Made by a program: the position numbers and the translations under genes. From assembly GCF_026343945.1 (NCBI RefSeq), contig NZ_JAPKNJ010000002.1:434001-498000 (forward strand): a DNA stretch of 64,000 bases, written 5' to 3'. Numbering within the stretch: the first letter of the stretch is position 1; the number at the start of each line of letters is the position of its first letter. The DNA is from Kaistia algarum (GTDB taxonomy: Bacteria > Pseudomonadota > Alphaproteobacteria > Rhizobiales > Kaistiaceae). Positions 1-64,000 of this stretch are shown here, piece by piece. The notes beneath the pieces are model-generated. The model worked only from the letters and a program-made list of their open reading frames with translations. It ran no database searches and was not told the DNA's origin.

Positions 1-783
1 ATGGGTTTGAAGGACTGGTTCGGGCTGGAAGGAAAGCGCGCCCTCGTCACCGGCGCCAGCCGTGGCCTCGGCCGTGAGATGGCGCTGGCGCTGGCGGGTG
101 CCGGCGCGGACATCATCATCACGGGCCGTACGCAGGATACGCTCGACGCCACCGTCGCCGAGATCGAGGCGCTCGGCCGCAAGGCCTGGGGCATCAAGGC
201 TGACATGGCGGAGGCCAAGGCCTGCGAAACCGCCTGCGAGATGATCCTGAGCGAGTTCGGCGCGGTCGACATCCTGATCAACAATGTCGGCAACCGCATC
301 GCCTCCATGCCGATCCAGGAGGAGACGCTCGAGACCTGGCAGCAATCGCTCGACATGAACCTGACGAGCTGCTTCCTCGGCACCAAGGTCTTTGGCGCCG
401 CTATGCTGGAGCGTGGCGAGGGTGGCCGCATCATCAACATTGCCTCGATGAGCGGCCTGATCGCCAATCGCGGCATTGGCGGGCGCGACTACGAGACCGG
501 CAAGGCGGCGGTGATCCATTTCACGCGCTGCGCCGCTGCCGACTGGGCTCCGCATGGCATCACGGTCAACGCGATTTGCCCTGGCCTGTTCATGACCGAT
601 ACCAACCGGGGCTGGAACGAGCGCAGGCCCGACGTCATCGACGCGATCGTCGCCCATATTCCGCTCGGCCGCCCCGGCAACCCGCCTGAGATCGGCCCCC
701 TCGCCGTCTATCTCGCCAGCCCATCGGCGAGCTATGTCACCGGCGCCGCCTATGTGATCGATGGCGGCTACACGCTCTGGTGA
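1..783 (+). CDS. SDR family NAD(P)-dependent oxidoreductase
   Basis: A 260-residue classical short-chain dehydrogenase/reductase. The cofactor motif TGASRGLG is at residues 17-24, NNVG at 94-97 replaces the usual NNAG, a Ser is near 149-151, and the catalytic Tyr164 and Lys168 form YxxxK. The length is normal for classical SDRs. The exact substrate is not readable from sequence; N-terminal similarity in style to gluconate 5-dehydrogenase or 3-oxoacyl-ACP reductase types, together with the downstream aldose 1-epimerase 24 bp away, favours a sugar or polyol substrate (inference). The ATG is the first base of the window, so upstream operon partners and the true start cannot be checked. Confidence 0.88.
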   Translation: MGLKDWFGLEGKRALVTGASRGLGREMALALAGAGADIIITGRTQDTLDATVAEIEALGRKAWGIKADMAEAKACETACEMILSEFGAVDILINNVGNRIASMPIQEETLETWQQSLDMNLTSCFLGTKVFGAAMLERGEGGRIINIASMSGLIANRGIGGRDYETGKAAVIHFTRCAAADWAPHGITVNAICPGLFMTDTNRGWNERRPDVIDAIVAHIPLGRPGNPPEIGPLAVYLASPSASYVTGAAYVIDGGYTLW

Positions 784-807
784 GCGTCCGTCGCGCAGGA
801 AGTCAGC

Positions 808-1827
808 ATGTCCATCCATGAATTTGCCCGCCTGCCCGATGGCACGGCGATATCCGAGATTCGTCTCGCCAACGCCGCCGGTGCAACCGCCTCGGTGCTG
901 ACTTTCGGCGCAGCGCTGCGCGACCTCGTCGTTCCCATGCCGGATGGCAGCCGCCGGCGTGTCGTTCTCGGCTTCGACAGCCTGGACGCCTATCAGGACA
1001 ATCCCCGTTTTCTCGGTGTCACCGTCGGCCGGCACGCAAGCCGCATCGATGGCGGCCGGATCGTTCTGGACGGTGAGACCTATCAGCTCGCGCTGAACGC
1101 AGCTGGAGTGCATCTGCACGGCGGACCCACTGGCTTTTCTCGGCGGCCCTGGACGATTCTCGATCATGGTTCGGATTTCGTGACGCTTGGCCTCGTCTCG
1201 CCCGATGGCGAGGACGGTTATCCTGGGCGTCTCGACGTCAAGCTGACCTATCGGCTGAAGGAGCCGGCGACCTTTGCGGTCTCGATCGAGGCGACGACGG
1301 ATGCGCCGACGATCGTCTCGATGGCGCATCATTCCTATTGGACGCTGCTGCCCGGCTCATCGATCCGCGACCACTTCCTGCAATTCCACGCCGCGAACTT
1401 CACGCCCTTCGGCGCCGACATGAATCCAGCCGGTACGATCGAGCCCGTGGAAGGAACGCCGTGGGACTTCCGCGACTCCCGGCGGATCGGCGATCCGCGT
1501 TTCGGCGAAGATTTCGCCTATGATTGCAGCTTCGTCATCGACCGCACGGCTCCCGGCGTCGTTCCGGCCGCGCGACTGGAGGCGCCCGACCGCAGCCTCG
1601 CCATGGATGTCGTGACCTCGGAGCCCTGCATTATATTCTATGACGGGGCCGGACTTACACCCGACTGGCCGGACATCGATGGCAGCCGACACTACCCGCA
1701 TGCGGGCCTATGCCTGGAGCCGATGCGCTTTCCCGACAATCCCAACCAGCCGAACTTCCCATCTGCACGCCTCGACCCAGGCGAAACCTATCGACAGGAA
1801 AGCGAGTATCGTTTCTCGGCATTTTGA
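808..1827 (+). CDS. Aldose 1-epimerase family protein
   Basis: A 339-residue GalM-type mutarotase, expected to interconvert alpha and beta anomers of aldoses in the cytoplasm. Visible family hallmarks are HLHGG in the first third, HHSYW at residues 174-178 (the catalytic His region) and the C-terminal LEPMRFPDNPNQPNF block carrying the catalytic Glu304. Length is normal. It follows the SDR gene by 24 bp on the same strand, suggesting a two-gene sugar-processing operon. Galactose specificity cannot be claimed, since several sugar-specific mutarotases share these motifs. Confidence 0.9.
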   Translation: MSIHEFARLPDGTAISEIRLANAAGATASVLTFGAALRDLVVPMPDGSRRRVVLGFDSLDAYQDNPRFLGVTVGRHASRIDGGRIVLDGETYQLALNAAGVHLHGGPTGFSRRPWTILDHGSDFVTLGLVSPDGEDGYPGRLDVKLTYRLKEPATFAVSIEATTDAPTIVSMAHHSYWTLLPGSSIRDHFLQFHAANFTPFGADMNPAGTIEPVEGTPWDFRDSRRIGDPRFGEDFAYDCSFVIDRTAPGVVPAARLEAPDRSLAMDVVTSEPCIIFYDGAGLTPDWPDIDGSRHYPHAGLCLEPMRFPDNPNQPNFPSARLDPGETYRQESEYRFSAF

Positions 1828-1889
1828 GGCATGCAGTGCTTGCGACGACGCGATTGCCGATGCGGTGATTTTCCGTTATCGCTTATTCT

Positions 1890-2144
1890 ATGAATGCTGA
1901 TGTGCCAGACCGCAAATCGAGGGGCCGTCCGCCGCTTCACGCTACTCTTGTAGGCGTGCGCATGGCGCCGGATCTTCTTGGTGCGCTGGACCGTTTCGCC
2001 GCGGAAGGCGGACGGTCACTGTCTCGGCCGGAGGCGCTGAGAATCGCGTTTCGCGAATTCGCGCTGGCGCGGGGCTATATCCGTCCGGCTTCGTCGGACG
2101 AAGGCACGAGGCCGTATGATTTGACTTCGGACAATGACGGCTGA
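1890..2144 (+). CDS. Small ribbon-helix-helix-like DNA-binding protein
   Basis: An 84-residue protein. Residues about 20-60 read as a ribbon-helix-helix domain: a short beta strand (VGVRMAPDLLGALDRFA) followed by a helix-turn-helix-like segment ending in SLSRPEALRIAFREF. This matches CopG/MetJ-type regulators or antitoxins. No toxin-like ORF adjoins it, so an orphan transcriptional regulator is the simpler reading. Start ATG at 1890 gives a short basic tail (RKSRGRPP) before the domain. It lies directly upstream of the small lipoprotein genes and could regulate them, but that is inference. Confidence 0.6.
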   Translation: MNADVPDRKSRGRPPLHATLVGVRMAPDLLGALDRFAAEGGRSLSRPEALRIAFREFALARGYIRPASSDEGTRPYDLTSDNDG

Positions 2145-2186
2145 CGCCGCTAGGTCCATGGGTGGAAGTGGCTGAGGAGAAATGAA

Positions 2187-2366
2187 ATGCGGATCCTGTT
2201 TCTGTCGCTTGCTGTGATTTCCGGGATGGTTGGCCTGTCGGGTTGCCAGTCCGGCTCCAACCCGAATTCGCCGGCCATGCAGGCCATGGACAACCCGCCG
2301 AATTCGTGCGGCTCGGGCGGTTCGCAGAACATCGAAGACTGCAATAATGGCGGCGGCCGGCGCTAA
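2187..2366 (+). CDS. Tiny lipoprotein, paralogue 1 of 4
   Basis: A 59-residue predicted lipoprotein. MRILFLSLAVISGMVGLSGC is a complete signal peptide with lipobox LSGC; the lipidated Cys is residue 20. The mature part is only about 40 residues and carries the block PNSPAMQAMDN followed by PPNSCGSGGS and a second downstream Cys (EDC). The start at 2187 is chosen because AGGAG at 2175-2179 lies 7 bases upstream; an ATG 5 bases earlier is in another frame and stops quickly. Three paralogues follow within 1.3 kb. No known function is recognised. Confidence 0.8.
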   Translation: MRILFLSLAVISGMVGLSGCQSGSNPNSPAMQAMDNPPNSCGSGGSQNIEDCNNGGGRR

Positions 2367-2396
2367 TCGCCGATCGCAATTGACCGGAAATTGACG

Positions 2397-2567
2397 ATGC
2401 GTACCGTGATGCTCTCTGTGGCGTTGGCGGCGGGCCTGTTTGGCTTTGCCGGCTGCCAAGGCTCCAGCAATCCGAATTCGCCTGCGTTGCAGGCGATGGA
2501 CAATCCGCCGAATGCCTGCGGACCGGGCGGTTCGTCGAATAGCGAAGATTGCGATAGAGGTCGCTGA
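2397..2567 (+). CDS. Tiny lipoprotein, paralogue 2 of 4
   Basis: A 56-residue predicted lipoprotein starting MRTVMLSVALAAGLFGFAGC, lipobox FAGC, lipidated Cys at residue 20 exactly as in paralogue 1. The mature domain has PNSPALQAMDNPPNACGPGG and ends SNSEDCDRGR, keeping both non-lipid Cys residues (41 and 52). It starts 30 bp after the stop of paralogue 1 and ends 26 bp before the ATG of paralogue 3, so the genes probably form one transcript. The ribosome binding site is weak. Function unknown. Confidence 0.8.
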   Translation: MRTVMLSVALAAGLFGFAGCQGSSNPNSPALQAMDNPPNACGPGGSSNSEDCDRGR

Positions 2568-2593
2568 TCGTGGTTGCTGGGGGCGGGGCGACG

Positions 2594-2812
2594 ATGAGGA
2601 AGACAACGCTGGCGCTCGTCATATTGACGGGCGTCTTCGGAATGTACGGCTGCCAGGGCTCGAGCGACCCGAATTCGCCGGCGCTTAGGGCGATGCAGAA
2701 TTCGCCGAATTCCTGTGGGCCCGGTGGAACGGCAAACGTGAACGATTGCGGTGCCATGAGGTCGAGCGGCGGCATCAGCATGGGAGGTCCGAATGGAATT
2801 TCGCACTATTGA
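2594..2812 (+). CDS. Tiny lipoprotein, paralogue 3 of 4
   Basis: A 72-residue predicted lipoprotein from the internal ATG at 2594 (a GTG at 2570 would add eight residues before the signal peptide and is disfavoured). Signal MRKTTLALVILTGVFGMYGC ends in an MYGC lipobox with Cys at residue 20. The block PNSPALRAMQNSPNSCGPGG and the second Cys (NDC) are conserved, but a glycine/serine-rich tail of about 16 residues (from AMRSSGG onward) is unique to this copy. Its last 20 bases overlap the next gene, whose Shine-Dalgarno sits inside this ORF. Confidence 0.78.
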   Translation: MRKTTLALVILTGVFGMYGCQGSSDPNSPALRAMQNSPNSCGPGGTANVNDCGAMRSSGGISMGGPNGISHY

Positions 2813-3167
2813 TGCGGTCACGAAACGGATGATTATTTCTGTCGTGACGCTGGCCGCAGCGATGTCGGGAGCCTCCGCTCAGCGCGCCGACGTGACCCCG
2901 GTCAACCCGGCTCAGTTCAAGAAATTGAGCTGCGAGCAGATCGCGTTTCGCATCCGGCAATTGAACGTGCCGATCGGCAATGACAGCTCGACACTCGCGG
3001 GGTTGCAGCGGGCCCAGAACCCGGTGTTGTTCTTCTTCACCGGCTTCGGCTCCCGCAACGACGATTATAACGCGTCGCTTGCCCATGCCCGCGGCGAGCG
3101 CAATGCGCTGATCGCGGTGGCAGTCGAGAAGGACTGCGCCTCGAAGCTGCTCGTGCCCCAGCGCTGA
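2793..3167 (+). CDS. Secreted hypothetical protein
   Basis: A 124-residue protein of unknown function. ATG 2793 is preceded by GGAGG at 2783-2787 with a 5-base spacer, a strong site that decides the start although it overlaps paralogue 3 by 20 bp. The N-terminus has a basic n-region (TKR), a hydrophobic stretch (MIISVVTLAAAMSG) and a plausible cleavage after ASA, so it is likely periplasmic. The mature part has LSCEQIAFRIRQL and a second Cys near the C-terminus (EKDCASKL) that could pair with it. It sits between lipoprotein paralogues 3 and 4, probably in the same transcript. Confidence 0.65.
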   Translation: MEFRTIDAVTKRMIISVVTLAAAMSGASAQRADVTPVNPAQFKKLSCEQIAFRIRQLNVPIGNDSSTLAGLQRAQNPVLFFFTGFGSRNDDYNASLAHARGERNALIAVAVEKDCASKLLVPQR

Positions 3168-3351
3168 GGCGCCAAGGCACACGAAGTCGCATTGAAGTCG
3201 GCCGACAGCGCCCCATTTCGTCCGGAGATGCCGGCCCTATCCTGGATGCCGGCGCTCAGCCGGTTCTCCGGGGCGATCCGCGCCATACGGGCCACGCTAG
3301 TCGTTGGCCGGCGCTTCTTGCCCGGCGCGCCGACAGCAAGGATCGACGAAA

Positions 3352-3522
3352 ATGCGCACTACAGTTCTGTGTCTCGCGCTGGCTGGCAGCCTGATGGGGC
3401 TCGCCGGCTGCCAATCCAACTATGACCCGAACTCGCCCGCCATGCAGGCCATGAACAACCCGCCGAACGCCTGTGGACCCGGCGGAACCGCCGCCAGAGA
3501 GCAGTGCAGCAGCAATCGCTGA
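3352..3522 (+). CDS. Tiny lipoprotein, paralogue 4 of 4
   Basis: A 56-residue predicted lipoprotein from ATG 3352 (AAGGA 9 bases upstream). Signal MRTTVLCLALAGSLMGLAGC has a canonical LAGC lipobox, Cys at residue 20. The mature part contains PNSPAMQAMNNPPNACGPGG and ends AREQCSSNR, conserving both additional Cys residues. It is separated from paralogue 3 by the secreted hypothetical gene and 184 bp of apparently non-coding sequence, so it may have its own promoter. Function unknown; the position-for-position conservation with the other copies supports it as a real gene. Confidence 0.8.
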   Translation: MRTTVLCLALAGSLMGLAGCQSNYDPNSPAMQAMNNPPNACGPGGTAAREQCSSNR

Positions 3523-3666
3523 GCGCCGGGGCGAACGCGGCAGGACAGGGACGGCGAGCTGGTTCCAACGATTGGCTCGCCGATGCACCCGAGTTTATGC
3601 GGTCGGATTAACCGGAACGTCGAGATTCTGGCGTTAGGCTGATGCCCTTCGTCGAAGGAACGCGTC

Positions 3667-4695
3667 ATGCCGCCGGCCGGTAAATCACCTCGTATCGACT
3701 GGGTCGACTACGCCAAGGGCTTCTGCATCATCATGGTCGTGATGATGCATTCGACGCTCGGTGTCGAGAAAGCCGCAGGCGCTGAAGGCTGGATGCATTA
3801 TCTCGTCGCCTTCGCCAAGCCGTTCCGTATGCCGGATTTCTTCATGATCTCCGGGCTGTTCCTTGCCCATGTCATCGACCGCGACTGGAAGACCTATGCC
3901 GACCGCAAGGTCGTGCATTTCGCCTATTTCTACATCCTCTGGCTCGTCATCCAATTCGCCTTCAAAGCCCCCGGCATGATCGGTGATGTGGGCACGGTGG
4001 AGACCGTGCGCCAGTTCGCGCTCGCCTTCGTCGATCCCTTCGGCACGCTCTGGTTCATCTATCTGCTGCCAGTCTTCTTCGTAACCGTGAAGTGGCTGCG
4101 CCGCGTTCCCTGGCCCCTCGTCTGGATTGTCGCGGCGGCGCTCGAAATCGCCAATATCGAAACCGGCTGGGTGCTGCCGGACGAGTTTGCGGCGCGCTTC
4201 GTCTATTTCTATTCAGGCTACGTCTTTGCGCCTTCCATCTTCCGCCTCGCCGCAGCCGTCATCGCAAGGCCGTGGCCGGCAGCGCTGGGTCTGGCCTTCT
4301 GGGCAGTTGTCGAGGGCGTAGCCGTCTTCGGCGGCTATTCCGAGCTTCCCTTCATCAGCCTGGGGCTCGGCATGGTCGGCGCCGTGGCCGTGGTCACGAT
4401 CTCGGCGCTCCTTTCCAAGGCCGGCGCGATGGCGCCCTTGCGCTACTGCGGCCAGAACTCGATCGTCATCTATCTCGCCTTCTTCCTGCCGATGGCCGTG
4501 ATGCGGACTCTGCTGCTCAAGACCGGCGTCATTCCGGACCTGGGCTGGGTGTCGCTGATCGTCACGGCTTTTGGTGTCATAGTACCGATCCTGTTGTTCT
4601 GGGTGGTGCGGGGCACGCCGCTCAAATTCCTGTTCGAGCGGCCAGCCTGGGCAAGGCTCGACAACCGATCGCCGCATCTTGCCGCCGCCGAATAG
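3667..4695 (+). CDS. Acyltransferase family 3 integral membrane protein
   Basis: A 342-residue polytopic inner-membrane protein of the acyltransferase_3 (OafA/OpgC-like) family. The N-terminal signature RIDWVDYAKGFCIIMVVMMH carries the conserved D and the membrane-embedded His expected to take part in acyl transfer; FFMISGLFL follows near residue 60. About ten hydrophobic segments are visible. Such proteins O-acylate exported glycans or other extracytoplasmic substrates; which one is unknown here. It stands alone: 144 bp of non-coding sequence upstream, photolyase 45 bp downstream. Confidence 0.85.
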   Translation: MPPAGKSPRIDWVDYAKGFCIIMVVMMHSTLGVEKAAGAEGWMHYLVAFAKPFRMPDFFMISGLFLAHVIDRDWKTYADRKVVHFAYFYILWLVIQFAFKAPGMIGDVGTVETVRQFALAFVDPFGTLWFIYLLPVFFVTVKWLRRVPWPLVWIVAAALEIANIETGWVLPDEFAARFVYFYSGYVFAPSIFRLAAAVIARPWPAALGLAFWAVVEGVAVFGGYSELPFISLGLGMVGAVAVVTISALLSKAGAMAPLRYCGQNSIVIYLAFFLPMAVMRTLLLKTGVIPDLGWVSLIVTAFGVIVPILLFWVVRGTPLKFLFERPAWARLDNRSPHLAAAE

Positions 4696-4740
4696 CGGGG
4701 AGCCATTGCCGAAACGACATCGCAGCGCTAGCTCCGCATC

Positions 4741-6168
4741 ATGACCGACCATCCGCCCACCAGCCTCGTCTGGTTCCGCGAGGATCTCCGCCTCTCCGAC
4801 AACCCGGCCCTTACCGCTGCCATCGATCGTGGCGGCAGGCTGGCCATGGTCTATATCCTCGACGAGGCGAGCGACGGGATCCGACCGTTCGGCGGCGCGT
4901 CGCGCTGGTGGCTGCATCACTCGCTGGCCGCGCTCGCCACCGATCTCGAAGGCCAGGGCCATCGGCTGATCCTGCGCCGTGGGCCGGCACGCGACATTGT
5001 CCCATCCGTGTTGCGCGAGACGCAGGCCGACGCGGTGTTCTGGAACCGCCGCTATGGCGCAGCCGAGCGACAGATTGATGCCGAGATGAAGGCGTCTTTC
5101 AAGGCGGACGGCATTGTCGCCGAGAGCCGCCAGGCCGGCCTGCTTTTCGAGCCATTGATGCTGAAGACCGGCGCCGGTCAGCCCTACCGCGTCTTCACCC
5201 CGTTCTGGCGCGCCTGCCTCGCATCGCCGGAGCCACGCCTGCCCCTCCCCGCACCGTCGATATGGCCCGAGCCAGCTCCGGCGATCGCCTCGGACCGGCT
5301 TGACGATTGGGGTCTGTTGCCGAAAAGGCCCGATTGGGCGGCAGGCTTTCGGGACCTATGGGAGCCGGGCGAAGCGGGCGGCCAACGCCGGCTTGAAGCG
5401 TTCATCGACGAGGGCCTGCCCCACTACGCCGACAAGCGCGACCGGCCGGACCGTGACGTGACGTCCCGCCTGTCGCCGCATCTGCGCTTTGGCGAGGTCA
5501 GCCCATTCCAGCTCTGGCATGCCGCCAATGGCGCGGCCGAGCACGACGGCATCGCCCGTCGCAACGTCGACAAATTCCTCGCCGAACTCGGCTGGCGCGA
5601 ATTCTCCTGGCATCTGCTCTTCCACAATCCCGATCTGGCAAGCCGCAATTTCCAGCCGCGCTTCGATGCTTTTCCCTGGGCCGAGCCCGACGCGGCAACG
5701 CTTGACGCGTGGCAGAACGGGCGGACGGGAATCCCGATTGTCGATGCCGGCATGCGGCAGCTCTGGCGCACCGGCACGATGCACAATCGGGTGCGCATGA
5801 TCGTCGCTTCGTTCCTGATCAAGAACCTGCTGATCGACTGGCGGGTCGGAGAGGCGTGGTTCTGGGATACGCTGGTCGATGCCGACCCGGCCAGCAACGC
5901 GGCGAGCTGGCAATGGGTCGCCGGCTCCGGCGCCGACGCGGCGCCCTATTTCCGCATCTTCAATCCGCTGCTACAGGCGGAAAAGTTTGATCCGGCTGGA
6001 GATTATGTCCGCGCGCATGTCGAGGAACTCGCCGCGCTGCCAGCAGCAAGGATCCTGAAGCTTGCGCCGGCAGGCCGCCCGGCCGGCTACCCGGCGCCGA
6101 TCATAGACTTAGGAGCGAGTCGTCAGCGGGCCTTGGATGCCTTCGCCAGCATCCGCGACAGCGACTGA
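4741..6168 (+). CDS. phrB: Deoxyribodipyrimidine photo-lyase (class I CPD photolyase)
   Basis: A 475-residue flavoprotein that repairs UV-induced cyclobutane pyrimidine dimers with blue light. The N-terminal alpha/beta photolyase domain starts SLVWFREDLRLSDNPAL, typical of antenna-binding domains. The C-terminal FAD domain contains ELGWREFSWHLL, GIPIVDAGMRQLWRTGTMHN and the FAD/DNA-binding stretch SWQWVAGSGADAAPYFRIFN. Length is normal for class I CPD enzymes (about 470). A cryptochrome-like role is possible in principle, but the motif set is that of a photolyase. Confidence 0.93.
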   Translation: MTDHPPTSLVWFREDLRLSDNPALTAAIDRGGRLAMVYILDEASDGIRPFGGASRWWLHHSLAALATDLEGQGHRLILRRGPARDIVPSVLRETQADAVFWNRRYGAAERQIDAEMKASFKADGIVAESRQAGLLFEPLMLKTGAGQPYRVFTPFWRACLASPEPRLPLPAPSIWPEPAPAIASDRLDDWGLLPKRPDWAAGFRDLWEPGEAGGQRRLEAFIDEGLPHYADKRDRPDRDVTSRLSPHLRFGEVSPFQLWHAANGAAEHDGIARRNVDKFLAELGWREFSWHLLFHNPDLASRNFQPRFDAFPWAEPDAATLDAWQNGRTGIPIVDAGMRQLWRTGTMHNRVRMIVASFLIKNLLIDWRVGEAWFWDTLVDADPASNAASWQWVAGSGADAAPYFRIFNPLLQAEKFDPAGDYVRAHVEELAALPAARILKLAPAGRPAGYPAPIIDLGASRQRALDAFASIRDSD

Positions 6169-6320
6169 ATCAAAATTCTCCGTCGGCACCGTCCTTAGAA
6201 AACGGTTTCGGTATCGGCGCGCAATCCCGTTCGCGAATGCGTTGCCGAGCCAATCGGCATAGAGCAGTTTGCTCGCTGCGCTTCCTTTCACCTCCTGGAA
6301 CCTTCAGGCGTCGCTCATCC

Positions 6321-7352
6321 ATGGCCATTCTTCCCTCCGTCCTCGACGCCATCGGCAACACGCCGCTGATCCGCCTGCGCCGCGCTTCCGAGCGCACCGG
6401 GTGCGAGATTCTCGGCAAGGCGGAGTTCATGAACCCTGGCCAGTCGGTCAAGGACCGCGCGGCGCTGTTCATCGTCCGCGATGCGATCGCCCGCGGTGCA
6501 CTGCGTCCCGGCGGCACCATCGTCGAGGGCACGGCGGGCAATACCGGCATCGGTCTCGCCCTCGTCGGCAGCGCGCTGGGCTTCCGCACCGTGATCGTCA
6601 TTCCCGACACGCAGTCGCAGGAGAAAAAGGACGCGCTACGCGTCGGCGGCGCCAGCCTCGTCGAGGTGCCGGCCGTGCCGTACCGCGACCCCAATAATTA
6701 CGTGAAGCTTTCGGGCCGCCTCGCGGAGCAGCTGGCCGCAACCGAGCCGAACGGTGCGATCTGGGCCAACCAGTTCGATAACGTCGCGAACCGGCAGGCG
6801 CATATCGAGACCACCGGCCCGGAGATCTGGGCGCAAACGGCTGGGCGTATCGACGGCTTCGTCGCCGCAGTCGGCTCGGGCGGCACGCTCGCCGGAGTCG
6901 GCATCGCGCTGAAGGAACGCAACAAGGACATCGCGATCGCCATCGCCGATCCTTTCGGCGCAGCGCTTTACAGCTATTACACCACCGGCGAGTTCAAGGC
7001 CGAAGGTTCGTCGATCACGGAAGGCATCGGCCAGGGCCGCATCACCGCCAATCTCGAAGGCGCGCCGATCGACGCCGCCTTCCAGATCTCCGATAGCGAG
7101 GCCCTCGACATCGTCTTCGATCTTGCCGAGCATGAGGGGCTGGTCCTCGGTGGCTCGTCGGGCATTAACATTGCCGGAGCCATTCGCCTCGCCGAAAAGC
7201 TCGGCCCCGGCCATACGATCGTGACGATCCTTTGCGACGGCGGCTCGCGCTATCAATCGAAGCTTTTCAATCCGTCGTTCCTGCGCGAGAAAGGACTTCC
7301 CGTTCCATCGTGGATGGAGCGGCAGGCCGACATCCCGATACCCTACGAGTAG
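6321..7352 (+). CDS. cysK: Cysteine synthase A (O-acetylserine sulfhydrylase)
   Basis: A 343-residue PLP-dependent enzyme of the cysteine synthase/cystathionine beta-synthase fold, making L-cysteine from O-acetylserine and sulfide. GNTPLIRL is at residues 13-20; NPGQSVKDRAA carries the PLP-binding Lys near residue 43; GTAGNTGIGLA binds the phosphate/substrate; VGSGGTLAGV follows near residue 180. The start at 6321 gives the usual N-terminus (MAILPSVLDAIGNTP); an upstream ATG at 6237 adds 28 basic, unrelated residues. Downstream alaX starts 4 bp after the stop, then a sulfurtransferase, so the run is sulfur-related. Confidence 0.93.
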   Translation: MAILPSVLDAIGNTPLIRLRRASERTGCEILGKAEFMNPGQSVKDRAALFIVRDAIARGALRPGGTIVEGTAGNTGIGLALVGSALGFRTVIVIPDTQSQEKKDALRVGGASLVEVPAVPYRDPNNYVKLSGRLAEQLAATEPNGAIWANQFDNVANRQAHIETTGPEIWAQTAGRIDGFVAAVGSGGTLAGVGIALKERNKDIAIAIADPFGAALYSYYTTGEFKAEGSSITEGIGQGRITANLEGAPIDAAFQISDSEALDIVFDLAEHEGLVLGGSSGINIAGAIRLAEKLGPGHTIVTILCDGGSRYQSKLFNPSFLREKGLPVPSWMERQADIPIPYE

Positions 7353-7356
7353 CCCC

Positions 7357-8073
7357 ATGACCCAGACCACCCTCCTCTTCCGCGACGATCCCTATCTGTC
7401 GACGGCCGAGGCGAGGGTGACGGGGGTGACCGAGACGGGCGGAATCGAGCTCGATCGAACCATCTTCTACGCGGCCGGCGGCGGCCAGCCGGGCGACACC
7501 GGTGCGCTGGAGCGCGCCGACGGGACGATGATCCCGATATCGACGACGATCTATGGTGCCGACAAGTCGCAGATCGTCCATGTGCCGGCTGATGGCGCGG
7601 CGATTCCCGAGATCGGCGAGACCCTGATCGCCCATCTCGACTGGCCGGTCCGCCACCGGCATATGCGCATCCATACCGGCCTGCATCTTCTCACCGTCGC
7701 CGTGCCGTTTCCGGTCACGGGCGGGCGGATCGGCGCCGAGGAAGGGCATCTCGATTTCGATATCGACGGCGCCGTCCCGGCGAAGGACGAGATCGAGGCG
7801 AAGCTGGCCGCGATGATCGCTGCCGACCATGCCGTCACGACGGAATGGATCACCGATGATGAGCTCATCGCCAATCCCGGCCTCGTCAAGACGATGAGCG
7901 TCAAGCCGCCGATGGGCTCGGGCCACGTCCGCCTCGTTCGGATCGGCGATGTCGATTTGCAGCCCTGCGGCGGTACGCATGTGCAATCGACCGCCGAGAT
8001 CGGCGGGCTGGTCGTTGCCAAGATCGAGAACAAGGGCAAGCAGAATCGCCGCATCCGCATCCGCTTCGCCTGA
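7357..8073 (+). CDS. Alanyl-tRNA editing protein AlaX-like
   Basis: A 238-residue free-standing trans-editing domain that hydrolyses mischarged tRNA (typically Ser-tRNA(Ala)). The zinc-binding residues of the family are intact: H106 and H110 in HTGLHLL, and C204 and H208 in CGGTH. The N-terminal half has the AlaRS second-additional-domain glycine motif (GGGQPGDTG). Length matches medium AlaX-M proteins. It starts 4 bp after cysK and is followed 25 bp later by the sulfurtransferase, so the three are likely co-transcribed; cysteine/serine/alanine metabolism is a loose common theme. Confidence 0.92.
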   Translation: MTQTTLLFRDDPYLSTAEARVTGVTETGGIELDRTIFYAAGGGQPGDTGALERADGTMIPISTTIYGADKSQIVHVPADGAAIPEIGETLIAHLDWPVRHRHMRIHTGLHLLTVAVPFPVTGGRIGAEEGHLDFDIDGAVPAKDEIEAKLAAMIAADHAVTTEWITDDELIANPGLVKTMSVKPPMGSGHVRLVRIGDVDLQPCGGTHVQSTAEIGGLVVAKIENKGKQNRRIRIRFA

Positions 8074-8098
8074 CGCGCAGAACCCGCCGGAACCCTTC

Positions 8099-8962
8099 AT
8101 GACCGACCGTCCCGACCTTCTTGTCTCCACCGATTGGCTCGCCGAGCGCCTCGACGATACTTCCGTCGCGATCGTCGATGCCTCCTGGTATCTCCCGACA
8201 GAGAGCCGCGACCCTGTGGCCGAATATCGTGCATGGCACATTCCGGGCGCGGTATTCTTCGACATAGACGGCATCGCCGACCTTTCGACCGGGCTGCCGC
8301 ATATGCTTCCGAGCGAGGCCAGCTTCGCCGAGGCCGCCGGCGCGCTCGGCATTTCGGAGCGACATACGATCGTCGTCTATGACGGCGCCGGCCTCTTCTC
8401 GGCCCCGCGCGTCTGGTGGACGTTCCGCAGCTTCGGTGCGCCGAATGTCGTCGTGCTCGATGGCGGACTGCCGAAATGGCGGGCCGAGGGGCGGCCATTG
8501 GAGATGGGCGATGCCAGACCGGCACCGAAGGTCTTCGCCGCGAAGCTCGACAAAGAAGCCGTGCGAAGTGCCGGCGAGGTGCTGGCGCTGCTCGGCGAGC
8601 CGGGAGCGCAGATCGTCGATGCGCGCTCCGAAGGCCGATTCCGCGGCGAGGTGCCGGAACCACGGCCGGGCCTGCGCTCCGGCCATATCCCGGGCAGCCG
8701 AAACGTCCCGATCGCCGAACTGATTGAGGACGGCCGCCTGAAATCGCCGGACGAGATCCGCGCCGTTTTCGCCAAGGCCGGTATCGATCCGTCGCAGCCG
8801 GTCGTCACGAGTTGCGGTTCCGGCGTCACCGCTGCCGTGTTGGCACTGGCGTTGACCACGGCGGGCGCCGAGAATGTCGCGCTCTATGATGGCTCCTGGG
8901 CCGAATGGGGTGGCCGTCCCGATCTGCCGATCGAGACGGGACCGGCGGACGGCGTCGCATGA
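8099..8962 (+). CDS. sseA: 3-mercaptopyruvate sulfurtransferase
   Basis: A 287-residue tandem rhodanese. The inactive N-terminal rhodanese domain (LVSTDWLAERLDD, HIPGAVFFDID) is followed by the catalytic domain with C239 in the loop CGSGVTA. CGSGVTA is the mercaptopyruvate-type active-site loop, whereas thiosulfate sulfurtransferases usually have CRKGVT. ATG 8099 gives the standard N-terminus MTDRPDLLVSTDWLA. The stop overlaps the next ATG (ATGA), implying translational coupling to the MOSC gene. Confidence 0.92.
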   Translation: MTDRPDLLVSTDWLAERLDDTSVAIVDASWYLPTESRDPVAEYRAWHIPGAVFFDIDGIADLSTGLPHMLPSEASFAEAAGALGISERHTIVVYDGAGLFSAPRVWWTFRSFGAPNVVVLDGGLPKWRAEGRPLEMGDARPAPKVFAAKLDKEAVRSAGEVLALLGEPGAQIVDARSEGRFRGEVPEPRPGLRSGHIPGSRNVPIAELIEDGRLKSPDEIRAVFAKAGIDPSQPVVTSCGSGVTAAVLALALTTAGAENVALYDGSWAEWGGRPDLPIETGPADGVA

Positions 8963-9507
8963 CTTCCGTGCCCCGCATCCTCTCGGTCAGCGCCAGTCCG
9001 GCCCATCATTTCACCAAGCAGCGCCTGCCCGAAATCCGCCTGCTCGCGGGCTTGGGCATCGAGGGCGACGCCCATATGGGCGTGACGGTCAAGCACCGCT
9101 CGCGCGTCAAGGTCGATCCGACGCAGCCAAACTTGCGGCAGGTGCATCTGGTCCACGCCGAATTGCTGGAGGAGCTCCGCGCCGCCGGATTCCGCGTCGA
9201 GCCCGGCTCGATCGGCGAGAATGTGACGACCGAGGGCATCGACCTGCTCGGCCTGCCGCGCGGAACGAGGCTCCATCTCGGCGCCGAGGCTGTCGTCTCA
9301 GTGACGGGCCTGCGCAATCCATGCATCCAGCTTGACCACTTCCAGCACGGCCTGACCGCTGCCGTGCTCGGGCGCGATGCGGATGGCAATCTTGTGCGCA
9401 AGGCGGGCGTTATGGCTTTGGTGGAGAGCGGCGGCGTCGTGCGGCCGGGCGATGCGATCCGCATCGAATGGCCGCCGGAGCCGCACCGGGCGCTTGAGAA
9501 AGTCTGA
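8959..9507 (+). CDS. MOSC domain-containing protein
   Basis: A 182-residue protein with a MOSC (MoCo sulfurase C-terminal) domain. Visible features are GIEGDAHMG near residue 33, GENVTTEGIDL in the middle, and the conserved Cys in RNPCIQLDHF, proposed in the family to carry sulfane sulfur. ATG 8959 overlaps the sseA stop by 4 bp, so a persulfide supplied by the sulfurtransferase could be passed to this protein (inference). The specific acceptor is unknown; related single-domain proteins include YiiM, active on N-hydroxylated compounds. Confidence 0.87.
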   Translation: MTSVPRILSVSASPAHHFTKQRLPEIRLLAGLGIEGDAHMGVTVKHRSRVKVDPTQPNLRQVHLVHAELLEELRAAGFRVEPGSIGENVTTEGIDLLGLPRGTRLHLGAEAVVSVTGLRNPCIQLDHFQHGLTAAVLGRDADGNLVRKAGVMALVESGGVVRPGDAIRIEWPPEPHRALEKV

Positions 9508-9632
9508 TCGGTTCAGGTCCTATTCAGCGCCGCTGCGTCAGGGTTACCCCTAGGCTCGCCACATTTTTCCGACATCTCCATGGCGCTGGCGCATGCCGGG
9601 CGGCCTCGCCGTCTGCTTGGAAAGGATCTTCG

Positions 9633-10439
9633 ATGAATCGCATTGCCGCGTTCCTGTTCTCCGCCGCTCTCGTCGCGAGCCTTGCCAGTTCGCTGCCCGC
9701 TTTCGGCGAGGATGCCAACCCGGCGGATGCGCGTCTGGCGGCGTCGCGCAGGGCGCTGGAGCAAGCGCAGCAGTCGCTGCAGCAGGCGGAAGATACGGGC
9801 GGCGACATTCGGTCGGCCCAAAAGTCCGTCGCCAACGCGCTGAGATCGCTCCGCGCCGCCGAGATCGCCTCCGGGACCCCTCCGGCGCTGCCGCCGGCTG
9901 CGGCCGCTTCCCCTGTCGTGACCCCGCCGCCGGCTCTCCCAATTGCCCCGCAGGCCGTCGAGACACCCGCGAAACAGCTGCCCGCCGCCAGCGCCGATGC
10001 CGGGCCGAAGCCCTATGTGCCCCCAACGGTCCCCAAGCCGAAAGTGGTGCCGCCGCCAGCTGCCAAGAGCGCCGATACCCCTCCCCCGGCCGCGACGGCG
10101 AAGAAGCCGGTTCAACCGCCCGTGGCCGCGGAGGCCACGCCCCCGCCCCCGCCCAAGGCGGCGAAGCCGAAGCGACAGGCTCAGGCCCCGGTGGTGGTGC
10201 GGCGCGGACGCTATATCGAGACGACCATCACTCATGCCGACGGCCGGCGGACGATCGATGTAACGCGGCGCAACGGCCAATTGGTCCGCCGCATCGAAGT
10301 CGATCGTTTTGGAAACGAAGTGGTCGTCATCGACCAGGAGCGGCCGAACGTCCGGCGCTACGCCGATCCCCGCGAGGTCCCCGCGCCCGACGATTACCGC
10401 GAAGTTCCGCCGCCCGGATATTATCAGGACGGCTACTGA
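9633..10439 (+). CDS. Secreted proline-rich protein with coiled-coil N-terminus
   Basis: A 268-residue exported protein. The signal peptide (MNRIAAFLFSAALVASLASS, cleavage near AFG-ED) is followed by a heptad-like Ala/Gln/Leu-rich helix at about residues 30-80 (SRRALEQAQQSLQQAE), then about 115 residues of Pro/Ala/Lys linker (about residues 82-185), then a conserved-looking beta-rich C-terminal module (GRYIETTITHADGRRTIDVT to EVVVIDQ) and a short PPPGYYQDGY tail. Rhizobial relatives of this architecture often continue into an OmpA-like peptidoglycan-binding domain; none is present here. Function is unknown, envelope location likely. Confidence 0.7.
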   Translation: MNRIAAFLFSAALVASLASSLPAFGEDANPADARLAASRRALEQAQQSLQQAEDTGGDIRSAQKSVANALRSLRAAEIASGTPPALPPAAAASPVVTPPPALPIAPQAVETPAKQLPAASADAGPKPYVPPTVPKPKVVPPPAAKSADTPPPAATAKKPVQPPVAAEATPPPPPKAAKPKRQAQAPVVVRRGRYIETTITHADGRRTIDVTRRNGQLVRRIEVDRFGNEVVVIDQERPNVRRYADPREVPAPDDYREVPPPGYYQDGY

Positions 10440-10452
10440 CGCGGGAGACGCC

Positions 10453-11244
10453 TCAGGAGAGGATCTGGCTCAGGAACAGCTTGGTCCGCTCGTGCTGCGG
10501 GTTCAGGAAGAAGCTCTCCGGATCGTTTTCCTCGACGATCTGGCCACCATCCATGAACACGACGCGGTCGGCGACCTGGCGGGCAAAGCCCATTTCATGG
10601 GTGACGCAGATCATCGTCATGCCCTCCATAGCGAGGCCGACCATGACGTCGAGCACTTCCTTGATCATCTCGGGATCGAGCGCCGATGTCGGCTCGTCGA
10701 ACAGCATGACGCGCGGGTTCATGCAGAGAGAGCGGGCAATGGCGACGCGCTGCTGCTGTCCGCCGGAAAGCTGGCCCGGATATTTGTTGGCCTGCTCGGG
10801 GATTTTAACGCGCGCCAGATAAACCATCGCGGCCTCCTCGGCCTCGCGCTTGGGCATCTTGCGCACATGGATCGGCGCCAGCGTGCAGTTTTCGAGAATG
10901 GTCAGATGCGGGAACAGGTTGAAGTGCTGGAACACCATGCCGACCTCGCGGCGCACCACATCAATGCGGCGAAGGTCGTTGGTAAGTTCGGTGCCGTCGA
11001 TGATGATCTGGCCCGACTGATGCTCTTCGAGGCGGTTGATGCAGCGGATCATCGTCGATTTGCCGGAGCCTGAAGGGCCGGCCACGACGATGCGCTCGCC
11101 TTGCATCACTTTCAAATTGATGTCGCGCAGGACGTGGAAGTCGCCATACCATTTGTTGACGTCGATCATCTCGACCGCCGTTTCCGTCGGTGAGAACGCC
11201 CGTGGCTTGACGGACGGATCGGCGGCGATGGCAGCTTGCGACAT
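10453..11244 (-). CDS. aapP: General L-amino acid ABC transporter, ATP-binding protein
   Basis: A 263-residue polar-amino-acid ABC ATPase. Walker [11 protein letters not shown]-loop [11 protein letters not shown], signature LSGGQQQR and Walker [13 protein letters not shown] are all intact. It is the last gene of a minus-strand operon in the order J-Q-M-P, the rhizobial aap order. GAGGAG lies 7 bases before the ATG. It energises uptake of a broad range of L-amino acids across the inner membrane with AapQ/AapM and the binding protein AapJ. The stop is 13 bp from the convergent end of the proline-rich protein gene. Confidence 0.95.
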
Positions 11245-11256
11245 TCCTTGTCTCCT

Positions 11257-12594
11257 CTAGCGACGCCTGCTTCGGTTCAGCCGACGCTCCGTATAGGCAG
11301 CGTAGCGCGACATCGAGAAACAGAAAGCCCAAAATACGATGGCGGCGAAGATATAACCCGTAACGCCGGTGACGGGAGACGCCCATTTGGCGTCATTGGC
11401 CGAGGTCTGGATCTGGCCGAGAAAATCGAAGAGGCCGATGATCGAGACGAGGGTCGTGTCCTTGAACAGCGAGATGAACGAGCCGACGATACCCGGAATG
11501 ACCAGCCGGAGCGCCTGCGGCAGCACGATGAGCCGCATGCGCTGCCAATAGCCAAGCCCGATCGACATGCCGGCCTCATATTGCCCGCGCGGCACCGCCT
11601 GCAGACCACCGCGCACCGTTTCGGCCATATAGGCGGCGTTGAACAGAGCCACGCCGATCAGCGCCCGCAGCAGCTTGTCGAAGGTGACGCCGTCGGGGAG
11701 GAAGAGCGGCAGCATCACGGAGGCCATGAACAGCACGGTGATGAGCGGAACGCCGCGCCAGACCTCGATGAAGATGACGGAGGCGACCCGCACGACCGGC
11801 ATGGCGGAACGGCGGCCGAGCGCCAGTAGCACGCCGAGTGGCAGCGAGGCGACCATGCCCGTTCCGGCGACAACCAGCGTCACGAGCAGGCCGCCCCAAT
11901 TCGCGGTCTCGACCGGCTCCAAGCCGAAATCGATGCCGACCACCAGCAGGACGCAGGCAACGCCAGCGATCGCGATGCCGGCCATGGTTCCCGAACCGGC
12001 GACGGGAATCCCGGTCAGCCGCGCGAACGCCCCGATCGCCAGCAGGATCGCACCGCCGATGAGCGCGAATTCGATAGCGAAACGCAGCGCGGACGGCGCG
12101 GCGATCGAGGCGGGCAGCCACCCACCGGTGAACCGGATATGCCCGCCCGTCAGCAAGACAAAGGCGATCAGCGGATAGACGATCAGCAGGAAGAGCCCGT
12201 TGAGACGCTTGAATGGCGCGCGCGGGATCAGCATCGGCACCATCGCCACCGCCAGCAGCAGGAAGACGATGTCGACGCGCCAGCGTTCGGCGATCGGATA
12301 GCGCCCATAGATGAACTGCGGCAGATAGGCCTTCACATAGGCCCAGCACGCCCCGCTCGCCTTGGCGCAGGCCGCGCGATCCTCGCCGGACCAGACGGCA
12401 TCGAGGATGGTGAAACGGATGATCGGAATCAGCATCCAGACGATGAATGCCAAAGCGGCGATCGTCAGGATGCTGTTGCCGAGGCTCGAGAACAATCGCT
12501 TCCGGGCCCAGCCGATCGCGCCGGCCGTGTTGACCGGGGGGTCCTGCGACGGGATGAAAGACTTGCGGACATAGGCAGGGGACGCGCTCTCCAT
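11257..12594 (-). CDS. aapM: General L-amino acid ABC transporter, permease AapM
   Basis: A 445-residue permease of the HisM type. The binding-protein-dependent transport EAA loop (EAGMSIGLGYWQRMRLIVLPQAL) sits in the C-terminal half, and a long hydrophobic N-terminal extension of about 200 residues is characteristic of AapQ/AapM rather than of short HisM proteins. Start chosen at ATG 12594: AGGGGG lies 6 bases upstream. A GTG at 12609 would overlap the aapQ stop but has no site. The gene lies 12 bp before aapP. Confidence 0.93.
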   Translation of the reverse strand: MESASPAYVRKSFIPSQDPPVNTAGAIGWARKRLFSSLGNSILTIAALAFIVWMLIPIIRFTILDAVWSGEDRAACAKASGACWAYVKAYLPQFIYGRYPIAERWRVDIVFLLLAVAMVPMLIPRAPFKRLNGLFLLIVYPLIAFVLLTGGHIRFTGGWLPASIAAPSALRFAIEFALIGGAILLAIGAFARLTGIPVAGSGTMAGIAIAGVACVLLVVGIDFGLEPVETANWGGLLVTLVVAGTGMVASLPLGVLLALGRRSAMPVVRVASVIFIEVWRGVPLITVLFMASVMLPLFLPDGVTFDKLLRALIGVALFNAAYMAETVRGGLQAVPRGQYEAGMSIGLGYWQRMRLIVLPQALRLVIPGIVGSFISLFKDTTLVSIIGLFDFLGQIQTSANDAKWASPVTGVTGYIFAAIVFWAFCFSMSRYAAYTERRLNRSRRR

Positions 12595-12605
12595 GACCAT
12601 CCCCC

Positions 12606-13823
12606 TCACCGCTCGACCAGCGCGACGCGCTTGTTCCAGTAATTCATGACGAGCGAGGTCAGGATGCTCATGCCGAGATAGAACAGCATCCAGATTGACA
12701 CCATCTCGACCGCCTGCCCCGTCTGGTTGAGCACCGTCCCGCCGACCGAGACGAGATCGGGATAGGCGACGGCGACCGCCAGCGACGAGTTCTTGGTCAG
12801 GTTCAGATATTGGTTGCTGAGCGGCGGGATGATGACGCGGAGCGCCTGCGGAATGACGACGAGCCGCAGCGTCTGTCCCCGCTTCAGGCCGATCGAATAG
12901 GCCGCCTCCGTCTGGCCGTGGTTCACCGCCTCGATGCCGCCGCGCACGACCTCGGCAATATAGGCAGCGGTGTAGATCGACAGGGCCAGCAGGAGGCCGA
13001 AGAACTCCGGAATGACGGTGATACCGCTGCCCGCCTTGAATCCTCGTTTCAGGAGCGGCCCGGTTTCGCTGAATTGTGGCATGTCGAGCGCGATCGGCCG
13101 TCCCGCGAGGAAGAAGGCGGCGATCGGCAGCAGGACGAAAAGCCCGGCATAGATCCAGCCAAGGGGCGGCCTACGTCCCGTGCGCTCGAAACGCTGCTTG
13201 CCCCGATGCGAGACGAAGACGGCGATGCCCAGCGCGATCGGGAAGGCTAAGAGGATCCAGATAGCGCCATCGCCGAACACCGGCCGTGGCGCGTGCAGGC
13301 CGCCGATGTTCAGATGGAAGACACCGAACAGCGTCCATTTCTCGCGCATGCCCGGCACGGAGCGCAGCACGGCGAAATACCAGAAGAACAGTTGCAGCAG
13401 CAGCGGGATGTTGCGGATGATCTCGACATAGGCGGTCGCGATCTGCGCCACCAGCCAGTTGCTGGAGAGGCGGGCGATGCCGACGATGAGGCCGAGGATG
13501 GTGGCGAGCACGACGCCGAGGCCCGCGACCAGAAGCGTATTCAGCAGACCGACAAGAACAGCCCGGCCATAGCTGCTGGCCTCACTATAGCTGACCATCG
13601 TCTGGATGATGCCGAAGCCGGCCGTCCGTTCCAGGAAGCCGTAGCCAGCCGCGATATTGGCACGCTGGAGATTATGCGCCGTGTTCTGGATGAGATCCCA
13701 GACGATCCAGCCGAGGCCCGCCACGAAGACGAGCTGGAAGAACACGCCGCGAAACGTCGGATTGTTGAAGATGGCGAGCGGATGTCTCCCTGCAGACACC
13801 GCGCCGGATCGACCGGATTTCAT
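12606..13823 (-). CDS. aapQ: General L-amino acid ABC transporter, permease AapQ
   Basis: A 405-residue permease, partner of AapM. It shares the EAA-loop pattern (EAAYSIGLKRGQTLRLVVIPQAL) and the long hydrophobic insert between the first transmembrane helices and the transport domain. GAGGGG precedes the ATG at 13823. The stop codon lies just upstream of aapM, so translation is probably coupled. The gap to aapJ is 126 bp, enough for an intra-operon processing or attenuation signal that would make the binding protein more abundant than the membrane parts. Confidence 0.94.
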   Translation of the reverse strand: MKSGRSGAVSAGRHPLAIFNNPTFRGVFFQLVFVAGLGWIVWDLIQNTAHNLQRANIAAGYGFLERTAGFGIIQTMVSYSEASSYGRAVLVGLLNTLLVAGLGVVLATILGLIVGIARLSSNWLVAQIATAYVEIIRNIPLLLQLFFWYFAVLRSVPGMREKWTLFGVFHLNIGGLHAPRPVFGDGAIWILLAFPIALGIAVFVSHRGKQRFERTGRRPPLGWIYAGLFVLLPIAAFFLAGRPIALDMPQFSETGPLLKRGFKAGSGITVIPEFFGLLLALSIYTAAYIAEVVRGGIEAVNHGQTEAAYSIGLKRGQTLRLVVIPQALRVIIPPLSNQYLNLTKNSSLAVAVAYPDLVSVGGTVLNQTGQAVEMVSIWMLFYLGMSILTSLVMNYWNKRVALVER

Positions 13824-13949
13824 GTCCCCTCATGGGCCGGCACGAGCGCCGGAAAAAGACGGCTTTGATCGAATGGGTCGGACCTCTGCGGGTTGCCTTA
13901 CCCTCGAATTCCGCCGCCGGCGAGACGCCAGCGGCGGCATTTCCGATCT

Positions 13950-14969
13950 TTAGCGGATCGGCGGCGCGTACTGGATGCCGCCCTTGGACCAGAGATTGTT
14001 GAGGCCGCGGGCAATGCCGAGCTTCGTCGACGGGCCGATATTGGCGTCGAAGATCTCGCCGTAATTGCCGACATTCTTGACGATCTTGTAGGCCCAGTCG
14101 TTGGTCAGCCCGATGCCGGTGCCGAAATCGCCCTCGACGCCAACGAAGCGCTTGATCTCCGGACTATCGGCGGTCTTCTTCTCGTCGATATTCTGCTTGG
14201 TGAGGCCGAGTTCCTCGGCATTGATCAGCGCGAACAGCGTCCACTTCACGACCGTGAACCAAGGATCGTCACCCTGACGCACTGCCGGACCGAGCGGCTC
14301 CTTGGAGATGATCTCCGGCAGGATCATGTGGTCGTCGGGGCTGGTGAGCTTCAGCCGCTCGGCATAGAGACCCGACGCATCCGTCGTATAGGCCTCGCAG
14401 CGCTTGTCCTCATAGGCCTTCAGGACCTCTTCATTCTTCTCGAAGGCGAGGACCTTGTATTCCATATTGTGCGAGCGGAAATAGTCGGCGAGGTTCAGCT
14501 CTGTCGTCGTGCCCGTCTGCGTGCAGACCGTCGCCCCGGACAGCTCCAGCGCCGACGAAATGCCGAGATCCTTGCGGACCATGAAGCCCTGCCCATCATA
14601 ATACATGACACCGGCGAACATCAGGCCGAGCGAGGAATCGCGCGACATGGTCCAGGTCGTGTTGCGCGACAGGAGGTCGACTTCCTTGGACTGGAGGGCC
14701 GTGAAACGCTCCTTGGCGTTCAGCGGTGAAAACTTGACCTTGGTCGCGTCGCCGAAGATCGCCGAGGCGACCGCCCGGCAAAAATCCACGTCGATGCCGC
14801 TCCATTCACCCTTTTCGTCGGCGATGCCGAAGCCGATCAGGCTCGGGTTGACACCGCACTGCACAAATCCCTTGGCCTTGACGTCGTCGAGCGTGCCCGC
14901 CAATGCCGCGGAAACACTTGCCGCCGTCAGCGCAGCTCCAATAACCGCGGATGCAATAAAGCGCTTCAT
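13950..14969 (-). CDS. aapJ: General L-amino acid ABC transporter, substrate-binding protein
   Basis: A 339-residue periplasmic binding protein. A Sec signal peptide (MKRFIASAVIGAALTAASVSAALA) precedes the type II binding fold; KGFVQCGVNPSLIGFGI and the signature GEWSGIDVDFCRAVA-like segment are typical of AapJ/BztA. The start at 14969 is preferred over an upstream in-frame ATG at 15098 because it begins the signal peptide exactly. It is the first gene of aapJQMP and diverges from metC across 296 bp that must hold both promoters. Confidence 0.95.
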   Translation of the reverse strand: MKRFIASAVIGAALTAASVSAALAGTLDDVKAKGFVQCGVNPSLIGFGIADEKGEWSGIDVDFCRAVASAIFGDATKVKFSPLNAKERFTALQSKEVDLLSRNTTWTMSRDSSLGLMFAGVMYYDGQGFMVRKDLGISSALELSGATVCTQTGTTTELNLADYFRSHNMEYKVLAFEKNEEVLKAYEDKRCEAYTTDASGLYAERLKLTSPDDHMILPEIISKEPLGPAVRQGDDPWFTVVKWTLFALINAEELGLTKQNIDEKKTADSPEIKRFVGVEGDFGTGIGLTNDWAYKIVKNVGNYGEIFDANIGPSTKLGIARGLNNLWSKGGIQYAPPIR

Positions 14970-15265
14970 ACGATCCCCTCTTTTCCCTGCAGTAAAATAC
15001 TCATCGAATATCCTAACTTCGGAATTCGACGGATATTTAATTCTTGTTGTTACCGAAGCCGCTCTGTCCTCCTGGAAAGGAGTGCCAGAGAATGGCAAGG
15101 CGGCGAAACGTTCTACTTCGGCGTGTCACGCAGCTCCTGAGGAGCGTAACGTTTGATCATCGCATCACAAGGCATTATGGCAGCTCGGTCAAGGGGCGAG
15201 ACCAGAATTGCCTGATGCGCCCTACAACCTGTCATAGCGGAAAGCGCCCATCCGCGGAGCCGAGC

Positions 15266-16441
15266 ATGTCCCGAAACGATAACGATCCTTCCAGCCTGCA
15301 CCCCGCCACACGCCTCATTCGCAGTGGGCGAGACGGCGATCTGACGGGTCCCTTCGTCAATCCGCCGGTGGTGCATGCCTCGACCGTGCTGTTCGATACC
15401 GTCGCGAATATGCGTCCGGGCGGTCAGCGCTATGGCTATGGCCGGCAGGGCACGCCGACAATCGAGGCCCTTGAACAAGCGGTGAGCGAACTGGAGGGAG
15501 CGGCCGGGGCGGTACTCTGTCCGTCCGGCCTCAACGCGGTATCGACGGCGCTTCTGAGCGTTCTCGCCTCGGGCGATCATCTCTTGATGGCGGACAATGT
15601 CTATGGACCGAGCCGCGATCTCGCGAAGAGCGTGCTGGCCAGGCTCGGGATCGAGACGACCTTCTTCGATCCGAGGGACATCGATGCCCTGCCCTCGCAT
15701 TTCCGCCATAACACCCGCGCCGTTTATGTCGAGAGCCCCGGTTCGCTGACCTTCGAGATGACGGATATTCCGAAGGTCGCCGCGATCGCGCACCAACGCG
15801 GCGCGCGGGTCATTGCCGACAACACCTGGGCGACGCCGCTGCTGTTCCGTCCTCTGCAAGCCGGCGCGGATCTCGCCGTCGTCGCCGGCACCAAATATCT
15901 GTCGGGCCATTCCGACGTGATGATCGGTACCGTCGCCGCGGCGCCCGACAGCTGGTCGCAACTGAAAGCGACCCATCAGGCGTTGGGGCTTTGCGTCGGG
16001 CCCGATGACATCTACCTGACGCTGCGCGGCTTGCGCACCATGGCGGTCCGCCTCGAACGGCACCAGAAGACAGCTCTCGCGCTGGCGCAATTCCTGAAGG
16101 GGCGGCCGGAGGTCGAGCGGGTGCTCTATCCGGCACTATCCGACGATTCGGGCCATGCGATCTGGCAGCGCGACATGAGCGGTGCCAGCGGCTTGTTCGG
16201 CGTGGTATTCGCGGGGTGGAGCGGAGAAAAAACCGCCGTCTTCCTGGAAGCCCTGCGGCTCTTCGGGCTCGGCTATTCCTGGGGTGGCTTCGAGAGCCTG
16301 GCCATTCCGGCGCATCTGCACCGCTCGGCCATGGCGATGCCGCCACAAGCAGCGCTGATCCGGCTGCATGCCGGGCTCGAAGACGCCGATGACCTCATCG
16401 CCGACCTGACGCAGGCCTTCACGGTCGTGGCGGAGCTTTGA
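15266..16441 (+). CDS. metC: Cystathionine beta-lyase
   Basis: A 391-residue PLP enzyme of the Cys/Met metabolism family that cleaves cystathionine to homocysteine, pyruvate and ammonia. Hallmarks are YGRQGTPTIEALEQAV, the PLP region VIADNTWATPLL and the Schiff-base Lys in AGTKYLSGHSDVM. C-terminal GGFESLAIP is typical of MetC. ATG 15266 gives the normal N-terminus; an ORF extension to 15044 is non-homologous. Divergent from aapJ. Other C-S lyases of the same family are possible, but context and motifs favour MetC. Confidence 0.9.
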   Translation: MSRNDNDPSSLHPATRLIRSGRDGDLTGPFVNPPVVHASTVLFDTVANMRPGGQRYGYGRQGTPTIEALEQAVSELEGAAGAVLCPSGLNAVSTALLSVLASGDHLLMADNVYGPSRDLAKSVLARLGIETTFFDPRDIDALPSHFRHNTRAVYVESPGSLTFEMTDIPKVAAIAHQRGARVIADNTWATPLLFRPLQAGADLAVVAGTKYLSGHSDVMIGTVAAAPDSWSQLKATHQALGLCVGPDDIYLTLRGLRTMAVRLERHQKTALALAQFLKGRPEVERVLYPALSDDSGHAIWQRDMSGASGLFGVVFAGWSGEKTAVFLEALRLFGLGYSWGGFESLAIPAHLHRSAMAMPPQAALIRLHAGLEDADDLIADLTQAFTVVAEL

Positions 16442-16472
16442 AACTCTGTACGCCTCTGGCTCAGGCGGCCTT

Positions 16473-16811
16473 TCAGATCGCCTCTTCGTTAGCGCGGTTT
16501 TCCTTGCGCTCGCGCAGGATGAACCAGATGTTGCGGACATAGATGAACAGGCCCGCAGCCTGGCCGGCTATGAACACCGGGTCCTTGCGCTGGATCGCAT
16601 AGACCAGTAGCAGGCTGCCGCCGATGACCGAGAAGGTCCAGAACGAGGCCGGCACGACGCTGCGCCGGGCCCGCTCGCTCGCCAGCCATTGCACCAGGAA
16701 GCGCATGGTGAAAAGAGCCTGCGCCGCGAAGCCGAGCAATATCCAGACATTGAACTGCTGCACGAAGACGTCGTGCAGCCAGCCCGCGATGTGACCGAAC
16801 CAGTCAGCCAT
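16473..16811 (-). CDS. Lipid-A-disaccharide synthase N-terminal domain-like (LAB_N) membrane protein
   Basis: A 112-residue inner-membrane protein with three to four hydrophobic segments. LLGFAAQALFTMRFLVQWLASER and the later SFWTFSVIGGSLLLVYA block are hallmarks of the LAB_N family, small membrane proteins linked to lipid A and lipid-linked sugar metabolism. GGAGG lies 9 bases before ATG 16811. It overlaps the GT2 gene by 8 bp and ends a four-gene minus-strand operon. The C-terminus is charged (REREKENRAN-like). The molecular role in the family is poorly defined; some homologues are proposed to act as small flippases or partners. Confidence 0.85.
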   Translation of the reverse strand: MADWFGHIAGWLHDVFVQQFNVWILLGFAAQALFTMRFLVQWLASERARRSVVPASFWTFSVIGGSLLLVYAIQRKDPVFIAGQAAGLFIYVRNIWFILRERKENRANEEAI

Positions 16812-17592
16812 CGATGCGAACCTCCGTCGCGTTCGGAATGCGCTTGCGGCGCCGCAGCAGCCACCAGACGCCGATGAGGTCCAGCGCGCCGACCAGCGCG
16901 CGGTCCCAGATGCCGTATTTCGATGTGCCGTGCCGCCGGTTGCGGTCGACGACGTCGATATGGGTGACGCCGTAACCCTCGCGGATGGCGAGCGCCGGCA
17001 GGTAGCGGTGCCAGCCGTCGAAATAGGGGAACAGCAGGAAGATGTCGCGGCGCACGGCCTTGAGGCCGCAGCCGGAATCGCGTGTTCCGTCCTTGAGGAT
17101 CGAGCCGCGCAGCTTGTTGGCGAAGCGCGAGGCTAGCTTCTTGGCGCCGGAATCGGTGCGCTTGAGACGCTGGCCTGCCGCCAGCGCCACACCCGCCCCG
17201 CCCGCCTCCAGCTTGTCGAGCAATGCCGGCATGAAGGCCGGATCGTTCTGCCCGTCGCCGTCGATCGTCATCACCACGGCTTTGTGGGCATGCAGCAGCC
17301 CGGTGCGGACCGCCGCGCTCTGGCCGCAGGATTTCGCATGGCGGACGGTACGCAGATAAGGGCGCTTGCGCATCAGGTTGGCGAGGACAGCCGCCGTGTC
17401 GTCGTCGGACCCGTCATCAATGACGATAATCTCGAAGTCGCGACCGGAAAGCGCCGCTTCGACTTCGCCGATCAGTTCGGGCAGGTTTTCCGCCTCGTTC
17501 TTGCAGGGAATGACGACGGAAACAGAGGCGGGAGCAGGGACGACGGAATCAGCCAAGGCGGTCGGGCTCGCCATCGGAGCGGGAATGGGCAT
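16804..17592 (-). CDS. Glycosyltransferase family 2, polyprenyl-phosphate sugar synthase type
   Basis: A 262-residue cytosolic GT2. It has SVVIPCKNEAENLPELIGE at the nucleotide-binding edge, VIDDGSDDDT near residue 58, the DxD-type TIDGDGQNDPA, and SGCGLKAVRRDIF. This is the pattern of dolichyl/undecaprenyl-phosphate mannose or glucose synthases (DPM1/ArnC-like). It would load a sugar from a nucleotide donor onto polyprenyl phosphate, providing donor for the GT39 enzyme encoded two genes upstream. It overlaps PAP2 by 44 bp and LAB_N by 8 bp. The start at 17592 has a weak GGAG; an ATG at 17574 is an alternative. Confidence 0.87.
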   Translation of the reverse strand: MPIPAPMASPTALADSVVPAPASVSVVIPCKNEAENLPELIGEVEAALSGRDFEIIVIDDGSDDDTAAVLANLMRKRPYLRTVRHAKSCGQSAAVRTGLLHAHKAVVMTIDGDGQNDPAFMPALLDKLEAGGAGVALAAGQRLKRTDSGAKKLASRFANKLRGSILKDGTRDSGCGLKAVRRDIFLLFPYFDGWHRYLPALAIREGYGVTHIDVVDRNRRHGTSKYGIWDRALVGALDLIGVWWLLRRRKRIPNATEVRIDG

Positions 17593-18502
17593 TCGGCACG
17601 ACTCCGATCGGCTTCAAGAGCGGAAGCCAGACCCGACGGCCGCAAAGCGCGTCGGCCAACCCGGCCAGAACCATTGCGGCCCGCTCCGGACGGGACCATG
17701 CCCATCTGATGCACGCGGCGCGGGCCCTTATAGTGCCCGATGAGCCAAGCGAAAAGGCCCAGCCATAGCGGGCGCAACGATGGGCGAGCCAGATACTGAA
17801 AATATAGCCGACCAACAGTCCCGCGAGCACGTCGGACGGATAATGCGCCGCGACGACCACGCGGCTGGCGCCGATGGCGAGGCCAAAGATCAGCAACCCG
17901 AGCTTCCAGCGTCGCGCAACGAGAAAGCCGAAGGCGATCAGCGCGCCAGCCGTCGCCGAATGACCCGAGGGGAAGCTCTGAAATTCAAACGCAAACCGGA
18001 AAGGGTCGAGCATGAAGGGCCCGACATAGTCGAACGTCACCGGCCTGCCCCGCCCGATCAACTGCTTGACGATGTTGACGAGGATGCCGATGCCGGCGAT
18101 CGAGCCGAACAGGAAGGCCGTGAGGGCGCCGAACTCCGTCCAGAAGACTCGCACGGTAGGCGGCACGATGTGCCATGACCCAGCCAGCAGCACCAGAACC
18201 ACAATGCCGGACGGATAGAGCTCCCATTGCGACTTGCCCATGTCCGAGATGATGCCGAAGAAAAAGGTGACGATCCCCGGCAGAGCGCGGGCTCGCTCGA
18301 CGGAAACGGCATCGAAGGCAAAGCCGGTCCCCACGACCAGCGCACAAAGGAAAAGCGTGACGGCGATGATCTCGCCCCACGTCAGTCCAGATCGGCGCGG
18401 CATGCGCGCTTCGACCCGGCGAGCACGCTCGACAATCGAGGCGATGTTTCGCTGATAGCGCCGCCTTGTTGCGCGGGCCGCCTTGACGAAGCCGGCCGTC
18501 AC
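17549..18502 (-). CDS. PAP2-family membrane phosphatase
   Basis: A 317-residue integral membrane phosphatase. The three phosphatase motifs are intact: KQLIGRGRP at residues 146-154, PSGH at 178-181 and SRVVVAAH at 213-220. About six transmembrane segments surround them. In rhizobial lipid A pathways such proteins (LpxE, LpxF) remove the 1- or 4'-phosphate; an undecaprenyl-pyrophosphatase is the alternative. ATG 18502 overlaps the GT39 stop (ATGA), and the 3' end runs 44 bp into the GT2 gene. An unusually long tail after the catalytic part (about 70 residues, Arg/Trp-rich) may be partly an artefact of the overlap. Confidence 0.85.
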   Translation of the reverse strand: MTAGFVKAARATRRRYQRNIASIVERARRVEARMPRRSGLTWGEIIAVTLFLCALVVGTGFAFDAVSVERARALPGIVTFFFGIISDMGKSQWELYPSGIVVLVLLAGSWHIVPPTVRVFWTEFGALTAFLFGSIAGIGILVNIVKQLIGRGRPVTFDYVGPFMLDPFRFAFEFQSFPSGHSATAGALIAFGFLVARRWKLGLLIFGLAIGASRVVVAAHYPSDVLAGLLVGYIFSIWLAHRCARYGWAFSLGSSGTIRARAACIRWAWSRPERAAMVLAGLADALCGRRVWLPLLKPIGVVPNAHSRSDGEPDRLG

Positions 18503-20220
18503 GGCGCCACACCCTTGGAGACGAAGACGCGGATCTCCAGCTTTCGCCCGCCATTGATGTTGTAACCCGTGACGAGCGCCTTCTGCTCGACCAGGATGCC
18601 GAGATCGTCGGCTCGACTGTTGAAGGCTGGCAGCTGGCGGCCCTCGATGAAGGCGACGCGGCAGGGTCCTTCGGTCAGGAACTTGGCGGCGCGCTCGCCA
18701 TCAGCGAGAAGCGTATCGGTGCCGCCGACGAGCACGAGGCTCGGCTCCTCATAGCCGGCGCTGACGAAATCGGGATTAGGGCAGCCCGCCACTGCGCGGC
18801 CGGCATCTACCAGGCGCTCGCTGAGCCGTGTCTGCTGCAGATGCGGCAGCGCGGCGCCGAACGTACCCCAATAGGTGACCATGGCAGCCAGGCCGGCGAC
18901 GACAAGGCTGGCCGCGACCGAATGCCGGAACAGCCGCCAGGAGATGAGCCCGATCGCGACCGAGAGCACGAGAAAGAACAGTCCCGGCCAGGACGGCAGT
19001 TCGCGAAATAGGACCGGAATGACGATCGCCGCTATCAGCAGCATCACCGGCAGCACGACCGGCCCGGTCGAGAAGAAGCGCGTCAGCCAGCGCGGATTGC
19101 GATTGTTGATGCCGCCGCGCTCGACCGCGTCTACGGCGGCGAGCACCATCAGCGGCAGCAGCGGCAGGATGTAATGCGGCAGCTTGGTCGGCACCGCTTC
19201 GATCGCTAGCCAATAGGGCACGACCGAGGCGGCGACATAGAGCACGAGCGGCTGCTTGAGCCGGTCGAGCATCGAAGAGAAGCCCATGGCGAAGAAGGCG
19301 GCGACCGGCCAGACCGTGAACAGGAAGGTCAGCACATAGGCGCCGGGCGGGGCGCCGTGCGATTCCTGCGCGCTCGCTACCTTCTGGAACAAATCCTTGC
19401 CGAGCGCCTCGGAATAGAAGGCGCCGTGGCTCGCAATGCCGATCGCGATGAACCATGGCGCGACGACAACTGCCGTCCAGACGATTCCCCAAAGCGGCAT
19501 CAGCTGCTTGAGCCAAGCTCCCGAGCCCCGCACGAGGGATAGCACCACGATCGGACAGAGGATCGCCGCCGGGCCGACGGGACCCTTGACGAGGATCGAG
19601 GCGCCGATCGCGGTCCAGAAAATCGCCGCCAGCGCCAGGCTCCGCCGCGGCTCCTTGGCAAGCCAGGCGCGGAGCAGCGCACCATGGGCGGCGGTCACCA
19701 GGACCAGAAGCGTCATGTCGGTCTTGGCGAGCCGCGCTTCGACCCCCATCAGCACCGTCGTGGCGACGAGCGATCCGGCAAGCAAAGCGAGCCGCGGCCG
19801 GCCAAACGCCATGGCCAGCCACCAGGTCAGCAGCGCCGCCGCGACGCCGCCGATAAGCGAGGGCAGCCGGTAGACCCAGATCGGCGCGTCCGGCCCCGTT
19901 CCCGTCAGCCAGACGGCGGCGGACTGCAGCCAATAGATCCCGATCGGCTTCTTGTAGCGGGCGTCGGACTGGAAGCGGATGTCGAAATAATTCCCGGTCT
20001 CGACCATCTGGTGCGTCGCCTGCGCGAAGCGCGGCTCGTCGCGGTCGACCGGCGGAAGCGTCGAGAACCCCGGCAGGAAACAGGCGAGCGCGACGACGAC
20101 GATGAAAACAAGACTCGCCATCCGCGATGCGGCCAAGCGATCGACAACGGTCTCGATGCCGGCGGCAACACGGCGCCAGAGGCCGTTCGTCTCGCCCGCC
20201 AACGCTTCGCTGCTGCTCAC
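18499..20220 (-). CDS. Glycosyltransferase family 39 (ArnT-like lipid-linked sugar transferase)
   Basis: A 573-residue polytopic enzyme of the PMT/ArnT (GT83/GT39-like) class. The first periplasmic loop has PPVDRDEPRFAQATHQMV, with the conserved Asp-Glu pair, and ARYKKPIGIYWLQS. These enzymes move a sugar from a polyprenyl phosphate to lipid A, core or protein at the periplasmic face. The reading frame stays open far upstream, but only as antisense of the DUF2339 gene. I place the start at GTG 20220; an ATG at 20121 is also possible. First gene of the operon with PAP2, GT2 and LAB_N. Confidence 0.85.
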   Translation of the reverse strand: MSSSEALAGETNGLWRRVAAGIETVVDRLAASRMASLVFIVVVALACFLPGFSTLPPVDRDEPRFAQATHQMVETGNYFDIRFQSDARYKKPIGIYWLQSAAVWLTGTGPDAPIWVYRLPSLIGGVAAALLTWWLAMAFGRPRLALLAGSLVATTVLMGVEARLAKTDMTLLVLVTAAHGALLRAWLAKEPRRSLALAAIFWTAIGASILVKGPVGPAAILCPIVVLSLVRGSGAWLKQLMPLWGIVWTAVVVAPWFIAIGIASHGAFYSEALGKDLFQKVASAQESHGAPPGAYVLTFLFTVWPVAAFFAMGFSSMLDRLKQPLVLYVAASVVPYWLAIEAVPTKLPHYILPLLPLMVLAAVDAVERGGINNRNPRWLTRFFSTGPVVLPVMLLIAAIVIPVLFRELPSWPGLFFLVLSVAIGLISWRLFRHSVAASLVVAGLAAMVTYWGTFGAALPHLQQTRLSERLVDAGRAVAGCPNPDFVSAGYEEPSLVLVGGTDTLLADGERAAKFLTEGPCRVAFIEGRQLPAFNSRADDLGILVEQKALVTGYNINGGRKLEIRVFVSKGVAP

Positions 20221-20367
20221 CCGACCAACCGTCCGCCGCACTGAAGAACCGCCCCGCACGCTGCGGGATACAGGGAAGGCGCGGAAACGGCAACTGCGGC
20301 GTAAAATGCCGGCCGGCCGGCGACCTCGGTCACAGCCCGCCTCGCGCCATCGTGATAGAACAACACT

Positions 20368-23115
20368 ATGGACGGACTTCTCGCCTTCGGCATTCTCGCT
20401 CTCGTCGCCCTGCCTGTCATGGCCGTGGCTGCGTTCATCATGGTTCTGGGCGCCCGCCGCCGTATCGCGGCGCTGGAAACGCGCGTGTGGGCGCTGGAAA
20501 CCGGTACGGTCACGGCCGAATCGACCGGCGCTCTTCCGTCCGTAGCGGCCGAACTCATCCCCAAGCCTGACGCGATGATCATTCCGGAAGCGGAAATCGA
20601 GGCGACCGTGCCGATCGCGGAACCGCCTCCCCTGCCCGAGCCCAAGACCGTCGCGGCCGAACTCGAACTGCCGCCGCCGCCGCAGCACAAGCCCGGCGCA
20701 GCCAAGCCGCGTGAAAGCCTCGAGCAGCGGCTTGGTACGCGCTGGGCCGTCTGGGTCGGCGGGCTCGCGCTGGCCCTCGGGGCCATCTTCCTCGTGCGCT
20801 ATTCGATCGACGCTGGCCTTCTGGGTCCGGGCGCGCGCATCGCCTTCGGCGCGGTGTTCTCGCTGGCGCTGCTCGCCGGTGGCGAATGGCTGCGCCGTTC
20901 GAAATATGTCGCGGCCTTCTCGGCCATTCCCGCCGCCAATATCCCGGGGATCGTCACTGCCGCCGGCACGGTGGGCCTGTTCGCCACCGCCTATGCCGCC
21001 TATGCCCTCTACGGTCTGATTGGACCGACAACAGCCTTCTTCCTGATGGCGGCGATCGGCATCGGCACCATGGTAGCGGCCGCCGTGCATGGACCGTGGC
21101 TGTCGGGCCTCGGCCTTGTTGGCGCCTATGCCGCGCCGATCCTCGTCTCGACGAGCGATCCCGACGTCCCGATGCTGATGGTCTATCTCACCTTCGTGAC
21201 CGCGAGCGCCTTCGGCCTCGCCCGGCTTCGCCTCTGGCGCTGGCTGGCGATCGCGGCAGCCATCGGCGCCATCGTCTGGGGCTTCCTGATGCTCGGCGCG
21301 AGCACCAGCGCCTATGCCGATGGCGTCTACGCCCTTGTGATCCTCGCACTTGCCGCCTTGTTCCTCGTGGTCGATGTGCATCGCGAGGCGGATGACGGCG
21401 CGCCGGACAAACTGGCAATCGGCGTTCTCGCCGGCCTCGCCGCCCTTTTCGTCGCCGGTGCGGTGACGCATCAGTTCGACGCGGCGAGCCTGATGGCGGC
21501 GCTTGTTGGCGGCGCCGTCCTGCTGGCGATCGCCTATCGCTACGACGCGGTCGCCCTTGCTTCTACGGCCGCCGCCGGCTTGGCCGTCGCCTTGGTCTAT
21601 TTCTGGCCGGCCGCCCTGCAGGCGGCACGGGAACCGACGACCTATGTCGTCGACGCCGTCTCCGCCTATTTCCCGCTGCCGGATGCGATCCGCAGCTTTG
21701 CGGCGATTGCAGCCGTTGCGGCCGCGGCGATCCTCGCCACAGGACTTCTCCGTCTGCGCGCCCCACCTGCCGTTGCCGGCTTCGCCGCCATCGTCCATGT
21801 GGCAACCGCCGTGGCTGCGCCGCTGTTGATCCTCGTCGTCGCCTATCTGCGCATCACCGCCTTCGTCTCCAATATCGGCTTTGCCGCCATCGCGCTGGCG
21901 CTGGCCGGTCTCTTTGCCTGGCTGACCAACCGCTTTGCCGAAAGCGAAGCCGCCGGACGCGCCGAAGACGGCTTGCCGACCGGCCTCTTCGCCGCTGGCT
22001 CGATCGCCGCCATCGCCCTGTCGTTGACCATGGCGCTTGAAGGCGGCCTGCTTACCACTGCCTTCGCGTTGGCCAGCCTCGGCGCCGCCTGGGTGCAGCT
22101 ACGCCGGCCGATCCCGGCGCTGCGCTACGCCGTAAGCGCCCTCGCCGTCCTGGTCCTCGCTCGCATCGTCTGGGATCCCTGGATCTTCGGTACGCGTTCA
22201 GGGCCGGGCATCTATGTCTCGATCCTTCTCGGCTACGGTATCCCGGCCGCGTCGTTTGGCGCCGCCTCGGTGCTGCTGCGCCGTGCCCGTATCGACCGCT
22301 CGGTCTATGCCTCCGAAGCGCTGGCCGTGATCATGACGGCGCTCCTCGTCATCTTCGAGATTCGTGCCTTCGTCTTCGATGGCGACCTGACGCGGCCCGC
22401 CACGGCACTCGCGGAGCAGGGCCTCAACACCGCCGCTGCCTTCGCCTTTGCGCTCGGCCTGTCGCGGCTCTCCCGCCTCCGTCCTAGCCCGGTCTTCGCG
22501 ATCGGAGGCATGATGGCGCGGCTGATCGGCCTCGTCATCGCCGTGATCGCGCTCGGCTTCGTCGTCAATCCGCTCGTGACCGGAATGCCCGTGCGCGGCG
22601 GTCCGGTGTTCAACGAGATATTCCTCGCCTATGCGCTGCCGGCCGTGCTCGCCGCCCTGATCGCCGCGCAGAAACTCCCGGATGCCAGTGGCGTCCGCCG
22701 GGCTCTGCGTGCAGCCACGGGCCTTATCGCCTTCGCGCTGGCCTTCGCGGCGATCTCGCTCGAAATCCGCTTCCTCTTCGCGGTCAACCCAGACCTCTCG
22801 GCCGACATCATCAGCTCGGCCGAATCCTACAGCTATTCCGCCGCCTGGCTCGTCTTCGGCCTCCTGCTGCTGCTCGCCGGCCTCGTCTTCGACTGGAAGG
22901 CGGCCCGCCTTGCCTCGGCAGCGCTGATTCTGTTGACCGTGCTTAAGGTGTTCCTGCTCGACATGGCCAATCTCGAAGGTGTGTGGCGCGCGCTTTCCTT
23001 CATGGGGCTGGGCGTCGTTCTGATCGGCATAGGCCTGCTCTATCAGCGGCTGCTGTTCGGCCGGCGAGAGCCGGTGGAACCGGAGGCGCCCGGCGGCGAG
23101 GCGGAAGGCGGCTAG
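20368..23115 (+). CDS. DUF2339 multi-pass membrane protein
   Basis: A 915-residue very hydrophobic protein with roughly 25 predicted membrane segments. After one N-terminal helix (residues 3-26) comes a short heptad region (RRIAALETRVWALE) and a Pro/Glu-rich linker to about residue 110. Then LEQRLGTRWAVWVGGLALALG begins the DUF2339 block, which fills the rest. The C-terminus is charged (REPVEPEAPGGEAEGG). Function is unknown for the family. It is divergent from the GT39 operon across 147 bp. Length is normal for the family. Confidence 0.9.
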   Translation: MDGLLAFGILALVALPVMAVAAFIMVLGARRRIAALETRVWALETGTVTAESTGALPSVAAELIPKPDAMIIPEAEIEATVPIAEPPPLPEPKTVAAELELPPPPQHKPGAAKPRESLEQRLGTRWAVWVGGLALALGAIFLVRYSIDAGLLGPGARIAFGAVFSLALLAGGEWLRRSKYVAAFSAIPAANIPGIVTAAGTVGLFATAYAAYALYGLIGPTTAFFLMAAIGIGTMVAAAVHGPWLSGLGLVGAYAAPILVSTSDPDVPMLMVYLTFVTASAFGLARLRLWRWLAIAAAIGAIVWGFLMLGASTSAYADGVYALVILALAALFLVVDVHREADDGAPDKLAIGVLAGLAALFVAGAVTHQFDAASLMAALVGGAVLLAIAYRYDAVALASTAAAGLAVALVYFWPAALQAAREPTTYVVDAVSAYFPLPDAIRSFAAIAAVAAAAILATGLLRLRAPPAVAGFAAIVHVATAVAAPLLILVVAYLRITAFVSNIGFAAIALALAGLFAWLTNRFAESEAAGRAEDGLPTGLFAAGSIAAIALSLTMALEGGLLTTAFALASLGAAWVQLRRPIPALRYAVSALAVLVLARIVWDPWIFGTRSGPGIYVSILLGYGIPAASFGAASVLLRRARIDRSVYASEALAVIMTALLVIFEIRAFVFDGDLTRPATALAEQGLNTAAAFAFALGLSRLSRLRPSPVFAIGGMMARLIGLVIAVIALGFVVNPLVTGMPVRGGPVFNEIFLAYALPAVLAALIAAQKLPDASGVRRALRAATGLIAFALAFAAISLEIRFLFAVNPDLSADIISSAESYSYSAAWLVFGLLLLLAGLVFDWKAARLASAALILLTVLKVFLLDMANLEGVWRALSFMGLGVVLIGIGLLYQRLLFGRREPVEPEAPGGEAEGG

Positions 23116-23177
23116 ACGCGAGCGGAACTCCCGGCGGGCTCGGCGGTTGGCTCCTTGTGAAAGCAAGGGAGACCGAC

Positions 23178-23435
23178 ATGAACGCCGATCCGAAGCCGGG
23201 CGATCCGATGCCGCCGATGCATGATCCGCAGCCCCAGCCGCAGCCCTCGCCGCCGGCCCCCGATATCCCGCCAACCGTGCCGGAGGAATTGCCGCAGAAC
23301 GAACCGCAGGAACTGCCGGCAACCGATCCGAAGGGCGGCCCGGCACGGCCGATCCATGATCCGGGCAGCCTCGACATCCCGCCGCCCGCGCCGGACGTTG
23401 TGCCGCCGCTCGGGCCGGAACCGACGCGTCTGTGA
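23178..23435 (+). CDS. Small proline-rich acidic protein
   Basis: An 85-residue protein, almost one third proline, with no signal peptide or membrane segment. GGGAGA-like purines (aagggagaccgac) precede ATG 23178. The sequence contains two imperfect repeats: HDPQPQPQPSPPAPDIPP near residue 14 and HDPGSLDIPPPAPDVVPP near residue 59, each followed by VPEE or LGPE. It is expected to be disordered. The gene lies 62 bp after DUF2339 and 48 bp before waaF on the same strand. No family recognised; the reading frame rests on composition and ribosome site, so it is less certain. Confidence 0.55.
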   Translation: MNADPKPGDPMPPMHDPQPQPQPSPPAPDIPPTVPEELPQNEPQELPATDPKGGPARPIHDPGSLDIPPPAPDVVPPLGPEPTRL

Positions 23436-23483
23436 GTTGCGCGTTCGCTTGACGGGCGCGGCGGCTGCGGCCATGACGAAGGC

Positions 23484-24521
23484 ATGCGCGCCGCCGCCCC
23501 CGACTCCCCGATCCTGATCGTCGGCCCCTCCTGGGTCGGCGACATGGTCATGGCGTCGAGTCTCGTGGCGGAATTGCGCCAGCGCTGGCCGACCCGCCCC
23601 ATCGACATGCTGGCGCCGCCATCGGCTTTGCCGATCGCCACGCTGATCGAGGGCGTGCGCGACGCCATTTCGTCCGATTTCGGCCATGGCGAATTGGGGC
23701 TCGCCGGCCGCTGGAAGCTGGGTCGCAGCCTTCGCTCCCGCCGCTACGGCACCGCCATCATCCTGCCGCGCGCCTTCAAGGCGGCGGTCGCGCCCTTTGC
23801 CGCCGGCATTCCGGAGCGCATCGGCTACGCCGCCGAGGGACGCAGCATCCTCCTGTCGAAGCCCCGGCGCGACAGCGAGCGGAAGACGGCGCGTACCATC
23901 GACCGTTTCGTGGCGCTCGGCCGCGAAGGCGGTGTGTCGTCGCCCTCCCCGCGCCCGCTCCTCAATCCACCAGCCGTCTCGGCCCGGTCGGTCGAGCAGA
24001 AGCTCGGTCTTCTGCAGCACCGCCATGTCGTGGCGTTGGCGCCCGGTGCCGAATATGGGCCCGCCAAGCGCTGGCCGGCCGAGAAGTTCGCAGCTCTCGC
24101 CGCCCTTGCTGCAGCGTCCGGTTATGGCGTTCGGCTGTTCGGCGGGCCGAAGGATCGCGACATCACAGCAGAAATCGCCGCCAGGGCCGGCGTGCCGGTC
24201 GAAGACCTCGCGGGTCGGACCAGCCTCATCGAAGCCGCCGCGCTGCTCGCCGCCGCAGACATCGTCGTCTCCAATGATTCCGGCCTGATGCATGTCGCCG
24301 GCGCGCTCGATCGGCCGCTGGTGGTGCTCTATGGCTCCAGTTCGGAAAAGATGACGCCGCCGACAGCGCCGCGCGCCGAAATCGTGTCGCTCGACCTCTC
24401 CTGCCGCCCCTGCTTCCAGCGGACCTGCCCGCTCGGGACGTTGGCCTGCCTGGAGGGAATCGAGCCGGCCGTGGTCTTCGCGGCCATGAGCCGCCTGATC
24501 GGCGACGGGACCCTGCCATGA
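23484..24521 (+). CDS. waaF: Lipopolysaccharide heptosyltransferase II
   Basis: A 345-residue GT9 enzyme that adds the second L-glycero-D-manno-heptose to the LPS inner core at the cytoplasmic face. N-terminal ILIVGPSWVGDMVMASSL is the WaaF pattern, ALAPGAEYGPAKRWPAEKFA is the ADP-heptose binding segment, and VSNDSGLMHVAGAL is the conserved C-terminal motif. Cys-rich RPCFQRTCPLGTLACL near the end is also typical of WaaF. First of three plus-strand heptose genes (waaF-hldD-hldE). Confidence 0.93.
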   Translation: MRAAAPDSPILIVGPSWVGDMVMASSLVAELRQRWPTRPIDMLAPPSALPIATLIEGVRDAISSDFGHGELGLAGRWKLGRSLRSRRYGTAIILPRAFKAAVAPFAAGIPERIGYAAEGRSILLSKPRRDSERKTARTIDRFVALGREGGVSSPSPRPLLNPPAVSARSVEQKLGLLQHRHVVALAPGAEYGPAKRWPAEKFAALAALAAASGYGVRLFGGPKDRDITAEIAARAGVPVEDLAGRTSLIEAAALLAAADIVVSNDSGLMHVAGALDRPLVVLYGSSSEKMTPPTAPRAEIVSLDLSCRPCFQRTCPLGTLACLEGIEPAVVFAAMSRLIGDGTLP

Positions 24522-24549
24522 TGAAACGGACCGCCGCGGAAGGACGAGA

Positions 24550-25554
24550 ATGAGCAATATAGGCAGAGCCGGGCGCGACACCATTCTGGTGACGGGCGGT
24601 GCCGGCTTCATCGGATCCAACATCGCGGCGGCGCTGGCGGCCGATGGCTGGCGCATCGTCGTCTCCGACTGGTTCGGCACCGGGTCCAAATGGAAGAACC
24701 TCGCGCCGACGCTGCTCGACGATATCGTGACGCCCGAGGCGACGGCGGCCTGGCTCACCCGGCATCACCACCGCGTCGAGGCGATCGTGCATATGGGGGC
24801 GATCTCGGCGACGACCGAGGCCGATGTCGACCTGATCATCGCGCGCAACATCCGCGCCACGCTGGATCTCTGGTCGTTTTGCGCCGAACACGACATACGC
24901 TTCGTCTATGCCTCCTCGGCCGCGACCTATGGCGGCGGCGAGCACGGCTTCGTCGATGACCAAACGCCAGACCATTTGGCCGCTCTGCGACCGCTCAACG
25001 CTTATGGCTGGAGCAAGCTGGTCGTCGACCGGCGCGTCATCGAGGATGTTCGCGCCGGCCGCGCCAAGCCGCCGCAATGGGCCGGGCTGAAGTTCTTCAA
25101 CGTCTATGGCCCGCTCGAAGCGCACAAGGACGACATGCGCTCCGTCGTCCACAAGATCTGGCCGATCGCGGCGTCCGGCGAAAGGGTCACGCTCTTCAAG
25201 TCGCATGATCCCGCCTATGAAGATGGCGGACAGCTTCGTGATTTCGTCCATGTCGAGGATTGCGTCGGCGTCGTCCGCTGGCTGCTTGGCAGCCCATCGG
25301 TCAACGGCCTCTTCAATGTCGGCACCGGCAAGGCCCGCTCCTTCGCCGATCTCGCCAGGGCCGTCTTCACCGCGCTCGGGCAGGCACCGAAGATCGACTA
25401 TGTCGAAATGCCGGAGAAGATCCGCGGCAGCTATCAGTATTTTACGCAGGCCGACCTCGGGAAGCTGCGCGGCGCCGGGTACAATTCCGACTTCCTGTCG
25501 CTGGAAGAAGGCGTCGAGCGCTATGTGCGCCATCTCCAGTCCGGCCGGCCTTGA
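24550..25554 (+). CDS. hldD: ADP-L-glycero-D-manno-heptose 6-epimerase
   Basis: A 334-residue extended SDR that epimerises ADP-D-glycero- to ADP-L-glycero-D-manno-heptose. GGAGFIGSNIA binds NADP near residues 17-27; Y152 and K156 form YGWSK; FFNVYGP and the family-typical KSHDPAYEDGGQLRDFVHV follow. AAGGA sits 6-7 bases before ATG 24550. It lies 28 bp after waaF. Length and motifs match HldD (RfaD). Confidence 0.95.
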   Translation: MSNIGRAGRDTILVTGGAGFIGSNIAAALAADGWRIVVSDWFGTGSKWKNLAPTLLDDIVTPEATAAWLTRHHHRVEAIVHMGAISATTEADVDLIIARNIRATLDLWSFCAEHDIRFVYASSAATYGGGEHGFVDDQTPDHLAALRPLNAYGWSKLVVDRRVIEDVRAGRAKPPQWAGLKFFNVYGPLEAHKDDMRSVVHKIWPIAASGERVTLFKSHDPAYEDGGQLRDFVHVEDCVGVVRWLLGSPSVNGLFNVGTGKARSFADLARAVFTALGQAPKIDYVEMPEKIRGSYQYFTQADLGKLRGAGYNSDFLSLEEGVERYVRHLQSGRP

Positions 25555-25631
25555 GTGCCGATCCTGCGACCCCCATCTTGACGCCGCCCCGCCCGCATGC
25601 ACCCTCCGCGGCGACGGAGACACGCCAAGCC

Positions 25632-27074
25632 ATGCTCGACAAGATTGAACCCGGACGGATCGCCGTGATCGGCGACGTCATGATTGACCGCTACATCACC
25701 GGATCGGTCAACCGCATCTCGCCGGAGGCGCCGGTGCCGGTGCTGCTGCACGGCAATGTCCGCGTCGTGGCCGGCGGCGCGGCGAATGTCGCGGCCAATG
25801 CCGCCGCTCTGGGCGCTTCGGTGAGCCTCGTCGGTCTGGTCGGCGACGATGCCGAGGCGGGCGAATTGCGCGCCGTCCTCGCCACCTATCCCTCGATCGA
25901 TCTTGCCGGCCTCGTCGTCGATACCGGCCGCCCGACCGTCACCAAGACCCGCGTCATGAGTGGCCGCCAGCAGATCGTGCGCATCGACGCCGAGAGCGCG
26001 CTCTATCCCCTGCCCGATATCGAGGCGGCGGTGATCGCGGCGGGCAAAACGGCGGTCGAAACCGCCGATATCGTTGTGTTCTCCGACTATGCCAAGGGTG
26101 TGCTGACGGATTCGGTCATCGCCGCGCTGATCCAGGCAGCGAAGGCGCGCGGCGTCCCGGTTATCGTCGACCCGAAGCGGCGCACCTTCGAAACCTATCG
26201 CGGCGCCACCCTCGTCACGCCTAACCGGCGCGAACTCTTCGAGGCGACCGGCCTCGCCGACGACACGGACGAACAGGCCGCTCTCGCTGCCAGTGCCGCG
26301 GCGCGCCAGTTCGGCGGCGACGTGCTGGTCACGCGGGCCGAAAAGGGCATGACGCTCTGGCGCCAGGGCGGCGCTGTCGCCCATGTCCCGGCCCAGGCGC
26401 GCGAAGTGTTCGACGTCTCCGGTGCCGGCGACACGGCGCTCGCCGCGCTGGCCGTGGCGCTGGCGTCCGGACTGCCGGTCGAGCGCGGCATGGTGGTTGC
26501 CAACACGGCGGCTGCCATTTCCGTCAGCAAGATCGGCACGGCGGTCGTGACGCGCGAGGAACTCGTCGCAGCGCTCGGCCATACCGAACTTGGATCCTTC
26601 GCAGCCGGAGCGCTGGCGACGCGAGAAGAGGCGGTGACCATCGTCCGCGCCTGGCGGGAGCGCGGCGAGCGCGTCGTCTTCACCAATGGCTGCTTTGACC
26701 TGCTGCATCCCGGCCATATCGCTCTGATCGAGGCCGCCGCGCGCGAGGGCGACCGGCTCGTCATGGGCCTCAATACCGATGCCTCGGTGCGGCGCCTGAA
26801 AGGCGAGAGCCGACCCGTGCAGGATGAACAGGCGCGGGCCCGTGTCATGGGCGCCCTCCGGCCCGTCGATCTGGTGGTCCTCTTCGACGAGGACACCCCT
26901 CTGCAGCTGATCGAGGCGCTCGTTCCCGACGTGCTGGTGAAGGGCGCCGACTACAAGCCGGAAGACGTCGTCGGCGCCGATTTCGTCATCGCGCAGGGCG
27001 GCAGGCTGGTGCTGGCCGACCTCGTAGCGGGGCGCTCGACGACGGCGCTGATCCAGCGAGCCAATTCCCCCTGA
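25632..27074 (+). CDS. hldE: Bifunctional heptose-7-phosphate kinase / heptose-1-phosphate adenylyltransferase
   Basis: A 480-residue fusion. Residues 1-320 are a PfkB-type kinase (IAVIGDVMIDRYITG, RISPEAPVPVL, VSGAGDTALAAL) that phosphorylates D-glycero-D-manno-heptose 7-phosphate. From about residue 345 a nucleotidyltransferase domain starts with FTNGCFDLLHPGHI (HxGH) and makes ADP-heptose. ATG 25632 gives the kinase N-terminus; longer ORF extension overlaps hldD in another frame. gmhA and gmhB, needed before and between these steps, are not in the window. Confidence 0.95.
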   Translation: MLDKIEPGRIAVIGDVMIDRYITGSVNRISPEAPVPVLLHGNVRVVAGGAANVAANAAALGASVSLVGLVGDDAEAGELRAVLATYPSIDLAGLVVDTGRPTVTKTRVMSGRQQIVRIDAESALYPLPDIEAAVIAAGKTAVETADIVVFSDYAKGVLTDSVIAALIQAAKARGVPVIVDPKRRTFETYRGATLVTPNRRELFEATGLADDTDEQAALAASAAARQFGGDVLVTRAEKGMTLWRQGGAVAHVPAQAREVFDVSGAGDTALAALAVALASGLPVERGMVVANTAAAISVSKIGTAVVTREELVAALGHTELGSFAAGALATREEAVTIVRAWRERGERVVFTNGCFDLLHPGHIALIEAAAREGDRLVMGLNTDASVRRLKGESRPVQDEQARARVMGALRPVDLVVLFDEDTPLQLIEALVPDVLVKGADYKPEDVVGADFVIAQGGRLVLADLVAGRSTTALIQRANSP

Positions 27075-27086
27075 ACTCCCTTCCGC

Positions 27087-28118
27087 TCAAAGCTCCGGCG
27101 TTGATATTGCGATCTGTCGGAGCAGGCGCGCGACAACCGCCTCGGCGGTCTGGTCGGCGAGGCAGGGCGGGCCCTCGCCGAAATCGGGCCGAATCGCGCA
27201 GTTCGCCTTCTCGCAGGGCGCGCAGGTCCGGTTCGAGACGATCTCGGCGATATTCGGCCCGACCAGCCCGGTCAGGCCCGGGTTGGTCGGCCCATAGAGG
27301 CCAATGGTCGGAAGCGCCAATGCTGCTGCGAGATGGCCGAGCCCGGTGTCGACGGTGACGACGCCAGCCGCCCCGGCCAGGACCGGCACGAGGCTCTCGA
27401 TCGAAGCCGGTGGCAGGATGTGGACATTGCCGAGCCCCGCCGCGATCGCCGCAACGCGCTCATTCTCCACGGCGCCATGGGCGAACAGCACGGCATCGAG
27501 GCCCTGCGCATCGAGCCGGGCGGCGAGATCGCGCCAGCCCTCGCGCGTCCAGGTCTTGGTTTTCCAGCTCGTGCCATGGATCAGCACGACATAGGGCCGC
27601 CCGTCTCCAGGCAAGCCGCCATCATACCGGAGGCCGGCATCGGGCGGGCTCGCCGGTATCGCATAACCGAGCGAAGCGGCGAACAGGCGGCGGATGCGCA
27701 CCGCCATGTGCTCGGTTTCGGGGATGTCATGCCGGCGATCATAGAACAGCGTCGCCATCCCCTCGCGCGCGCTGCCCCGGCCGAAGCCGTGCCGTGTCGT
27801 AGCGCGGGCCAGGCGCCCGGCAAATGCACTCTTCAGCAGTCCCTGCGCATCAATGAGCACGTCATAGCGTTCGGCGCGCAGCTCGGCGAGGCGCTGCCGC
27901 AAGTCGGAAAATGTCGCGCGAGGCTGCTTCTTCATGCGCCGGATCGGCAGCGCGATGACGCGGCGAACCGATGGATGCAGCCGCGCGAGCGGTGCGAAGG
28001 CTTCGTCGACCAGCCAGTCGATCTCGATGCCGGGCACGGCCGCCGCCGCATCCGTCACGGCCGGGTAAGAATGGACGACATCGCCGAGCGAGGAGAGCTT
28101 TACGAGGAGAACGCGCAT
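27087..28118 (-). CDS. waaC: Lipopolysaccharide heptosyltransferase I
   Basis: A 343-residue GT9 enzyme adding the first heptose to Kdo. N-terminal MRVLLVKLSSLGDVVHSYPA is diagnostic of WaaC. YVVLIHGTSWKTKTW corresponds to the ADP-heptose binding loop and VTVDTGLGHLAAAL to the conserved C-terminal motif. It is convergent with hldE, 12 bp between stops, so it is transcribed separately from the other heptose genes although it acts between them in the pathway. Confidence 0.94.
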   Translation of the reverse strand: MRVLLVKLSSLGDVVHSYPAVTDAAAAVPGIEIDWLVDEAFAPLARLHPSVRRVIALPIRRMKKQPRATFSDLRQRLAELRAERYDVLIDAQGLLKSAFAGRLARATTRHGFGRGSAREGMATLFYDRRHDIPETEHMAVRIRRLFAASLGYAIPASPPDAGLRYDGGLPGDGRPYVVLIHGTSWKTKTWTREGWRDLAARLDAQGLDAVLFAHGAVENERVAAIAAGLGNVHILPPASIESLVPVLAGAAGVVTVDTGLGHLAAALALPTIGLYGPTNPGLTGLVGPNIAEIVSNRTCAPCEKANCAIRPDFGEGPPCLADQTAEAVVARLLRQIAISTPEL

Positions 28119-28219
28119 GGCGCCGATATGGCCGCAATGCCCGGCTCATGGCAACGGCAAGACGAACTGTGCCCACATTGCTCGCCACCTTACCGAGTGG
28201 TAATTCTACGCTTCTCCGG

Positions 28220-28231
28220 TTCCTTAAGGAA
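28220..28231. promoter_or_regulatory. Perfect 12-bp palindrome before a secreted-protein gene
   Basis: TTCCTTAAGGAA is a perfect palindrome ending 15 bases before the ATG at 28247 and covering the AAGGA that probably serves as ribosome binding site. A second inverted repeat, TTACC-N4-GGTAA, lies at 28190-28203. Either could be an operator or a translational control element; no known regulator motif is matched. Confidence 0.35.
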
Positions 28232-28246
28232 AAGTGAGCGCCGACG

Positions 28247-28873
28247 ATGTGGAAATCTTTGATGATTGCTGCCTCTGTACTGCTTACGAGTTCCGGGCTA
28301 GCGGCAGCTGCCTGCCAGGGTACGAATATCGAGTTCGAAGAGAAGTTTTCGCCCCCCGATCCGTCCTGGGGCGCCAATAGCGATGTGGCCTATGCCAAGG
28401 ACGGCAAGGCCTATCTGAAGGCAGCGCCCAATGGCGTCGCCTCCTGGGTCAATCCCGCCTTCGTTTTCGACAACGTTTTTGCCTGCGCGACCTTCAAGGT
28501 GCCGGAACTGAAAGAGGCTGCGGCCGGAACCGGCGGCATGATCTTCTGGTATGAGAGCGCGGACAAATACTACATGACCGCCATCAAGGGAGATGGCCGG
28601 GTCGGCATCTGGCGATATCTCTCAGGACGCTGGAATCCCGTCTTTCCGCTGGCAGCGAACGCCGCCGTGAAGACGACGCCGGGCGACGAGAACACGATCG
28701 AGGTGGCGTTGCACGGCAATACCGGCACGCTGTTCCTGAACGGTACCAAGATCACCGATTTCCGCGGCCAGCCGCCAAAGGGCGGCAGCGCCGTCGGTAT
28801 CTACGCGGAATCCGAGTTGTCCCAGTCGAATATCTGGGAGTTCAGCGACGTCCGCGTCGCTACGTTCCAGTAG
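28247..28873 (+). CDS. Secreted jelly-roll protein, DUF1080/LamG-like
   Basis: A 208-residue exported protein. Signal peptide MWKSLMIAASVLLTSSGLAAA with cleavage before ACQG. The mature part alternates beta strands with aromatic residues (EEKFSPPDPSWG, GGMIFWYESADKYYMTAI, GRVGIWRYLSGRW, NTIEVALHGNTGTLFLNG, GIYAESEL). This is the pattern of 3-keto-disaccharide hydrolase (DUF1080)/concanavalin-like folds. Two Cys near residues 23 and 85 could form a disulfide. No catalytic residues can be assigned, so a carbohydrate-binding or structural role is as likely as hydrolysis. A good hairpin terminator follows. Confidence 0.75.
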   Translation: MWKSLMIAASVLLTSSGLAAAACQGTNIEFEEKFSPPDPSWGANSDVAYAKDGKAYLKAAPNGVASWVNPAFVFDNVFACATFKVPELKEAAAGTGGMIFWYESADKYYMTAIKGDGRVGIWRYLSGRWNPVFPLAANAAVKTTPGDENTIEVALHGNTGTLFLNGTKITDFRGQPPKGGSAVGIYAESELSQSNIWEFSDVRVATFQ

Positions 28874-28907
28874 GATTGGGCGAGGCATAGCGAGCGGTGC
28901 CTGAAGA

Positions 28908-28935
28908 CCCGGCCGCTTCAAGCTGCCGGGTTTTT
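28908..28935 (+). terminator. Rho-independent terminator after the jelly-roll gene
   Basis: CCCGGC at 28908-28913 pairs with GCCGGG at 28925-28930, an inner GCT/AGC pair extends the stem with one mismatch, and TTTTT follows at 28931-28935. It lies 35 bp after the stop at 28873 and also separates this gene from the convergent heme A synthase. Confidence 0.8.
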
Positions 28936-28943
28936 CCTTGTCC

Positions 28944-30026
28944 TCAGCTTTCGATCGGGATCGGCGGCGACAGGGCCCGCCGGTGCGAGACGGCGGCGAT
29001 CAGCACGATCGCGGCGCCGAATTGATGCGTCAGCGCGAGGTCGATCGGCACCACCATGAGCAGCGTGCCGATACCGAGCGCCGCCTGCAGGAACACGAGG
29101 CCCATCAGGTGCATCGCCCGACGCGCCGCCTTAGTGCCCCGCGCGAGGCGGATCGCCTGGAAGGCGTGGACCACAGCACCGATGAAAAGCAGATAGGCGA
29201 CGATGCGATGGTCGAACTGGACCGTCATCACATCCTCGAACACGCTCCGCCATGCCGGCTCGTATTCGTAGAGCCGTGAGGGGATCAGCGTGCCGTCCAT
29301 CAACGGCCAAGTATTATAGGTAAACCCGGCATCGAGGCCGGCGACCAGTCCGCCGAGGAATATCTGCAGCAGCACAATACCCAGCAGGAAGGTCGCCATG
29401 CCGCGCAGCGGCGTCACCTTTTCCATAGGGTCGCCGCTGGCGGGCGCGAGGCCGCGCCGGATCCAGACCGTGGCGGCCAGGATGAAGCAGGCGAGCAGGA
29501 GATGGGTAGCAAGGCGGTACTGGCTGACATCGACGCGGTTGACGAGGCCGCTCGACACCATCCACCAGCCGACGCCGCCCTGAAGCCCTCCCAAAAGGAA
29601 CAGCCCGAACAGCGGCAGCCAGAGCCGCCGCTCGATCCGGCCGGTCAGCCAGAGGAGGAGGAACGGCACGAAGAAAACAACGCCGATCAGCCGCCCAAGC
29701 AGGCGATGGCCCCATTCCCACCAGAAGATGGTCTTGAAGCCGGCGATATTCATGTCCTTGTTGAGCTGCTGATATTGCGGGATCTGTTGGTATTTCAGGA
29801 ATTCTTCCTGCCATTCCACGTCGTTCATCGGCGGAACGACGCCGTGGATCGGCTTCCATTCCGTGATCGACAGGCCGGAATTGGTGAGACGCGTGGCGCC
29901 GCCGACGACGATCATGGCGACGATCATCACGATCACGGCGAGCAGCCAGGCCCGGATCAGGGCGCGGTCGCGCCGACGATCGCGCTTCACCGCCACGGTG
30001 CCGGCCGGCAAGACTGCTTCGGACAT
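28944..30026 (-). CDS. ctaA: Heme A synthase (COX15/CtaA)
   Basis: A 360-residue integral membrane monooxygenase converting heme O to heme A for cytochrome aa3 oxidases. About eight transmembrane helices are visible with the family signatures GGATRLTNSGLSITEWKP, the long periplasmic loop EWQEEFLKYQQIPQYQQLN, FWWEWGHRLLGRLIG (heme-binding His) and a second half with NTWPLMDG and QFDHRIVAYLL. It is the type 2 (alphaproteobacterial/mitochondrial COX15) form. Start at 30026 is chosen because GAGG is 8 bases upstream; GTG 30035 or ATG 30032 would add two or three residues. Confidence 0.95.
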   Translation of the reverse strand: MSEAVLPAGTVAVKRDRRRDRALIRAWLLAVIVMIVAMIVVGGATRLTNSGLSITEWKPIHGVVPPMNDVEWQEEFLKYQQIPQYQQLNKDMNIAGFKTIFWWEWGHRLLGRLIGVVFFVPFLLLWLTGRIERRLWLPLFGLFLLGGLQGGVGWWMVSSGLVNRVDVSQYRLATHLLLACFILAATVWIRRGLAPASGDPMEKVTPLRGMATFLLGIVLLQIFLGGLVAGLDAGFTYNTWPLMDGTLIPSRLYEYEPAWRSVFEDVMTVQFDHRIVAYLLFIGAVVHAFQAIRLARGTKAARRAMHLMGLVFLQAALGIGTLLMVVPIDLALTHQFGAAIVLIAAVSHRRALSPPIPIES

Positions 30027-30192
30027 GCTCATCACCTCGCTTAGCCCCGGGACTGCACTTAGCGCCGACGCGGGAAATCGACAATCGGCAGGTCGTCGCA
30101 GGCGAAGGTCAACGACGGCTCCTCGCCTCGCATTTGCCCCATCGCCCCTGACGCGCTATGCCCTCCCCGATTGCTGCGTAAAGGATGGGACG

Positions 30193-30405
30193 ATGCCGGA
30201 ACGGCTGCGCAAATTCATCGGGATGATCGCCCTCGTCACGCTGGTCGTCGTCTATTCGCTGGTGGTCATAACCATTCCGATCCAGAATATTCCCGGAGCC
30301 TGGATCTGGTTCTTCTATGCGCTGGCCGGCCTGGTCTGGGTGCTGCCGGCCGGGTTGATCATCAAATGGATGCAGAAGCCGCCGCGCGACCGCGAAGCCG
30401 GTTGA
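30193..30405 (+). CDS. DUF2842 small membrane protein
   Basis: A 70-residue protein with two transmembrane helices (FIGMIALVTLVVVYSLVVI and WIWFFYALAGLVWVLPAGLI) separated by a short loop with IQNIPGAW, and a basic C-terminus. This is the DUF2842 pattern found across Hyphomicrobiales. Function unknown; frequent proximity to ctaA in relatives hints at a respiratory or envelope role (inference). Its last 44 bp overlap, antisense, the 3' end of the deacetylase gene. Confidence 0.8.
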   Translation: MPERLRKFIGMIALVTLVVVYSLVVITIPIQNIPGAWIWFFYALAGLVWVLPAGLIIKWMQKPPRDREAG

Positions 30406-31444
30406 TCCGCCGCTCGATGGCATAGGGCACCCCAGAGAGCAGCAGATCCAGATAACGGAGCCGCTGGTAGTCGCCATTCACGGAAATGCGCGGCAATTCG
30501 GTAAGCCGATCGGCGTGGCCAGGATAGAGGACGCCCCGCCTGGTGGTCACGGCGGTCGCGAAACCCGCTTCGCGCGCCAGGGAGAATTCGCGTTTCCCGG
30601 CCGTATCGGCCGATCCGTAAGGATAGGCGAAATGGCGTGGACGAATTCCGGTCATCGCCTCGATGCGCGCGCTGCTGGCCTCGATCTCCTGCTGAGCGCG
30701 CGGTTCCGGTAAGCGGGAAAGCGCGTAGTGGCCAACCGTGTGGCCGCCGATGGTGACCAGAGGATCGGCGGCAAGGCGCGCGATTTCGTCCCAATCCATC
30801 ATCGCTTCGCGCAGCATCGCGCCGATATCAACTCCATGGTCACGAGCCGCCTTCTCCACGGCCTGCCGCTGCTCGTCCTCGGGGACAGCGATCAGCGCGG
30901 CGATCAGGGCATCGACCGCACGTTCCTTTTGGGAACAGCTCTCCGTGGGCCGCTCCAGCGGGTGTCCGCCAATCGTGACTCGAATGCGAGAGCTGCGCGC
31001 TACGATTTCGCCGACGACATCCCACCAGGGCGCCGCTGTGCCGTCGACGAGCCCCGTCGCGACGTAGAGGGTAAACGGCGCGCCTTCGGCCTTCAGGACC
31101 GGGAAGGCCTCGGTCAGATTGTTGCGATAGCCATCATCGAACGTCAGCACGACGAAGCGACGGGATGAAGCAGGCGCGGCGAGCCGCCGCGCCGCCTCGT
31201 CGAGATCGACGATGTCCATGCCGAGCTCGCGCACGCGCCGGACGACGGCGGTGAGATAGGCGGGCGTGATTTCCAGATGCGAGTTGGGCCGGAAGGCGGC
31301 GGACGACGGCTCACGCACATGATGAAACATGAGAATGGCGCCCATGCCCCGCGTCTGCGCGCCAAAGACTTCGCCGGCCCGTACGGCACAGAGTCCGTCG
31401 AGCCCGGTCCGGATGACCGATCTTCTCAGGGCCTGGAAGCGCAT
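30362..31444 (-). CDS. Polysaccharide deacetylase (NodB-like, CE4)
   Basis: A 360-residue carbohydrate esterase 4 protein. LTFDDGYRNN supplies the catalytic/metal Asp pair near residue 102, GGHTVGHYALS gives the HxxxH zinc ligands near residue 217, and HFAYPYGSADTAG is motif 3. No signal peptide is evident, so it may be cytoplasmic or attached through an atypical N-terminus. CE4 enzymes remove N- or O-acetyl groups from polysaccharides; its position at the edge of an exopolysaccharide locus supports a role in polymer modification. Confidence 0.88.
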   Translation of the reverse strand: MRFQALRRSVIRTGLDGLCAVRAGEVFGAQTRGMGAILMFHHVREPSSAAFRPNSHLEITPAYLTAVVRRVRELGMDIVDLDEAARRLAAPASSRRFVVLTFDDGYRNNLTEAFPVLKAEGAPFTLYVATGLVDGTAAPWWDVVGEIVARSSRIRVTIGGHPLERPTESCSQKERAVDALIAALIAVPEDEQRQAVEKAARDHGVDIGAMLREAMMDWDEIARLAADPLVTIGGHTVGHYALSRLPEPRAQQEIEASSARIEAMTGIRPRHFAYPYGSADTAGKREFSLAREAGFATAVTTRRGVLYPGHADRLTELPRISVNGDYQRLRYLDLLLSGVPYAIERRINRLRGRAAASASI

Positions 31445-31570
31445 GTCGAAAGCTCGTCGGTCGGCACGCGCGCGTCCTGCCCGTTCTGGTGGCGTCGATA
31501 AGGGAATACGAACACGGCGTTTACACTAGGTTGATAGGCTCGCCGAAGCAAAACGGGAGCTCGGGGCGCC

Positions 31571-32815
31571 ATGGACGGATCACTCTGGACCGAGCAGGCC
31601 GAAGCCAGCGGCGCGCGCTCGTCCGGACAGGCGCGATCTGGGCTGACGATCGAAATCCTGCCCTCGCCATCGTCGATCGAGACCGAATGGCGCGGGCTGG
31701 CAGCCAAAGCGAAAGTCTCGATCTATCAGCAGTTCGGCTGGACCAACGCCTGGGCGGCGACCATCGCACCGGCACAGCACATCATCCCCTCCATCATGGT
31801 GCTACGTCTGGCCGGACAGATCGCGGCGATCCTGCCGCTCGGCATCGAGCGCGCCGGACTGCTGCGGATCGCCCGCTTCCCCGGCGGCGAGCACGCCAAT
31901 ATCCGTATGCCGATCGTCGATCACGACTGCATGGACGCGCTCGTCGATTCGGATGCTCTGGGACAGCGCATCGTCGCGGCGATGCAAGTGCTGCCGGAGC
32001 GCGTCGACCTCATCGATCTCGATGCCCTGCCGCTGGAATGGCTGGGGCGCCCTGTTCCGCTCGCGAACCATCCAGCCGCCCGTCCGGCGCGGCTGCAGGT
32101 CGGCTCGATCGCCCTCGGCACGGATCTCGCCGCGACGCTGGAGCCGAAGCGCCGCTCGCGCAAAGCGAAGAAGCACCGCGCCCAGTTGAATGCGCTGGCT
32201 CCCATCGGTGGGTACCGCTTCTATCGTGCACCCGATGCGCTCTCGGCCATCGCCCTGTTCGAGCGCTTTCGCGCCGAAAAATCCGAATGGTTTGCCAAAA
32301 TGGGGATTGGCGACAGCTTCGCCGGACCCGGCGTGCCCGAATTCTTTCACGCTCTGATCGAACGGCGGTGGCAGGGCGATGACGCGCTGCTCGATCTCTA
32401 TGCCGTCGAGTTCGGCGGTGCGGTCCGCGCCATACTGGGCGGCGGCGCTGCCTCCGGCCGGATGAGCGGTTATTTCCTTTCCGTCGCCGATGACGAATGG
32501 CGGCGGATCACGCCTGGCGAATTGCTGCTGCACGATCTGGTCGAGGCCTGCTGTGCCGAGGGTCTCTCATCGCTGGATCTCGGCAGGGGCGACGAGCGCT
32601 ACAAGACTTCCTGGTTGACGAGCGAGGAGAAGCAGGTCCGCCTGATCCTGCCGGTCACGGCCGCCGGACATGCCGGGCTCGCTGCCCTCCGGCTGCGCCA
32701 TGCCGCCGAACGCAAGCTGAGGGATAATCCCCGTCTCTGGCAGCTCGCCAAACGGATTCGTCGCATTCTGGGCGGTCACGCGCCGGCGGCACCGGAGCCG
32801 GAAGCCGCAGACTGA
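31571..32815 (+). CDS. GNAT family acetyltransferase, CelD/BioF2-like
   Basis: A 414-residue protein with the two-lobed GNAT fold of the CelD/BioF2-like (acetyltransf_6) family. LTIEILPSPSSIETEWRGLA begins the first lobe; the C-terminal lobe has ILGGGAASGRMSGYFLS, TPGELLLHDLVE and LDLGRGDERYKTSW, the family's acyl-CoA loop and terminal motif. Homologues occur in cellulose and exopolysaccharide loci, presumably acylating sugars or precursors. Divergent from the deacetylase, so acylation and deacylation genes are paired. Stop abuts the convergent Wzz gene. Confidence 0.82.
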   Translation: MDGSLWTEQAEASGARSSGQARSGLTIEILPSPSSIETEWRGLAAKAKVSIYQQFGWTNAWAATIAPAQHIIPSIMVLRLAGQIAAILPLGIERAGLLRIARFPGGEHANIRMPIVDHDCMDALVDSDALGQRIVAAMQVLPERVDLIDLDALPLEWLGRPVPLANHPAARPARLQVGSIALGTDLAATLEPKRRSRKAKKHRAQLNALAPIGGYRFYRAPDALSAIALFERFRAEKSEWFAKMGIGDSFAGPGVPEFFHALIERRWQGDDALLDLYAVEFGGAVRAILGGGAASGRMSGYFLSVADDEWRRITPGELLLHDLVEACCAEGLSSLDLGRGDERYKTSWLTSEEKQVRLILPVTAAGHAGLAALRLRHAAERKLRDNPRLWQLAKRIRRILGGHAPAAPEPEAAD

Positions 32816-34960
32816 TCAGGCGACGGCAGCGTCTTCCGGGATAGAGGCCGGCTCGGCCTCCGCCACCAGAACCAGGATTTCGGCCGGACCGAGCGCGCGG
32901 AATGTCGCGATGGCCGCGTCCCGTACTTCCTCGGTCGTCGCCTCCTCGGCGAGCAGCACGATCGCCGCAGCGTCAGGCGCCAGCAGAGGACCGAGCGCCT
33001 TATCGGCGTCGATCAGCACATGCTCATACGTATGGTCGAGCGCATCCAGGATGGTCTCGAACCGCTCTGTCGCAGCAAATCCCTCGGGAAGCTCAGTTCG
33101 CCCGCGTGGGATCAGATGGGCCCGCGAATAGCGGTCGCGGAAGATCGTCTGCGCGAAAGTCGCAGAGCCGGCGAACAGATCCGCGAAGCCCGGCAATTTC
33201 TCGCCCTGCGGCGCCATGGCCGCTCCATCGGCGCCATCGGCATGAAGGTCGAGCAGCAGGACGCGGTTGCCGCGCCGCGACAATTGCCGCGCCAGCGCCA
33301 CGGCGGCCAGCGGACGACCGCCCTCCCCGGCTTCGATCGGCAATAGCACGACCCGCCGCGCCTCCAGATCGCGCAGCCGGTCGACGAGCGGACGCAGCCG
33401 GTCCGGCTGTTCCGGTGCGATCGACGGCGGCGGGCTGGGCTCCGCCGGCATCAGGCGGCGCACGTCCCCGCCCTCGGGCCAACGTTGCCCTGGCTCGGCC
33501 GGCGGCATCGGCGCTATCCGAATTGGGCGCAACGCCCGTCCGCTCATCAGTTCGCGCAGCAGGACAAAGGCGACGGAGAGCAGCAGCAGGGCCACGCCGA
33601 AGGCTGCCGTGATCGGCACGCGGCGCGGGAAGGATGGCTCGATCGGCACGGAAGCACGCGAGATGACGCGCGCATCGGCCGGCAGATAGTCGCCATCCTG
33701 CCGAGACGTCGCCTCGCGATAGCGCCGCAGATAGGTCTCGAGCAGGTCCCGCTGCGAGGACGCCTCGCGCTGCAGCGCCCGGAGCTTGACCTCGGCATCG
33801 TTCGACTGTGCGGTCTGCGATTTCGTGCGCTGGATATCGGCCCCGATTTCGGCCTCGCGCGCCTTCGCCGTTTCGACCTCGTTCTCCAAACTCTTCAGGA
33901 TGCGCCCGGCCTCGGAGCGGATCTGGCCGTCGAGATCACCCAGCTGGGCGTTCAATTCGCGGATGCGCGGATGGTTGGAAAGCAGCGTTGCCGAGAGCTG
34001 GGCGATCTGCGCTCTCAGCGCGACCTGCTGTTCGCGCAGACGCTGGATGAGCTGCGAATCGAGCACCTCCGGCACATCGAGGCTGCCGCCATTCTGAAGG
34101 CCCTTGCGGATCGTCGTTGCCTTGGCCTCCGAGGCGGCGCGCGCGCCTTCCAGCCGGGCGAACTCGGCATTCAGATCATCGAGCCGCTGCTGCGGCAGGG
34201 AGGTCGTGCCGTTCTGTCCGCCCATGAACAGACCGTTTTCGGCGCGGAACGATTCGACCTTGGCCTCCGACCCCGACAGGCGGGTTCGCAGATCCGCGAT
34301 CTGAGTCTCCAGCCAGTGCGTCGCGTCGGCGTTCGTTGCCCGCTTCGCATCCCGGTCGAGCGTCAGATATTCATCGGCAACCGCATTCGCCACCCGCGCC
34401 GACAGCGCCGGATCCGAGGACGAGAAGGCAATGGTGATGACGCGCGTCTTGTCGACCGGATAGACCTGCAAGGCATTGGCGAAGCGCTGCAACACGCGCT
34501 CCTGCCTGGAGGCATCGCTCGTCACCTTCCCAAGGCCATACCGCGCCAGCAACGCCTGGATATTGTCGGCAAAGGTCGGCTGGTCGAATTCAGGCAGCGA
34601 CGCAAGATCGAGCGACTTGACCACGCTCTCGGCCAGATCGCGCGACGCGATGAGCTGCACCTGGCTGGCGACGCCCTCCGCGTCCAGCAGCGAGCGAACT
34701 TCGTCCGTTCCGCCCGCCCCCTGCGTGATCGACGACTCGCCCTGCTGGATCAGCACCATGGTCTGCGCGCTGTAGCGCGGCGTCAGCAGGCCGAGGCCGA
34801 AGAACACCACCAGCATGGCGACGATGACGAAGGGGATCAGGAACGGCAGCGACCGGCCCAGCGCGCGATAGAGCGCCCGCGAGTCGAGCTCGACATCGTC
34901 TGTCCTGGCGAACCGGTCATTCATTGTGTCGGCGATTCCCGCTGAAGCTTGCCCGATCAT
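32816..34960 (-). CDS. Exopolysaccharide chain-length/co-polymerase protein with degenerate BY-kinase domain
   Basis: A 714-residue Wzz/GumC-type polysaccharide co-polymerase. TM1 is at about residues 37-58, a large periplasmic domain rich in coiled coil spans about 60-435, and TM2 is at about 440-462. A cytoplasmic P-loop-like domain follows from about 535. Its Walker A position reads EAGEGGRPLA, lacking the GK(S/T) of active BY-kinases; Walker A' is LLLDLHADG and Walker B VLIDADKAL. No C-terminal tyrosine cluster is present. It probably regulates polymer length without kinase activity. ATG 34924 is an alternative start. Divergent from the Wza gene. Confidence 0.87.
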   Translation of the reverse strand: MIGQASAGIADTMNDRFARTDDVELDSRALYRALGRSLPFLIPFVIVAMLVVFFGLGLLTPRYSAQTMVLIQQGESSITQGAGGTDEVRSLLDAEGVASQVQLIASRDLAESVVKSLDLASLPEFDQPTFADNIQALLARYGLGKVTSDASRQERVLQRFANALQVYPVDKTRVITIAFSSSDPALSARVANAVADEYLTLDRDAKRATNADATHWLETQIADLRTRLSGSEAKVESFRAENGLFMGGQNGTTSLPQQRLDDLNAEFARLEGARAASEAKATTIRKGLQNGGSLDVPEVLDSQLIQRLREQQVALRAQIAQLSATLLSNHPRIRELNAQLGDLDGQIRSEAGRILKSLENEVETAKAREAEIGADIQRTKSQTAQSNDAEVKLRALQREASSQRDLLETYLRRYREATSRQDGDYLPADARVISRASVPIEPSFPRRVPITAAFGVALLLLSVAFVLLRELMSGRALRPIRIAPMPPAEPGQRWPEGGDVRRLMPAEPSPPPSIAPEQPDRLRPLVDRLRDLEARRVVLLPIEAGEGGRPLAAVALARQLSRRGNRVLLLDLHADGADGAAMAPQGEKLPGFADLFAGSATFAQTIFRDRYSRAHLIPRGRTELPEGFAATERFETILDALDHTYEHVLIDADKALGPLLAPDAAAIVLLAEEATTEEVRDAAIATFRALGPAEILVLVAEAEPASIPEDAAVA

Positions 34961-35112
34961 GGGAATTCAGGGTAACCGCCGAGTTAATTTCCGCCGGTGA
35001 TGCTTTCAAATAGATGAAGGATCCGAGCTGACATCCGGCTGGGCTTTACCGTGTGTTAACCACGACGACCGACAGTCACGACATTCTTCCCGCCACTCGG
35101 AATCGCTGACCG

Positions 35113-35679
35113 ATGCGCCTTCTCTGCCTCATCGCCATGCTGATCGGGACGGTGCTTCTCGCCGGCTGCCAGACGGCCTATCCGCCGCAGGATTCGACGA
35201 CATACAAGACGCTGATTGGGCCATATCGGCTGGATAGCGGCGATAGGCTGCGCGTCGTCGTATTCGGGCAGAGCGATCTTTCGAACACTTATCTGATCGA
35301 CCAGGCTGGCTACATCTCGGTGCCGCTCGTCGGCGCCGTCGCAGCCAGGGGCCGGACGACACAGGAACTCGAGGGCGACATTGCCGGCAAGCTCAAGTCC
35401 GGCCGCTTCCTGCGCGATCCGGACGTCTCGGTCGAGGTCGACCGCTATCGACCCTTCTTCATCATGGGCGAGGTCGTGAATTCCGGCCAATATCCCTTCG
35501 TCAGCGGCATGACGGTCCAGACTGCCGTGGCGATCGCTGGCGGGTTCACGCCGCGCGCCCAGCGCGGCGATGTCGACGTCACACGGCAGGTGAATGGCAA
35601 GGTCATGACGGTGCGCCTCCTCCCGACCCAGCCGATCTTCCCGGGCGACACGATCAACATTCGCGAGCGGCTCTTCTGA
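35113..35679 (+). CDS. Polysaccharide export outer membrane lipoprotein (Wza-like)
   Basis: A 188-residue outer-membrane polysaccharide export protein. Signal MRLLCLIAMLIGTVLLAGC ends in lipobox LAGC with Cys19. The Poly_export domain (YRLDSGDRLRVVVFGQSDLS, GYISVPLVGAV) is followed by one SLBB-like region (FFIMGEVVNSGQYPFVSGMTVQTAVAIAGG). It is the short form with a single SLBB domain, as in rhizobial ExoF-like proteins, lacking the extra repeats and C-terminal helix of E. coli Wza. Starts a plus-strand run with GT4, the initiating transferase and polymerase. Confidence 0.9.
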   Translation: MRLLCLIAMLIGTVLLAGCQTAYPPQDSTTYKTLIGPYRLDSGDRLRVVVFGQSDLSNTYLIDQAGYISVPLVGAVAARGRTTQELEGDIAGKLKSGRFLRDPDVSVEVDRYRPFFIMGEVVNSGQYPFVSGMTVQTAVAIAGGFTPRAQRGDVDVTRQVNGKVMTVRLLPTQPIFPGDTINIRERLF

Positions 35680-35681
35680 CA

Positions 35682-36866
35682 ATGGAAGCCGCCGGTCCTC
35701 CCGCGAGCGACGCGGCCCGCCGGCTCCGCATCGTCCATTGCTTCCGCTCACCCGTGGGCGGCATCTTCCGCCATGTTCGCGATCTTGTCCGCGCACAGGT
35801 GGATGCTGGCGCCTCGGTCGGCATCCTCTGCGATGCTTCGACCGGCGGCGCACATGAGGAGATGCTGTTTCGCGAGATCGAACCGCTGTTGGACCTGGGG
35901 CTGCACCGCGTCCCCATGCAGCGGCAGATCTCGCCTTCGGACGCGACCGCGCTCTATCGCCTGTTCCGCCAGATGAAGGCCTTGCGCCCGGACGTGATCC
36001 ACACCCATGGCGCCAAGGGCGGCGTCTATGGCCGCATCGTCGGCACCATGCTGCGCCTTTCGGGCCATCGCGTCGCCCGCCTCTACTGTCCACATGGCGG
36101 CAGCCTGCACTACGATCCACGCTCGCGTTCTGGCCGGCTGTTCTTCGCCGTCGAGCGTTGGATGGAGCGGATCACCGACGCCTTCGTCTTCGTGTCGCAA
36201 TATGAGGCCGATGCCTATCGCGCCAAGGTCGGCGCCCCGAGAAAGCCGTTCCGCATCGCTTCAAACGGCATCGGCCCGGAAGAGTTCGAACGGATCGAGA
36301 CGCGGCCCGACGCGGCCGATTTTCTCTATATCGGCATGATGCGCGACCTGAAGGGGCCGGACGTCTTCCTGAACGCTCTGGCCCGACTTCGCGACGGCCA
36401 GGACGTGGCGCCAACGGCGCTGCTGGTTGGCGACGGCCCGGATACGGCGCGCTATCGCGCGCTCGCTGATCGTCTGGGGCTTGCGGAGGCGGTCCGATTC
36501 TTGCCGGCGACTCCGGCGCGCGAAGCCTTTGCCATGGCGAGGTTCGTGGTCGTGCCATCCCGCGCCGAATCGATGCCTTATATCGTGTTGGAAGCGGCTG
36601 CCGCGGGAAGGCCGTTGGTCGCTACCGCCGTCGGCGGTATTCCCGAGATTCTTGGAACGCAGCGCAGCCGCCTCGTTCCTTCTGGCGACGCTGCGGCGCT
36701 TGCCGGGGCCATGGAGCGCGCGCTCGCCGATCCGGCCGCCACGGAAGCTGAGGCGCTCGAACTTCGCGACGACATGAAGCCGCGCTTCTCCATCGATGCG
36801 ATGGCGGCGAGCGTCGCTGCAGCCTACAGGCTGGCGGCGACAAACACTCCCGCGAAGCGACGCTGA
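35682..36866 (+). CDS. Glycosyltransferase family 4
   Basis: A 394-residue GT-B retaining transferase. N-terminal IVHCFRSPVGGIFRHVRDLV and HTHGAKGGVYGRIVG are typical acceptor-domain segments; the donor domain has DFLYIGMMRDLKGPDVFLNA and the EX7E motif ESMPYIVLE. It starts 2 bp after the export gene. It likely adds a sugar to the lipid-linked repeat unit in the cytoplasm. Donor and acceptor cannot be read from the sequence. Confidence 0.9.
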   Translation: MEAAGPPASDAARRLRIVHCFRSPVGGIFRHVRDLVRAQVDAGASVGILCDASTGGAHEEMLFREIEPLLDLGLHRVPMQRQISPSDATALYRLFRQMKALRPDVIHTHGAKGGVYGRIVGTMLRLSGHRVARLYCPHGGSLHYDPRSRSGRLFFAVERWMERITDAFVFVSQYEADAYRAKVGAPRKPFRIASNGIGPEEFERIETRPDAADFLYIGMMRDLKGPDVFLNALARLRDGQDVAPTALLVGDGPDTARYRALADRLGLAEAVRFLPATPAREAFAMARFVVVPSRAESMPYIVLEAAAAGRPLVATAVGGIPEILGTQRSRLVPSGDAAALAGAMERALADPAATEAEALELRDDMKPRFSIDAMAASVAAAYRLAATNTPAKRR

Positions 36867-36936
36867 ACGGCCGGCAAAGGTTTGTTAGCCGCGGGCGGTT
36901 ATGCTCGCTCCTGAGTTTCCCGCGTAAGCCGAGACC

Positions 36937-38430
36937 ATGACCGTTCAGACGCCACAGCGGCTCGATGCCCGCGATGCCAACGCGCTGCCAGCCAGGGCGC
37001 GCGAGGTTGCAGCGCGCCTGTCGGACCGGCCGATTTCACCCGCCATGCTCGGCGGGGGCGTCATCGCGGCGGATTTGGTGACTCTCCTCGTCATCGGGCT
37101 CGCCCTCTCGCGTGCAACCGGGGAAACCGCCCTCTTCCATCGCCTCGCCGACCTTGGCTCCTTCCTGGTGCCACTGGTCGCGACCTTCCTGATCCGCTCG
37201 CAGAGCGGCTACACATTGACGGCGTTCCGCGATCCGGTATCGGCTCTGGCGAAGAGCCTTCTCGCGCTTGCCGTGACCATGCTTCTCGCCGCCGCCGTCG
37301 GGTTCTTCGTCGGGGTGGCCTCGCCGGGTTCACGCCTCTGGCTGGTGCTCTATTCCCTTGGCGGGTTCATCTATCTGATCGCGGGCCGCGCGACTCTGGC
37401 GCGTCTCGTATCGCGGTGGACACGGCTTGGACGGATCGAGCGGCGCGCTGTCATCGTTGGCGGCGGCGAGGATGCCGCCCGGCTGATCGCGGCACTCGAT
37501 TCGGACAAGGCGTCCGGAATCCGCATTTGCGGCATCTTCGACGATCGCGACGACGAGCGTTCGCCCGCCGAGGTCGCCGGCCATCCGAAGCTTGGTACAA
37601 TCGGCGAATTGGTCGCCTTTGCCCGGGCGGCGCGAATCGACCTGCTCGTGGTCGCCTTCCCGGTCAGCGCGGAGCAGCGGCTGACGCAGATATTGGGTCA
37701 GCTGTCCGTACTGCCCGTCGATATCCGCCTGTCGGCGCTCGGCAGCCGGTTGCGGTTCACGCCGCGCGCCTATTCCTATGTCGGCGACGTGCCGTTTCTG
37801 GACTTGCTCGATCGGCCGATCTCGGGCCGCGACGCACTGGCGAAGCGCATCTTCGACCTCGTCGTCGGCACGATCGCGCTGGTGCTTCTTTCCCCTATCC
37901 TGCTGGCGACGGCCATTGCCGTCCGCCTTGACAGCCCCGGCCCGATCCTGTTCCGCCAGCGCCGCCTCGGCTTCAACAACGAGGTCATCGAGGTGCTGAA
38001 ATTTCGCTCGATGTATCATCATCTGAGCGACCCGGCGGCCAAGGTGGCGGTTACGCGAGATGACAGTCGCGTGACTCGCGTCGGGCGGTTCATCCGCCGC
38101 ACCTCGATCGACGAGTTGCCACAGCTCGTCAACGTGCTGCGCGGCGAACTCTCCCTGGTCGGCCCGCGCCCACATGCCGTGAACGCGCATACGGCCGATC
38201 GGCTATGGGAGGAAGTCGTCGACGGCTATTTCGCCCGTCATCGCGTCAAGCCGGGCATTACCGGCTGGGCGCAGATCAATGGCTGGCGCGGCGAGATCGA
38301 CGTGCCGGAGAAGATCCAGCGCCGCGTCGAATATGACCTGCACTATATCGAGCGCTGGTCGTTGCTGTTCGATTTCTACATCCTGCTTGTGACGCCGCTC
38401 CGGCTGATCCGCCAGGAGAGCGCCTATTGA
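36937..38430 (+). CDS. Undecaprenyl-phosphate glucose/galactose phosphotransferase (WcaJ/ExoY-like)
   Basis: A 497-residue polyprenyl-phosphate hexose-1-phosphate transferase that starts repeat-unit assembly. About four N-terminal transmembrane helices (to about residue 155) precede a Rossmann-like CoA-binding region (AVIVGGGEDAARLI), then the catalytic C-terminal domain with KRIFDLVVGTIALVLLSPIL, EVLKFRSMY, RRTSIDELPQLVNVL, GELSLVGPRPHA and KPGITGWAQINGWRGE. All bacterial sugar transferase motifs are intact. The stop overlaps the next gene's TTG. Confidence 0.93.
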   Translation: MTVQTPQRLDARDANALPARAREVAARLSDRPISPAMLGGGVIAADLVTLLVIGLALSRATGETALFHRLADLGSFLVPLVATFLIRSQSGYTLTAFRDPVSALAKSLLALAVTMLLAAAVGFFVGVASPGSRLWLVLYSLGGFIYLIAGRATLARLVSRWTRLGRIERRAVIVGGGEDAARLIAALDSDKASGIRICGIFDDRDDERSPAEVAGHPKLGTIGELVAFARAARIDLLVVAFPVSAEQRLTQILGQLSVLPVDIRLSALGSRLRFTPRAYSYVGDVPFLDLLDRPISGRDALAKRIFDLVVGTIALVLLSPILLATAIAVRLDSPGPILFRQRRLGFNNEVIEVLKFRSMYHHLSDPAAKVAVTRDDSRVTRVGRFIRRTSIDELPQLVNVLRGELSLVGPRPHAVNAHTADRLWEEVVDGYFARHRVKPGITGWAQINGWRGEIDVPEKIQRRVEYDLHYIERWSLLFDFYILLVTPLRLIRQESAY

Positions 38431-39722
38431 GCGCCACCGCACCCTTTGAACGAACACACACCGGCTTGCCGGCCTTGATGCTCGGCCGTGCCGCCATCGC
38501 CGTGCTGGTCTTCCTGTCCGGCTTCGTCATGTTCGAACCGGCACCGTCCGATCTGCTGCTTTGCCTGGTCGTGCTGGTTTGGTCGTTCTTCGGGCTGCGC
38601 TTTACCCGACCCATGCTGCCGATGATCGTCTTGCTCGTCGTCTATGTCGTCGGCGGGCTCTTGTCGTTCACGCAGCTATCGTCGTTTCAGAAACCTACAA
38701 CCTACATGGCAACGACGGCGTTTCTGGCAATTTCTGCCGTCTTCTATTGCGCGGTCCTCCAGGAAGACACGGAGCGCCGGCTGGCCGTCATCGAGAAAAG
38801 CTATATCGCCGCGGCGATCCTTTGCGCCCTGATCGGCATTCTCGCCTATTTCGGCGCGATACCGGGCTCGTCGCTGTTCACGCTGTATGATCGGGCCAAG
38901 GGGCCGTTCAAGGATCCCAACGTCTTCGGGCCCTTCCTCGTCCTGCCGCTGGTCGTCCTCGCTCGCTCGATCCTGACCCGACCGATCCTGCGCTCAGGAT
39001 GGGCGATTCCCGGCGCCCTCGTCCTTATCGCAGGCATCTTCCTGTCGTTCTCGCGCGCTGCCTGGGGCATGGCCGTCTTGGCACTTGTGGTGACGGCGCT
39101 CATCATCTTCATCAATGAGCGCGCGACGTCCCGGAGACTGCGCATGCTGGCGGCGCTGGCGGCCGGCGCTTTGCTGGTCATGCTGCTCCTGCTGATAGCG
39201 ATCTCGATCCCCGCTGTGCAGGACATCTTCGTCCAGCGCTTCAAGCTGGTGCAGGACTATGACGCGTCACGGCTCGGCCGATTCGAGCGGCACATCATCG
39301 GGTTCTTCCTGATTCAGGAACATCCGCTCGGGCTTGGCCCGTTCCAGTTCGGCCTGGCCATGGGCGAGGACGAGCACAATATGTGGCTGAAGGGGTTCAC
39401 GGTCTATGGTTGGCTCGGCGGCTTCGCCTATATCACGCTGGCTCTCTGGACCCTGGTCATCGCCACGCCGCTGATCTTCCTGAAGCGCGCGTGGACGCCG
39501 TTCATCCAGTGCGTTTACGCCGTCTATATCGGCCATTTGATGATCCACAACGTGATCGACAATGATCACTGGCGGCATCTCTTCCTGATCTATGGCCTGC
39601 TCTGGGGCGCCTATGCCGCCGAACGATCGCGGCGGCCGGCCGGAACAGTCCGGCCACCGTCTCAACCGTCCTTGATCATCACGGCGCCGGTCACCCTGCC
39701 GCGATCCCAGCCCGCCCGATAG
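38427..39722 (+). CDS. O-antigen polymerase/ligase family membrane protein (Wzy-like)
   Basis: A 431-residue polytopic protein with 10-12 transmembrane helices and a large loop containing DYDASRLGRFERHIIGFFLI and EHPLGLGPFQFG, the Wzy_C hallmark of O-antigen polymerases and ligases. In an exopolysaccharide locus it is most likely the polymerase. It starts at a TTG (38427) overlapping the previous stop as TTGA, suggesting coupling; an internal ATG at codon 18 is the alternative. The Pro/Ser-rich C-terminal tail of about 25 residues is cytoplasmic. Confidence 0.88.
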   Translation: MSATAPFERTHTGLPALMLGRAAIAVLVFLSGFVMFEPAPSDLLLCLVVLVWSFFGLRFTRPMLPMIVLLVVYVVGGLLSFTQLSSFQKPTTYMATTAFLAISAVFYCAVLQEDTERRLAVIEKSYIAAAILCALIGILAYFGAIPGSSLFTLYDRAKGPFKDPNVFGPFLVLPLVVLARSILTRPILRSGWAIPGALVLIAGIFLSFSRAAWGMAVLALVVTALIIFINERATSRRLRMLAALAAGALLVMLLLLIAISIPAVQDIFVQRFKLVQDYDASRLGRFERHIIGFFLIQEHPLGLGPFQFGLAMGEDEHNMWLKGFTVYGWLGGFAYITLALWTLVIATPLIFLKRAWTPFIQCVYAVYIGHLMIHNVIDNDHWRHLFLIYGLLWGAYAAERSRRPAGTVRPPSQPSLIITAPVTLPRSQPAR

Positions 39723-39781
39723 GACATCGGTCGAACGCCGGGGCTCCATACCCGTCTCGTCTCTCCCATCCCGATGTCGTG

Positions 39782-40048
39782 CTAGAGGCCGATATCTTCC
39801 GCTTCGACTGCGAGGACGGCCGCCAGCGCCTGGCGCTCGGAAATCGTCGGGCAAAGGCCCGCTTCAATGGCGCGCAGATGATCGGGAATCATGCCGGCCG
39901 CCGTCGCCAGGTCGATCACGCTGAGGCCACGCGCTTCCCGCAAGGCCACGATGCGGCCACCGGCGCATCCCAGTCCGGCTTCATCGCCCAGAACCGGCAT
40001 ATCGACGACGCCAGCCATACCGGTATTTGTTTCAAATCGATCGAGCAT
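39782..40048 (-). CDS. Small XRE-family helix-turn-helix regulator
   Basis: An 88-residue protein. From about residue 32, IVALREARGLSVIDLATAAG followed by IPDHLRAIEAGLCPTISERQAL matches the XRE helix-turn-helix (helices 1-4 with the conserved Glu in RAIEAG). GGAGG about 8 bases upstream supports ATG 40048. The N-terminal 30 residues are not recognised. It is convergent with the polymerase gene and 248 bp downstream of the outer-membrane protein gene on the same strand. Target unknown. Confidence 0.7.
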   Translation of the reverse strand: MLDRFETNTGMAGVVDMPVLGDEAGLGCAGGRIVALREARGLSVIDLATAAGMIPDHLRAIEAGLCPTISERQALAAVLAVEAEDIGL

Positions 40049-40243
40049 CTCTCGTCCTCCTCCACTGGATCACCAAATCCAATGTCGGAGTGCGCTGGAA
40101 GTTCCGGCGATCATGACTAGAGCGCCTTGCGTCCTGCCGGACGCGAAGAGGCGATCCATCTCGGTGTTTTCGCGTTGGATTGACCCGAAAACCGGATTCT
40201 GCTTTCCGGTCCAATGACCTAGGCCGATCACACCTGCACAAAC

Positions 40244-40272
40244 AAAAATGGCCCGGCTTACGCCGGGCCATT
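40244..40272 (-). terminator. Rho-independent terminator of the outer-membrane protein gene
   Basis: Read on the minus strand, an 11-bp perfect stem (arms 40262-40272 and 40247-40257, core GGCCCGGC/GCCGGGCC) with a 4-base loop is followed by a run of T (plus-strand AAAAA at 40244-40248). It lies 25 bp after the stop of the gene ending at 40297. Confidence 0.9.
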
Positions 40273-40296
40273 CGATGGAAGATCCAATCTTGAAGA

Positions 40297-40983
40297 TTAG
40301 AACTTGTAGTTGATACCGGCCTTGACGACGTTGGTGGTCAGGTCGACGCTGGTCGCGCCAACCGAGGTCCAGCCGCCGATGTTGCCGAGATCGTAGTAGT
40401 CATATTCCAGGAAGCCGGTGACGTTCTTGGTGAACGCCTTTTCGACGCCCGCACCAGCCGTCCAGCCGGTCGCCCACTTCGTGCTCGACCAGGAAGCGTA
40501 GAGCGGACCCGAGGTCACGCCAGCGCTGGCTTCGACCTGGCCATACGCAAGACCGCCCTTGGCATAGAAGAGCCAGGTGTCAGCCGCGAAGCCGGCGCGA
40601 ACCGTGGTCGAACCAAGCCAGTTGGTCTGGGCCTTGGCATTGATGTAGGCGAGGCCGGTGTAGCCGTCACGCGTCGTCTGGATGCCGGTGTAGGCCAGAT
40701 CCGTCTGAGCGCCGATCACGAACTGGTTGATCTGGTAGTTATACCCGATCTGAGCACCGCCGAGAGCGCCGGAAGCCGAACCGAGAACGTCGGTGTAGGT
40801 GCCGACATTCGTGTTGTAGTCGCCCCAGCCACCGCCGGCGTGCACACCAGCGTAGAAGCCGGTCCAGTCGAACACGACCGGAGCGATGACAGCGGCCGGA
40901 GCCGGCTCATAGGTGAGGTCAGCAGCCGACGCACCCGCCGTCAGAGCCAGAACCGCCACACCCGCGTAAAACAAAGTCTTCAT
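40297..40983 (-). CDS. Omp25/31-family outer membrane beta-barrel protein
   Basis: A 228-residue outer-membrane protein. Signal MKTLFYAGVAVLALTAGASA is cleaved before ADLTYEP. The mature protein opens with the Pro/Ala-rich segment and FDWTGFYAGVHAGGGWGDYN, the hallmark of Brucella Omp25/31 and rhizobial RopB-type barrels. It ends VKAGINYKF, with the terminal Phe needed for barrel assembly. An 8-strand barrel is expected. GGAGA precedes the ATG. The codon use is more biased than neighbours (few rare codons), consistent with high expression, as is the strong terminator. Confidence 0.93.
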   Translation of the reverse strand: MKTLFYAGVAVLALTAGASAADLTYEPAPAAVIAPVVFDWTGFYAGVHAGGGWGDYNTNVGTYTDVLGSASGALGGAQIGYNYQINQFVIGAQTDLAYTGIQTTRDGYTGLAYINAKAQTNWLGSTTVRAGFAADTWLFYAKGGLAYGQVEASAGVTSGPLYASWSSTKWATGWTAGAGVEKAFTKNVTGFLEYDYYDLGNIGGWTSVGATSVDLTTNVVKAGINYKF

Positions 40984-41462
40984 TGGGGATCTCCATCAAA
41001 ACCCGAAATAACTAGCCGTTGCACCCCCGAGCGATCGGCTTGACGTGAACATACCTCAAACGCCGCGTGCGGCAAGTTCGATCCGAGGGGCAGAGGCACT
41101 TGCCCTCCCACTGTTGCGAAAGTGCAGCAGTCGAACTTCCGGCTGAAAGTTGTTCCGATTGTGACCAAAGTATGCCGGCGTATCGAAACGGGGCTAAGCT
41201 CAAGCAACGGCATTGCGATTTAATGTTTGGTTAACCATAAGACCACAGTGCGGATCGGCACGCCTTTAAGGTTTGTGGGCGCTGTCACTTGTATATTGCT
41301 ACAATAGTGCTTCGAAACTCTGGACTTCAAACTGTGGTTGACGCTTCACGGAGACGGTAACCCGATATCGCCCAGTCAAATGACCAGAAGCGGTACAAAT
41401 TGTGCGCATTGATCGGCCACAGTGCCGCCTCTTGAGTGGGACGATCGGCCGGATTGTTCGAA
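40984..41462. other. Intergenic region upstream of the Omp25/31-like gene
   Basis: A 479-bp stretch without a credible gene, noticeably more AT-rich than its surroundings. It must hold the omp promoter (reading leftward) and contains a CtrA-type box at 41220-41234 and the overlapping palindrome TGGTTAACCA at 41228-41237. No terminator could be identified right after the GlpD-like gene that ends at 41463. A small RNA cannot be excluded. Confidence 0.6.
41220..41234. promoter_or_regulatory. CtrA-type binding box TTAA-N7-TTAA
   Basis: TTAATGTTTGGTTAA is a perfect TTAA-N7-TTAA motif, followed by CC. CtrA is the cell-cycle master regulator of Alphaproteobacteria. The box is 237 bp upstream of the Omp25/31-like ATG at 40983. 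In this GC-rich sequence eight fixed A/T positions are unlikely by chance. The second half also forms part of the palindrome TGGTTAACCA. Confidence 0.55.
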
Positions 41463-43085
41463 TTAATCTCGAATTTGAGAGTCCAGGCTGCCAACGGCCT
41501 GCCAGGCATCGCTGCGGCGTCGCAGGATGTCCTCCTGTGAGATGGCCATCTCGGCGGCGCGGAAGAAGGCGACTTCACCGATCGTCAGGTTCGATCCGTC
41601 AAGGACCTTTTTCCCACCCACCGCCCTGATCCATGAAGAAACGATTCGGGCGCGTGTCCCGTAGGTGGCAAGCAGGCGCTCGGCCATTGCCGATTCGACC
41701 CCCCCGGCGACGATTTCTGCCAGCAAGGCGCGGCGCTCCGCGTCTTCGCGTGGAAAGCCCTTGCCGCCGCCGATTGGCAGATCGCGCGTCGACAGCGTCC
41801 GGTCTTGGCCCAGTTCGCGCAAGACCGCGTCGCTCGCATCCTCCGCCATCCGACGGAACGTCGTCCATTTGCCGCCGACGATCGAAATCACGGGAAGCGG
41901 CTGGCGGTGGACGAAGACGGCGTGGTCGCGACTGCGGCTCGCCAGCGAGTGGCTCGCGGAGCGCACGAGCGGGCGCACACCGACCATGTGGCCGACGATC
42001 CGGACCGATTCGATATCCACCGACGGAAGGGCAGTCGTGAGGGCCCGGAGCAGGTAGGTTTCGTCATCCGCCGTCGCTACGGCCTCGTCCGGATCATCGC
42101 AGGCCGATTCGGTGGTGCCGAGAAGCACGCGGTCGCCCGAGAGGCGGTAGCAGACCAAGAGGCGCCGATGGGCTGGGTCGGGCGTGCTGTCCTCGAAGAA
42201 GAGCAGATCCTCGCCGAGAGTCGCCGCCAAGTCCGGCGCCTCAAGAATGAGATGGGTGCCGGCGACGCCGCCCGTTATCCGCTCGGATATACCGAAGAGC
42301 GCGGCGACCTTGTCGGCATGCGCACCCGCCGCATTGACGACCACTCGCGCCGTGACCTCCAATTCCTGGTCCGTCAGTCGGTCCCGCAGTCGCAGCCTGT
42401 CCCCTTCCACGCCGACCAGTGCGCAATAGTTGAAAGCGGCGGAGCGCTCTCCGGCCGCAACTCCGTCCTCGATCAGCTCGATCGCGACGCGTTCGGGCAT
42501 CAAGATGCGGGCTTCGCCCAGCGACAATGCACCGGCAAAGCGCCCGGCGAGATAGGGAAAGCGCCGAGCAAGGGCGGCGCCAGTCCAGATCCGGCCGCGC
42601 GGCAGCGCATGCGAGACGCCAGCCAGGGCGTCATAGAGCCAGCGCCCCAGCGCCATCGGCACGATACCGGGCATGCCGCCCTTCGGCGCCAACTTGAGAA
42701 AGCGAAGCGGCGCCGCGACAAGGCCGCCCAGCCAGGAGGAGAGTGGCAGGACAACGGTGATCGGCTGCACGGCATGCGGGGCGTTGTTGACGAGCCGATC
42801 GCGCTCGACGACGGAATCACGCACGAGGCCGATTTCACCGCGTTCCAGGTAGCGAAAGCCGCCATGGGCAATGCGGGTCAGCGCGCCGCTGGCCCCACTG
42901 GCAAAATCGTCCCGTTCGACGAGGAGGACGCGAAGTCCTTGGAGGCATAGATCGCGAAACGTGCCGGCGCCGGTGATGCCGCCGCCGATGACGACGGCGT
43001 CAAAGTCCGAATCGGCGAGCACCTCGGCCCGCATCCGTTCGCGGTCGAGGATCGGCGCGGGAGGCGCTACGACGCCGTCGGCCAA
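41463..43085 (-). CDS. GlpD-like FAD-dependent glycerol-3-phosphate dehydrogenase family protein
   Basis: A 540-residue flavoprotein. FAD-binding GGGITGAG is at residues 34-41, followed by LLVERDDFASGASGALTRIAHGGFRYLE, NAAGAHADKVA, and the C-terminal GGKWTTFRRMAEDA. These are GlpD family hallmarks; the canonical enzyme oxidises sn-glycerol 3-phosphate to DHAP at the membrane. Here it is the last gene of a transporter-mtnK-mtnC operon with no glpK or glpF, so a different sugar- or polyol-phosphate may be the substrate. It starts with TTG 43085 inside mtnC (19-bp overlap, GGAA 8 bases upstream); ATG 43034 is the alternative. Confidence 0.85.
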   Translation of the reverse strand: MADGVVAPPAPILDRERMRAEVLADSDFDAVVIGGGITGAGTFRDLCLQGLRVLLVERDDFASGASGALTRIAHGGFRYLERGEIGLVRDSVVERDRLVNNAPHAVQPITVVLPLSSWLGGLVAAPLRFLKLAPKGGMPGIVPMALGRWLYDALAGVSHALPRGRIWTGAALARRFPYLAGRFAGALSLGEARILMPERVAIELIEDGVAAGERSAAFNYCALVGVEGDRLRLRDRLTDQELEVTARVVVNAAGAHADKVAALFGISERITGGVAGTHLILEAPDLAATLGEDLLFFEDSTPDPAHRRLLVCYRLSGDRVLLGTTESACDDPDEAVATADDETYLLRALTTALPSVDIESVRIVGHMVGVRPLVRSASHSLASRSRDHAVFVHRQPLPVISIVGGKWTTFRRMAEDASDAVLRELGQDRTLSTRDLPIGGGKGFPREDAERRALLAEIVAGGVESAMAERLLATYGTRARIVSSWIRAVGGKKVLDGSNLTIGEVAFFRAAEMAISQEDILRRRSDAWQAVGSLDSQIRD

Positions 43086-43777
43086 CGGCGCAATTCCACT
43101 TCCTCGAACGAGGTGATGGCCTGGAAGCGCGGATCAGGCTTCGTCCCCTCCTCCTCGCGCACAACATGGACGACAGGAAGTCCGGCGGCCGTAGCGGCAG
43201 CCAGTTCGCGTGGATTGTCGGAGAAGAAGAGAAGCCGGGTCGGATCGACGCCGATCGATCCAGCGATCTTGCGGTAGGACTCCGTTTCGACCTTCGCGCC
43301 GATATCGGTGTCGTAATGGCCGGAGAAGAGCGGGCGCAAATCGCCCGAGGGGATGTTCGCAAAGAACAGTGTCTGAGACAGGACCGAGCCGGACGAGAAA
43401 ACGAAGAGCGGAACGCCAGCTTCGTGCCAGAGCTTCAACATGGCGAGGGCATCGTCGTAGATGTGGCCCTGCAGGCGCCCGGCCTCGAAACCGGCGACCC
43501 AGACCATGCCCTGGATTTTCTTGAGCGGCGGCGCCTTCCTGTCCTCGGCCAACCAGCCGAGCAGCGTTTCGATCGGGTCACACGGTTCGCCGGCCAGCGT
43601 GACCGTGTCCGCCAGGATCTGCTGCACCACCGGATCGTCGTGATGGGCGGCGACATAGTCCTTCAGATTATCGCGCAGATAGCTGTAGAGAACGGCCGTC
43701 ACATAAGGCTGCGACGCGATCGTCCCCTCGATGTCGAGCAGGACGACGTCGGGTTCGAAGACCAGATTGGCAGACAT
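43067..43777 (-). CDS. mtnC: Acireductone synthase (enolase-phosphatase E1), MtnC-like
   Basis: A 236-residue HAD-superfamily enzyme of the methionine salvage pathway. Motif I DIEGTIASQPYV near residue 15 is the MtnC-specific DIEGT; motif II SSGS and motif IV FFSDNPRELAAA are present. The pathway role is conversion of 2,3-diketo-5-methylthiopentyl-1-phosphate to acireductone. ATG 43777 is the correct N-terminus; an upstream extension is unrelated. It follows mtnK by 19 bp and overlaps the GlpD-like gene. Confidence 0.9.
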   Translation of the reverse strand: MSANLVFEPDVVLLDIEGTIASQPYVTAVLYSYLRDNLKDYVAAHHDDPVVQQILADTVTLAGEPCDPIETLLGWLAEDRKAPPLKKIQGMVWVAGFEAGRLQGHIYDDALAMLKLWHEAGVPLFVFSSGSVLSQTLFFANIPSGDLRPLFSGHYDTDIGAKVETESYRKIAGSIGVDPTRLLFFSDNPRELAAATAAGLPVVHVVREEEGTKPDPRFQAITSFEEVELRRWPTAS

Positions 43778-43796
43778 GCGGCTCTTTCGGCAGGCT

Positions 43797-45110
43797 TCAG
43801 CGCGCGAGCGCCGGATCGAGCGTCGTGCGCTCGAAATGCGGGATGGCGTCCAGGAAGGCGCCCAGATCGGCAAAACGCGCCGGGTCCTTCAGCACCGTCC
43901 GCGCAAAGGCAAGCGTCGCCGCCTGAACCTCGGCACGGCGGACCGTATCCTCGATGACGAGGAAATCGGCGACCTGCGCATAGGACAGGACACGGCGGAT
44001 CATCTTGATCGCGGCGAAGGCGACGAGATCCTCGAAGATCGCCTGCACATAGTCGTGCCGGATCGTGGCGAGCCGCGCCCTGCCCGCAGCGTCCGCGAAA
44101 TGCGAGGCCGGATAGCCATCGCCACCCGTGTCGGGATGCGTGTCCCAAAGCCGCAGGAATTCCGCGCGGAACGTCTCCCAGAGCGTCACGATCTGGTCGA
44201 GCAGGTAGCGCTGATGCGCCTCGCGCTCGGCCTTGTCACGAACATAGGCGCCCTGCGCGTACCAGTTGATGACCAGATTGGCGATGAAGGCGCCGAGATC
44301 GAAGCCGATCGGACCGAATGTCGAGAACTCGCCGTCGATGACGCGCGTCTCATCCTCGGTGACCATCACCGAGCCCGAATGGAGATCGCCATGCAGCAAT
44401 GCCTGCCGGTTCGACAGGAAGGCGTTGCGGCGGATGGCGACGGCGCTCTTCAGCTCCGTGTCCTCGCGGAAGGCTTTCGCCCAACCGGCCAGTTCCGGCA
44501 CGAAACGATTGCGCCAAACCTCGACATAAGGATCCGTGAAGATCAGATCGACGCTGATCCGGAGCAGCGAGACATTGCCGGAGAAAGTCGCGATATCCTC
44601 GAACTTCCGCTCGAACGGTACGCCGAGATCGGAAGTGTGGAACGAGGCGGCGGCGACATAGCGGCCGATGTCGGCGGCGACCTTCGGGAAGGTCTGGCCC
44701 TCGATTAGCGCGCCGCGCAGCACGACATGGGGGGAAAGCTTCTCCATGACGATGAATTGCAGCACCGGATCGAAATGCAGCAGCTTCGGCGCCAGCTGAC
44801 CGACGATCGGCTCCAGCCGACGCATATAGCTCGCCTCGAAGAAGGAGCGCTTCTCGTCGAGCGGCCAGCTCTCACCATGATAGCGCACATAGGGCAGACC
44901 CTGCTTGGCACAGACGCCACCCTCGGGCCCGTCGACGATGAAGACGGCGTTGATATAGCCATCCGCGACGTCGCGGATGGTCCACTCGGACGGCTTGCCG
45001 CCGAGGATCGCCGCCGCTTCCGGCAATTGGGCAATCTCGGCGATGATGTCGGCCTGCGACAGGACGCGGTAGCCGCTCGTCGCGGCGGGAATGTTCAGAA
45101 TTGCGGACAT
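43797..45110 (-). CDS. mtnK: S-methyl-5-thioribose kinase
   Basis: A 437-residue kinase of the APH/choline-kinase fold. AILGGKPSEWTIRDVADGYINAVFIV at the N-terminus, AKQGLPYVRYHGESWPL, LLHGDLHSGSVMV (catalytic loop) and IDGEFSTFGPIGFDLGAFIANL (metal site) match MtnK. It phosphorylates 5-methylthioribose, and in some bacteria 5-deoxyribose, at C1. GGGAGG is 4 bases before ATG 45110. Placed right after an ABC transporter, it implies phosphorylation of an imported pentose-like substrate. Confidence 0.92.
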   Translation of the reverse strand: MSAILNIPAATSGYRVLSQADIIAEIAQLPEAAAILGGKPSEWTIRDVADGYINAVFIVDGPEGGVCAKQGLPYVRYHGESWPLDEKRSFFEASYMRRLEPIVGQLAPKLLHFDPVLQFIVMEKLSPHVVLRGALIEGQTFPKVAADIGRYVAAASFHTSDLGVPFERKFEDIATFSGNVSLLRISVDLIFTDPYVEVWRNRFVPELAGWAKAFREDTELKSAVAIRRNAFLSNRQALLHGDLHSGSVMVTEDETRVIDGEFSTFGPIGFDLGAFIANLVINWYAQGAYVRDKAEREAHQRYLLDQIVTLWETFRAEFLRLWDTHPDTGGDGYPASHFADAAGRARLATIRHDYVQAIFEDLVAFAAIKMIRRVLSYAQVADFLVIEDTVRRAEVQAATLAFARTVLKDPARFADLGAFLDAIPHFERTTLDPALAR

Positions 45111-45135
45111 GGAGCCTCCCGATCGCGCCTTGTCA

Positions 45136-45951
45136 TCATTTTACGCCGCCATGCGCAAGTCCCTCGACGAGGTGCTTCTGCATCAAAAGCGCGATGAGGT
45201 AGATCGGCAGGATCCCGGCGAGCGACGCAGCCGCCATCTGGCCGAAATTGACCAGCCGGTCGCCCTGGAACAGGGAGATGCCGACGGTGAGCGTGCGCAT
45301 CGCGTCGGAAAGCGTCAGTCCGGAAGCGAGCAGGAACTCGTTGAAGGAGAGGATGACGACGATGATCGTGGTGGCGGCGATTCCCGGCGCAATCATCGGC
45401 GCCACGACCGAGACGAGCGTGCGAAGCTTGCCGGCCCCGTCCAGCGCCGCTGCCTCCTCGATCTCGACTGGCACTCGGCGCAGGAAGGGCGTCAGCAGCC
45501 AGAAGGCGACCGGAATATTGAGAAAGCCGTAGATCAGGATGAGACCGGCATGGGTGTTGATGAGCCCGACCATCTTCAGAAGGAAGAAGAACGGGATCAG
45601 ACCGACGATCGGCGGCGCGATATAGCTCGCCAGCGTCGCCTGCGGCAGGAGTTTGCGGCCAATGCCGAGCCGGATCATGGCATAGGCGGCCGGCAGCGTG
45701 ATCGCGATGGTGACGAGGCCGGCCAGAATTGAAACCACCACCGAATTGAAGATGAAGGTGGCGAGCGACGTGGCTTCGAAGGCGCCCGGCCAGTTGGCGA
45801 GCGTCGGATCATTCGGCAGGAAAGAGCCGCTGAGCACGTCGTCCTTGCGCTTGAACGAGACCGACAGGAGATAGGCGATCGGCAGCAGGAAGAAGGTGAC
45901 GGCGACGAGCGCCGCCGCGGCCTGCAGAATGCGGGTGGAGGGTCGGGTCAT
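45136..45951 (-). CDS. Carbohydrate ABC transporter permease (MalG type)
   Basis: A 271-residue inner-membrane permease with six helices. The EAA loop reads EEAAALDGAGKLRTLVSVVAPMIAPG and the C-terminus ends in LLMQKHLVEGLAHGGVK, the MalG-type tail. ATG 45951 overlaps the stop of the MalF-type gene by 4 bp. Substrate unknown; operon context suggests methylthioribose, deoxyribose or a related pentose. Confidence 0.9.
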   Translation of the reverse strand: MTRPSTRILQAAAALVAVTFFLLPIAYLLSVSFKRKDDVLSGSFLPNDPTLANWPGAFEATSLATFIFNSVVVSILAGLVTIAITLPAAYAMIRLGIGRKLLPQATLASYIAPPIVGLIPFFFLLKMVGLINTHAGLILIYGFLNIPVAFWLLTPFLRRVPVEIEEAAALDGAGKLRTLVSVVAPMIAPGIAATTIIVVILSFNEFLLASGLTLSDAMRTLTVGISLFQGDRLVNFGQMAAASLAGILPIYLIALLMQKHLVEGLAHGGVK

Positions 45952-46898
45952 GAATAATGCTCCGACGCAAAGCGGTGCAGCCGGACGATCGGGATCGTGA
46001 CGATGCTGATGACGACCGCATAGATCAGCGTCTGCGCCGCCGCCTTGCCGACATCGAACTGTTCCAGCGCCAGCCGCCAGATGCCGAAGGTGGCGTTGGT
46101 GGTGGCAAAGCCCGGACCGCCGAAGGTCAGCACATAGACGAGGTCGAACAGCTTGAAGCCGATGATGAGCTTCAGCAGGAAGATCGAGGCGAGCGGCGCG
46201 GCGACGAGCGGCAACGTGACATGGCGCAGCCGCTGCCACGGACCCGCGCCGTCGATCATCGACGCTTCACGGACGCCGTCCGGTAGGCTCACCAGCGCGG
46301 CGAAACAGAGGATCGTGACGAAGGGCACCCATTGCCAAAGATCCGCAACGCCGATCGAAAGCCATGCCGGCACCGGCGTTGCCAGGAACGAGATCGGCGC
46401 GTCGGTGATGCCCCAATTCATCAGGACGCCGTTCAGCAGGCCTCCGGATGGTGCCAGGATCAGCTTCCAGGCGACGCCGACCATGACCGGCGGCGTCATC
46501 AGCGGCAACAGTACGACGATCAGCAAATAGCGGCCGGCACGGGCGAGCGCGACGAAGAGGCTCGCCAGCGCGAAACCGATCACCAGTTCGGCGATCGCCG
46601 AGGCGAAGGCAAAGGCGACGCCCTTGAACACGGCGCTCTGAAACGCCGGGTCGAGCAGCGCGCCGGTAATTTGCCTCATTCCGACGAAAGCGCGAAACGG
46701 CTTGCCGAGCGTGCTCTTGGTCGTCGCAAGCGCGATCAGGAAGATCGTCGGATAGAGCGTCGTGATGACGAGCGCGAAGCCCAGCGGCGCCACCCAGATG
46801 AATTTCGACCAACGGCGCAGCTCGGCCGAGGCGGCCCGCCCAGCGATGTGGAGCGTCGCGGGGCGTGCTGAGGCGCCTTCCATCGGAATGCTGCTCAA
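45948..46898 (-). CDS. Carbohydrate ABC transporter permease (MalF type)
   Basis: A permease of about 316 residues with six helices and the EAA loop REASMIDGAGPWQRLRHVTLPLV. I place the start at TTG 46898 because GGAGG lies 7 bases upstream; ATG 46883, five codons later, has no site. It follows the binding-protein gene after 227 bp that contain a strong hairpin, and overlaps the MalG-type gene by 4 bp. Confidence 0.88.
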   Translation of the reverse strand: MSSIPMEGASARPATLHIAGRAASAELRRWSKFIWVAPLGFALVITTLYPTIFLIALATTKSTLGKPFRAFVGMRQITGALLDPAFQSAVFKGVAFAFASAIAELVIGFALASLFVALARAGRYLLIVVLLPLMTPPVMVGVAWKLILAPSGGLLNGVLMNWGITDAPISFLATPVPAWLSIGVADLWQWVPFVTILCFAALVSLPDGVREASMIDGAGPWQRLRHVTLPLVAAPLASIFLLKLIIGFKLFDLVYVLTFGGPGFATTNATFGIWRLALEQFDVGKAAAQTLIYAVVISIVTIPIVRLHRFASEHYS

Positions 46899-47081
46899 TG
46901 GATGCCCTCCCCGCTTGTGCTGCCGCGCCCTATCCTGCCGCCCCATGACCTGCCCCCGATCGGATGCGGTTGTTTCGAACGCAGCCGGGATCGCGTCAAG
47001 GCCGGCCCGGCTTGGCGCAGGTTGAAAGCTGCCGGGAAAGCAGATGGGGCCATGGGTCTGCACGCATTCTCAAAAGCGAAA

Positions 47082-47105
47082 CCCGCCCGCTGTGAAGCGG
47101 GCGGG
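47082..47105 (-). terminator. Hairpin after the binding-protein gene inside the operon
   Basis: Arms at 47082-47091 and 47096-47105 form a perfect 10-bp GC stem (AGCGGGCGGG) with loop GTGA. Reading leftward it is followed by T-rich sequence (TTTCGCTTTT). It lies 21 bp past the binding-protein stop and before the permeases, so it is either a partial terminator or an mRNA-stabilising stem that sets a higher level of the binding protein. Confidence 0.7.
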
Positions 47106-47125
47106 ATCGTCATATCCGACCAGGC

Positions 47126-48457
47126 TCAGGAGCCGATGATCTGCTGCCAGGCAGCATGTGCGTCGGCGATCGCCTGCTCGGGTGTCTTAGAACCGGCCAA
47201 TGCCAGCGCCAGTTCGTCGGCCAAAGCCTGCTGCAGCTTCGGCGTCGCTGGCGTGGTCGGCCAGGGCAGCGCATTCTCCAGCGCACCGGCCAGCGCCGAC
47301 TGAACCTGCGGCGCGAACGCCTTGTACTTGTCGGAATAGAGCAGCGACTTGCGGTCCGGATCGATGCCCGAGCCGGTCAGCGTGATCAGCTCTTCCTGGT
47401 ATTTCGGGCTGGCGGCGAACTTGATCAGTTCCCAGGCCGCTTCCTTCTTCTTCGAGCCCGACGAAACCGCGAAGGCGAAGCCGGCATTGAGTGCCAGGCG
47501 CGGCTTGTCATTGGCGCCGCCGACCGGGATCTGCGTCACACCCCATTTATCGACGATCTTGGAGCCCTTCGGATCCTGCGCATAGACGCCGAGATCGCTC
47601 CAGAATTCGATGAAGCCGACCTTGCCGCCCAGGAACGCCGGCAGACCTTCTTCGAAGCGTGTCTCGAGCGGCGTCGGCAGCGCATAGGGATTGGTGGCAA
47701 CGAGAGCCTTCGCCGCCTCCAGCGCCGCCGGCTTGTCGAGCGCCGAGGTCCCATCCTCGTTCAGGAAGGTACCGCCGAAGCCGGCGAGACGGTTGGCATA
47801 GCTGGAGCCGATGATGATCGGCGCCTTGCCGCCCAGCACGGCCGCGCCATAGACGCCATTCTTCGACTCGGCTTCCGTGATCTTCTGGATCGCAGCCTGA
47901 TATTCGTCCCAGGTCTTCGGCACGGCGACGCCGTTCCGGTCGAGAATCTCCTTGTTGTAGAACAGGAGGTGCGAATCGCCGTCATAGGGCAGGCCGTAAC
48001 GCTTGCCGTCATAGAGCGTGTAGGTGTCGTAGATCAGCGGGATGTAGTCGTCCGGCTGGATCTCAGCCTTGTCGCGCTCGATCCATTCGGTCACGTCCTC
48101 GGCGATGCCGTCTTCGGCCAGCTGACCGATATTCGTGTACCAGTAGTCGAGAACGTCGAAATCGTTGACGCCGGACTGCACGTCAAGCGTCGCCTTGGCG
48201 CCGACCTGGTCATAGGGAACGATGGTCACGTTCACCTTGGCGCCGGTAGCAGCCTCGAAATCCTCCGCCAGCTTCTTGCCGGTGACGGCATGCGACTGGA
48301 TGATCAGCAGGTTCAGCGACTGCCCGGCCAGCTTCTTGTCAGCGGCAAAGGCCGCTCCGGCGCGCCCGACCAGCGGCAGCGCCGCTCCCGCCACGCTCGC
48401 CAGCAGAAAGCGTCGGCGGCTCAGCCCGCCGCGCAGAAAGTTCGTCGTATTGGTCAT
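47126..48457 (-). CDS. Carbohydrate ABC transporter substrate-binding protein, Tat-exported
   Basis: A 443-residue type I sugar-binding protein. The N-terminus carries a twin-arginine signal (LSRRRFLLASVAGAALPLVG, cleavage after AFA). SLNLLIIQSHAVTGKKLAEDF and a MalE-like architecture follow. Start at ATG 48457: AAGGAG is 9 bases upstream, whereas ATG 48466 is directly against that site. First gene of the transporter-mtnK-mtnC-glpD-like operon. A Tat signal suggests folding before export. Confidence 0.9.
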   Translation of the reverse strand: MTNTTNFLRGGLSRRRFLLASVAGAALPLVGRAGAAFAADKKLAGQSLNLLIIQSHAVTGKKLAEDFEAATGAKVNVTIVPYDQVGAKATLDVQSGVNDFDVLDYWYTNIGQLAEDGIAEDVTEWIERDKAEIQPDDYIPLIYDTYTLYDGKRYGLPYDGDSHLLFYNKEILDRNGVAVPKTWDEYQAAIQKITEAESKNGVYGAAVLGGKAPIIIGSSYANRLAGFGGTFLNEDGTSALDKPAALEAAKALVATNPYALPTPLETRFEEGLPAFLGGKVGFIEFWSDLGVYAQDPKGSKIVDKWGVTQIPVGGANDKPRLALNAGFAFAVSSGSKKKEAAWELIKFAASPKYQEELITLTGSGIDPDRKSLLYSDKYKAFAPQVQSALAGALENALPWPTTPATPKLQQALADELALALAGSKTPEQAIADAHAAWQQIIGS

Positions 48458-48898
48458 CCCGCCCATCTCCTTGCCGCCTGCCCCATCCGGGAAGCGGTCT
48501 TCTGAAATCTGGTTTCAGTTTCAGCCGAGACCGGACTTTCCTCAACGCACAGGCTTTCCATTGGTTGGGGAGTTGCGCAAATTCGTTCCGATTATGATGG
48601 CGATGCTAGAACGGCGTTCTGACCGAATCCGCTCCTGACCGTGCCGGCGATACGTCCGTCGCGTGGAACGATTCCGCGCCTCATCGGCTCGAACCGCGCC
48701 GGATCCATCGAATGCCGCGTCGGTCCGTTGACAGATCAGAACCGATCTATACCAAAAACTTGGCTCGCTTCCGTCGTAGCGGCGTGCCATCCGCCAGAGG
48801 TTGCCGCCGAGGCGAAAGTCTCCACCAATCGACCACCTCGGAAACGCATCCCTGCACCCATAAGACCGGCCACCGGCGATAGCAGCGAAAGAGCAACC
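48458..48898. other. Divergent intergenic region with a candidate operator
   Basis: A 441-bp non-coding stretch between the binding-protein gene (minus) and the enolase-superfamily gene (plus). It carries an inverted repeat at 48502-48524 close to the minus-strand start. ORFs that cross it are extensions or shadows. No riboswitch-like fold was recognised. Confidence 0.6.
48502..48524. promoter_or_regulatory. Inverted repeat CTGAAA-N5-TTTCAG with a repeated half-site
   Basis: CTGAAA at 48502-48507 and TTTCAG at 48513-48518 form a perfect 6-bp inverted repeat, followed directly by a second TTTCAG at 48519-48524. It lies 45-67 bp upstream of the binding-protein ATG (48457), where a repressor site would be expected. 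The regulator is not encoded next to it. Confidence 0.5.
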
Positions 48899-50098
48899 AT
48901 GAAGATCACGGGCATCGAGACGCTGCGCGTCACGGAATTCGCCAACCTGCTCTGGGTTAAGGTCCACACCGATGAAGGCCTTTACGGCCTCGGCGAGACG
49001 TTCTTCCTGCCGGAGACGGTCGAGGCCTATCTGCACGAATCCGTGGCCCCGAAGCTCATCGGCCGCGATCCGCTGGCGATCGAGGCGATCGCGCGCGATC
49101 TCGTCGGCTATCTCGGGTTCCGCTCGACCGGGGCCGAGGTGCGCGGCAATTCGGCGATCGACATCGCGCTCTGGGATCTCTTCGGCAAGGCTGTCGGCCA
49201 GCCAGTCGCGCAGCTGCTGGGCGGCTTCGCCCGCGAGGAAATCCGCACCTACAACACCTGCGCCGGCACGACCTATATGCGTTCCGGCGGCGCCCAGAAG
49301 GTTGCCAATTACGGCCTCGGCAACGCCACGGACGGCTATGACGATCTGAATTCCTTCCTGACGCGCGCCGACGACCTCGCCGAGGATCTGCTCTCCGAAG
49401 GCATCACGGCGATGAAGATCTGGCCCTTCGACATGGCGGCCGAGAAGACGCAGGGCACCTATATTTCTGGTCCCGATCTGAAGGCAGCGCTCGAACCCTT
49501 CGAGAAGATCCGCAAGCGTGTGGGCGACCGCATGGACATCATGGTCGAGTTCCATTCGATGTGGCAGTTGCTGCCGGCCATGACGATCGCCCGGGCGCTG
49601 GCGCCCTACAACACCTTCTGGCACGAGGATCCGATCAAGATGGACAGCCTCGCCAGCCTGAAGCGCTATGCCGAAGCCTCGACGGCGCCGATCTGCGCCT
49701 CGGAGACGCTGGGCAGCCGCTTCGCCGTGCGCGACCTGCTGGAGACCGGCGCTGCCGGGGTCGTGATGCTGGACATTTCCTGGTGCGGCGGGATCAGCGA
49801 GGCCAAGAAGATCGCCGGCATGGCCGAGGCCTGGCACCTGCCCGTCGCGCCGCATGATTGCACGGGACCGGTGGTGCTGGCCGCCTCGACGCATCTGTCG
49901 CTGAACGCCACCAACGCCGTGTTCCAGGAGAGCGTGCGTGCCTATTACCGCACCTGGTACAAGGACATCGTCACCGTCGTGCCGAAGGTCGAGAACGGCA
50001 TGATATCGGTCGGCCGCGAGCCCGGCCTCGGCCTCGACTTGAACCCGGACCTCGACAAGCGTTTCACGGTAGTCCGGCGGGTGTCGGGCAAGGCGTGA
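48899..50098 (+). CDS. Enolase superfamily, mandelate racemase/muconate lactonizing enzyme family
   Basis: A 399-residue MR/MLE-family enzyme. The N-terminal capping domain starts MKITGIETLRVTEFANLLWV; the barrel has AMKIWPFD (catalytic Lys), IMVEFHSMW and FWHEDPI (metal Glu), ICASETLGSR (third metal Glu), and APHDCTGPV with a catalytic His. This set fits acid-sugar dehydratases or racemases. It is divergent from the mtnK transporter operon. ATG 48899 gives the family N-terminus; the ORF continues upstream only as non-homologous sequence. Confidence 0.88.
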   Translation: MKITGIETLRVTEFANLLWVKVHTDEGLYGLGETFFLPETVEAYLHESVAPKLIGRDPLAIEAIARDLVGYLGFRSTGAEVRGNSAIDIALWDLFGKAVGQPVAQLLGGFAREEIRTYNTCAGTTYMRSGGAQKVANYGLGNATDGYDDLNSFLTRADDLAEDLLSEGITAMKIWPFDMAAEKTQGTYISGPDLKAALEPFEKIRKRVGDRMDIMVEFHSMWQLLPAMTIARALAPYNTFWHEDPIKMDSLASLKRYAEASTAPICASETLGSRFAVRDLLETGAAGVVMLDISWCGGISEAKKIAGMAEAWHLPVAPHDCTGPVVLAASTHLSLNATNAVFQESVRAYYRTWYKDIVTVVPKVENGMISVGREPGLGLDLNPDLDKRFTVVRRVSGKA

Positions 50099-50118
50099 GT
50101 TCGGGGGAGTTCCCTTAA

Positions 50119-50137
50119 CCCGCCCTCCAGGGGCGGG
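50119..50137. terminator. Short hairpin between convergent genes
   Basis: CCCGCCC at 50119-50125 pairs with GGGCGGG at 50131-50137 around a 5-base loop, in the 39-bp gap between the enolase-superfamily gene and the convergent amidohydrolase. There is no clear T-run on either side, so termination is uncertain. Confidence 0.45.
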
Positions 50138-51391
50138 CTAAAGGCAAGTCGAAGTCTCCCCCAACCGCCGGCACACCCTTTCCAGCGCCTCGATGCCGAG
50201 CGCCACATCGTCAACGCCCACTGCCTCGGCGGGATCATGGCTGACACCGCCGACGCAGCGCAGGAAGATCATGCCGATCGGCGCGATCGAGCTGATGGCG
50301 ATGCCGTCATGACCCGCGCCGCTGGCGAGTTCGAGGCGTGGCAGGCCCATATCGGCCAGGACATCGCCGATCGCCTCCACGACGACGGGCGCGCAGGGAA
50401 CCGCCGATGTGTCGCTGGTAATTTCGACGGCCAAACCCACGCCGCGCGCAACAGCAATCGCGTCGAAGGCCTTGCGAATCTCGGCGAGCAGTATTTTCCG
50501 CTCCGCATCGTCGCCAGAGCGGATATCGACCGAGAAGCGCACGCGGCCGGGAATGACGTTGACGGCGTCCGGCTCGACGCGCAGATGCCCGACCGTTCCC
50601 ACCGCGCCCTTGTCTCGGCTTAGCCGATCGACGGCCAGCACGCATTCCGACGCCGCGACCAGCGCATCGCGGCGCAGCGCCATCGGCACCGTGCCGGCAT
50701 GGCCCGCTTGGCCCGCCACCGTCACCAGAAGCCGAGACGCTCCGGCAATCGCCGTCACGATGCCGAGCCCGCAATTCTCCTGCTCCAGTATTGGCCCCTG
50801 CTCGATATGCAGTTCGACATAGGCAAAGGGCGGATCTGCGGCGCGGCTCGCCGCAGGAACCTCGTCCGGATCAACGCCGAAGGCGCGCACTGCGTCCTCG
50901 GCCCGGACCCCGTCGCCATCGACGCGCTCGCGCCAGCCCTCCGGAATGCGCCCGGCGAGCGCCCAGCTGCCCAGGACAGTGCCGCCGAAGCGCACGCCCT
51001 CCTCGTCGGCGAAGGCCACGATCTCGATCGCGAAGGGCAAGCGCTCGCCAGCCTTCGCCAACCGCTCGACGACAGCGAGCGCCGCGACAACGCCGAGCGC
51101 ACCGTCATAGCGGCCACCGTTCCTCACCGTATCGAGATGCGAGCCGAGCAGCAGCGCCGGCCTGTCGGGCTGCAAGCCCTCATAGCGGCCGACGACATTG
51201 CCCGCCGCATCGATACGCGCCGTCATACCGGCGGCACGCATCCAGCCGATGAGTTCGGCATTCGCGCTATCGAGCGAGGGCGAGAAGGCGAGCCGCGTGA
51301 TCCGGCCCGGCTCGTCAGTGAAGGCCGCCAGCGCGTCGAGGCGCGCCATCACCCATCCCGCCGACCCGGGATAGGCCTCAGAAGCGAACAT
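50138..51391 (-). CDS. Allantoate amidohydrolase / N-carbamoyl amidohydrolase (M20)
   Basis: A 417-residue zinc-dependent amidohydrolase. Metal-site motifs are GSHLDTV (H85), GGRYDGALGV (D96) and ADEEGVRFGG (E130/E131), then VELHIEQGP. These match AllC/HyuC enzymes, which remove ammonia and CO2 from allantoate or cleave N-carbamoyl amino acids. AllC is favoured by the upstream ureidoglycine aminohydrolase, with which it overlaps by 14 bp. ATG 51391 is used; the upstream extension is another frame of that gene. Last gene of the ureide operon. Confidence 0.9.
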   Translation of the reverse strand: MFASEAYPGSAGWVMARLDALAAFTDEPGRITRLAFSPSLDSANAELIGWMRAAGMTARIDAAGNVVGRYEGLQPDRPALLLGSHLDTVRNGGRYDGALGVVAALAVVERLAKAGERLPFAIEIVAFADEEGVRFGGTVLGSWALAGRIPEGWRERVDGDGVRAEDAVRAFGVDPDEVPAASRAADPPFAYVELHIEQGPILEQENCGLGIVTAIAGASRLLVTVAGQAGHAGTVPMALRRDALVAASECVLAVDRLSRDKGAVGTVGHLRVEPDAVNVIPGRVRFSVDIRSGDDAERKILLAEIRKAFDAIAVARGVGLAVEITSDTSAVPCAPVVVEAIGDVLADMGLPRLELASGAGHDGIAISSIAPIGMIFLRCVGGVSHDPAEAVGVDDVALGIEALERVCRRLGETSTCL

Positions 51392-52175
51392 CGCGATTGA
51401 CGTCCTTGTAGAGCAGATAGGCGGAAGGCTCCCAACCGGTCGGATAGAACAGCTGCGGGCAATAGGGACCCATCCAGATGAAGTCGCCCTGCCAGACCTC
51501 GTGCCAATCCTCGCCGAGCAGATACATGCCCTGCCCTTCCAGCATGACGAGGCCATGCTCGTTGATATGGGTCTCGACATCGGGGAAATAGGTTCCCGGC
51601 TCGAAGGAGAGGATGTTCATCTCCATGTCGAAGCGCAGGTCGCCATAGGGCAGGAGATGCTGCCAGCCGCGCCCCTCGGTGCCGTTGACGTTGACGACCG
51701 GAACATCGGCGCGGCGCGAGACGATCGGCTCGGGCGCGCCAAAGCCGTCGGCCGGCTCATAGGGCCGCTTCAGCCCGTTGACGGCCGCAGGCTGACCCTC
51801 GGCGCTCGCCATCGAGAAGCGGGTACCCGCCGGCACATAGGCGAAGCCCTCGCGCTCCAGCCTTGCGGGCGGCAATCCCTCGATCGCGAGATCGACCGCG
51901 CCGCCCATCACATAGAAGAAACGTTCAAGCGCATCGGCGATTGGCGCGCGCGTGCCGCCGCCGGGCTCGATCTCGATCAGCGCCTGCGCGAAGCGGGCGC
52001 CCAGCTGCGGAGCCGCTTGGAAGCGGATCACCGTCTTCTCCCAATTGGGAAGATAGGAGTCCATGACGCCCTCGGGCGGCATGATCGCGTAGTTCGATTT
52101 AACCACGCCGCGATTGTGCCCGAAGGCGCCGGGGTGGATGCGGCCCGTTTTCACCGGTATGTCGCGCGGATGCAT
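51378..52175 (-). CDS. (S)-ureidoglycine aminohydrolase
   Basis: A 265-residue bicupin. TGRIHPGAFGHNRGVVKSNY at the N-terminus and PPEGVMDSYLPNWEKT are highly typical of ureidoglycine aminohydrolase (AllE/YlbA). The C-terminal cupin supplies the metal ligands in FPDVETHINEHGLVML and GEDWHEVWQGDFIWM. It converts ureidoglycine to ureidoglycolate with release of ammonia, the step after allantoate amidohydrolase. It follows ridA by 12 bp and overlaps the amidohydrolase gene. Confidence 0.92.
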   Translation of the reverse strand: MHPRDIPVKTGRIHPGAFGHNRGVVKSNYAIMPPEGVMDSYLPNWEKTVIRFQAAPQLGARFAQALIEIEPGGGTRAPIADALERFFYVMGGAVDLAIEGLPPARLEREGFAYVPAGTRFSMASAEGQPAAVNGLKRPYEPADGFGAPEPIVSRRADVPVVNVNGTEGRGWQHLLPYGDLRFDMEMNILSFEPGTYFPDVETHINEHGLVMLEGQGMYLLGEDWHEVWQGDFIWMGPYCPQLFYPTGWEPSAYLLYKDVNRDVRF

Positions 52176-52187
52176 GGGTCGTCCTCC

Positions 52188-52562
52188 TCAGGTGGTCGCG
52201 GGAAAGGCGGCGGTCACGATGATCTCGACGAGGTCGCCATCCGGCATGACCGACTGCACGAAGGAGCGCACCGGTCCGTATCCGGCCGGCATCCAGGCCG
52301 ACCAGACCGCGTCGAATTCAGGCTTCCGGCCATGGTCGGTAACGACGATCTCGGCCTTGACGATGCGCGTGCGGTCGAGGCCGTGGTCGCTCAGATAGGT
52401 GTCTATGACGGCGAGCGCGTCGGCCGTCTGCCCCGGCAAGTCAAGCGTGAGATCGCGCGCCGTGGCGACGCACCACAGGAAACCGCCGCCGGGAAAGTTG
52501 TACGTGGCGACGCGGCTCTTTGCCGGCATGTCCTCGACAGGAAGTCGCGTGATGTCGCTCAT
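52188..52562 (-). CDS. RidA family (YjgF) protein
   Basis: A 124-residue Rid-family protein. The fold's features are visible: an initial strand (RVATYNFPGGGFLWCVAT), DLPGQTADALAVIDTYLSD, and RTRIVKAEIVVTDHGRKPEFDAVW. The canonical Rid catalytic Arg of the I-R-(IV)-E-(IV) motif is not apparent: the C-terminal strand reads PVRSFVQSVMPDGDLVEIIV. So it may be a non-hydrolytic or differently specialised Rid member. It overlaps the hydantoinase gene by 4 bp (ATGA). In ureide and pyrimidine degradation such proteins remove reactive imines or aminoacrylates. Confidence 0.82.
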   Translation of the reverse strand: MSDITRLPVEDMPAKSRVATYNFPGGGFLWCVATARDLTLDLPGQTADALAVIDTYLSDHGLDRTRIVKAEIVVTDHGRKPEFDAVWSAWMPAGYGPVRSFVQSVMPDGDLVEIIVTAAFPATT

Positions 52563-54022
52563 CTCGCGGCTCCGGGTGTATCATAGGAGGCGGCGTCGAA
52601 GCCGTTCGCGAGACGCCCGAGCGGGCGCGCCAGCTCATAGGGTTCGCGTGCGAGGAATGCCCCCGATCCTTCTGCGGCGACCATCTGACCGTCCTGCATG
52701 ACGATCTCGCCGCGCCGGATGGTCATGACCGGCCAGCCGGTGACCTCGCGCCCCTCATAGGGCGTGTAGTCGACGCCATGCTGGAGCAGCGCATTGGTGA
52801 TCGTCTGCTTCTTGTTCGGGTCCCAAAGCACGATGTCGGCATCGGCGCCGGGCATGAGCGAACCCTTGCGGCCTTCAAGGCCATAGATCCGTGCCGGATT
52901 GGTTGCCGATAGCGCCACAAAGGTCGGCAGATCGATCTGGCCCTTCACCACGCCCTCCGAGAACAGCAGCGGCATGCGCGCGCCAACGCCCGGAACGCCG
53001 TTCGGAATGGCGCTGAACGGAGCCTTGGGGCCGTTCTGGTCCTTGGCGTGATGACCGGTCGTGTTGAAGGCGCTGTCATCCGAGGAGACGACGTCAATCA
53101 CCCCCTGCCGCATCATTTCCCAGAGGCCCTCATGGTCGGCCTCGTCCCGTGGCGATGGGCTGCACATATATTTCGCGCCTTCGAGGCCCGGTCGGTCCAT
53201 GTCGGCGGCGGTCAGCGTGAAATATTGCGGGCAGGTCTCTCCCCAGACCTTCAGGCCCCGCCTCTGCGCGCGGCCGATCTCCTCCGCCACCTCGGCACAG
53301 GAGACGTGGAAGACCTGGATCGGCGTATCGACCAGCTCGGCCAGCGCGATAGCGCGGTACGTCGCCTCCCGCTCCACGACCTTCGGCCGCGACCAGGCGT
53401 GATATTTCGGCGCGGTCAGCCCGGCGGCGAGCAATTGTTCGGTCAGCCAGCCGATCGCGTCATAGTTCTCGCAATGGACCGCCACCATGGCCCCTTCCCG
53501 CCGCGCCGCCGCCAGCACGCGGAGATATTGCCGGTCGTCGAGCCGGATCGCGTCATAGGTCAGGAACACCTTCAGGCTGCGGATGCCCGAGGCGATGATC
53601 GCCGGCAGCTCCGCGATCACGTCGTCGGTCGGGTCGGCGAGGATCTGATGGAAGGAATAGTCGATGATCGACCGCCTGCCACGCTTCAGCGTCTCGGCCA
53701 GCACCTCGCGGATCGGCTCGCCCTTGAACTGCGAAACGAACGAGATCGCCGAGGTCGTGCCGCCAAGAACGGCGGAGCGACTGCCGGTGACGAAATCCTG
53801 CGCGCCATAACCCATGCCCGGCTCGACCTGGTCGAGATGGCAATGGGTGTCGACACCGCCCGGAATGACGAGCAGGCCGTCGGCATCGATCGCCCGCTTG
53901 CCCGACAGATTTTCGCCAATGGCGGCAATGCGGCCATTTTGGACGGCGATGTCGGCGCGGAAGACATCGGTCGACGTGACGAGGGTTCCGCCGCGAATGA
54001 CGAGATCATATTCGGCGCTCAT
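52559..54022 (-). CDS. Dihydropyrimidinase/D-hydantoinase family amidohydrolase
   Basis: A 487-residue cyclic amidohydrolase. Binuclear metal-site residues are all present: H60 and H62 in DTHCHL, K151 (carbamylated Lys) in SLKVFLTYD, H182 in VHCE, H238 in FHVSC and D314/D315 in SSDDS. The length and Lys context are those of dihydropyrimidinases and hydantoinases rather than of classical AllB. Given the two downstream ureide enzymes, an allantoinase or hydantoin-like substrate is plausible. It overlaps both tenA and ridA by 4 bp. Confidence 0.9.
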   Translation of the reverse strand: MSAEYDLVIRGGTLVTSTDVFRADIAVQNGRIAAIGENLSGKRAIDADGLLVIPGGVDTHCHLDQVEPGMGYGAQDFVTGSRSAVLGGTTSAISFVSQFKGEPIREVLAETLKRGRRSIIDYSFHQILADPTDDVIAELPAIIASGIRSLKVFLTYDAIRLDDRQYLRVLAAARREGAMVAVHCENYDAIGWLTEQLLAAGLTAPKYHAWSRPKVVEREATYRAIALAELVDTPIQVFHVSCAEVAEEIGRAQRRGLKVWGETCPQYFTLTAADMDRPGLEGAKYMCSPSPRDEADHEGLWEMMRQGVIDVVSSDDSAFNTTGHHAKDQNGPKAPFSAIPNGVPGVGARMPLLFSEGVVKGQIDLPTFVALSATNPARIYGLEGRKGSLMPGADADIVLWDPNKKQTITNALLQHGVDYTPYEGREVTGWPVMTIRRGEIVMQDGQMVAAEGSGAFLAREPYELARPLGRLANGFDAASYDTPGAAR

Positions 54023-54687
54023 GATTCATCTCCCTCGAACGGCGCCGAATGAAACGCGATCTCCAGTTCCAGCGCCTTGCGGAACCGCTGGCCCAACCTG
54101 TCGGCCTCGGCCGGGCCGGCCGCATCGATCTGCCGCCGCAGCCAATCGGCCTGCGCCAGGAACTCCGGCTCGGCATGGAGATCGACCCAGCGCTTCAGAA
54201 CCGGGTTGGTGATCGGCTTGCCGGCAGCCCGCGAACACCACGTTGCGTACATCCATTCCGCCGCCAGCATGATCGCGACGCCGTCGAGATAATCGCCGTC
54301 ACGGGCGATCGCGAGCATGCCGTCGCGGAAGGCAAAAACCGAGGATGGCAGCGGCTTAGCGCGGTCTTCGCCGGTGACGCCCACCGCCTTGAAGGTCGCC
54401 TCGAAATAGCCGATCTGCTCGGTCGCCAGCGCCTGCAGCACCCCGGCGAGCCAGCGCCGCTCGGCAAGGCTCGGGGCCTTCACCAGCATGTGGCCGAAGA
54501 TCAGCATCGCCGTTTCGACGAAGTCGCATTCATAGACGAGATAGGCCTTGAAGGCCTCGTCACTCAGCCGGTCGGCCTCGATGTCCGTGACGAAGCGATG
54601 GGCCTGCATCGTGTCCCAAACGTCGAGATTGGCGGCGCGGATCTGTTCAGAAAGCGGCACGAAACCCTTGTTGTCGTTATCGTTCAT
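54019..54687 (-). CDS. TenA family protein, TenA_E type
   Basis: A 222-residue all-helical TenA/PqqC-fold protein. The catalytic Cys motif of classical TenA (LPCxWxY) reads AAEWMY at about residues 142-147, so Glu144 replaces Cys, which marks the TenA_E subgroup. Its ligands are less well defined than aminopyrimidine substrates of TenA_C. LVYECDFVETAMLIFGHML is the conserved helical region. Start at ATG 54687, overlapping the BtpA stop (ATGA). No thiamine genes are near; it sits within a hydantoin/ureide operon. Confidence 0.82.
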   Translation of the reverse strand: MNDNDNKGFVPLSEQIRAANLDVWDTMQAHRFVTDIEADRLSDEAFKAYLVYECDFVETAMLIFGHMLVKAPSLAERRWLAGVLQALATEQIGYFEATFKAVGVTGEDRAKPLPSSVFAFRDGMLAIARDGDYLDGVAIMLAAEWMYATWCSRAAGKPITNPVLKRWVDLHAEPEFLAQADWLRRQIDAAGPAEADRLGQRFRKALELEIAFHSAPFEGDES

Positions 54688-55538
54688 GCTGCCGGTCCCA
54701 TCTCGCGGATCGCATGGACGCGGTCCATGAAGGCGGCTACTCGCCGCTCCTCCACATCGTTCCACCAGACGCCGTCATGCTTCAGCGTGCTGGCGACGAT
54801 CACGCCGTCGAGCAGCGGCAGCATGGTCCCGATATTGTCCGGCGTCACCCCGCTGCCGACCAGCAGCGGCAGGCTGGTCGCGGCGCGCATTTCGCGGATC
54901 TCGTCCAAGGACGCCGCATCGCCGGTGCGCTGGCCGGTGCAGATCACCGCGTCGGCATCGAAGAACTCGACATCCCGCACCAGTTCCGACACTGAACGGT
55001 CGGCAACGATGGCATGGGCGCCGTGCTTCACATGCGCATCGGCAAAGACGGCAATATCGGCGGCATCGATCGCCGCCCGATAGCGCAGCACAGTCGCGGC
55101 CTCACCTTCGATGATGCCCTCATTCGCGACATAGGCATTGGCCCATTGATTGACGCGAACGAAGGAGGCGCCGGCCGTCTTGGCGATCGCGAGCGCGGGA
55201 ATGGCGGCGTTGGCGAGCACGTTGATGCCGACGGGCACGTCGAGCTTCTGGCGAATACGGTCGGTAATGATGGCAAGGCCGGCGCTGATCTCAGGGCCGA
55301 TCTGATCTGGCTTCAGAAATGGAATGTCGCCATGGTTCTCGACAATCAAACCATCCACACCACCCGAAACATAAGCAACAGCATCCGAAACAGCTCTATT
55401 GATCGTATCCTTGAACTCTCCGGATCGCCATCTCGGCGTTCCAGGCATGGGCGGGCAATGAACAACTCCGATTATTACTTGTCGCCTTCCGAATATTGTC
55501 TTGATAATGCTTCTATCTTTATGCGATATCGGCGACAC
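54684..55538 (-). CDS. BtpA/SgcQ family TIM-barrel protein
   Basis: A BtpA-family protein of about 284 residues. FGRRQVIIGVVHCPPMPGTPRW, GVDGLIVENHGDIPF, FVRVNQWANAYVANEGIIEGEA and LVGSGVTPDNI are the family pattern, resembling SgcQ. Function in the family is not settled. I place the start at GTG 55538 (GGAG 8 bases upstream); ATG 55589 would run into the divergent pfkB gene. The first about 75 codons (to about 55310) are AT-richer and use codons such as ATA, AGA, ACA and GTA that the rest avoids. First gene of the btpA-tenA-hydantoinase operon. Confidence 0.82.
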   Translation of the reverse strand: MSPISHKDRSIIKTIFGRRQVIIGVVHCPPMPGTPRWRSGEFKDTINRAVSDAVAYVSGGVDGLIVENHGDIPFLKPDQIGPEISAGLAIITDRIRQKLDVPVGINVLANAAIPALAIAKTAGASFVRVNQWANAYVANEGIIEGEAATVLRYRAAIDAADIAVFADAHVKHGAHAIVADRSVSELVRDVEFFDADAVICTGQRTGDAASLDEIREMRAATSLPLLVGSGVTPDNIGTMLPLLDGVIVASTLKHDGVWWNDVEERRVAAFMDRVHAIREMGPAA

Positions 55539-55564
55539 CTGCTTCACTCCACATGGGCGTTTGA

Positions 55565-56461
55565 ATGTTTCTGGTTCTAGGAAACGCAACGATCGACGAA
55601 TCGATGGCTGTCACGGATTGGCCGTCTCCCGGCCAGACCGTCGCTGTCGGGCCGCCGGCTCGCGATCTCGGCGGCAAGGGCGCCAACCAGGCGATCGTGT
55701 TGGCGAGAACGGGAGCGCCCGTTAATCTCGTCGCCGCGATCGGACGCGACGCCGAAGGCGACTGGGTCGCAGCGGCCATCGTCAGGGCCGGCCTTGATAC
55801 GGGCGGCTTGCTGCGTGTCGACGAGCCGACCGACCGGTCGCTGATCTTCGTCGCCGGAGACGGTGAAAACGCCATTGCCTCGACCACGGCGGCTGCCCGC
55901 TCGATCGAGCCGGCGATGGCTCGCGCGGCTCTTCAAGGGCTTGGCCATGGCGATGGGCTGCTGCTCCAGGGCAATTTGACGCTTGATGCGACGAAGGCCG
56001 CGCTGGAGGCCGCGAGGGCTCAGGGCGTCGTCACTATCCTCAATCCCTCGCCGATGCAGGCCGGCTTCGCCGGATTGCTGCCGCTCATCGACCTTCTCGT
56101 GCTCAACGAAGGCGAGGCGCTCCAGCTTGGCGGGGCTGGCGAACCGGGAGAGATCGCCGAAGGTCTCAGCCGCCGGAGCCGGGGAACGGTCGTGCTGACG
56201 CTCGGCGGTCGCGGCGCGGTCTTGCGCGGCGTCGGGATCGAAGACGCCATCCCCGGCATGCCGGTTACCGTTCTGGACACCACAGGGGCCGGAGACACGT
56301 TCACAGGGGTCATGATCGGCGGGCTGCATCACCGCAAGCTGCCCCTGCGAGCGGCGGTCGCCGCCGCGAATCGCGCGGCGGCGCTGACCGTCCAGCGCAA
56401 GGGCACGCTGGAGGCGTTCCCGTCGGAAGCCGAGATCGAAGCGATCTTCGCCACAGCCTGA
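55565..56461 (+). CDS. PfkB family carbohydrate/nucleoside kinase (ribokinase-like)
   Basis: A 298-residue PfkB-family kinase. LVLGNATIDESMAV and RDLGGKGANQAIVLARTGAPV are the N-terminal signature; DTTGAGDTFTGVMIGGL is the C-terminal signature with the catalytic Asp. Ribokinases share the GGKGANQA motif. It is divergent from btpA with only 26 bp between starts and convergent with the phosphotriesterase-like gene. It likely phosphorylates a sugar released by the neighbouring hydrolases or imported by the adjacent ABC system. Confidence 0.9.
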   Translation: MFLVLGNATIDESMAVTDWPSPGQTVAVGPPARDLGGKGANQAIVLARTGAPVNLVAAIGRDAEGDWVAAAIVRAGLDTGGLLRVDEPTDRSLIFVAGDGENAIASTTAAARSIEPAMARAALQGLGHGDGLLLQGNLTLDATKAALEAARAQGVVTILNPSPMQAGFAGLLPLIDLLVLNEGEALQLGGAGEPGEIAEGLSRRSRGTVVLTLGGRGAVLRGVGIEDAIPGMPVTVLDTTGAGDTFTGVMIGGLHHRKLPLRAAVAAANRAAALTVQRKGTLEAFPSEAEIEAIFATA

Positions 56462-56492
56462 AGCAAGGCCGCCATGCGCTACGAGGGGCATG

Positions 56493-57557
56493 TCAGCTGC
56501 CGGTGCTGAAGACACGGCGCGGATTGTCGACCATCAGTGCCTGGATCTGAGGATCCGTGACGCCATGGCGCTTCAACCGCGGCAGGAAGTGCTTCTGGAT
56601 ATAGGCGTAGCCGAAACCGCCATAGCGGGTCAGCATGATCTTCAGGAACACGTCCTGCGAAACAAGCACCTGATCGCCGAAGCCCGCGTCGATCAGCACC
56701 TTGATCCCGCGCGCATTCTCATCGTCGGACGGGCACTGCACGCCCTGGTCGGCGTACCAGAAATCCATGCCGACCATGTCATATTCGAGAAAGGCGCCAC
56801 GGGCCGCCAGCCTCAGCTGATAGTAGCTGTCATGCCAGGACGGGTTCATGTGGCAGAGCACAGTCTGGCGGATGTCTCCGCCCTCCTCCTCGACGATGTC
56901 GAGGACCTCGTCCGCCCGGCGAAACCAGCCCGGCAGATGCACCATGAGCGGCAGGCCGGTGCGCTTCTGGGCGATCGCCGCGCCACGGAGCGACTTACGC
57001 TCATTGGGCGTAAAGTCAGCCGAGACGCCGATCTCGCCGATGATCCCGACCTTGACGCCGGAGCCGTTCACTCCCTCGATCGCTTCTCCAACGATCTTGT
57101 CGGCAATGTCCGATTTGCTCATGTCCGACACTTCGGGCGGCATGGAGGTCTCGAGATAGAAGCCGGCGCCCATGACGATGTTGAGGCCCGTCGCCCGAGA
57201 AATCCGCTGGAGCGCCAGCGGATCGCGCCCGACACCGACGCCGGTCGGATCGACGACGGTTTTACCGCCAAGCGCGGCGACTGGCTTCAACTCCTCGACC
57301 GCGGCGCGCTCGTCGTTAAGGGTGATGTTGTCGAGACTGACGAACGGATCCATGCGGAGTTCGCCGATGATGTCCATCGTCACGGGACTGTCGGCGAGGA
57401 AGCGGCGTTCCTTGTCCTTCGGCTTGTGCCACCAGCAGGTACAGTCGTTGAGGATGTGCTCGTGCATCAGCGTGATGCCGAGGTCACTGGCCGCGATCGG
57501 TCCGAGCACGGTCATGACCTTGCCCGAGCCGACATGCGTTTCCGATAATTCGCTCAT
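56493..57557 (-). CDS. Phosphotriesterase-related (PHP-like) metal hydrolase
   Basis: A 354-residue amidohydrolase-superfamily protein. The metal-binding HEH is at residues 32-34 (LMHEHILNDC). The bridging position reads IGEIGVS, with Glu in place of the carbamylated Lys of true phosphotriesterases, as in the E. coli PHP type. MVHLPG, CHMNPS and VSQDVFLK supply further ligands. The natural substrate class is lactones or related sugar compounds rather than phosphotriesters. Last gene of the LacI-ABC operon, 12 bp after the permease. Confidence 0.88.
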   Translation of the reverse strand: MSELSETHVGSGKVMTVLGPIAASDLGITLMHEHILNDCTCWWHKPKDKERRFLADSPVTMDIIGELRMDPFVSLDNITLNDERAAVEELKPVAALGGKTVVDPTGVGVGRDPLALQRISRATGLNIVMGAGFYLETSMPPEVSDMSKSDIADKIVGEAIEGVNGSGVKVGIIGEIGVSADFTPNERKSLRGAAIAQKRTGLPLMVHLPGWFRRADEVLDIVEEEGGDIRQTVLCHMNPSWHDSYYQLRLAARGAFLEYDMVGMDFWYADQGVQCPSDDENARGIKVLIDAGFGDQVLVSQDVFLKIMLTRYGGFGYAYIQKHFLPRLKRHGVTDPQIQALMVDNPRRVFSTGS

Positions 57558-57569
57558 CGGGTTCCCTCC

Positions 57570-58565
57570 CTAGCCGCGCCGGCGCGCCGTGCCGACATGG
57601 TCGAAGATGCGCGTGTTGAGCCAAATCGCTGTCAGGATGATCGCGCCGGTGACGATCTGGGTGAAGAAGGCGTCGATATGGGCGAGGATGAGCCCGTTCG
57701 AGATCACCGAGATGGTCAGCGCACCGAGAACCGTCCCGACGATCGTCCCGCGTCCGCCAGCCAGCGATGTGCCGCCCAGCACCACGGCGGCGATCACGTC
57801 GAGCTCCGTTCCGACCGCCGCGTTGGACGAGCCTGAACCGAGGCGCGCGGCTACGACCAATGCGGCTAGCGCCGAGAGCACGCCGCTCCATACATAGACC
57901 GACGCAATGACGCGCTGTGCCGGCATGCCGACCCGCCGTGCCGCCTCGGCATTGGCGCCAACCGCGCAAACCCTGCGGCCATAGACCATCGTGTTGAGGA
58001 CGATGTAGCCGGCCAAGGCGACGAAAAGGCCCAGGATCGCGGGATTGGGAATACCGAAGACCGCGCCGCGCCCGATCGACAGGAAGATGCTGGGCGGGAT
58101 CAGGATCGAGAAGCCGCCCGTCAGCACCAGGGCAACGCCGCGAATGGCGGAGAGGCCGGCGAGCGTGACGATGAAGGCCGGGATCTTCTGGTAGGCGATG
58201 AAGAAGCCCTGGAAGAGACCGATACCGGCACCGAGCACGAGCATGAGCGGCGAAACCAACCACCAGTCCCAGCCGGCGCGCAGCATCAAAGCGGCAACGG
58301 CGTTGACGAGAGCGATGATCGAGCCGACCGAAAGGTCGATACCGCCTGTGGTGATCACGAAGGTCATCGCCACAGCGACGATCAGGGTTGGCGAAGCCTG
58401 CCGCAGCAGATTGAGCAGGTTGCCGGTGGAGAAGAAGACGGGGTTGATCGCGCCGAAAAGCAGGCAGCACGCCAGCAGGAAGGCCGCGATCGAGAGCACA
58501 TGCGCATGGGTCTGGAAGAAATCGGAGAGCTTCGAGCCCTGCTGACGTTCGGTATAGGCGGTCAT
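57570..58565 (-). CDS. Ribose-type sugar ABC transporter permease
   Basis: A 331-residue RbsC-family permease with about nine helices. ATPTLIVAVAMTFVITTGGIDLSVGSIIAL-like sequence (residues about 53-80) and AVGANAEAARRVGMPAQRV, then LGGTSLAGGRGTIVGTVLGAL, are characteristic. It overlaps the ATPase stop by 4 bp. With the downstream single-domain ATPase and periplasmic protein it forms a FrcBCA-like transporter. Confidence 0.92.
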   Translation of the reverse strand: MTAYTERQQGSKLSDFFQTHAHVLSIAAFLLACCLLFGAINPVFFSTGNLLNLLRQASPTLIVAVAMTFVITTGGIDLSVGSIIALVNAVAALMLRAGWDWWLVSPLMLVLGAGIGLFQGFFIAYQKIPAFIVTLAGLSAIRGVALVLTGGFSILIPPSIFLSIGRGAVFGIPNPAILGLFVALAGYIVLNTMVYGRRVCAVGANAEAARRVGMPAQRVIASVYVWSGVLSALAALVVAARLGSGSSNAAVGTELDVIAAVVLGGTSLAGGRGTIVGTVLGALTISVISNGLILAHIDAFFTQIVTGAIILTAIWLNTRIFDHVGTARRRG

Positions 58566-59359
58566 CCGCGGTGGCCCTCTCCGACGATCAATCGAACGAT
58601 GTCCTCAAGGCTCGTTTCCTGGATCGAGCGCTCGGCGACCTTCGTGCCCTCGTACATGACCGCAATGCGATCGCAGACGCGGAAGAGGTCCTGCAGGCGG
58701 TGTGTGATGAGGACCACCGCGACGCCCTTGGCCTTAAGGCGGCGGATCAGCGCCAGAACGGCCTCGACCTCCGCAACGGCGAGTGCCGAAGTCGGCTCGT
58801 CCAGGATGAGGACACGCGGGTTGAACGATGCCGAGCGCGCAATCGCGATCGACTGGCGCTGGCCGCCCGAAAGCTGGGCAACCTTGGCCGCGACATTGGG
58901 AATGCGGATCTCGAGATGGGTCAGCATCTCCCGCGCGCCCTGCTGCATCGCGCCCTTGTCCAGGAAGGGCCCGCGGCGCAGTTCACGGCCGAGATAGAGA
59001 TTGCCGGCAACATCGATCGTGTCGCAGAGCGCGAGGTCCTGATAGACCATCTCGATGCCGCGCTCGCGCGCCTCGGCCGGGCCGGAATAGTCGACCTTCT
59101 CGCCGTCGATCTCGATGGTGCCCTCGTCGGCAATATAGGTGCCGGCAAGAATCTTGGTGAAGGTCGACTTGCCGGCGGCATTGTCGCCGACGAGCCCTAG
59201 GCATTCGCCGCCCCACAGGTCGAGATCAACGCCGCGCAGCGCCTGATTCGAGCCGAACGTCTTGCGGATGCCGGTGACGCGCATCCGCGGCACCGTCCCG
59301 TGAGCGGGGTTGGGATGGGAGGCGGCCGAAGCCGCCTCCACAAGGGTTTCCCCCATCAT
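58562..59359 (-). CDS. Sugar ABC transporter ATP-binding protein (single domain)
   Basis: A 265-residue ABC ATPase. Walker A GDNAAGKST, signature LSGGQRQSIAIARS and Walker B VLILDEPTSAL are intact. Most ribose-type systems use a double ATPase (RbsA, about 500 residues); this one has a single domain, as in FrcA, so it should act as a homodimer. It overlaps the binding-protein gene by 4 bp. Confidence 0.93.
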   Translation of the reverse strand: MMGETLVEAASAASHPNPAHGTVPRMRVTGIRKTFGSNQALRGVDLDLWGGECLGLVGDNAAGKSTFTKILAGTYIADEGTIEIDGEKVDYSGPAEARERGIEMVYQDLALCDTIDVAGNLYLGRELRRGPFLDKGAMQQGAREMLTHLEIRIPNVAAKVAQLSGGQRQSIAIARSASFNPRVLILDEPTSALAVAEVEAVLALIRRLKAKGVAVVLITHRLQDLFRVCDRIAVMYEGTKVAERSIQETSLEDIVRLIVGEGHRG

Positions 59360-60291
59360 TTGAATGCGGCCCGGAACTGGTCGACATTGTCCTTGGTGAC
59401 GATGGTGACCGGCACCTTGATGGCCTTTTCGACCGTACCGCCGCCGGCGATCGTCCCCAGCGCCTCAATCGCCTTCTGGCCTTCGAGGAAGGGGTCCTGC
59501 TGTACGACGGCGACGACGAAGCCTTCGTCGATGCCCTGGATCGCCTGGGCCGAAAGGTCCCAGCCGAAGATCTTGATGCTGCCTGTCTGGCCCTGGCTTT
59601 GCGCGGCGGCGACCGCACCGACCAGCGCCGGCTCGCCCGTTGCGTAGAGCGTCTGCAGGCCTGGATTACCGGTGAAGAGGTTCTCGGCGGCGGCCAGCGC
59701 CTGGTCCTGGATGTTGCGGCCGTCAACGACGCCGACCTGGGTCGAGACGCTCGACGGCACGACGACGTCGTCAAAGCCCTTCTGGCGCAGGTTCTGCAGG
59801 TCGGAATTCAGTGCGCCGACGACGCCAAGCGTCGCCTTGCCGCTGAGGTTCTTCTTCACATACTCGACATAGGCGTCGCCGATGAGCTTGCCGGCGGCGT
59901 AGTTGTCGACCGAGATCTGCGAGGCCTGCGGGCCTTCCGGCAGGATGCCGTCGACGGCGATGACCGGGATGCCGGCTGCGGCAGCGGCCTTCACGGCCGG
60001 CATGATGCCGTTCTGGTCGACCGAGACGATGACGATGCCGTCAACCTTCTGCTGAATATAGGTGTCGAAGGCGCTGTCCTGGGCCTGGGCCGAGTTGTTC
60101 GCGTCGAACACCAGCAGCTTGTCGCCCGCCGCATCCGCCGCCTTCTGGGCGCCGTTCGTGATGTCGGTAAAGAAGGAGACCTGCTGATTGTACTGGATCA
60201 GCGCGAAGGTCTTGTCCTTGGCCAGCGCGCCAGACGCGACGCCGGCGGCGAGCAGCGTGGCAAGCGAGAGCTTCAAAGCGAGTTTATTCAT
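59356..60291 (-). CDS. Ribose-type sugar ABC transporter substrate-binding protein
   Basis: A 311-residue periplasmic binding protein (type 1, RbsB-like). Signal MNKLALKLSLATLLAAGVASGALA; mature begins KDKTFALIQYNQQVSFFTDI. IPVIAVDGILPEG and the hinge segments are family-like. AGAGGAA precedes ATG 60291. It overlaps the lacI stop by 8 bp, so regulator and transporter share a transcript. Ligand probably a pentose, hexose or nucleoside. Confidence 0.92.
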   Translation of the reverse strand: MNKLALKLSLATLLAAGVASGALAKDKTFALIQYNQQVSFFTDITNGAQKAADAAGDKLLVFDANNSAQAQDSAFDTYIQQKVDGIVIVSVDQNGIMPAVKAAAAAGIPVIAVDGILPEGPQASQISVDNYAAGKLIGDAYVEYVKKNLSGKATLGVVGALNSDLQNLRQKGFDDVVVPSSVSTQVGVVDGRNIQDQALAAAENLFTGNPGLQTLYATGEPALVGAVAAAQSQGQTGSIKIFGWDLSAQAIQGIDEGFVVAVVQQDPFLEGQKAIEALGTIAGGGTVEKAIKVPVTIVTKDNVDQFRAAFK

Positions 60292-61378
60292 GACGTAGTT
60301 CCTCTTGGTTGGTGGAGATGGTCGGTTTTCTTGTTGTTGTCGGTCTTGCGGTCCTGGCCCCTGGCGGAGGCCGGCCCGTTGATTCCCGCAGGATCAGTTC
60401 CACGGGCAGGTGCTCGACGACTTCGCTGACATCCTCGCCCGCGAGCCCGCGGACCATGAGATCGACAGCGCGGCGTCCCATCGCGTCGACCGGCTGGCGG
60501 ATCGATGTCAGCGGCGGATCGAAAAGGACGAAGGGCGCGATGTCGTCAAAGCCGATGACGGACAATTGCGCCGGGATGCGAAGCTTCTGGCGGCGGAATA
60601 TCTCCAGCGCGCCCAGCATGATCTGGTCGCTGGAAACGAGCAAAGCCGTCGCCCTGCTGCCGGTCGCGAGCAGCCGCTCCGCCGAAGCGCGCCCATGCTC
60701 GGGAGAATAGTCCCCGCAATAGATATCCGTGATCTCGGCCTCGACACCGGCATCCGTAATGGCGCGCCGAACGCCCGAGAGGCGCATCTGCGTGCTGCCC
60801 ATCGTTTCGGGGCCGCCGAAAAAGGCGATGCGCCGATGGCCGAGTTCGACGAGATGGCGGCCCGCGAGAAAGCCACCCTGTTCATTGTCGCTGAAGACCT
60901 TCGCGCCGGTGACGCCGGCCACGTCCTCGTCGAGAATGACCATGCGCTGGCCGCTGCGGTTGATGGGCTCCTTCAGCATGCCGTCGTCGGGGTGATTGGT
61001 GACGAAGATGATGCCGTCCACGGCGGCGCGGCTGAGGCGCTCCAGATATTCGCGCTCGCGCTCCTGCGTGTTCAGCGAGGCACAGAGGCTGAGGCCATAG
61101 CCCCGCCGCGCCGCCTCGCGCTCCACGGCGGCGGCGAGACGGGCGAAATAGGGATTGGTGATGTCGGGCACGACCAGCCCCAGCGTATCGGACCGGCCGA
61201 GGCTGAGGCTGCGGGCATGCGGATTGGGCTTGTAGCCGAGCGTGTCGATGGCCTGGCGGATGCGAAGCACCGTCGGCTCGGGCAGGTGCAGGGTGTTGTT
61301 CAGATAGCGCGAGATGGTGGCGACCGAAACTCCGGCCGCTCGCGCCACATCCGCCATCCGTGCAATCCGTTTCGTCAT
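60284..61378 (-). CDS. LacI family transcriptional regulator
   Basis: A 364-residue repressor. The N-terminal helix-turn-helix (MADVARAAGVSVATISRYLNN) is followed by the linker/hinge GYKPNPHARSL and a periplasmic-binding-like effector domain. First gene of the operon lacI-SBP-ATPase-permease-hydrolase, so it is likely autoregulated; a CCGG-centred palindrome sits just before its start codon. The effector is probably the transported sugar. C-terminus ends in a Pro/Arg/Thr-rich tail of about 25 residues. Confidence 0.92.
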   Translation of the reverse strand: MTKRIARMADVARAAGVSVATISRYLNNTLHLPEPTVLRIRQAIDTLGYKPNPHARSLSLGRSDTLGLVVPDITNPYFARLAAAVEREAARRGYGLSLCASLNTQEREREYLERLSRAAVDGIIFVTNHPDDGMLKEPINRSGQRMVILDEDVAGVTGAKVFSDNEQGGFLAGRHLVELGHRRIAFFGGPETMGSTQMRLSGVRRAITDAGVEAEITDIYCGDYSPEHGRASAERLLATGSRATALLVSSDQIMLGALEIFRRQKLRIPAQLSVIGFDDIAPFVLFDPPLTSIRQPVDAMGRRAVDLMVRGLAGEDVSEVVEHLPVELILRESTGRPPPGARTARPTTTRKPTISTNQEELRHE

Positions 61379-61381
61379 TAC

Positions 61382-61394
61382 GTAACCGGTTTAC
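61382..61394. promoter_or_regulatory. Putative LacI-family operator
   Basis: GTAACCGGTTTAC, centred on AACCGGTT at 61384-61391, begins 3 bp beyond the lacI start codon (61376-61378, minus strand). The right half CGGTTTACA matches the LacI/GalR-family half-site; the left half lacks one A. The CpG-centred palindrome and its position just upstream of an autoregulated lacI gene support an operator. Confidence 0.6.
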
Positions 61395-61607
61395 AAACTC
61401 AGGCCACGCTACCGCATCGATACAAACGCGCAAGCGAATATTGCGAGCACAGTTGCGCGGCAATTGCGCTAATTTTCGGCAGAAAGGCTGACCTATCGGG
61501 CAGCCGATCCACTTTTGATACTCCTGTTCAGGATTGATCGTCGCGAAGAAACGGCGGTAAACTGCTTTACCGCCAGCATCACATGATCGTCGCAGCAGGA
61601 GTGAGGA

Positions 61608-61997
61608 ATGGAGATCAACCGGCCGGACGTGCTCGCCGAAGTCCAGGCAGCCTATCGCCGCTATGAGGATGCTCTGCTCGCGGCGGATGCCCGGACGCTG
61701 GACGAACTTTTCTGGAACGATCCCCGGCTGATACGCTTCGGCGCGGGCGACATCCAGTTTGGCCACCGCGCGGTTGCGGCGTTGAATGCCCGCCGCCGGC
61801 TCAATCCGGAGCGCGTGCTGACCGACACCGTCGTCACGACCTTCGGCAGCGATTTCGCCACGGCGACCACGCTCTATACCGACGTTCCGGAAGGACAGAT
61901 CGGGCGCCAGATGCAGAGCTGGGCCCGAACCGCCGACGGCTGGCGGGTCGTCGCCGCCCATGTCAGCGTCATCGACAAGCCGGAGATCGAGAGATGA
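61608..61997 (+). CDS. AtzH/HpxZ-like DUF3225 protein (SnoaL-like fold)
   Basis: A 129-residue NTF2/SnoaL-fold protein. EVQAAYRRYEDALLAADARTLDELFWND, IRFGAGDIQFGHRAVAALNARR and GRQMQSWARTADGWRVVAAHVSVI are the HpxZ/AtzH pattern. In characterised systems it partners an amidase: HpxZ in oxalurate breakdown, AtzH near the biuret/cyanuric acid hydrolase AtzE. GGAGTGAGGA precedes ATG 61608. Stop overlaps the next ATG (ATGA), tying it to the amidase. Confidence 0.88.
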   Translation: MEINRPDVLAEVQAAYRRYEDALLAADARTLDELFWNDPRLIRFGAGDIQFGHRAVAALNARRRLNPERVLTDTVVTTFGSDFATATTLYTDVPEGQIGRQMQSWARTADGWRVVAAHVSVIDKPEIER

Positions 61998-63196
61998 TGG
62001 CCTATCGTCCGGACGGCGCCCCCTCCACCGACGATTTCGGTGCGTTCCTCCCCGGTCCGCGGCTGACGATGGCAGGCGCCTCCGAGGGGCCGCTTGCGGG
62101 CCTCTCCTTCGCCGCCAAGGACCTGTTCGACGTCGCGGGTCACGTCACCGTCTGTGGTAGCCCGGATTGGGGCGCAACGCATCCTCCGGCGGCGCGTTCG
62201 GCGACTGTCATCGAAAAATTGCTCGCCGCTGGCGGCTCGCTCGCCGGCAAGACCGTGACCGACGAAATCTCTCTCGGCTTGCTTGGCCGAAATCGACATT
62301 ACGGCTCGCCGGTCAATCCGCGCGCCCCGGACCGCTACACCGGCGGCTCGTCGTCCGGCTCGGCCGCAGCCGTCGCCGGCGACCTCGTGTCGTTTGCGCT
62401 CGGCTCCGACACGGGCGGCTCCATGCGTGTGCCGTCGAGCTATTGCGGCATCTATGGCATCCGCCCGACCCATGGCGCAATTCCGGTCGCTGGCCTGATG
62501 ACGCAGGCACCCTCCTTCGACACAGCTGGTTTTTTCGCGGCCGATCCGGAGATTTTCGCCCGCGTCGGCGACGTGCTTCTGCCGGATGCTTCGCTCGGCG
62601 AGATCGAGGAAGTGATCGTCGCTGAGGACGCGTTCGGCGCAGCCGATGCGGCGGTTAGCGCGGCGCTGAAGCCGGCCATCGAGCGCATTGCCACGCTGAT
62701 CGGCGCAAGCCGAACCGAAATCGTCGCTGCCGAGGGCCTACGCGTCTGGAACGAGCATCATTGCTTCCTGCAGCATCCCGAATTCGCCAGGACCTTCGGC
62801 CCGTGGGTCGACGCGATCGATCCGCGCCTCTCCTACGACGTCGCCAAGACAATCGCCAATGCGCGCGGCCTCCCGGATGCACCGAAGCGGGCGGCCGAGG
62901 CGTTTCGTCCGCTGGTTCGCGAGCGGCTCGATGCGCTTCTGGATGGCAGGCGTGTGCTCTGCCTTCCGACGACGCCCACCACCGCCCTGCCCCGCGACCT
63001 CTCGCTCAGCGCCACAGGCGAGGCCTGCGACCGCATTGTCGACCTGACCTGCATCGCCGGCCTTACGGGCCTGCCACAGATCAGCCTACCGCTCGCGACT
63101 TCAGGCGGGCTGCCGATCGGATTGTCACTCATCGGGTGGCGGGGATCCGATCTTACCTTGCTCGACCTCGCCCGCCGTCTGGGATCGCCGCAGTGA
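61994..63196 (+). CDS. Amidase signature family protein, short form
   Basis: A 400-residue amidase with an intact Ser-cisSer-Lys triad: K42 (SFAAKDLFDV), S119 (TGGSSSGSAA) and S143 (SDTGGSMRVP). It is shorter than GatA-like amidases (about 470) and resembles plant AMI1-type or AtzE/HpxY-type enzymes. Likely hydrolyses a small amide or ureide. It overlaps the AtzH-like gene by 4 bp and the next amidase by 4 bp, so three proteins are translationally coupled. Confidence 0.9.
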   Translation: MMAYRPDGAPSTDDFGAFLPGPRLTMAGASEGPLAGLSFAAKDLFDVAGHVTVCGSPDWGATHPPAARSATVIEKLLAAGGSLAGKTVTDEISLGLLGRNRHYGSPVNPRAPDRYTGGSSSGSAAAVAGDLVSFALGSDTGGSMRVPSSYCGIYGIRPTHGAIPVAGLMTQAPSFDTAGFFAADPEIFARVGDVLLPDASLGEIEEVIVAEDAFGAADAAVSAALKPAIERIATLIGASRTEIVAAEGLRVWNEHHCFLQHPEFARTFGPWVDAIDPRLSYDVAKTIANARGLPDAPKRAAEAFRPLVRERLDALLDGRRVLCLPTTPTTALPRDLSLSATGEACDRIVDLTCIAGLTGLPQISLPLATSGGLPIGLSLIGWRGSDLTLLDLARRLGSPQ

Positions 63197-64000
63197 ACAC
63201 CGCGGAATATGCCGCGCAGGACGCGGTAGGCCTCGCCGGGCTGATTGCGCGCCGGGAGGTTTCGGCCGAAGAGCTCATCGACGCCACTATCGAAGCGATC
63301 GAGCGGCTGAACCCATCCCTGAATGCCGTCGTTCACCGCTTCTATGACGAGGCTCGTGCCGCCCTACGCGCTGGTCTGCCGGGCGGGCGGTTCCATGGCG
63401 TGCCCTTCCTGCTCAAGGACCTCGATGTCGCGATGCGCGGCGTGCCGCTCTCCGAGGGCAGCCGGCTGATGTCGGACTATATACCCGATTTCGACGCCAC
63501 GATCGTCGCGCGCTACAGGGCGGCTGGCCTTGTCATCCTGGGCCGCACGAACTCCGCCGAACTCGGCCTATCCTTCACGACGGAGCCGCTCGCCCACGGC
63601 CCCACGCGCCATCCCCTCGATTCCCGTCTCTCGCCCGGCGGCTCCAGCGGCGGCTCGGCCGCCGCGGTGGCGTCCGGCATGGTGCCGATGGCGCATGCGA
63701 CCGATGGCGGCGGCTCGATCCGCCAGCCGGCCGCGCTGACGGGACTGTTCGGCTTGAAGCCCACCCGCGGCCGCACGCCGCCCGGCCCCGATCGCAGCGA
63801 GATCTTCTTCGGCATATCGGTCGGCCACGCGATCACGCGAACCGTCCGCGACAGCGCAGCGCTGCTGGACGCGACATGCGGCCATGAGCCGGGTGCGGTC
63901 TTCACGCCCCCGGAGCCTGCATTCACATATGAATCGATGGTCGAACGCGAACCGCCGCGCTTGCGCATGGCTTTGCAGTCCGAGCCATTCAACGGCGCCA
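63193..64000 (+). CDS. Amidase signature family protein (3' end beyond window)
   Basis: A second, different amidase beginning at GTG 63193, whose TGA-overlap (GTGA) couples it to the upstream amidase. 269 codons are visible with no stop. Triad residues are intact: K75 (FLLKDLDV), S151 (SPGGSSGGSAAA) and S175 (TDGGGSIRQPA). The N-terminus (AEYAAQDAVGLAGLIARREV) and GGVPLSEGS-like loop are typical of long amidases (about 480). The C-terminal third lies outside the window, so specificity cannot be judged. Confidence 0.88.
   Translation, partial: MNTAEYAAQDAVGLAGLIARREVSAEELIDATIEAIERLNPSLNAVVHRFYDEARAALRAGLPGGRFHGVPFLLKDLDVAMRGVPLSEGSRLMSDYIPDFDATIVARYRAAGLVILGRTNSAELGLSFTTEPLAHGPTRHPLDSRLSPGGSSGGSAAAVASGMVPMAHATDGGGSIRQPAALTGLFGLKPTRGRTPPGPDRSEIFFGISVGHAITRTVRDSAALLDATCGHEPGAVFTPPEPAFTYESMVEREPPRLRMALQSEPFNGA

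Follow-up and report, generated by a model that had tools for sequence, protein, structure and literature searches.

Tiny two-cysteine lipoproteins of Kaistia: an apparently genus-restricted multigene family with a candidate disulfide-closed loop

Four genes lying within 1.3 kb of the 64-kb stretch of Kaistia DNA analyzed here (the window) encode tiny lipoproteins of a real family without a name, apparently restricted to the genus and, in kind, a set of small lineage-specific lipoproteins. The source organism is a soil bacterium, and Kaistia is placed in the Kaistiaceae of the Hyphomicrobiales. We give about an even chance to the reading that each protein is a flexible tether, anchored in the outer membrane and with a disulfide-closed loop at its end, and that it serves as a lineage-specific accessory of the envelope. 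Genus-restricted tiny lipoproteins easily escape both annotation and homology-based assignment of function, and this family provides a clean and testable case, with 53 sequences, three invariant cysteines, purifying selection, and genomes of two to eight copies available for comparison. If real, the loop would count as a minimal natural case of a disulfide loop on a lipid anchor, and the family would illustrate the way in which a genus gains envelope proteins that wider families do not explain.

The four copies (w1 to w4) and the features around them are the following.

1854..1889, + strand: conserved block before the start of the ribbon-helix-helix gene, TTTTCYGYTAWC in seven of seven carriers (alignment), with TTG further upstream
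1890..2144, + strand: small ribbon-helix-helix protein (RHH_1-like) of 84 aa, its gene 42 bases upstream of w1
2187..2366, + strand: mini-lipoprotein w1, 59 aa, Cys20 in a lipobox-like site (LSGC), core NSCGSGGSQNIEDC
2397..2567, + strand: mini-lipoprotein w2, 56 aa from the ATG at 2397, core NACGPGGSSNSEDC
2594..2812, + strand: mini-lipoprotein w3, 72 aa from the ATG at 2594, core NSCGPGGTANVNDC
2829..3167, + strand: small secreted protein, 112 aa, two cysteines in the mature part
3352..3522, + strand: mini-lipoprotein w4, 56 aa from the ATG at 3352, core NACGPGGTAAREQC
3667..4695, + strand: acyltransferase-3 membrane protein (PF01757, E 2.6e-32), the same flank in 14 of 14 Kaistia genomes

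Several of these starts were chosen by us: the program that lists open reading frames begins upstream of the chosen ATG in w2 (TTG), w3 (GTG) and w4 (TTG), and begins the secreted protein at 2793 instead of 2829. The first-pass annotation had described four tiny lipoprotein genes in 1.3 kb with Cys20, a shared core and fixed cysteine spacing, and this description is confirmed. All four copies carry Cys at residue 20, the string PNSPAxxAM, the string PN-[SA]-C-G-[PS]-G-G, and a further Cys 11 residues beyond the first core Cys; the pattern N-x-C-G-x9-C matches four times in the six frames of the 64-kb window, every time within w1 to w4. The residue after the lipid Cys is Gln, and the mature part measures 37-53 residues. 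Identity to w1 is 63% for w2, 47% for w3 and 54% for w4, and the 20-residue tail that follows the last Cys of w3 is the longest among the 53 members. An unrelated gene, that of the secreted protein (2829-3167), separates w3 from w4 within the same 1.3 kb.

Across the 53 Kaistia members, this anatomy is maintained with little exception. As read from the sequences, the N-terminus of every member is hydrophobic and leads to a lipobox-like site that closes with [GAS]C, with odd residues at lipobox position -3 or -2 in a few (e.g., MYGC and LQGC), and the lipid Cys stands at residue 20 in 48 members, at 23 in three and at 19 in two. Exactly two cysteines follow it in 53 of 53, always 11 apart, a constancy that is both striking and readily testable. 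Counted from the first core Cys, Asn at -2 and Gly at +1 are present in all 53, Gly at +3 in 46 and at +4 in 48, [ST] at +5 in 45, [ND] at +7 in 51, and Ile at +8 in 36. The conserved element can be written N-x-C-G-x-G-G-[ST]-x-[ND]-I-x-x-C, in which N, C, G and C are invariant. The residue at +2 of the lipid Cys is Thr in 29 members, Ser in 13, Gln in six, Ala in three and Gly in two; Asp occurs there in none. The mature part spans 31-53 residues (mean 36.7) and is composed largely of Asn (13%), Gly (12%), Ala (11%), Ser (11%), Pro (9%) and Cys (8%), with very little Leu (0.4%), His (0.5%) or Trp (0.1%) and almost no aromatic residues. The last conserved Cys is the C-terminal residue in six members (L057, L061, L066, L077, L080 and L067), five of which form one group in the member tree (100/99), of the PNSRVYQTMNNQPNACGPGFKRDIDAC type, where GF replaces GG.

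The family is also under selection at the level of the protein, as the first-pass annotation had argued, with dN/dS values far below 1. Pooled over 17 orthologue pairs, picked by position and similarity, dN/dS is 0.106 for the mature part and 0.177 for the signal peptide, while single pairs vary; the first pair at a site that we call locus B (genomes G009/G012), for example, has a mature dN of 0.293 and dS of 0.974. Among w1 to w4 the pairwise ratio is 0.19-0.41 for the whole gene and 0.12-0.27 for the mature core. The accompanying remark that the copies differ mainly at third codon positions was somewhat overstated: whichever of the six pairs is taken, these positions account for 44-52% of its differences.

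Thirteen of 14 Kaistia genomes carry the family at E 0.01, with 53 genes in total and 8, 8, 6, 6, 4, 4, 4, 3, 2, 2, 2, 2 and 2 copies per carrier; the single genome with no match (G008) is an assembly of 720 contigs, 92% complete and 6% contaminated. A profile of the four window copies found seven loci in named records, belonging to Kaistia hirudinis, K. soli, K. dalseonensis and two records labeled Mesorhizobium and Bosea. The labels of the records in question, Mesorhizobium sp. BR1-1-16 and a Bosea sp. metagenome-assembled genome (L038, L040, L042), look wrong, and the genomes appear to be Kaistia. In the family sample, a 33-member profile gave weak matches at E 0.5 in nine of 14 genomes other than Kaistia (18 places), of which the best, at E 0.003, covers profile positions 1-25. 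For the order sample (397 genomes), the same profile gave matches at E 0.02 in 45, among which 11 are Kaistia and the other 34 contribute 35 places, the best of them at E 1e-4 over profile positions 1-28. Besides the window copies, a profile of the mature part recovered three short fragments in the class sample (289 genomes, E 0.01) and one in the phylum sample (299 genomes, E 0.003). Pooled, the outside places amount to 56 different ones, each of which was searched in six frames for N-x-C-G-x9-C. The full motif is present in one of the 56 (L210), in a reading frame without a signal peptide; the looser CGxGG-x6-C adds two more, of which one (L083, the same place as L114) lies antisense to a 200-residue open reading frame and the other (L127) has no signal peptide. 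The N-x-C-G-x9-C test on 28 Kaistia loci returned 49 motifs, equal to the number of members there. Plasmid and phage records (w2 as query, E 1) and viral contigs (20-member alignment as query) gave no match. The family was found in Kaistia only, among the genomes and collections sampled, where for the large samples some 16-26 candidates were scored per genome and the groups were themselves sampled, such that a very divergent relative could escape. The profile search across the Hyphomicrobiales that the first-pass annotation had proposed thus gives homologues in related Kaistia genomes but not in the sampled remainder of the order. Two of the outcomes that this annotation had named as refuting, a dN/dS near 1 and a lack of homologues in related genomes, did not occur. 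By co-occurrence, the restricted spread pointed to no partner, and a literature search found no description of it and nothing for CGPGG together with lipoprotein.

The absence of a recognized named family from the first-pass annotation likewise stands: neither Pfam and NCBIfam run on the four copies nor Pfam run on 33 members gave a convincing model. All NCBIfam matches of the four copies are far under cut-off, the best (E 0.0021) falling on the signal region of w2, and a class III lanthipeptide model matches residues 31-53 of w2, its core, at E 0.1 and 12.6 bits against a cut-off of 30. Eight Pfam families were matched by the 33 members at E 0.5 or better, with DUF6491 the best (E 0.014, three of 33), and some PHROGs of unknown function extend into the mature part at E 0.02-0.5. 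These weak profile matches are taken as chance on small, simple sequences. Searching PDB sequences found no relative among solved structures (best E 0.41, in the signal region), and an AlphaFold model of the lipoprotein comprises the signal helix and a short helix at 28-35 with low confidence (pLDDT 66.5, pTM 0.26). The low confidence would fit a flexible chain but also a poor model, and the model adds little. By its features, the family resembles entericidins, LptM and Rz1 spanins, yet by profile it belongs to none of them.

How might such a protein work? The four genes would give exported lipoproteins that lose a 19-residue signal peptide by cleavage at the lipobox, with Cys20 becoming lipidated. 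In Escherichia coli, a lipoprotein without Asp at +2 is directed to the outer membrane, a rule that may not hold strictly in alphaproteobacteria. With Gln at +2 in the window copies and Asp at this position in no member of the family, the E. coli rule would place these proteins in the outer membrane. What is left after cleavage would be a flexible tether of 37-53 residues, rich in Asn, Gly, Ala, Ser and Pro. In the oxidizing periplasm, Cys41 and Cys52 may then close a 12-residue disulfide loop on the lipid anchor; two exported cysteines at a fixed spacing around a Gly-rich turn fit such an internal disulfide, though both thiols could instead be free. It is this loop that would do the work, as a small element for binding or as an adaptor in the Kaistia envelope, and a cell would hold several variants of it, encoded in the chromosome by a multigene family that gains and loses members.

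Free thiols are the starting point of an alternative that we consider unlikely, namely that the Cys pair stays reduced and, together with Asn/Asp, binds copper or zinc or takes part in periplasmic thiol exchange, the copies serving to raise capacity. The invariance of the pair in 53 of 53 members and its Asn/Asp-rich surroundings would suit such a ligand, as would the histidine kinase gene adjoining one single copy (L069), whose many model matches, all of them under cut-off, include sensors of zinc and of heavy metals. However, the cysteines are 11 apart and form no CxxC, His makes up only 0.5% of the mature part, and the named neighbors of the copies include no metal uptake or efflux gene.

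We think it quite improbable that these are entericidin-like, membrane-active or antagonistic lipopeptides, acting on the cell's own or on neighboring membranes, with copies divided between effector and protector. The resemblance lies in size, in the lipid anchor and in the tandem arrangement: entericidin A/B precursors are also of about 50 aa, with a lipobox and a very short mature part, and their genes are likewise in tandem, as in the E. coli ecnAB operon; in Kaistia, two adjacent copies are present at 10 of 11 locus-B sites. There is also a precedent in Agrobacterium, where a small lipoprotein annotated as entericidin (Atu8019; 53 aa, mature part 32 aa) rides outer-membrane vesicles, and its deletion slightly lowers vesicle attachment (PMC7296081). 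Yet no lytic activity was seen for that Agrobacterium protein (PMC7296081), the entericidin model is absent from the Pfam matches of the 33 members, and the Kaistia family, unlike entericidins, has two invariant mature cysteines and the N-x-C-G-x-G-G loop. Furthermore, the mature part shows no long amphipathic helix in its (poor) model, and the low dN/dS is not the diversifying pattern expected of antagonists.

Very unlikely, in our estimation, is a role as an assembly cofactor of an outer-membrane machine in the manner of LptM, where a client would be the target of the Cys pair. The precedent is LptM (YifL), a tiny lipoprotein that aids native disulfide formation in LptD and whose mature part is of similar size. 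It measures about 6 kDa, is conserved in Enterobacteriaceae and promotes the oxidative maturation of LptD (PMC10567701). Against this, PF13627 is absent from the Pfam matches of the 33 members, and NF047847 matches only one of the four window copies, over residues 1-20 and at 10.6 bits against a cut-off of 27.7. A multicopy family limited to one genus, at two to eight copies, differs from LptM and would be odd for a core machine. Finally, derivation from a prophage or other mobile element, as a remnant of an Rz1-like outer spanin lipoprotein, is largely refuted and scarcely credible: Rz1 is also a tiny lipoprotein precursor, eight of 20 members match phrog_3198 (Rz-like spanin; best E 0.0054) and one of 33 matches a T7-like outer spanin Pfam model (E 0.033), but these sub-threshold likenesses lie over the signal region; when five members were checked singly, the four that matched phrog_3198 (E 0.07-0.37) did so between residues 1 and 38, a stretch made up chiefly of signal peptide and lipobox, and phage and plasmid records (w2), viral contigs (A3 alignment) and the named neighbors, which are chromosomal, yielded neither a match nor an inner spanin or phage context.

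Turning from the loop-bearing tether that we favor to its genes, the spacing at the window site (locus A) is suggestive of shared expression. The RHH gene, w1, w2, w3 and the secreted-protein gene are separated by 42, 30, 26 and 16 bases, and w4 follows 184 bases further on. Judged by this spacing, RHH-w1-w2-w3 is a probable single unit with the RHH gene first; w4, 184 bases beyond the secreted gene, therefore probably has its own promoter. The block at 1854..1889 lies with its TTTTCYGYTAWC very near the RHH start codon, which suggests a promoter whose transcript has a short leader or none, and the block may be described as promoter- or operator-like. Against this, the block is missing from the promoters called by a sigma-70 scan, which lists positions 1862-1882 within it as a weak terminator-like hairpin; the pattern scan was uninformative in general, with one promoter-like hit against 0.5 expected and three terminator-like hits against 1.5 expected. 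Rfam gave no convincing match on window positions 1-8000. The RHH protein itself matches Pfam RHH_1 at E 0.0015 and 18.8 bits, under the cut-off of 20.5. What follows this RHH_1-like gene are exported lipoproteins, with no recognized toxin after it, and PADLOC gave no match for the four lipoproteins or the RHH protein at E 0.1.

The first-pass annotation had seen in this clustering with a secreted protein and a ribbon-helix-helix regulator the hint of a small envelope module, a reading that is weak. The secreted gene has a strong match in all 14 Kaistia genomes, where it occurs together with the acyltransferase gene and with photolyase-like and cysteine-synthase-like genes (the latter two named from reading the sequences by eye, not from a family search). 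It is directly upstream of the acyltransferase gene in nine genomes and has lipoproteins intervening in five, so that the arrangement exists with or without them. Its product has no Pfam or NCBIfam match at E 1, its predicted structure is mostly helical at low confidence, and it probably lies outside the function of the family. The RHH gene and one to four lipoproteins surround the secreted gene in seven of 14 genomes, and both are missing from the other seven. In a tree built on three flanking genes, carriers and non-carriers are split by one fully supported branch, which amounts to one event and is weak evidence of a functional link between RHH protein and lipoproteins. Moreover, the RHH match of one carrier, K. 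dalseonensis (G002; L058 7529-7762, - strand), crosses an in-frame TAG, with the adjoining lipoprotein frame intact, and 32 of the 53 copies are at other loci. In G311, a genome from another genus of the same family, the RHH protein has a relative (E 4e-18, 53% identity) whose surrounding 12 kb contain no lipoprotein of this kind.

By site, 21 copies are at locus A, 21 at locus B and 11 elsewhere. Locus B holds one or two copies (two adjacent ones being the usual state noted above) beside an Xre/RES toxin-antitoxin pair, or replacing that pair, and is flanked either by a phasin gene and a D-Ala-D-Ala carboxypeptidase gene or by the genes of a pentapeptide-repeat protein and of two large proteins related to each other. 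In one Kaistia clade, these related proteins beside the locus-B lipoproteins measure 382 and 694 aa (L072 6493-7638 and 7676-9757); they have no Pfam match at E 0.01 and are secreted by our reading of the sequence. Taken as a whole, the named neighbors of the copies are chromosomal genes that point to no single pathway. One K. hirudinis copy upstream of an MdoG gene (PF04349) raised a link to periplasmic glucans, which was rejected on finding a lipoprotein within the fetched flanks at one of 20 MdoG-family loci in 14 genomes.

Positional orthologues group across species in the member tree, as with the locus-A copies of G005/G011 and G009/G012 and likewise with those of locus B, from which it follows that several copies predate those species splits. 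For the window copies, w1 is joined to one of the K. hirudinis copies, located in L055 (99/94), w2 and w3 fall together (99/75), and w4 goes with a single K. hirudinis copy situated elsewhere in the genome (96/91), its partner being on a long branch; the tree is built on few columns, and 13 of its 50 inner branches are open. By this grouping, w4 belongs to a lineage separate from w1-w3 and is not a recent local duplicate. Local duplication, which had been proposed for all four copies, fits w1-w3 and is ruled out as the only origin by w4.

Kaistia also has a second family of mini-lipoproteins, nearest in kind to the main one, with homology between the two not established. Its members are 44-45 aa long and consist of a lipobox-like site (AGC, AAC or VGC) that holds Cys17, two mature cysteines and little else; they are shorter than those of the main family, with a different core (SCNQASSTVGGPVIC, SCQSIGTGGTADVIC) and with the mature cysteines 13 apart in eight of eight sequences read, as opposed to 11. 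As a speculation that we hold to be rather improbable, Kaistia might show up to eight variant disulfide-looped mini-lipoproteins per genome on its envelope or vesicles as a lineage-specific display for recognition or docking, made from nearly the smallest lipid-anchored loop conceivable, beside which the second two-cysteine family would stand, perhaps independently built. The second family was seen in G000, G003 (two), G004, G005, G007, G009 and G011 (at loci including L115, L119-L123 and L191), and an example from the window's own genome (G000:C2 near 777760, L189) reads MRIAIVLLVSLLGLAGCQSVYQQGSSDSCNQASSTVGGPVICPN.
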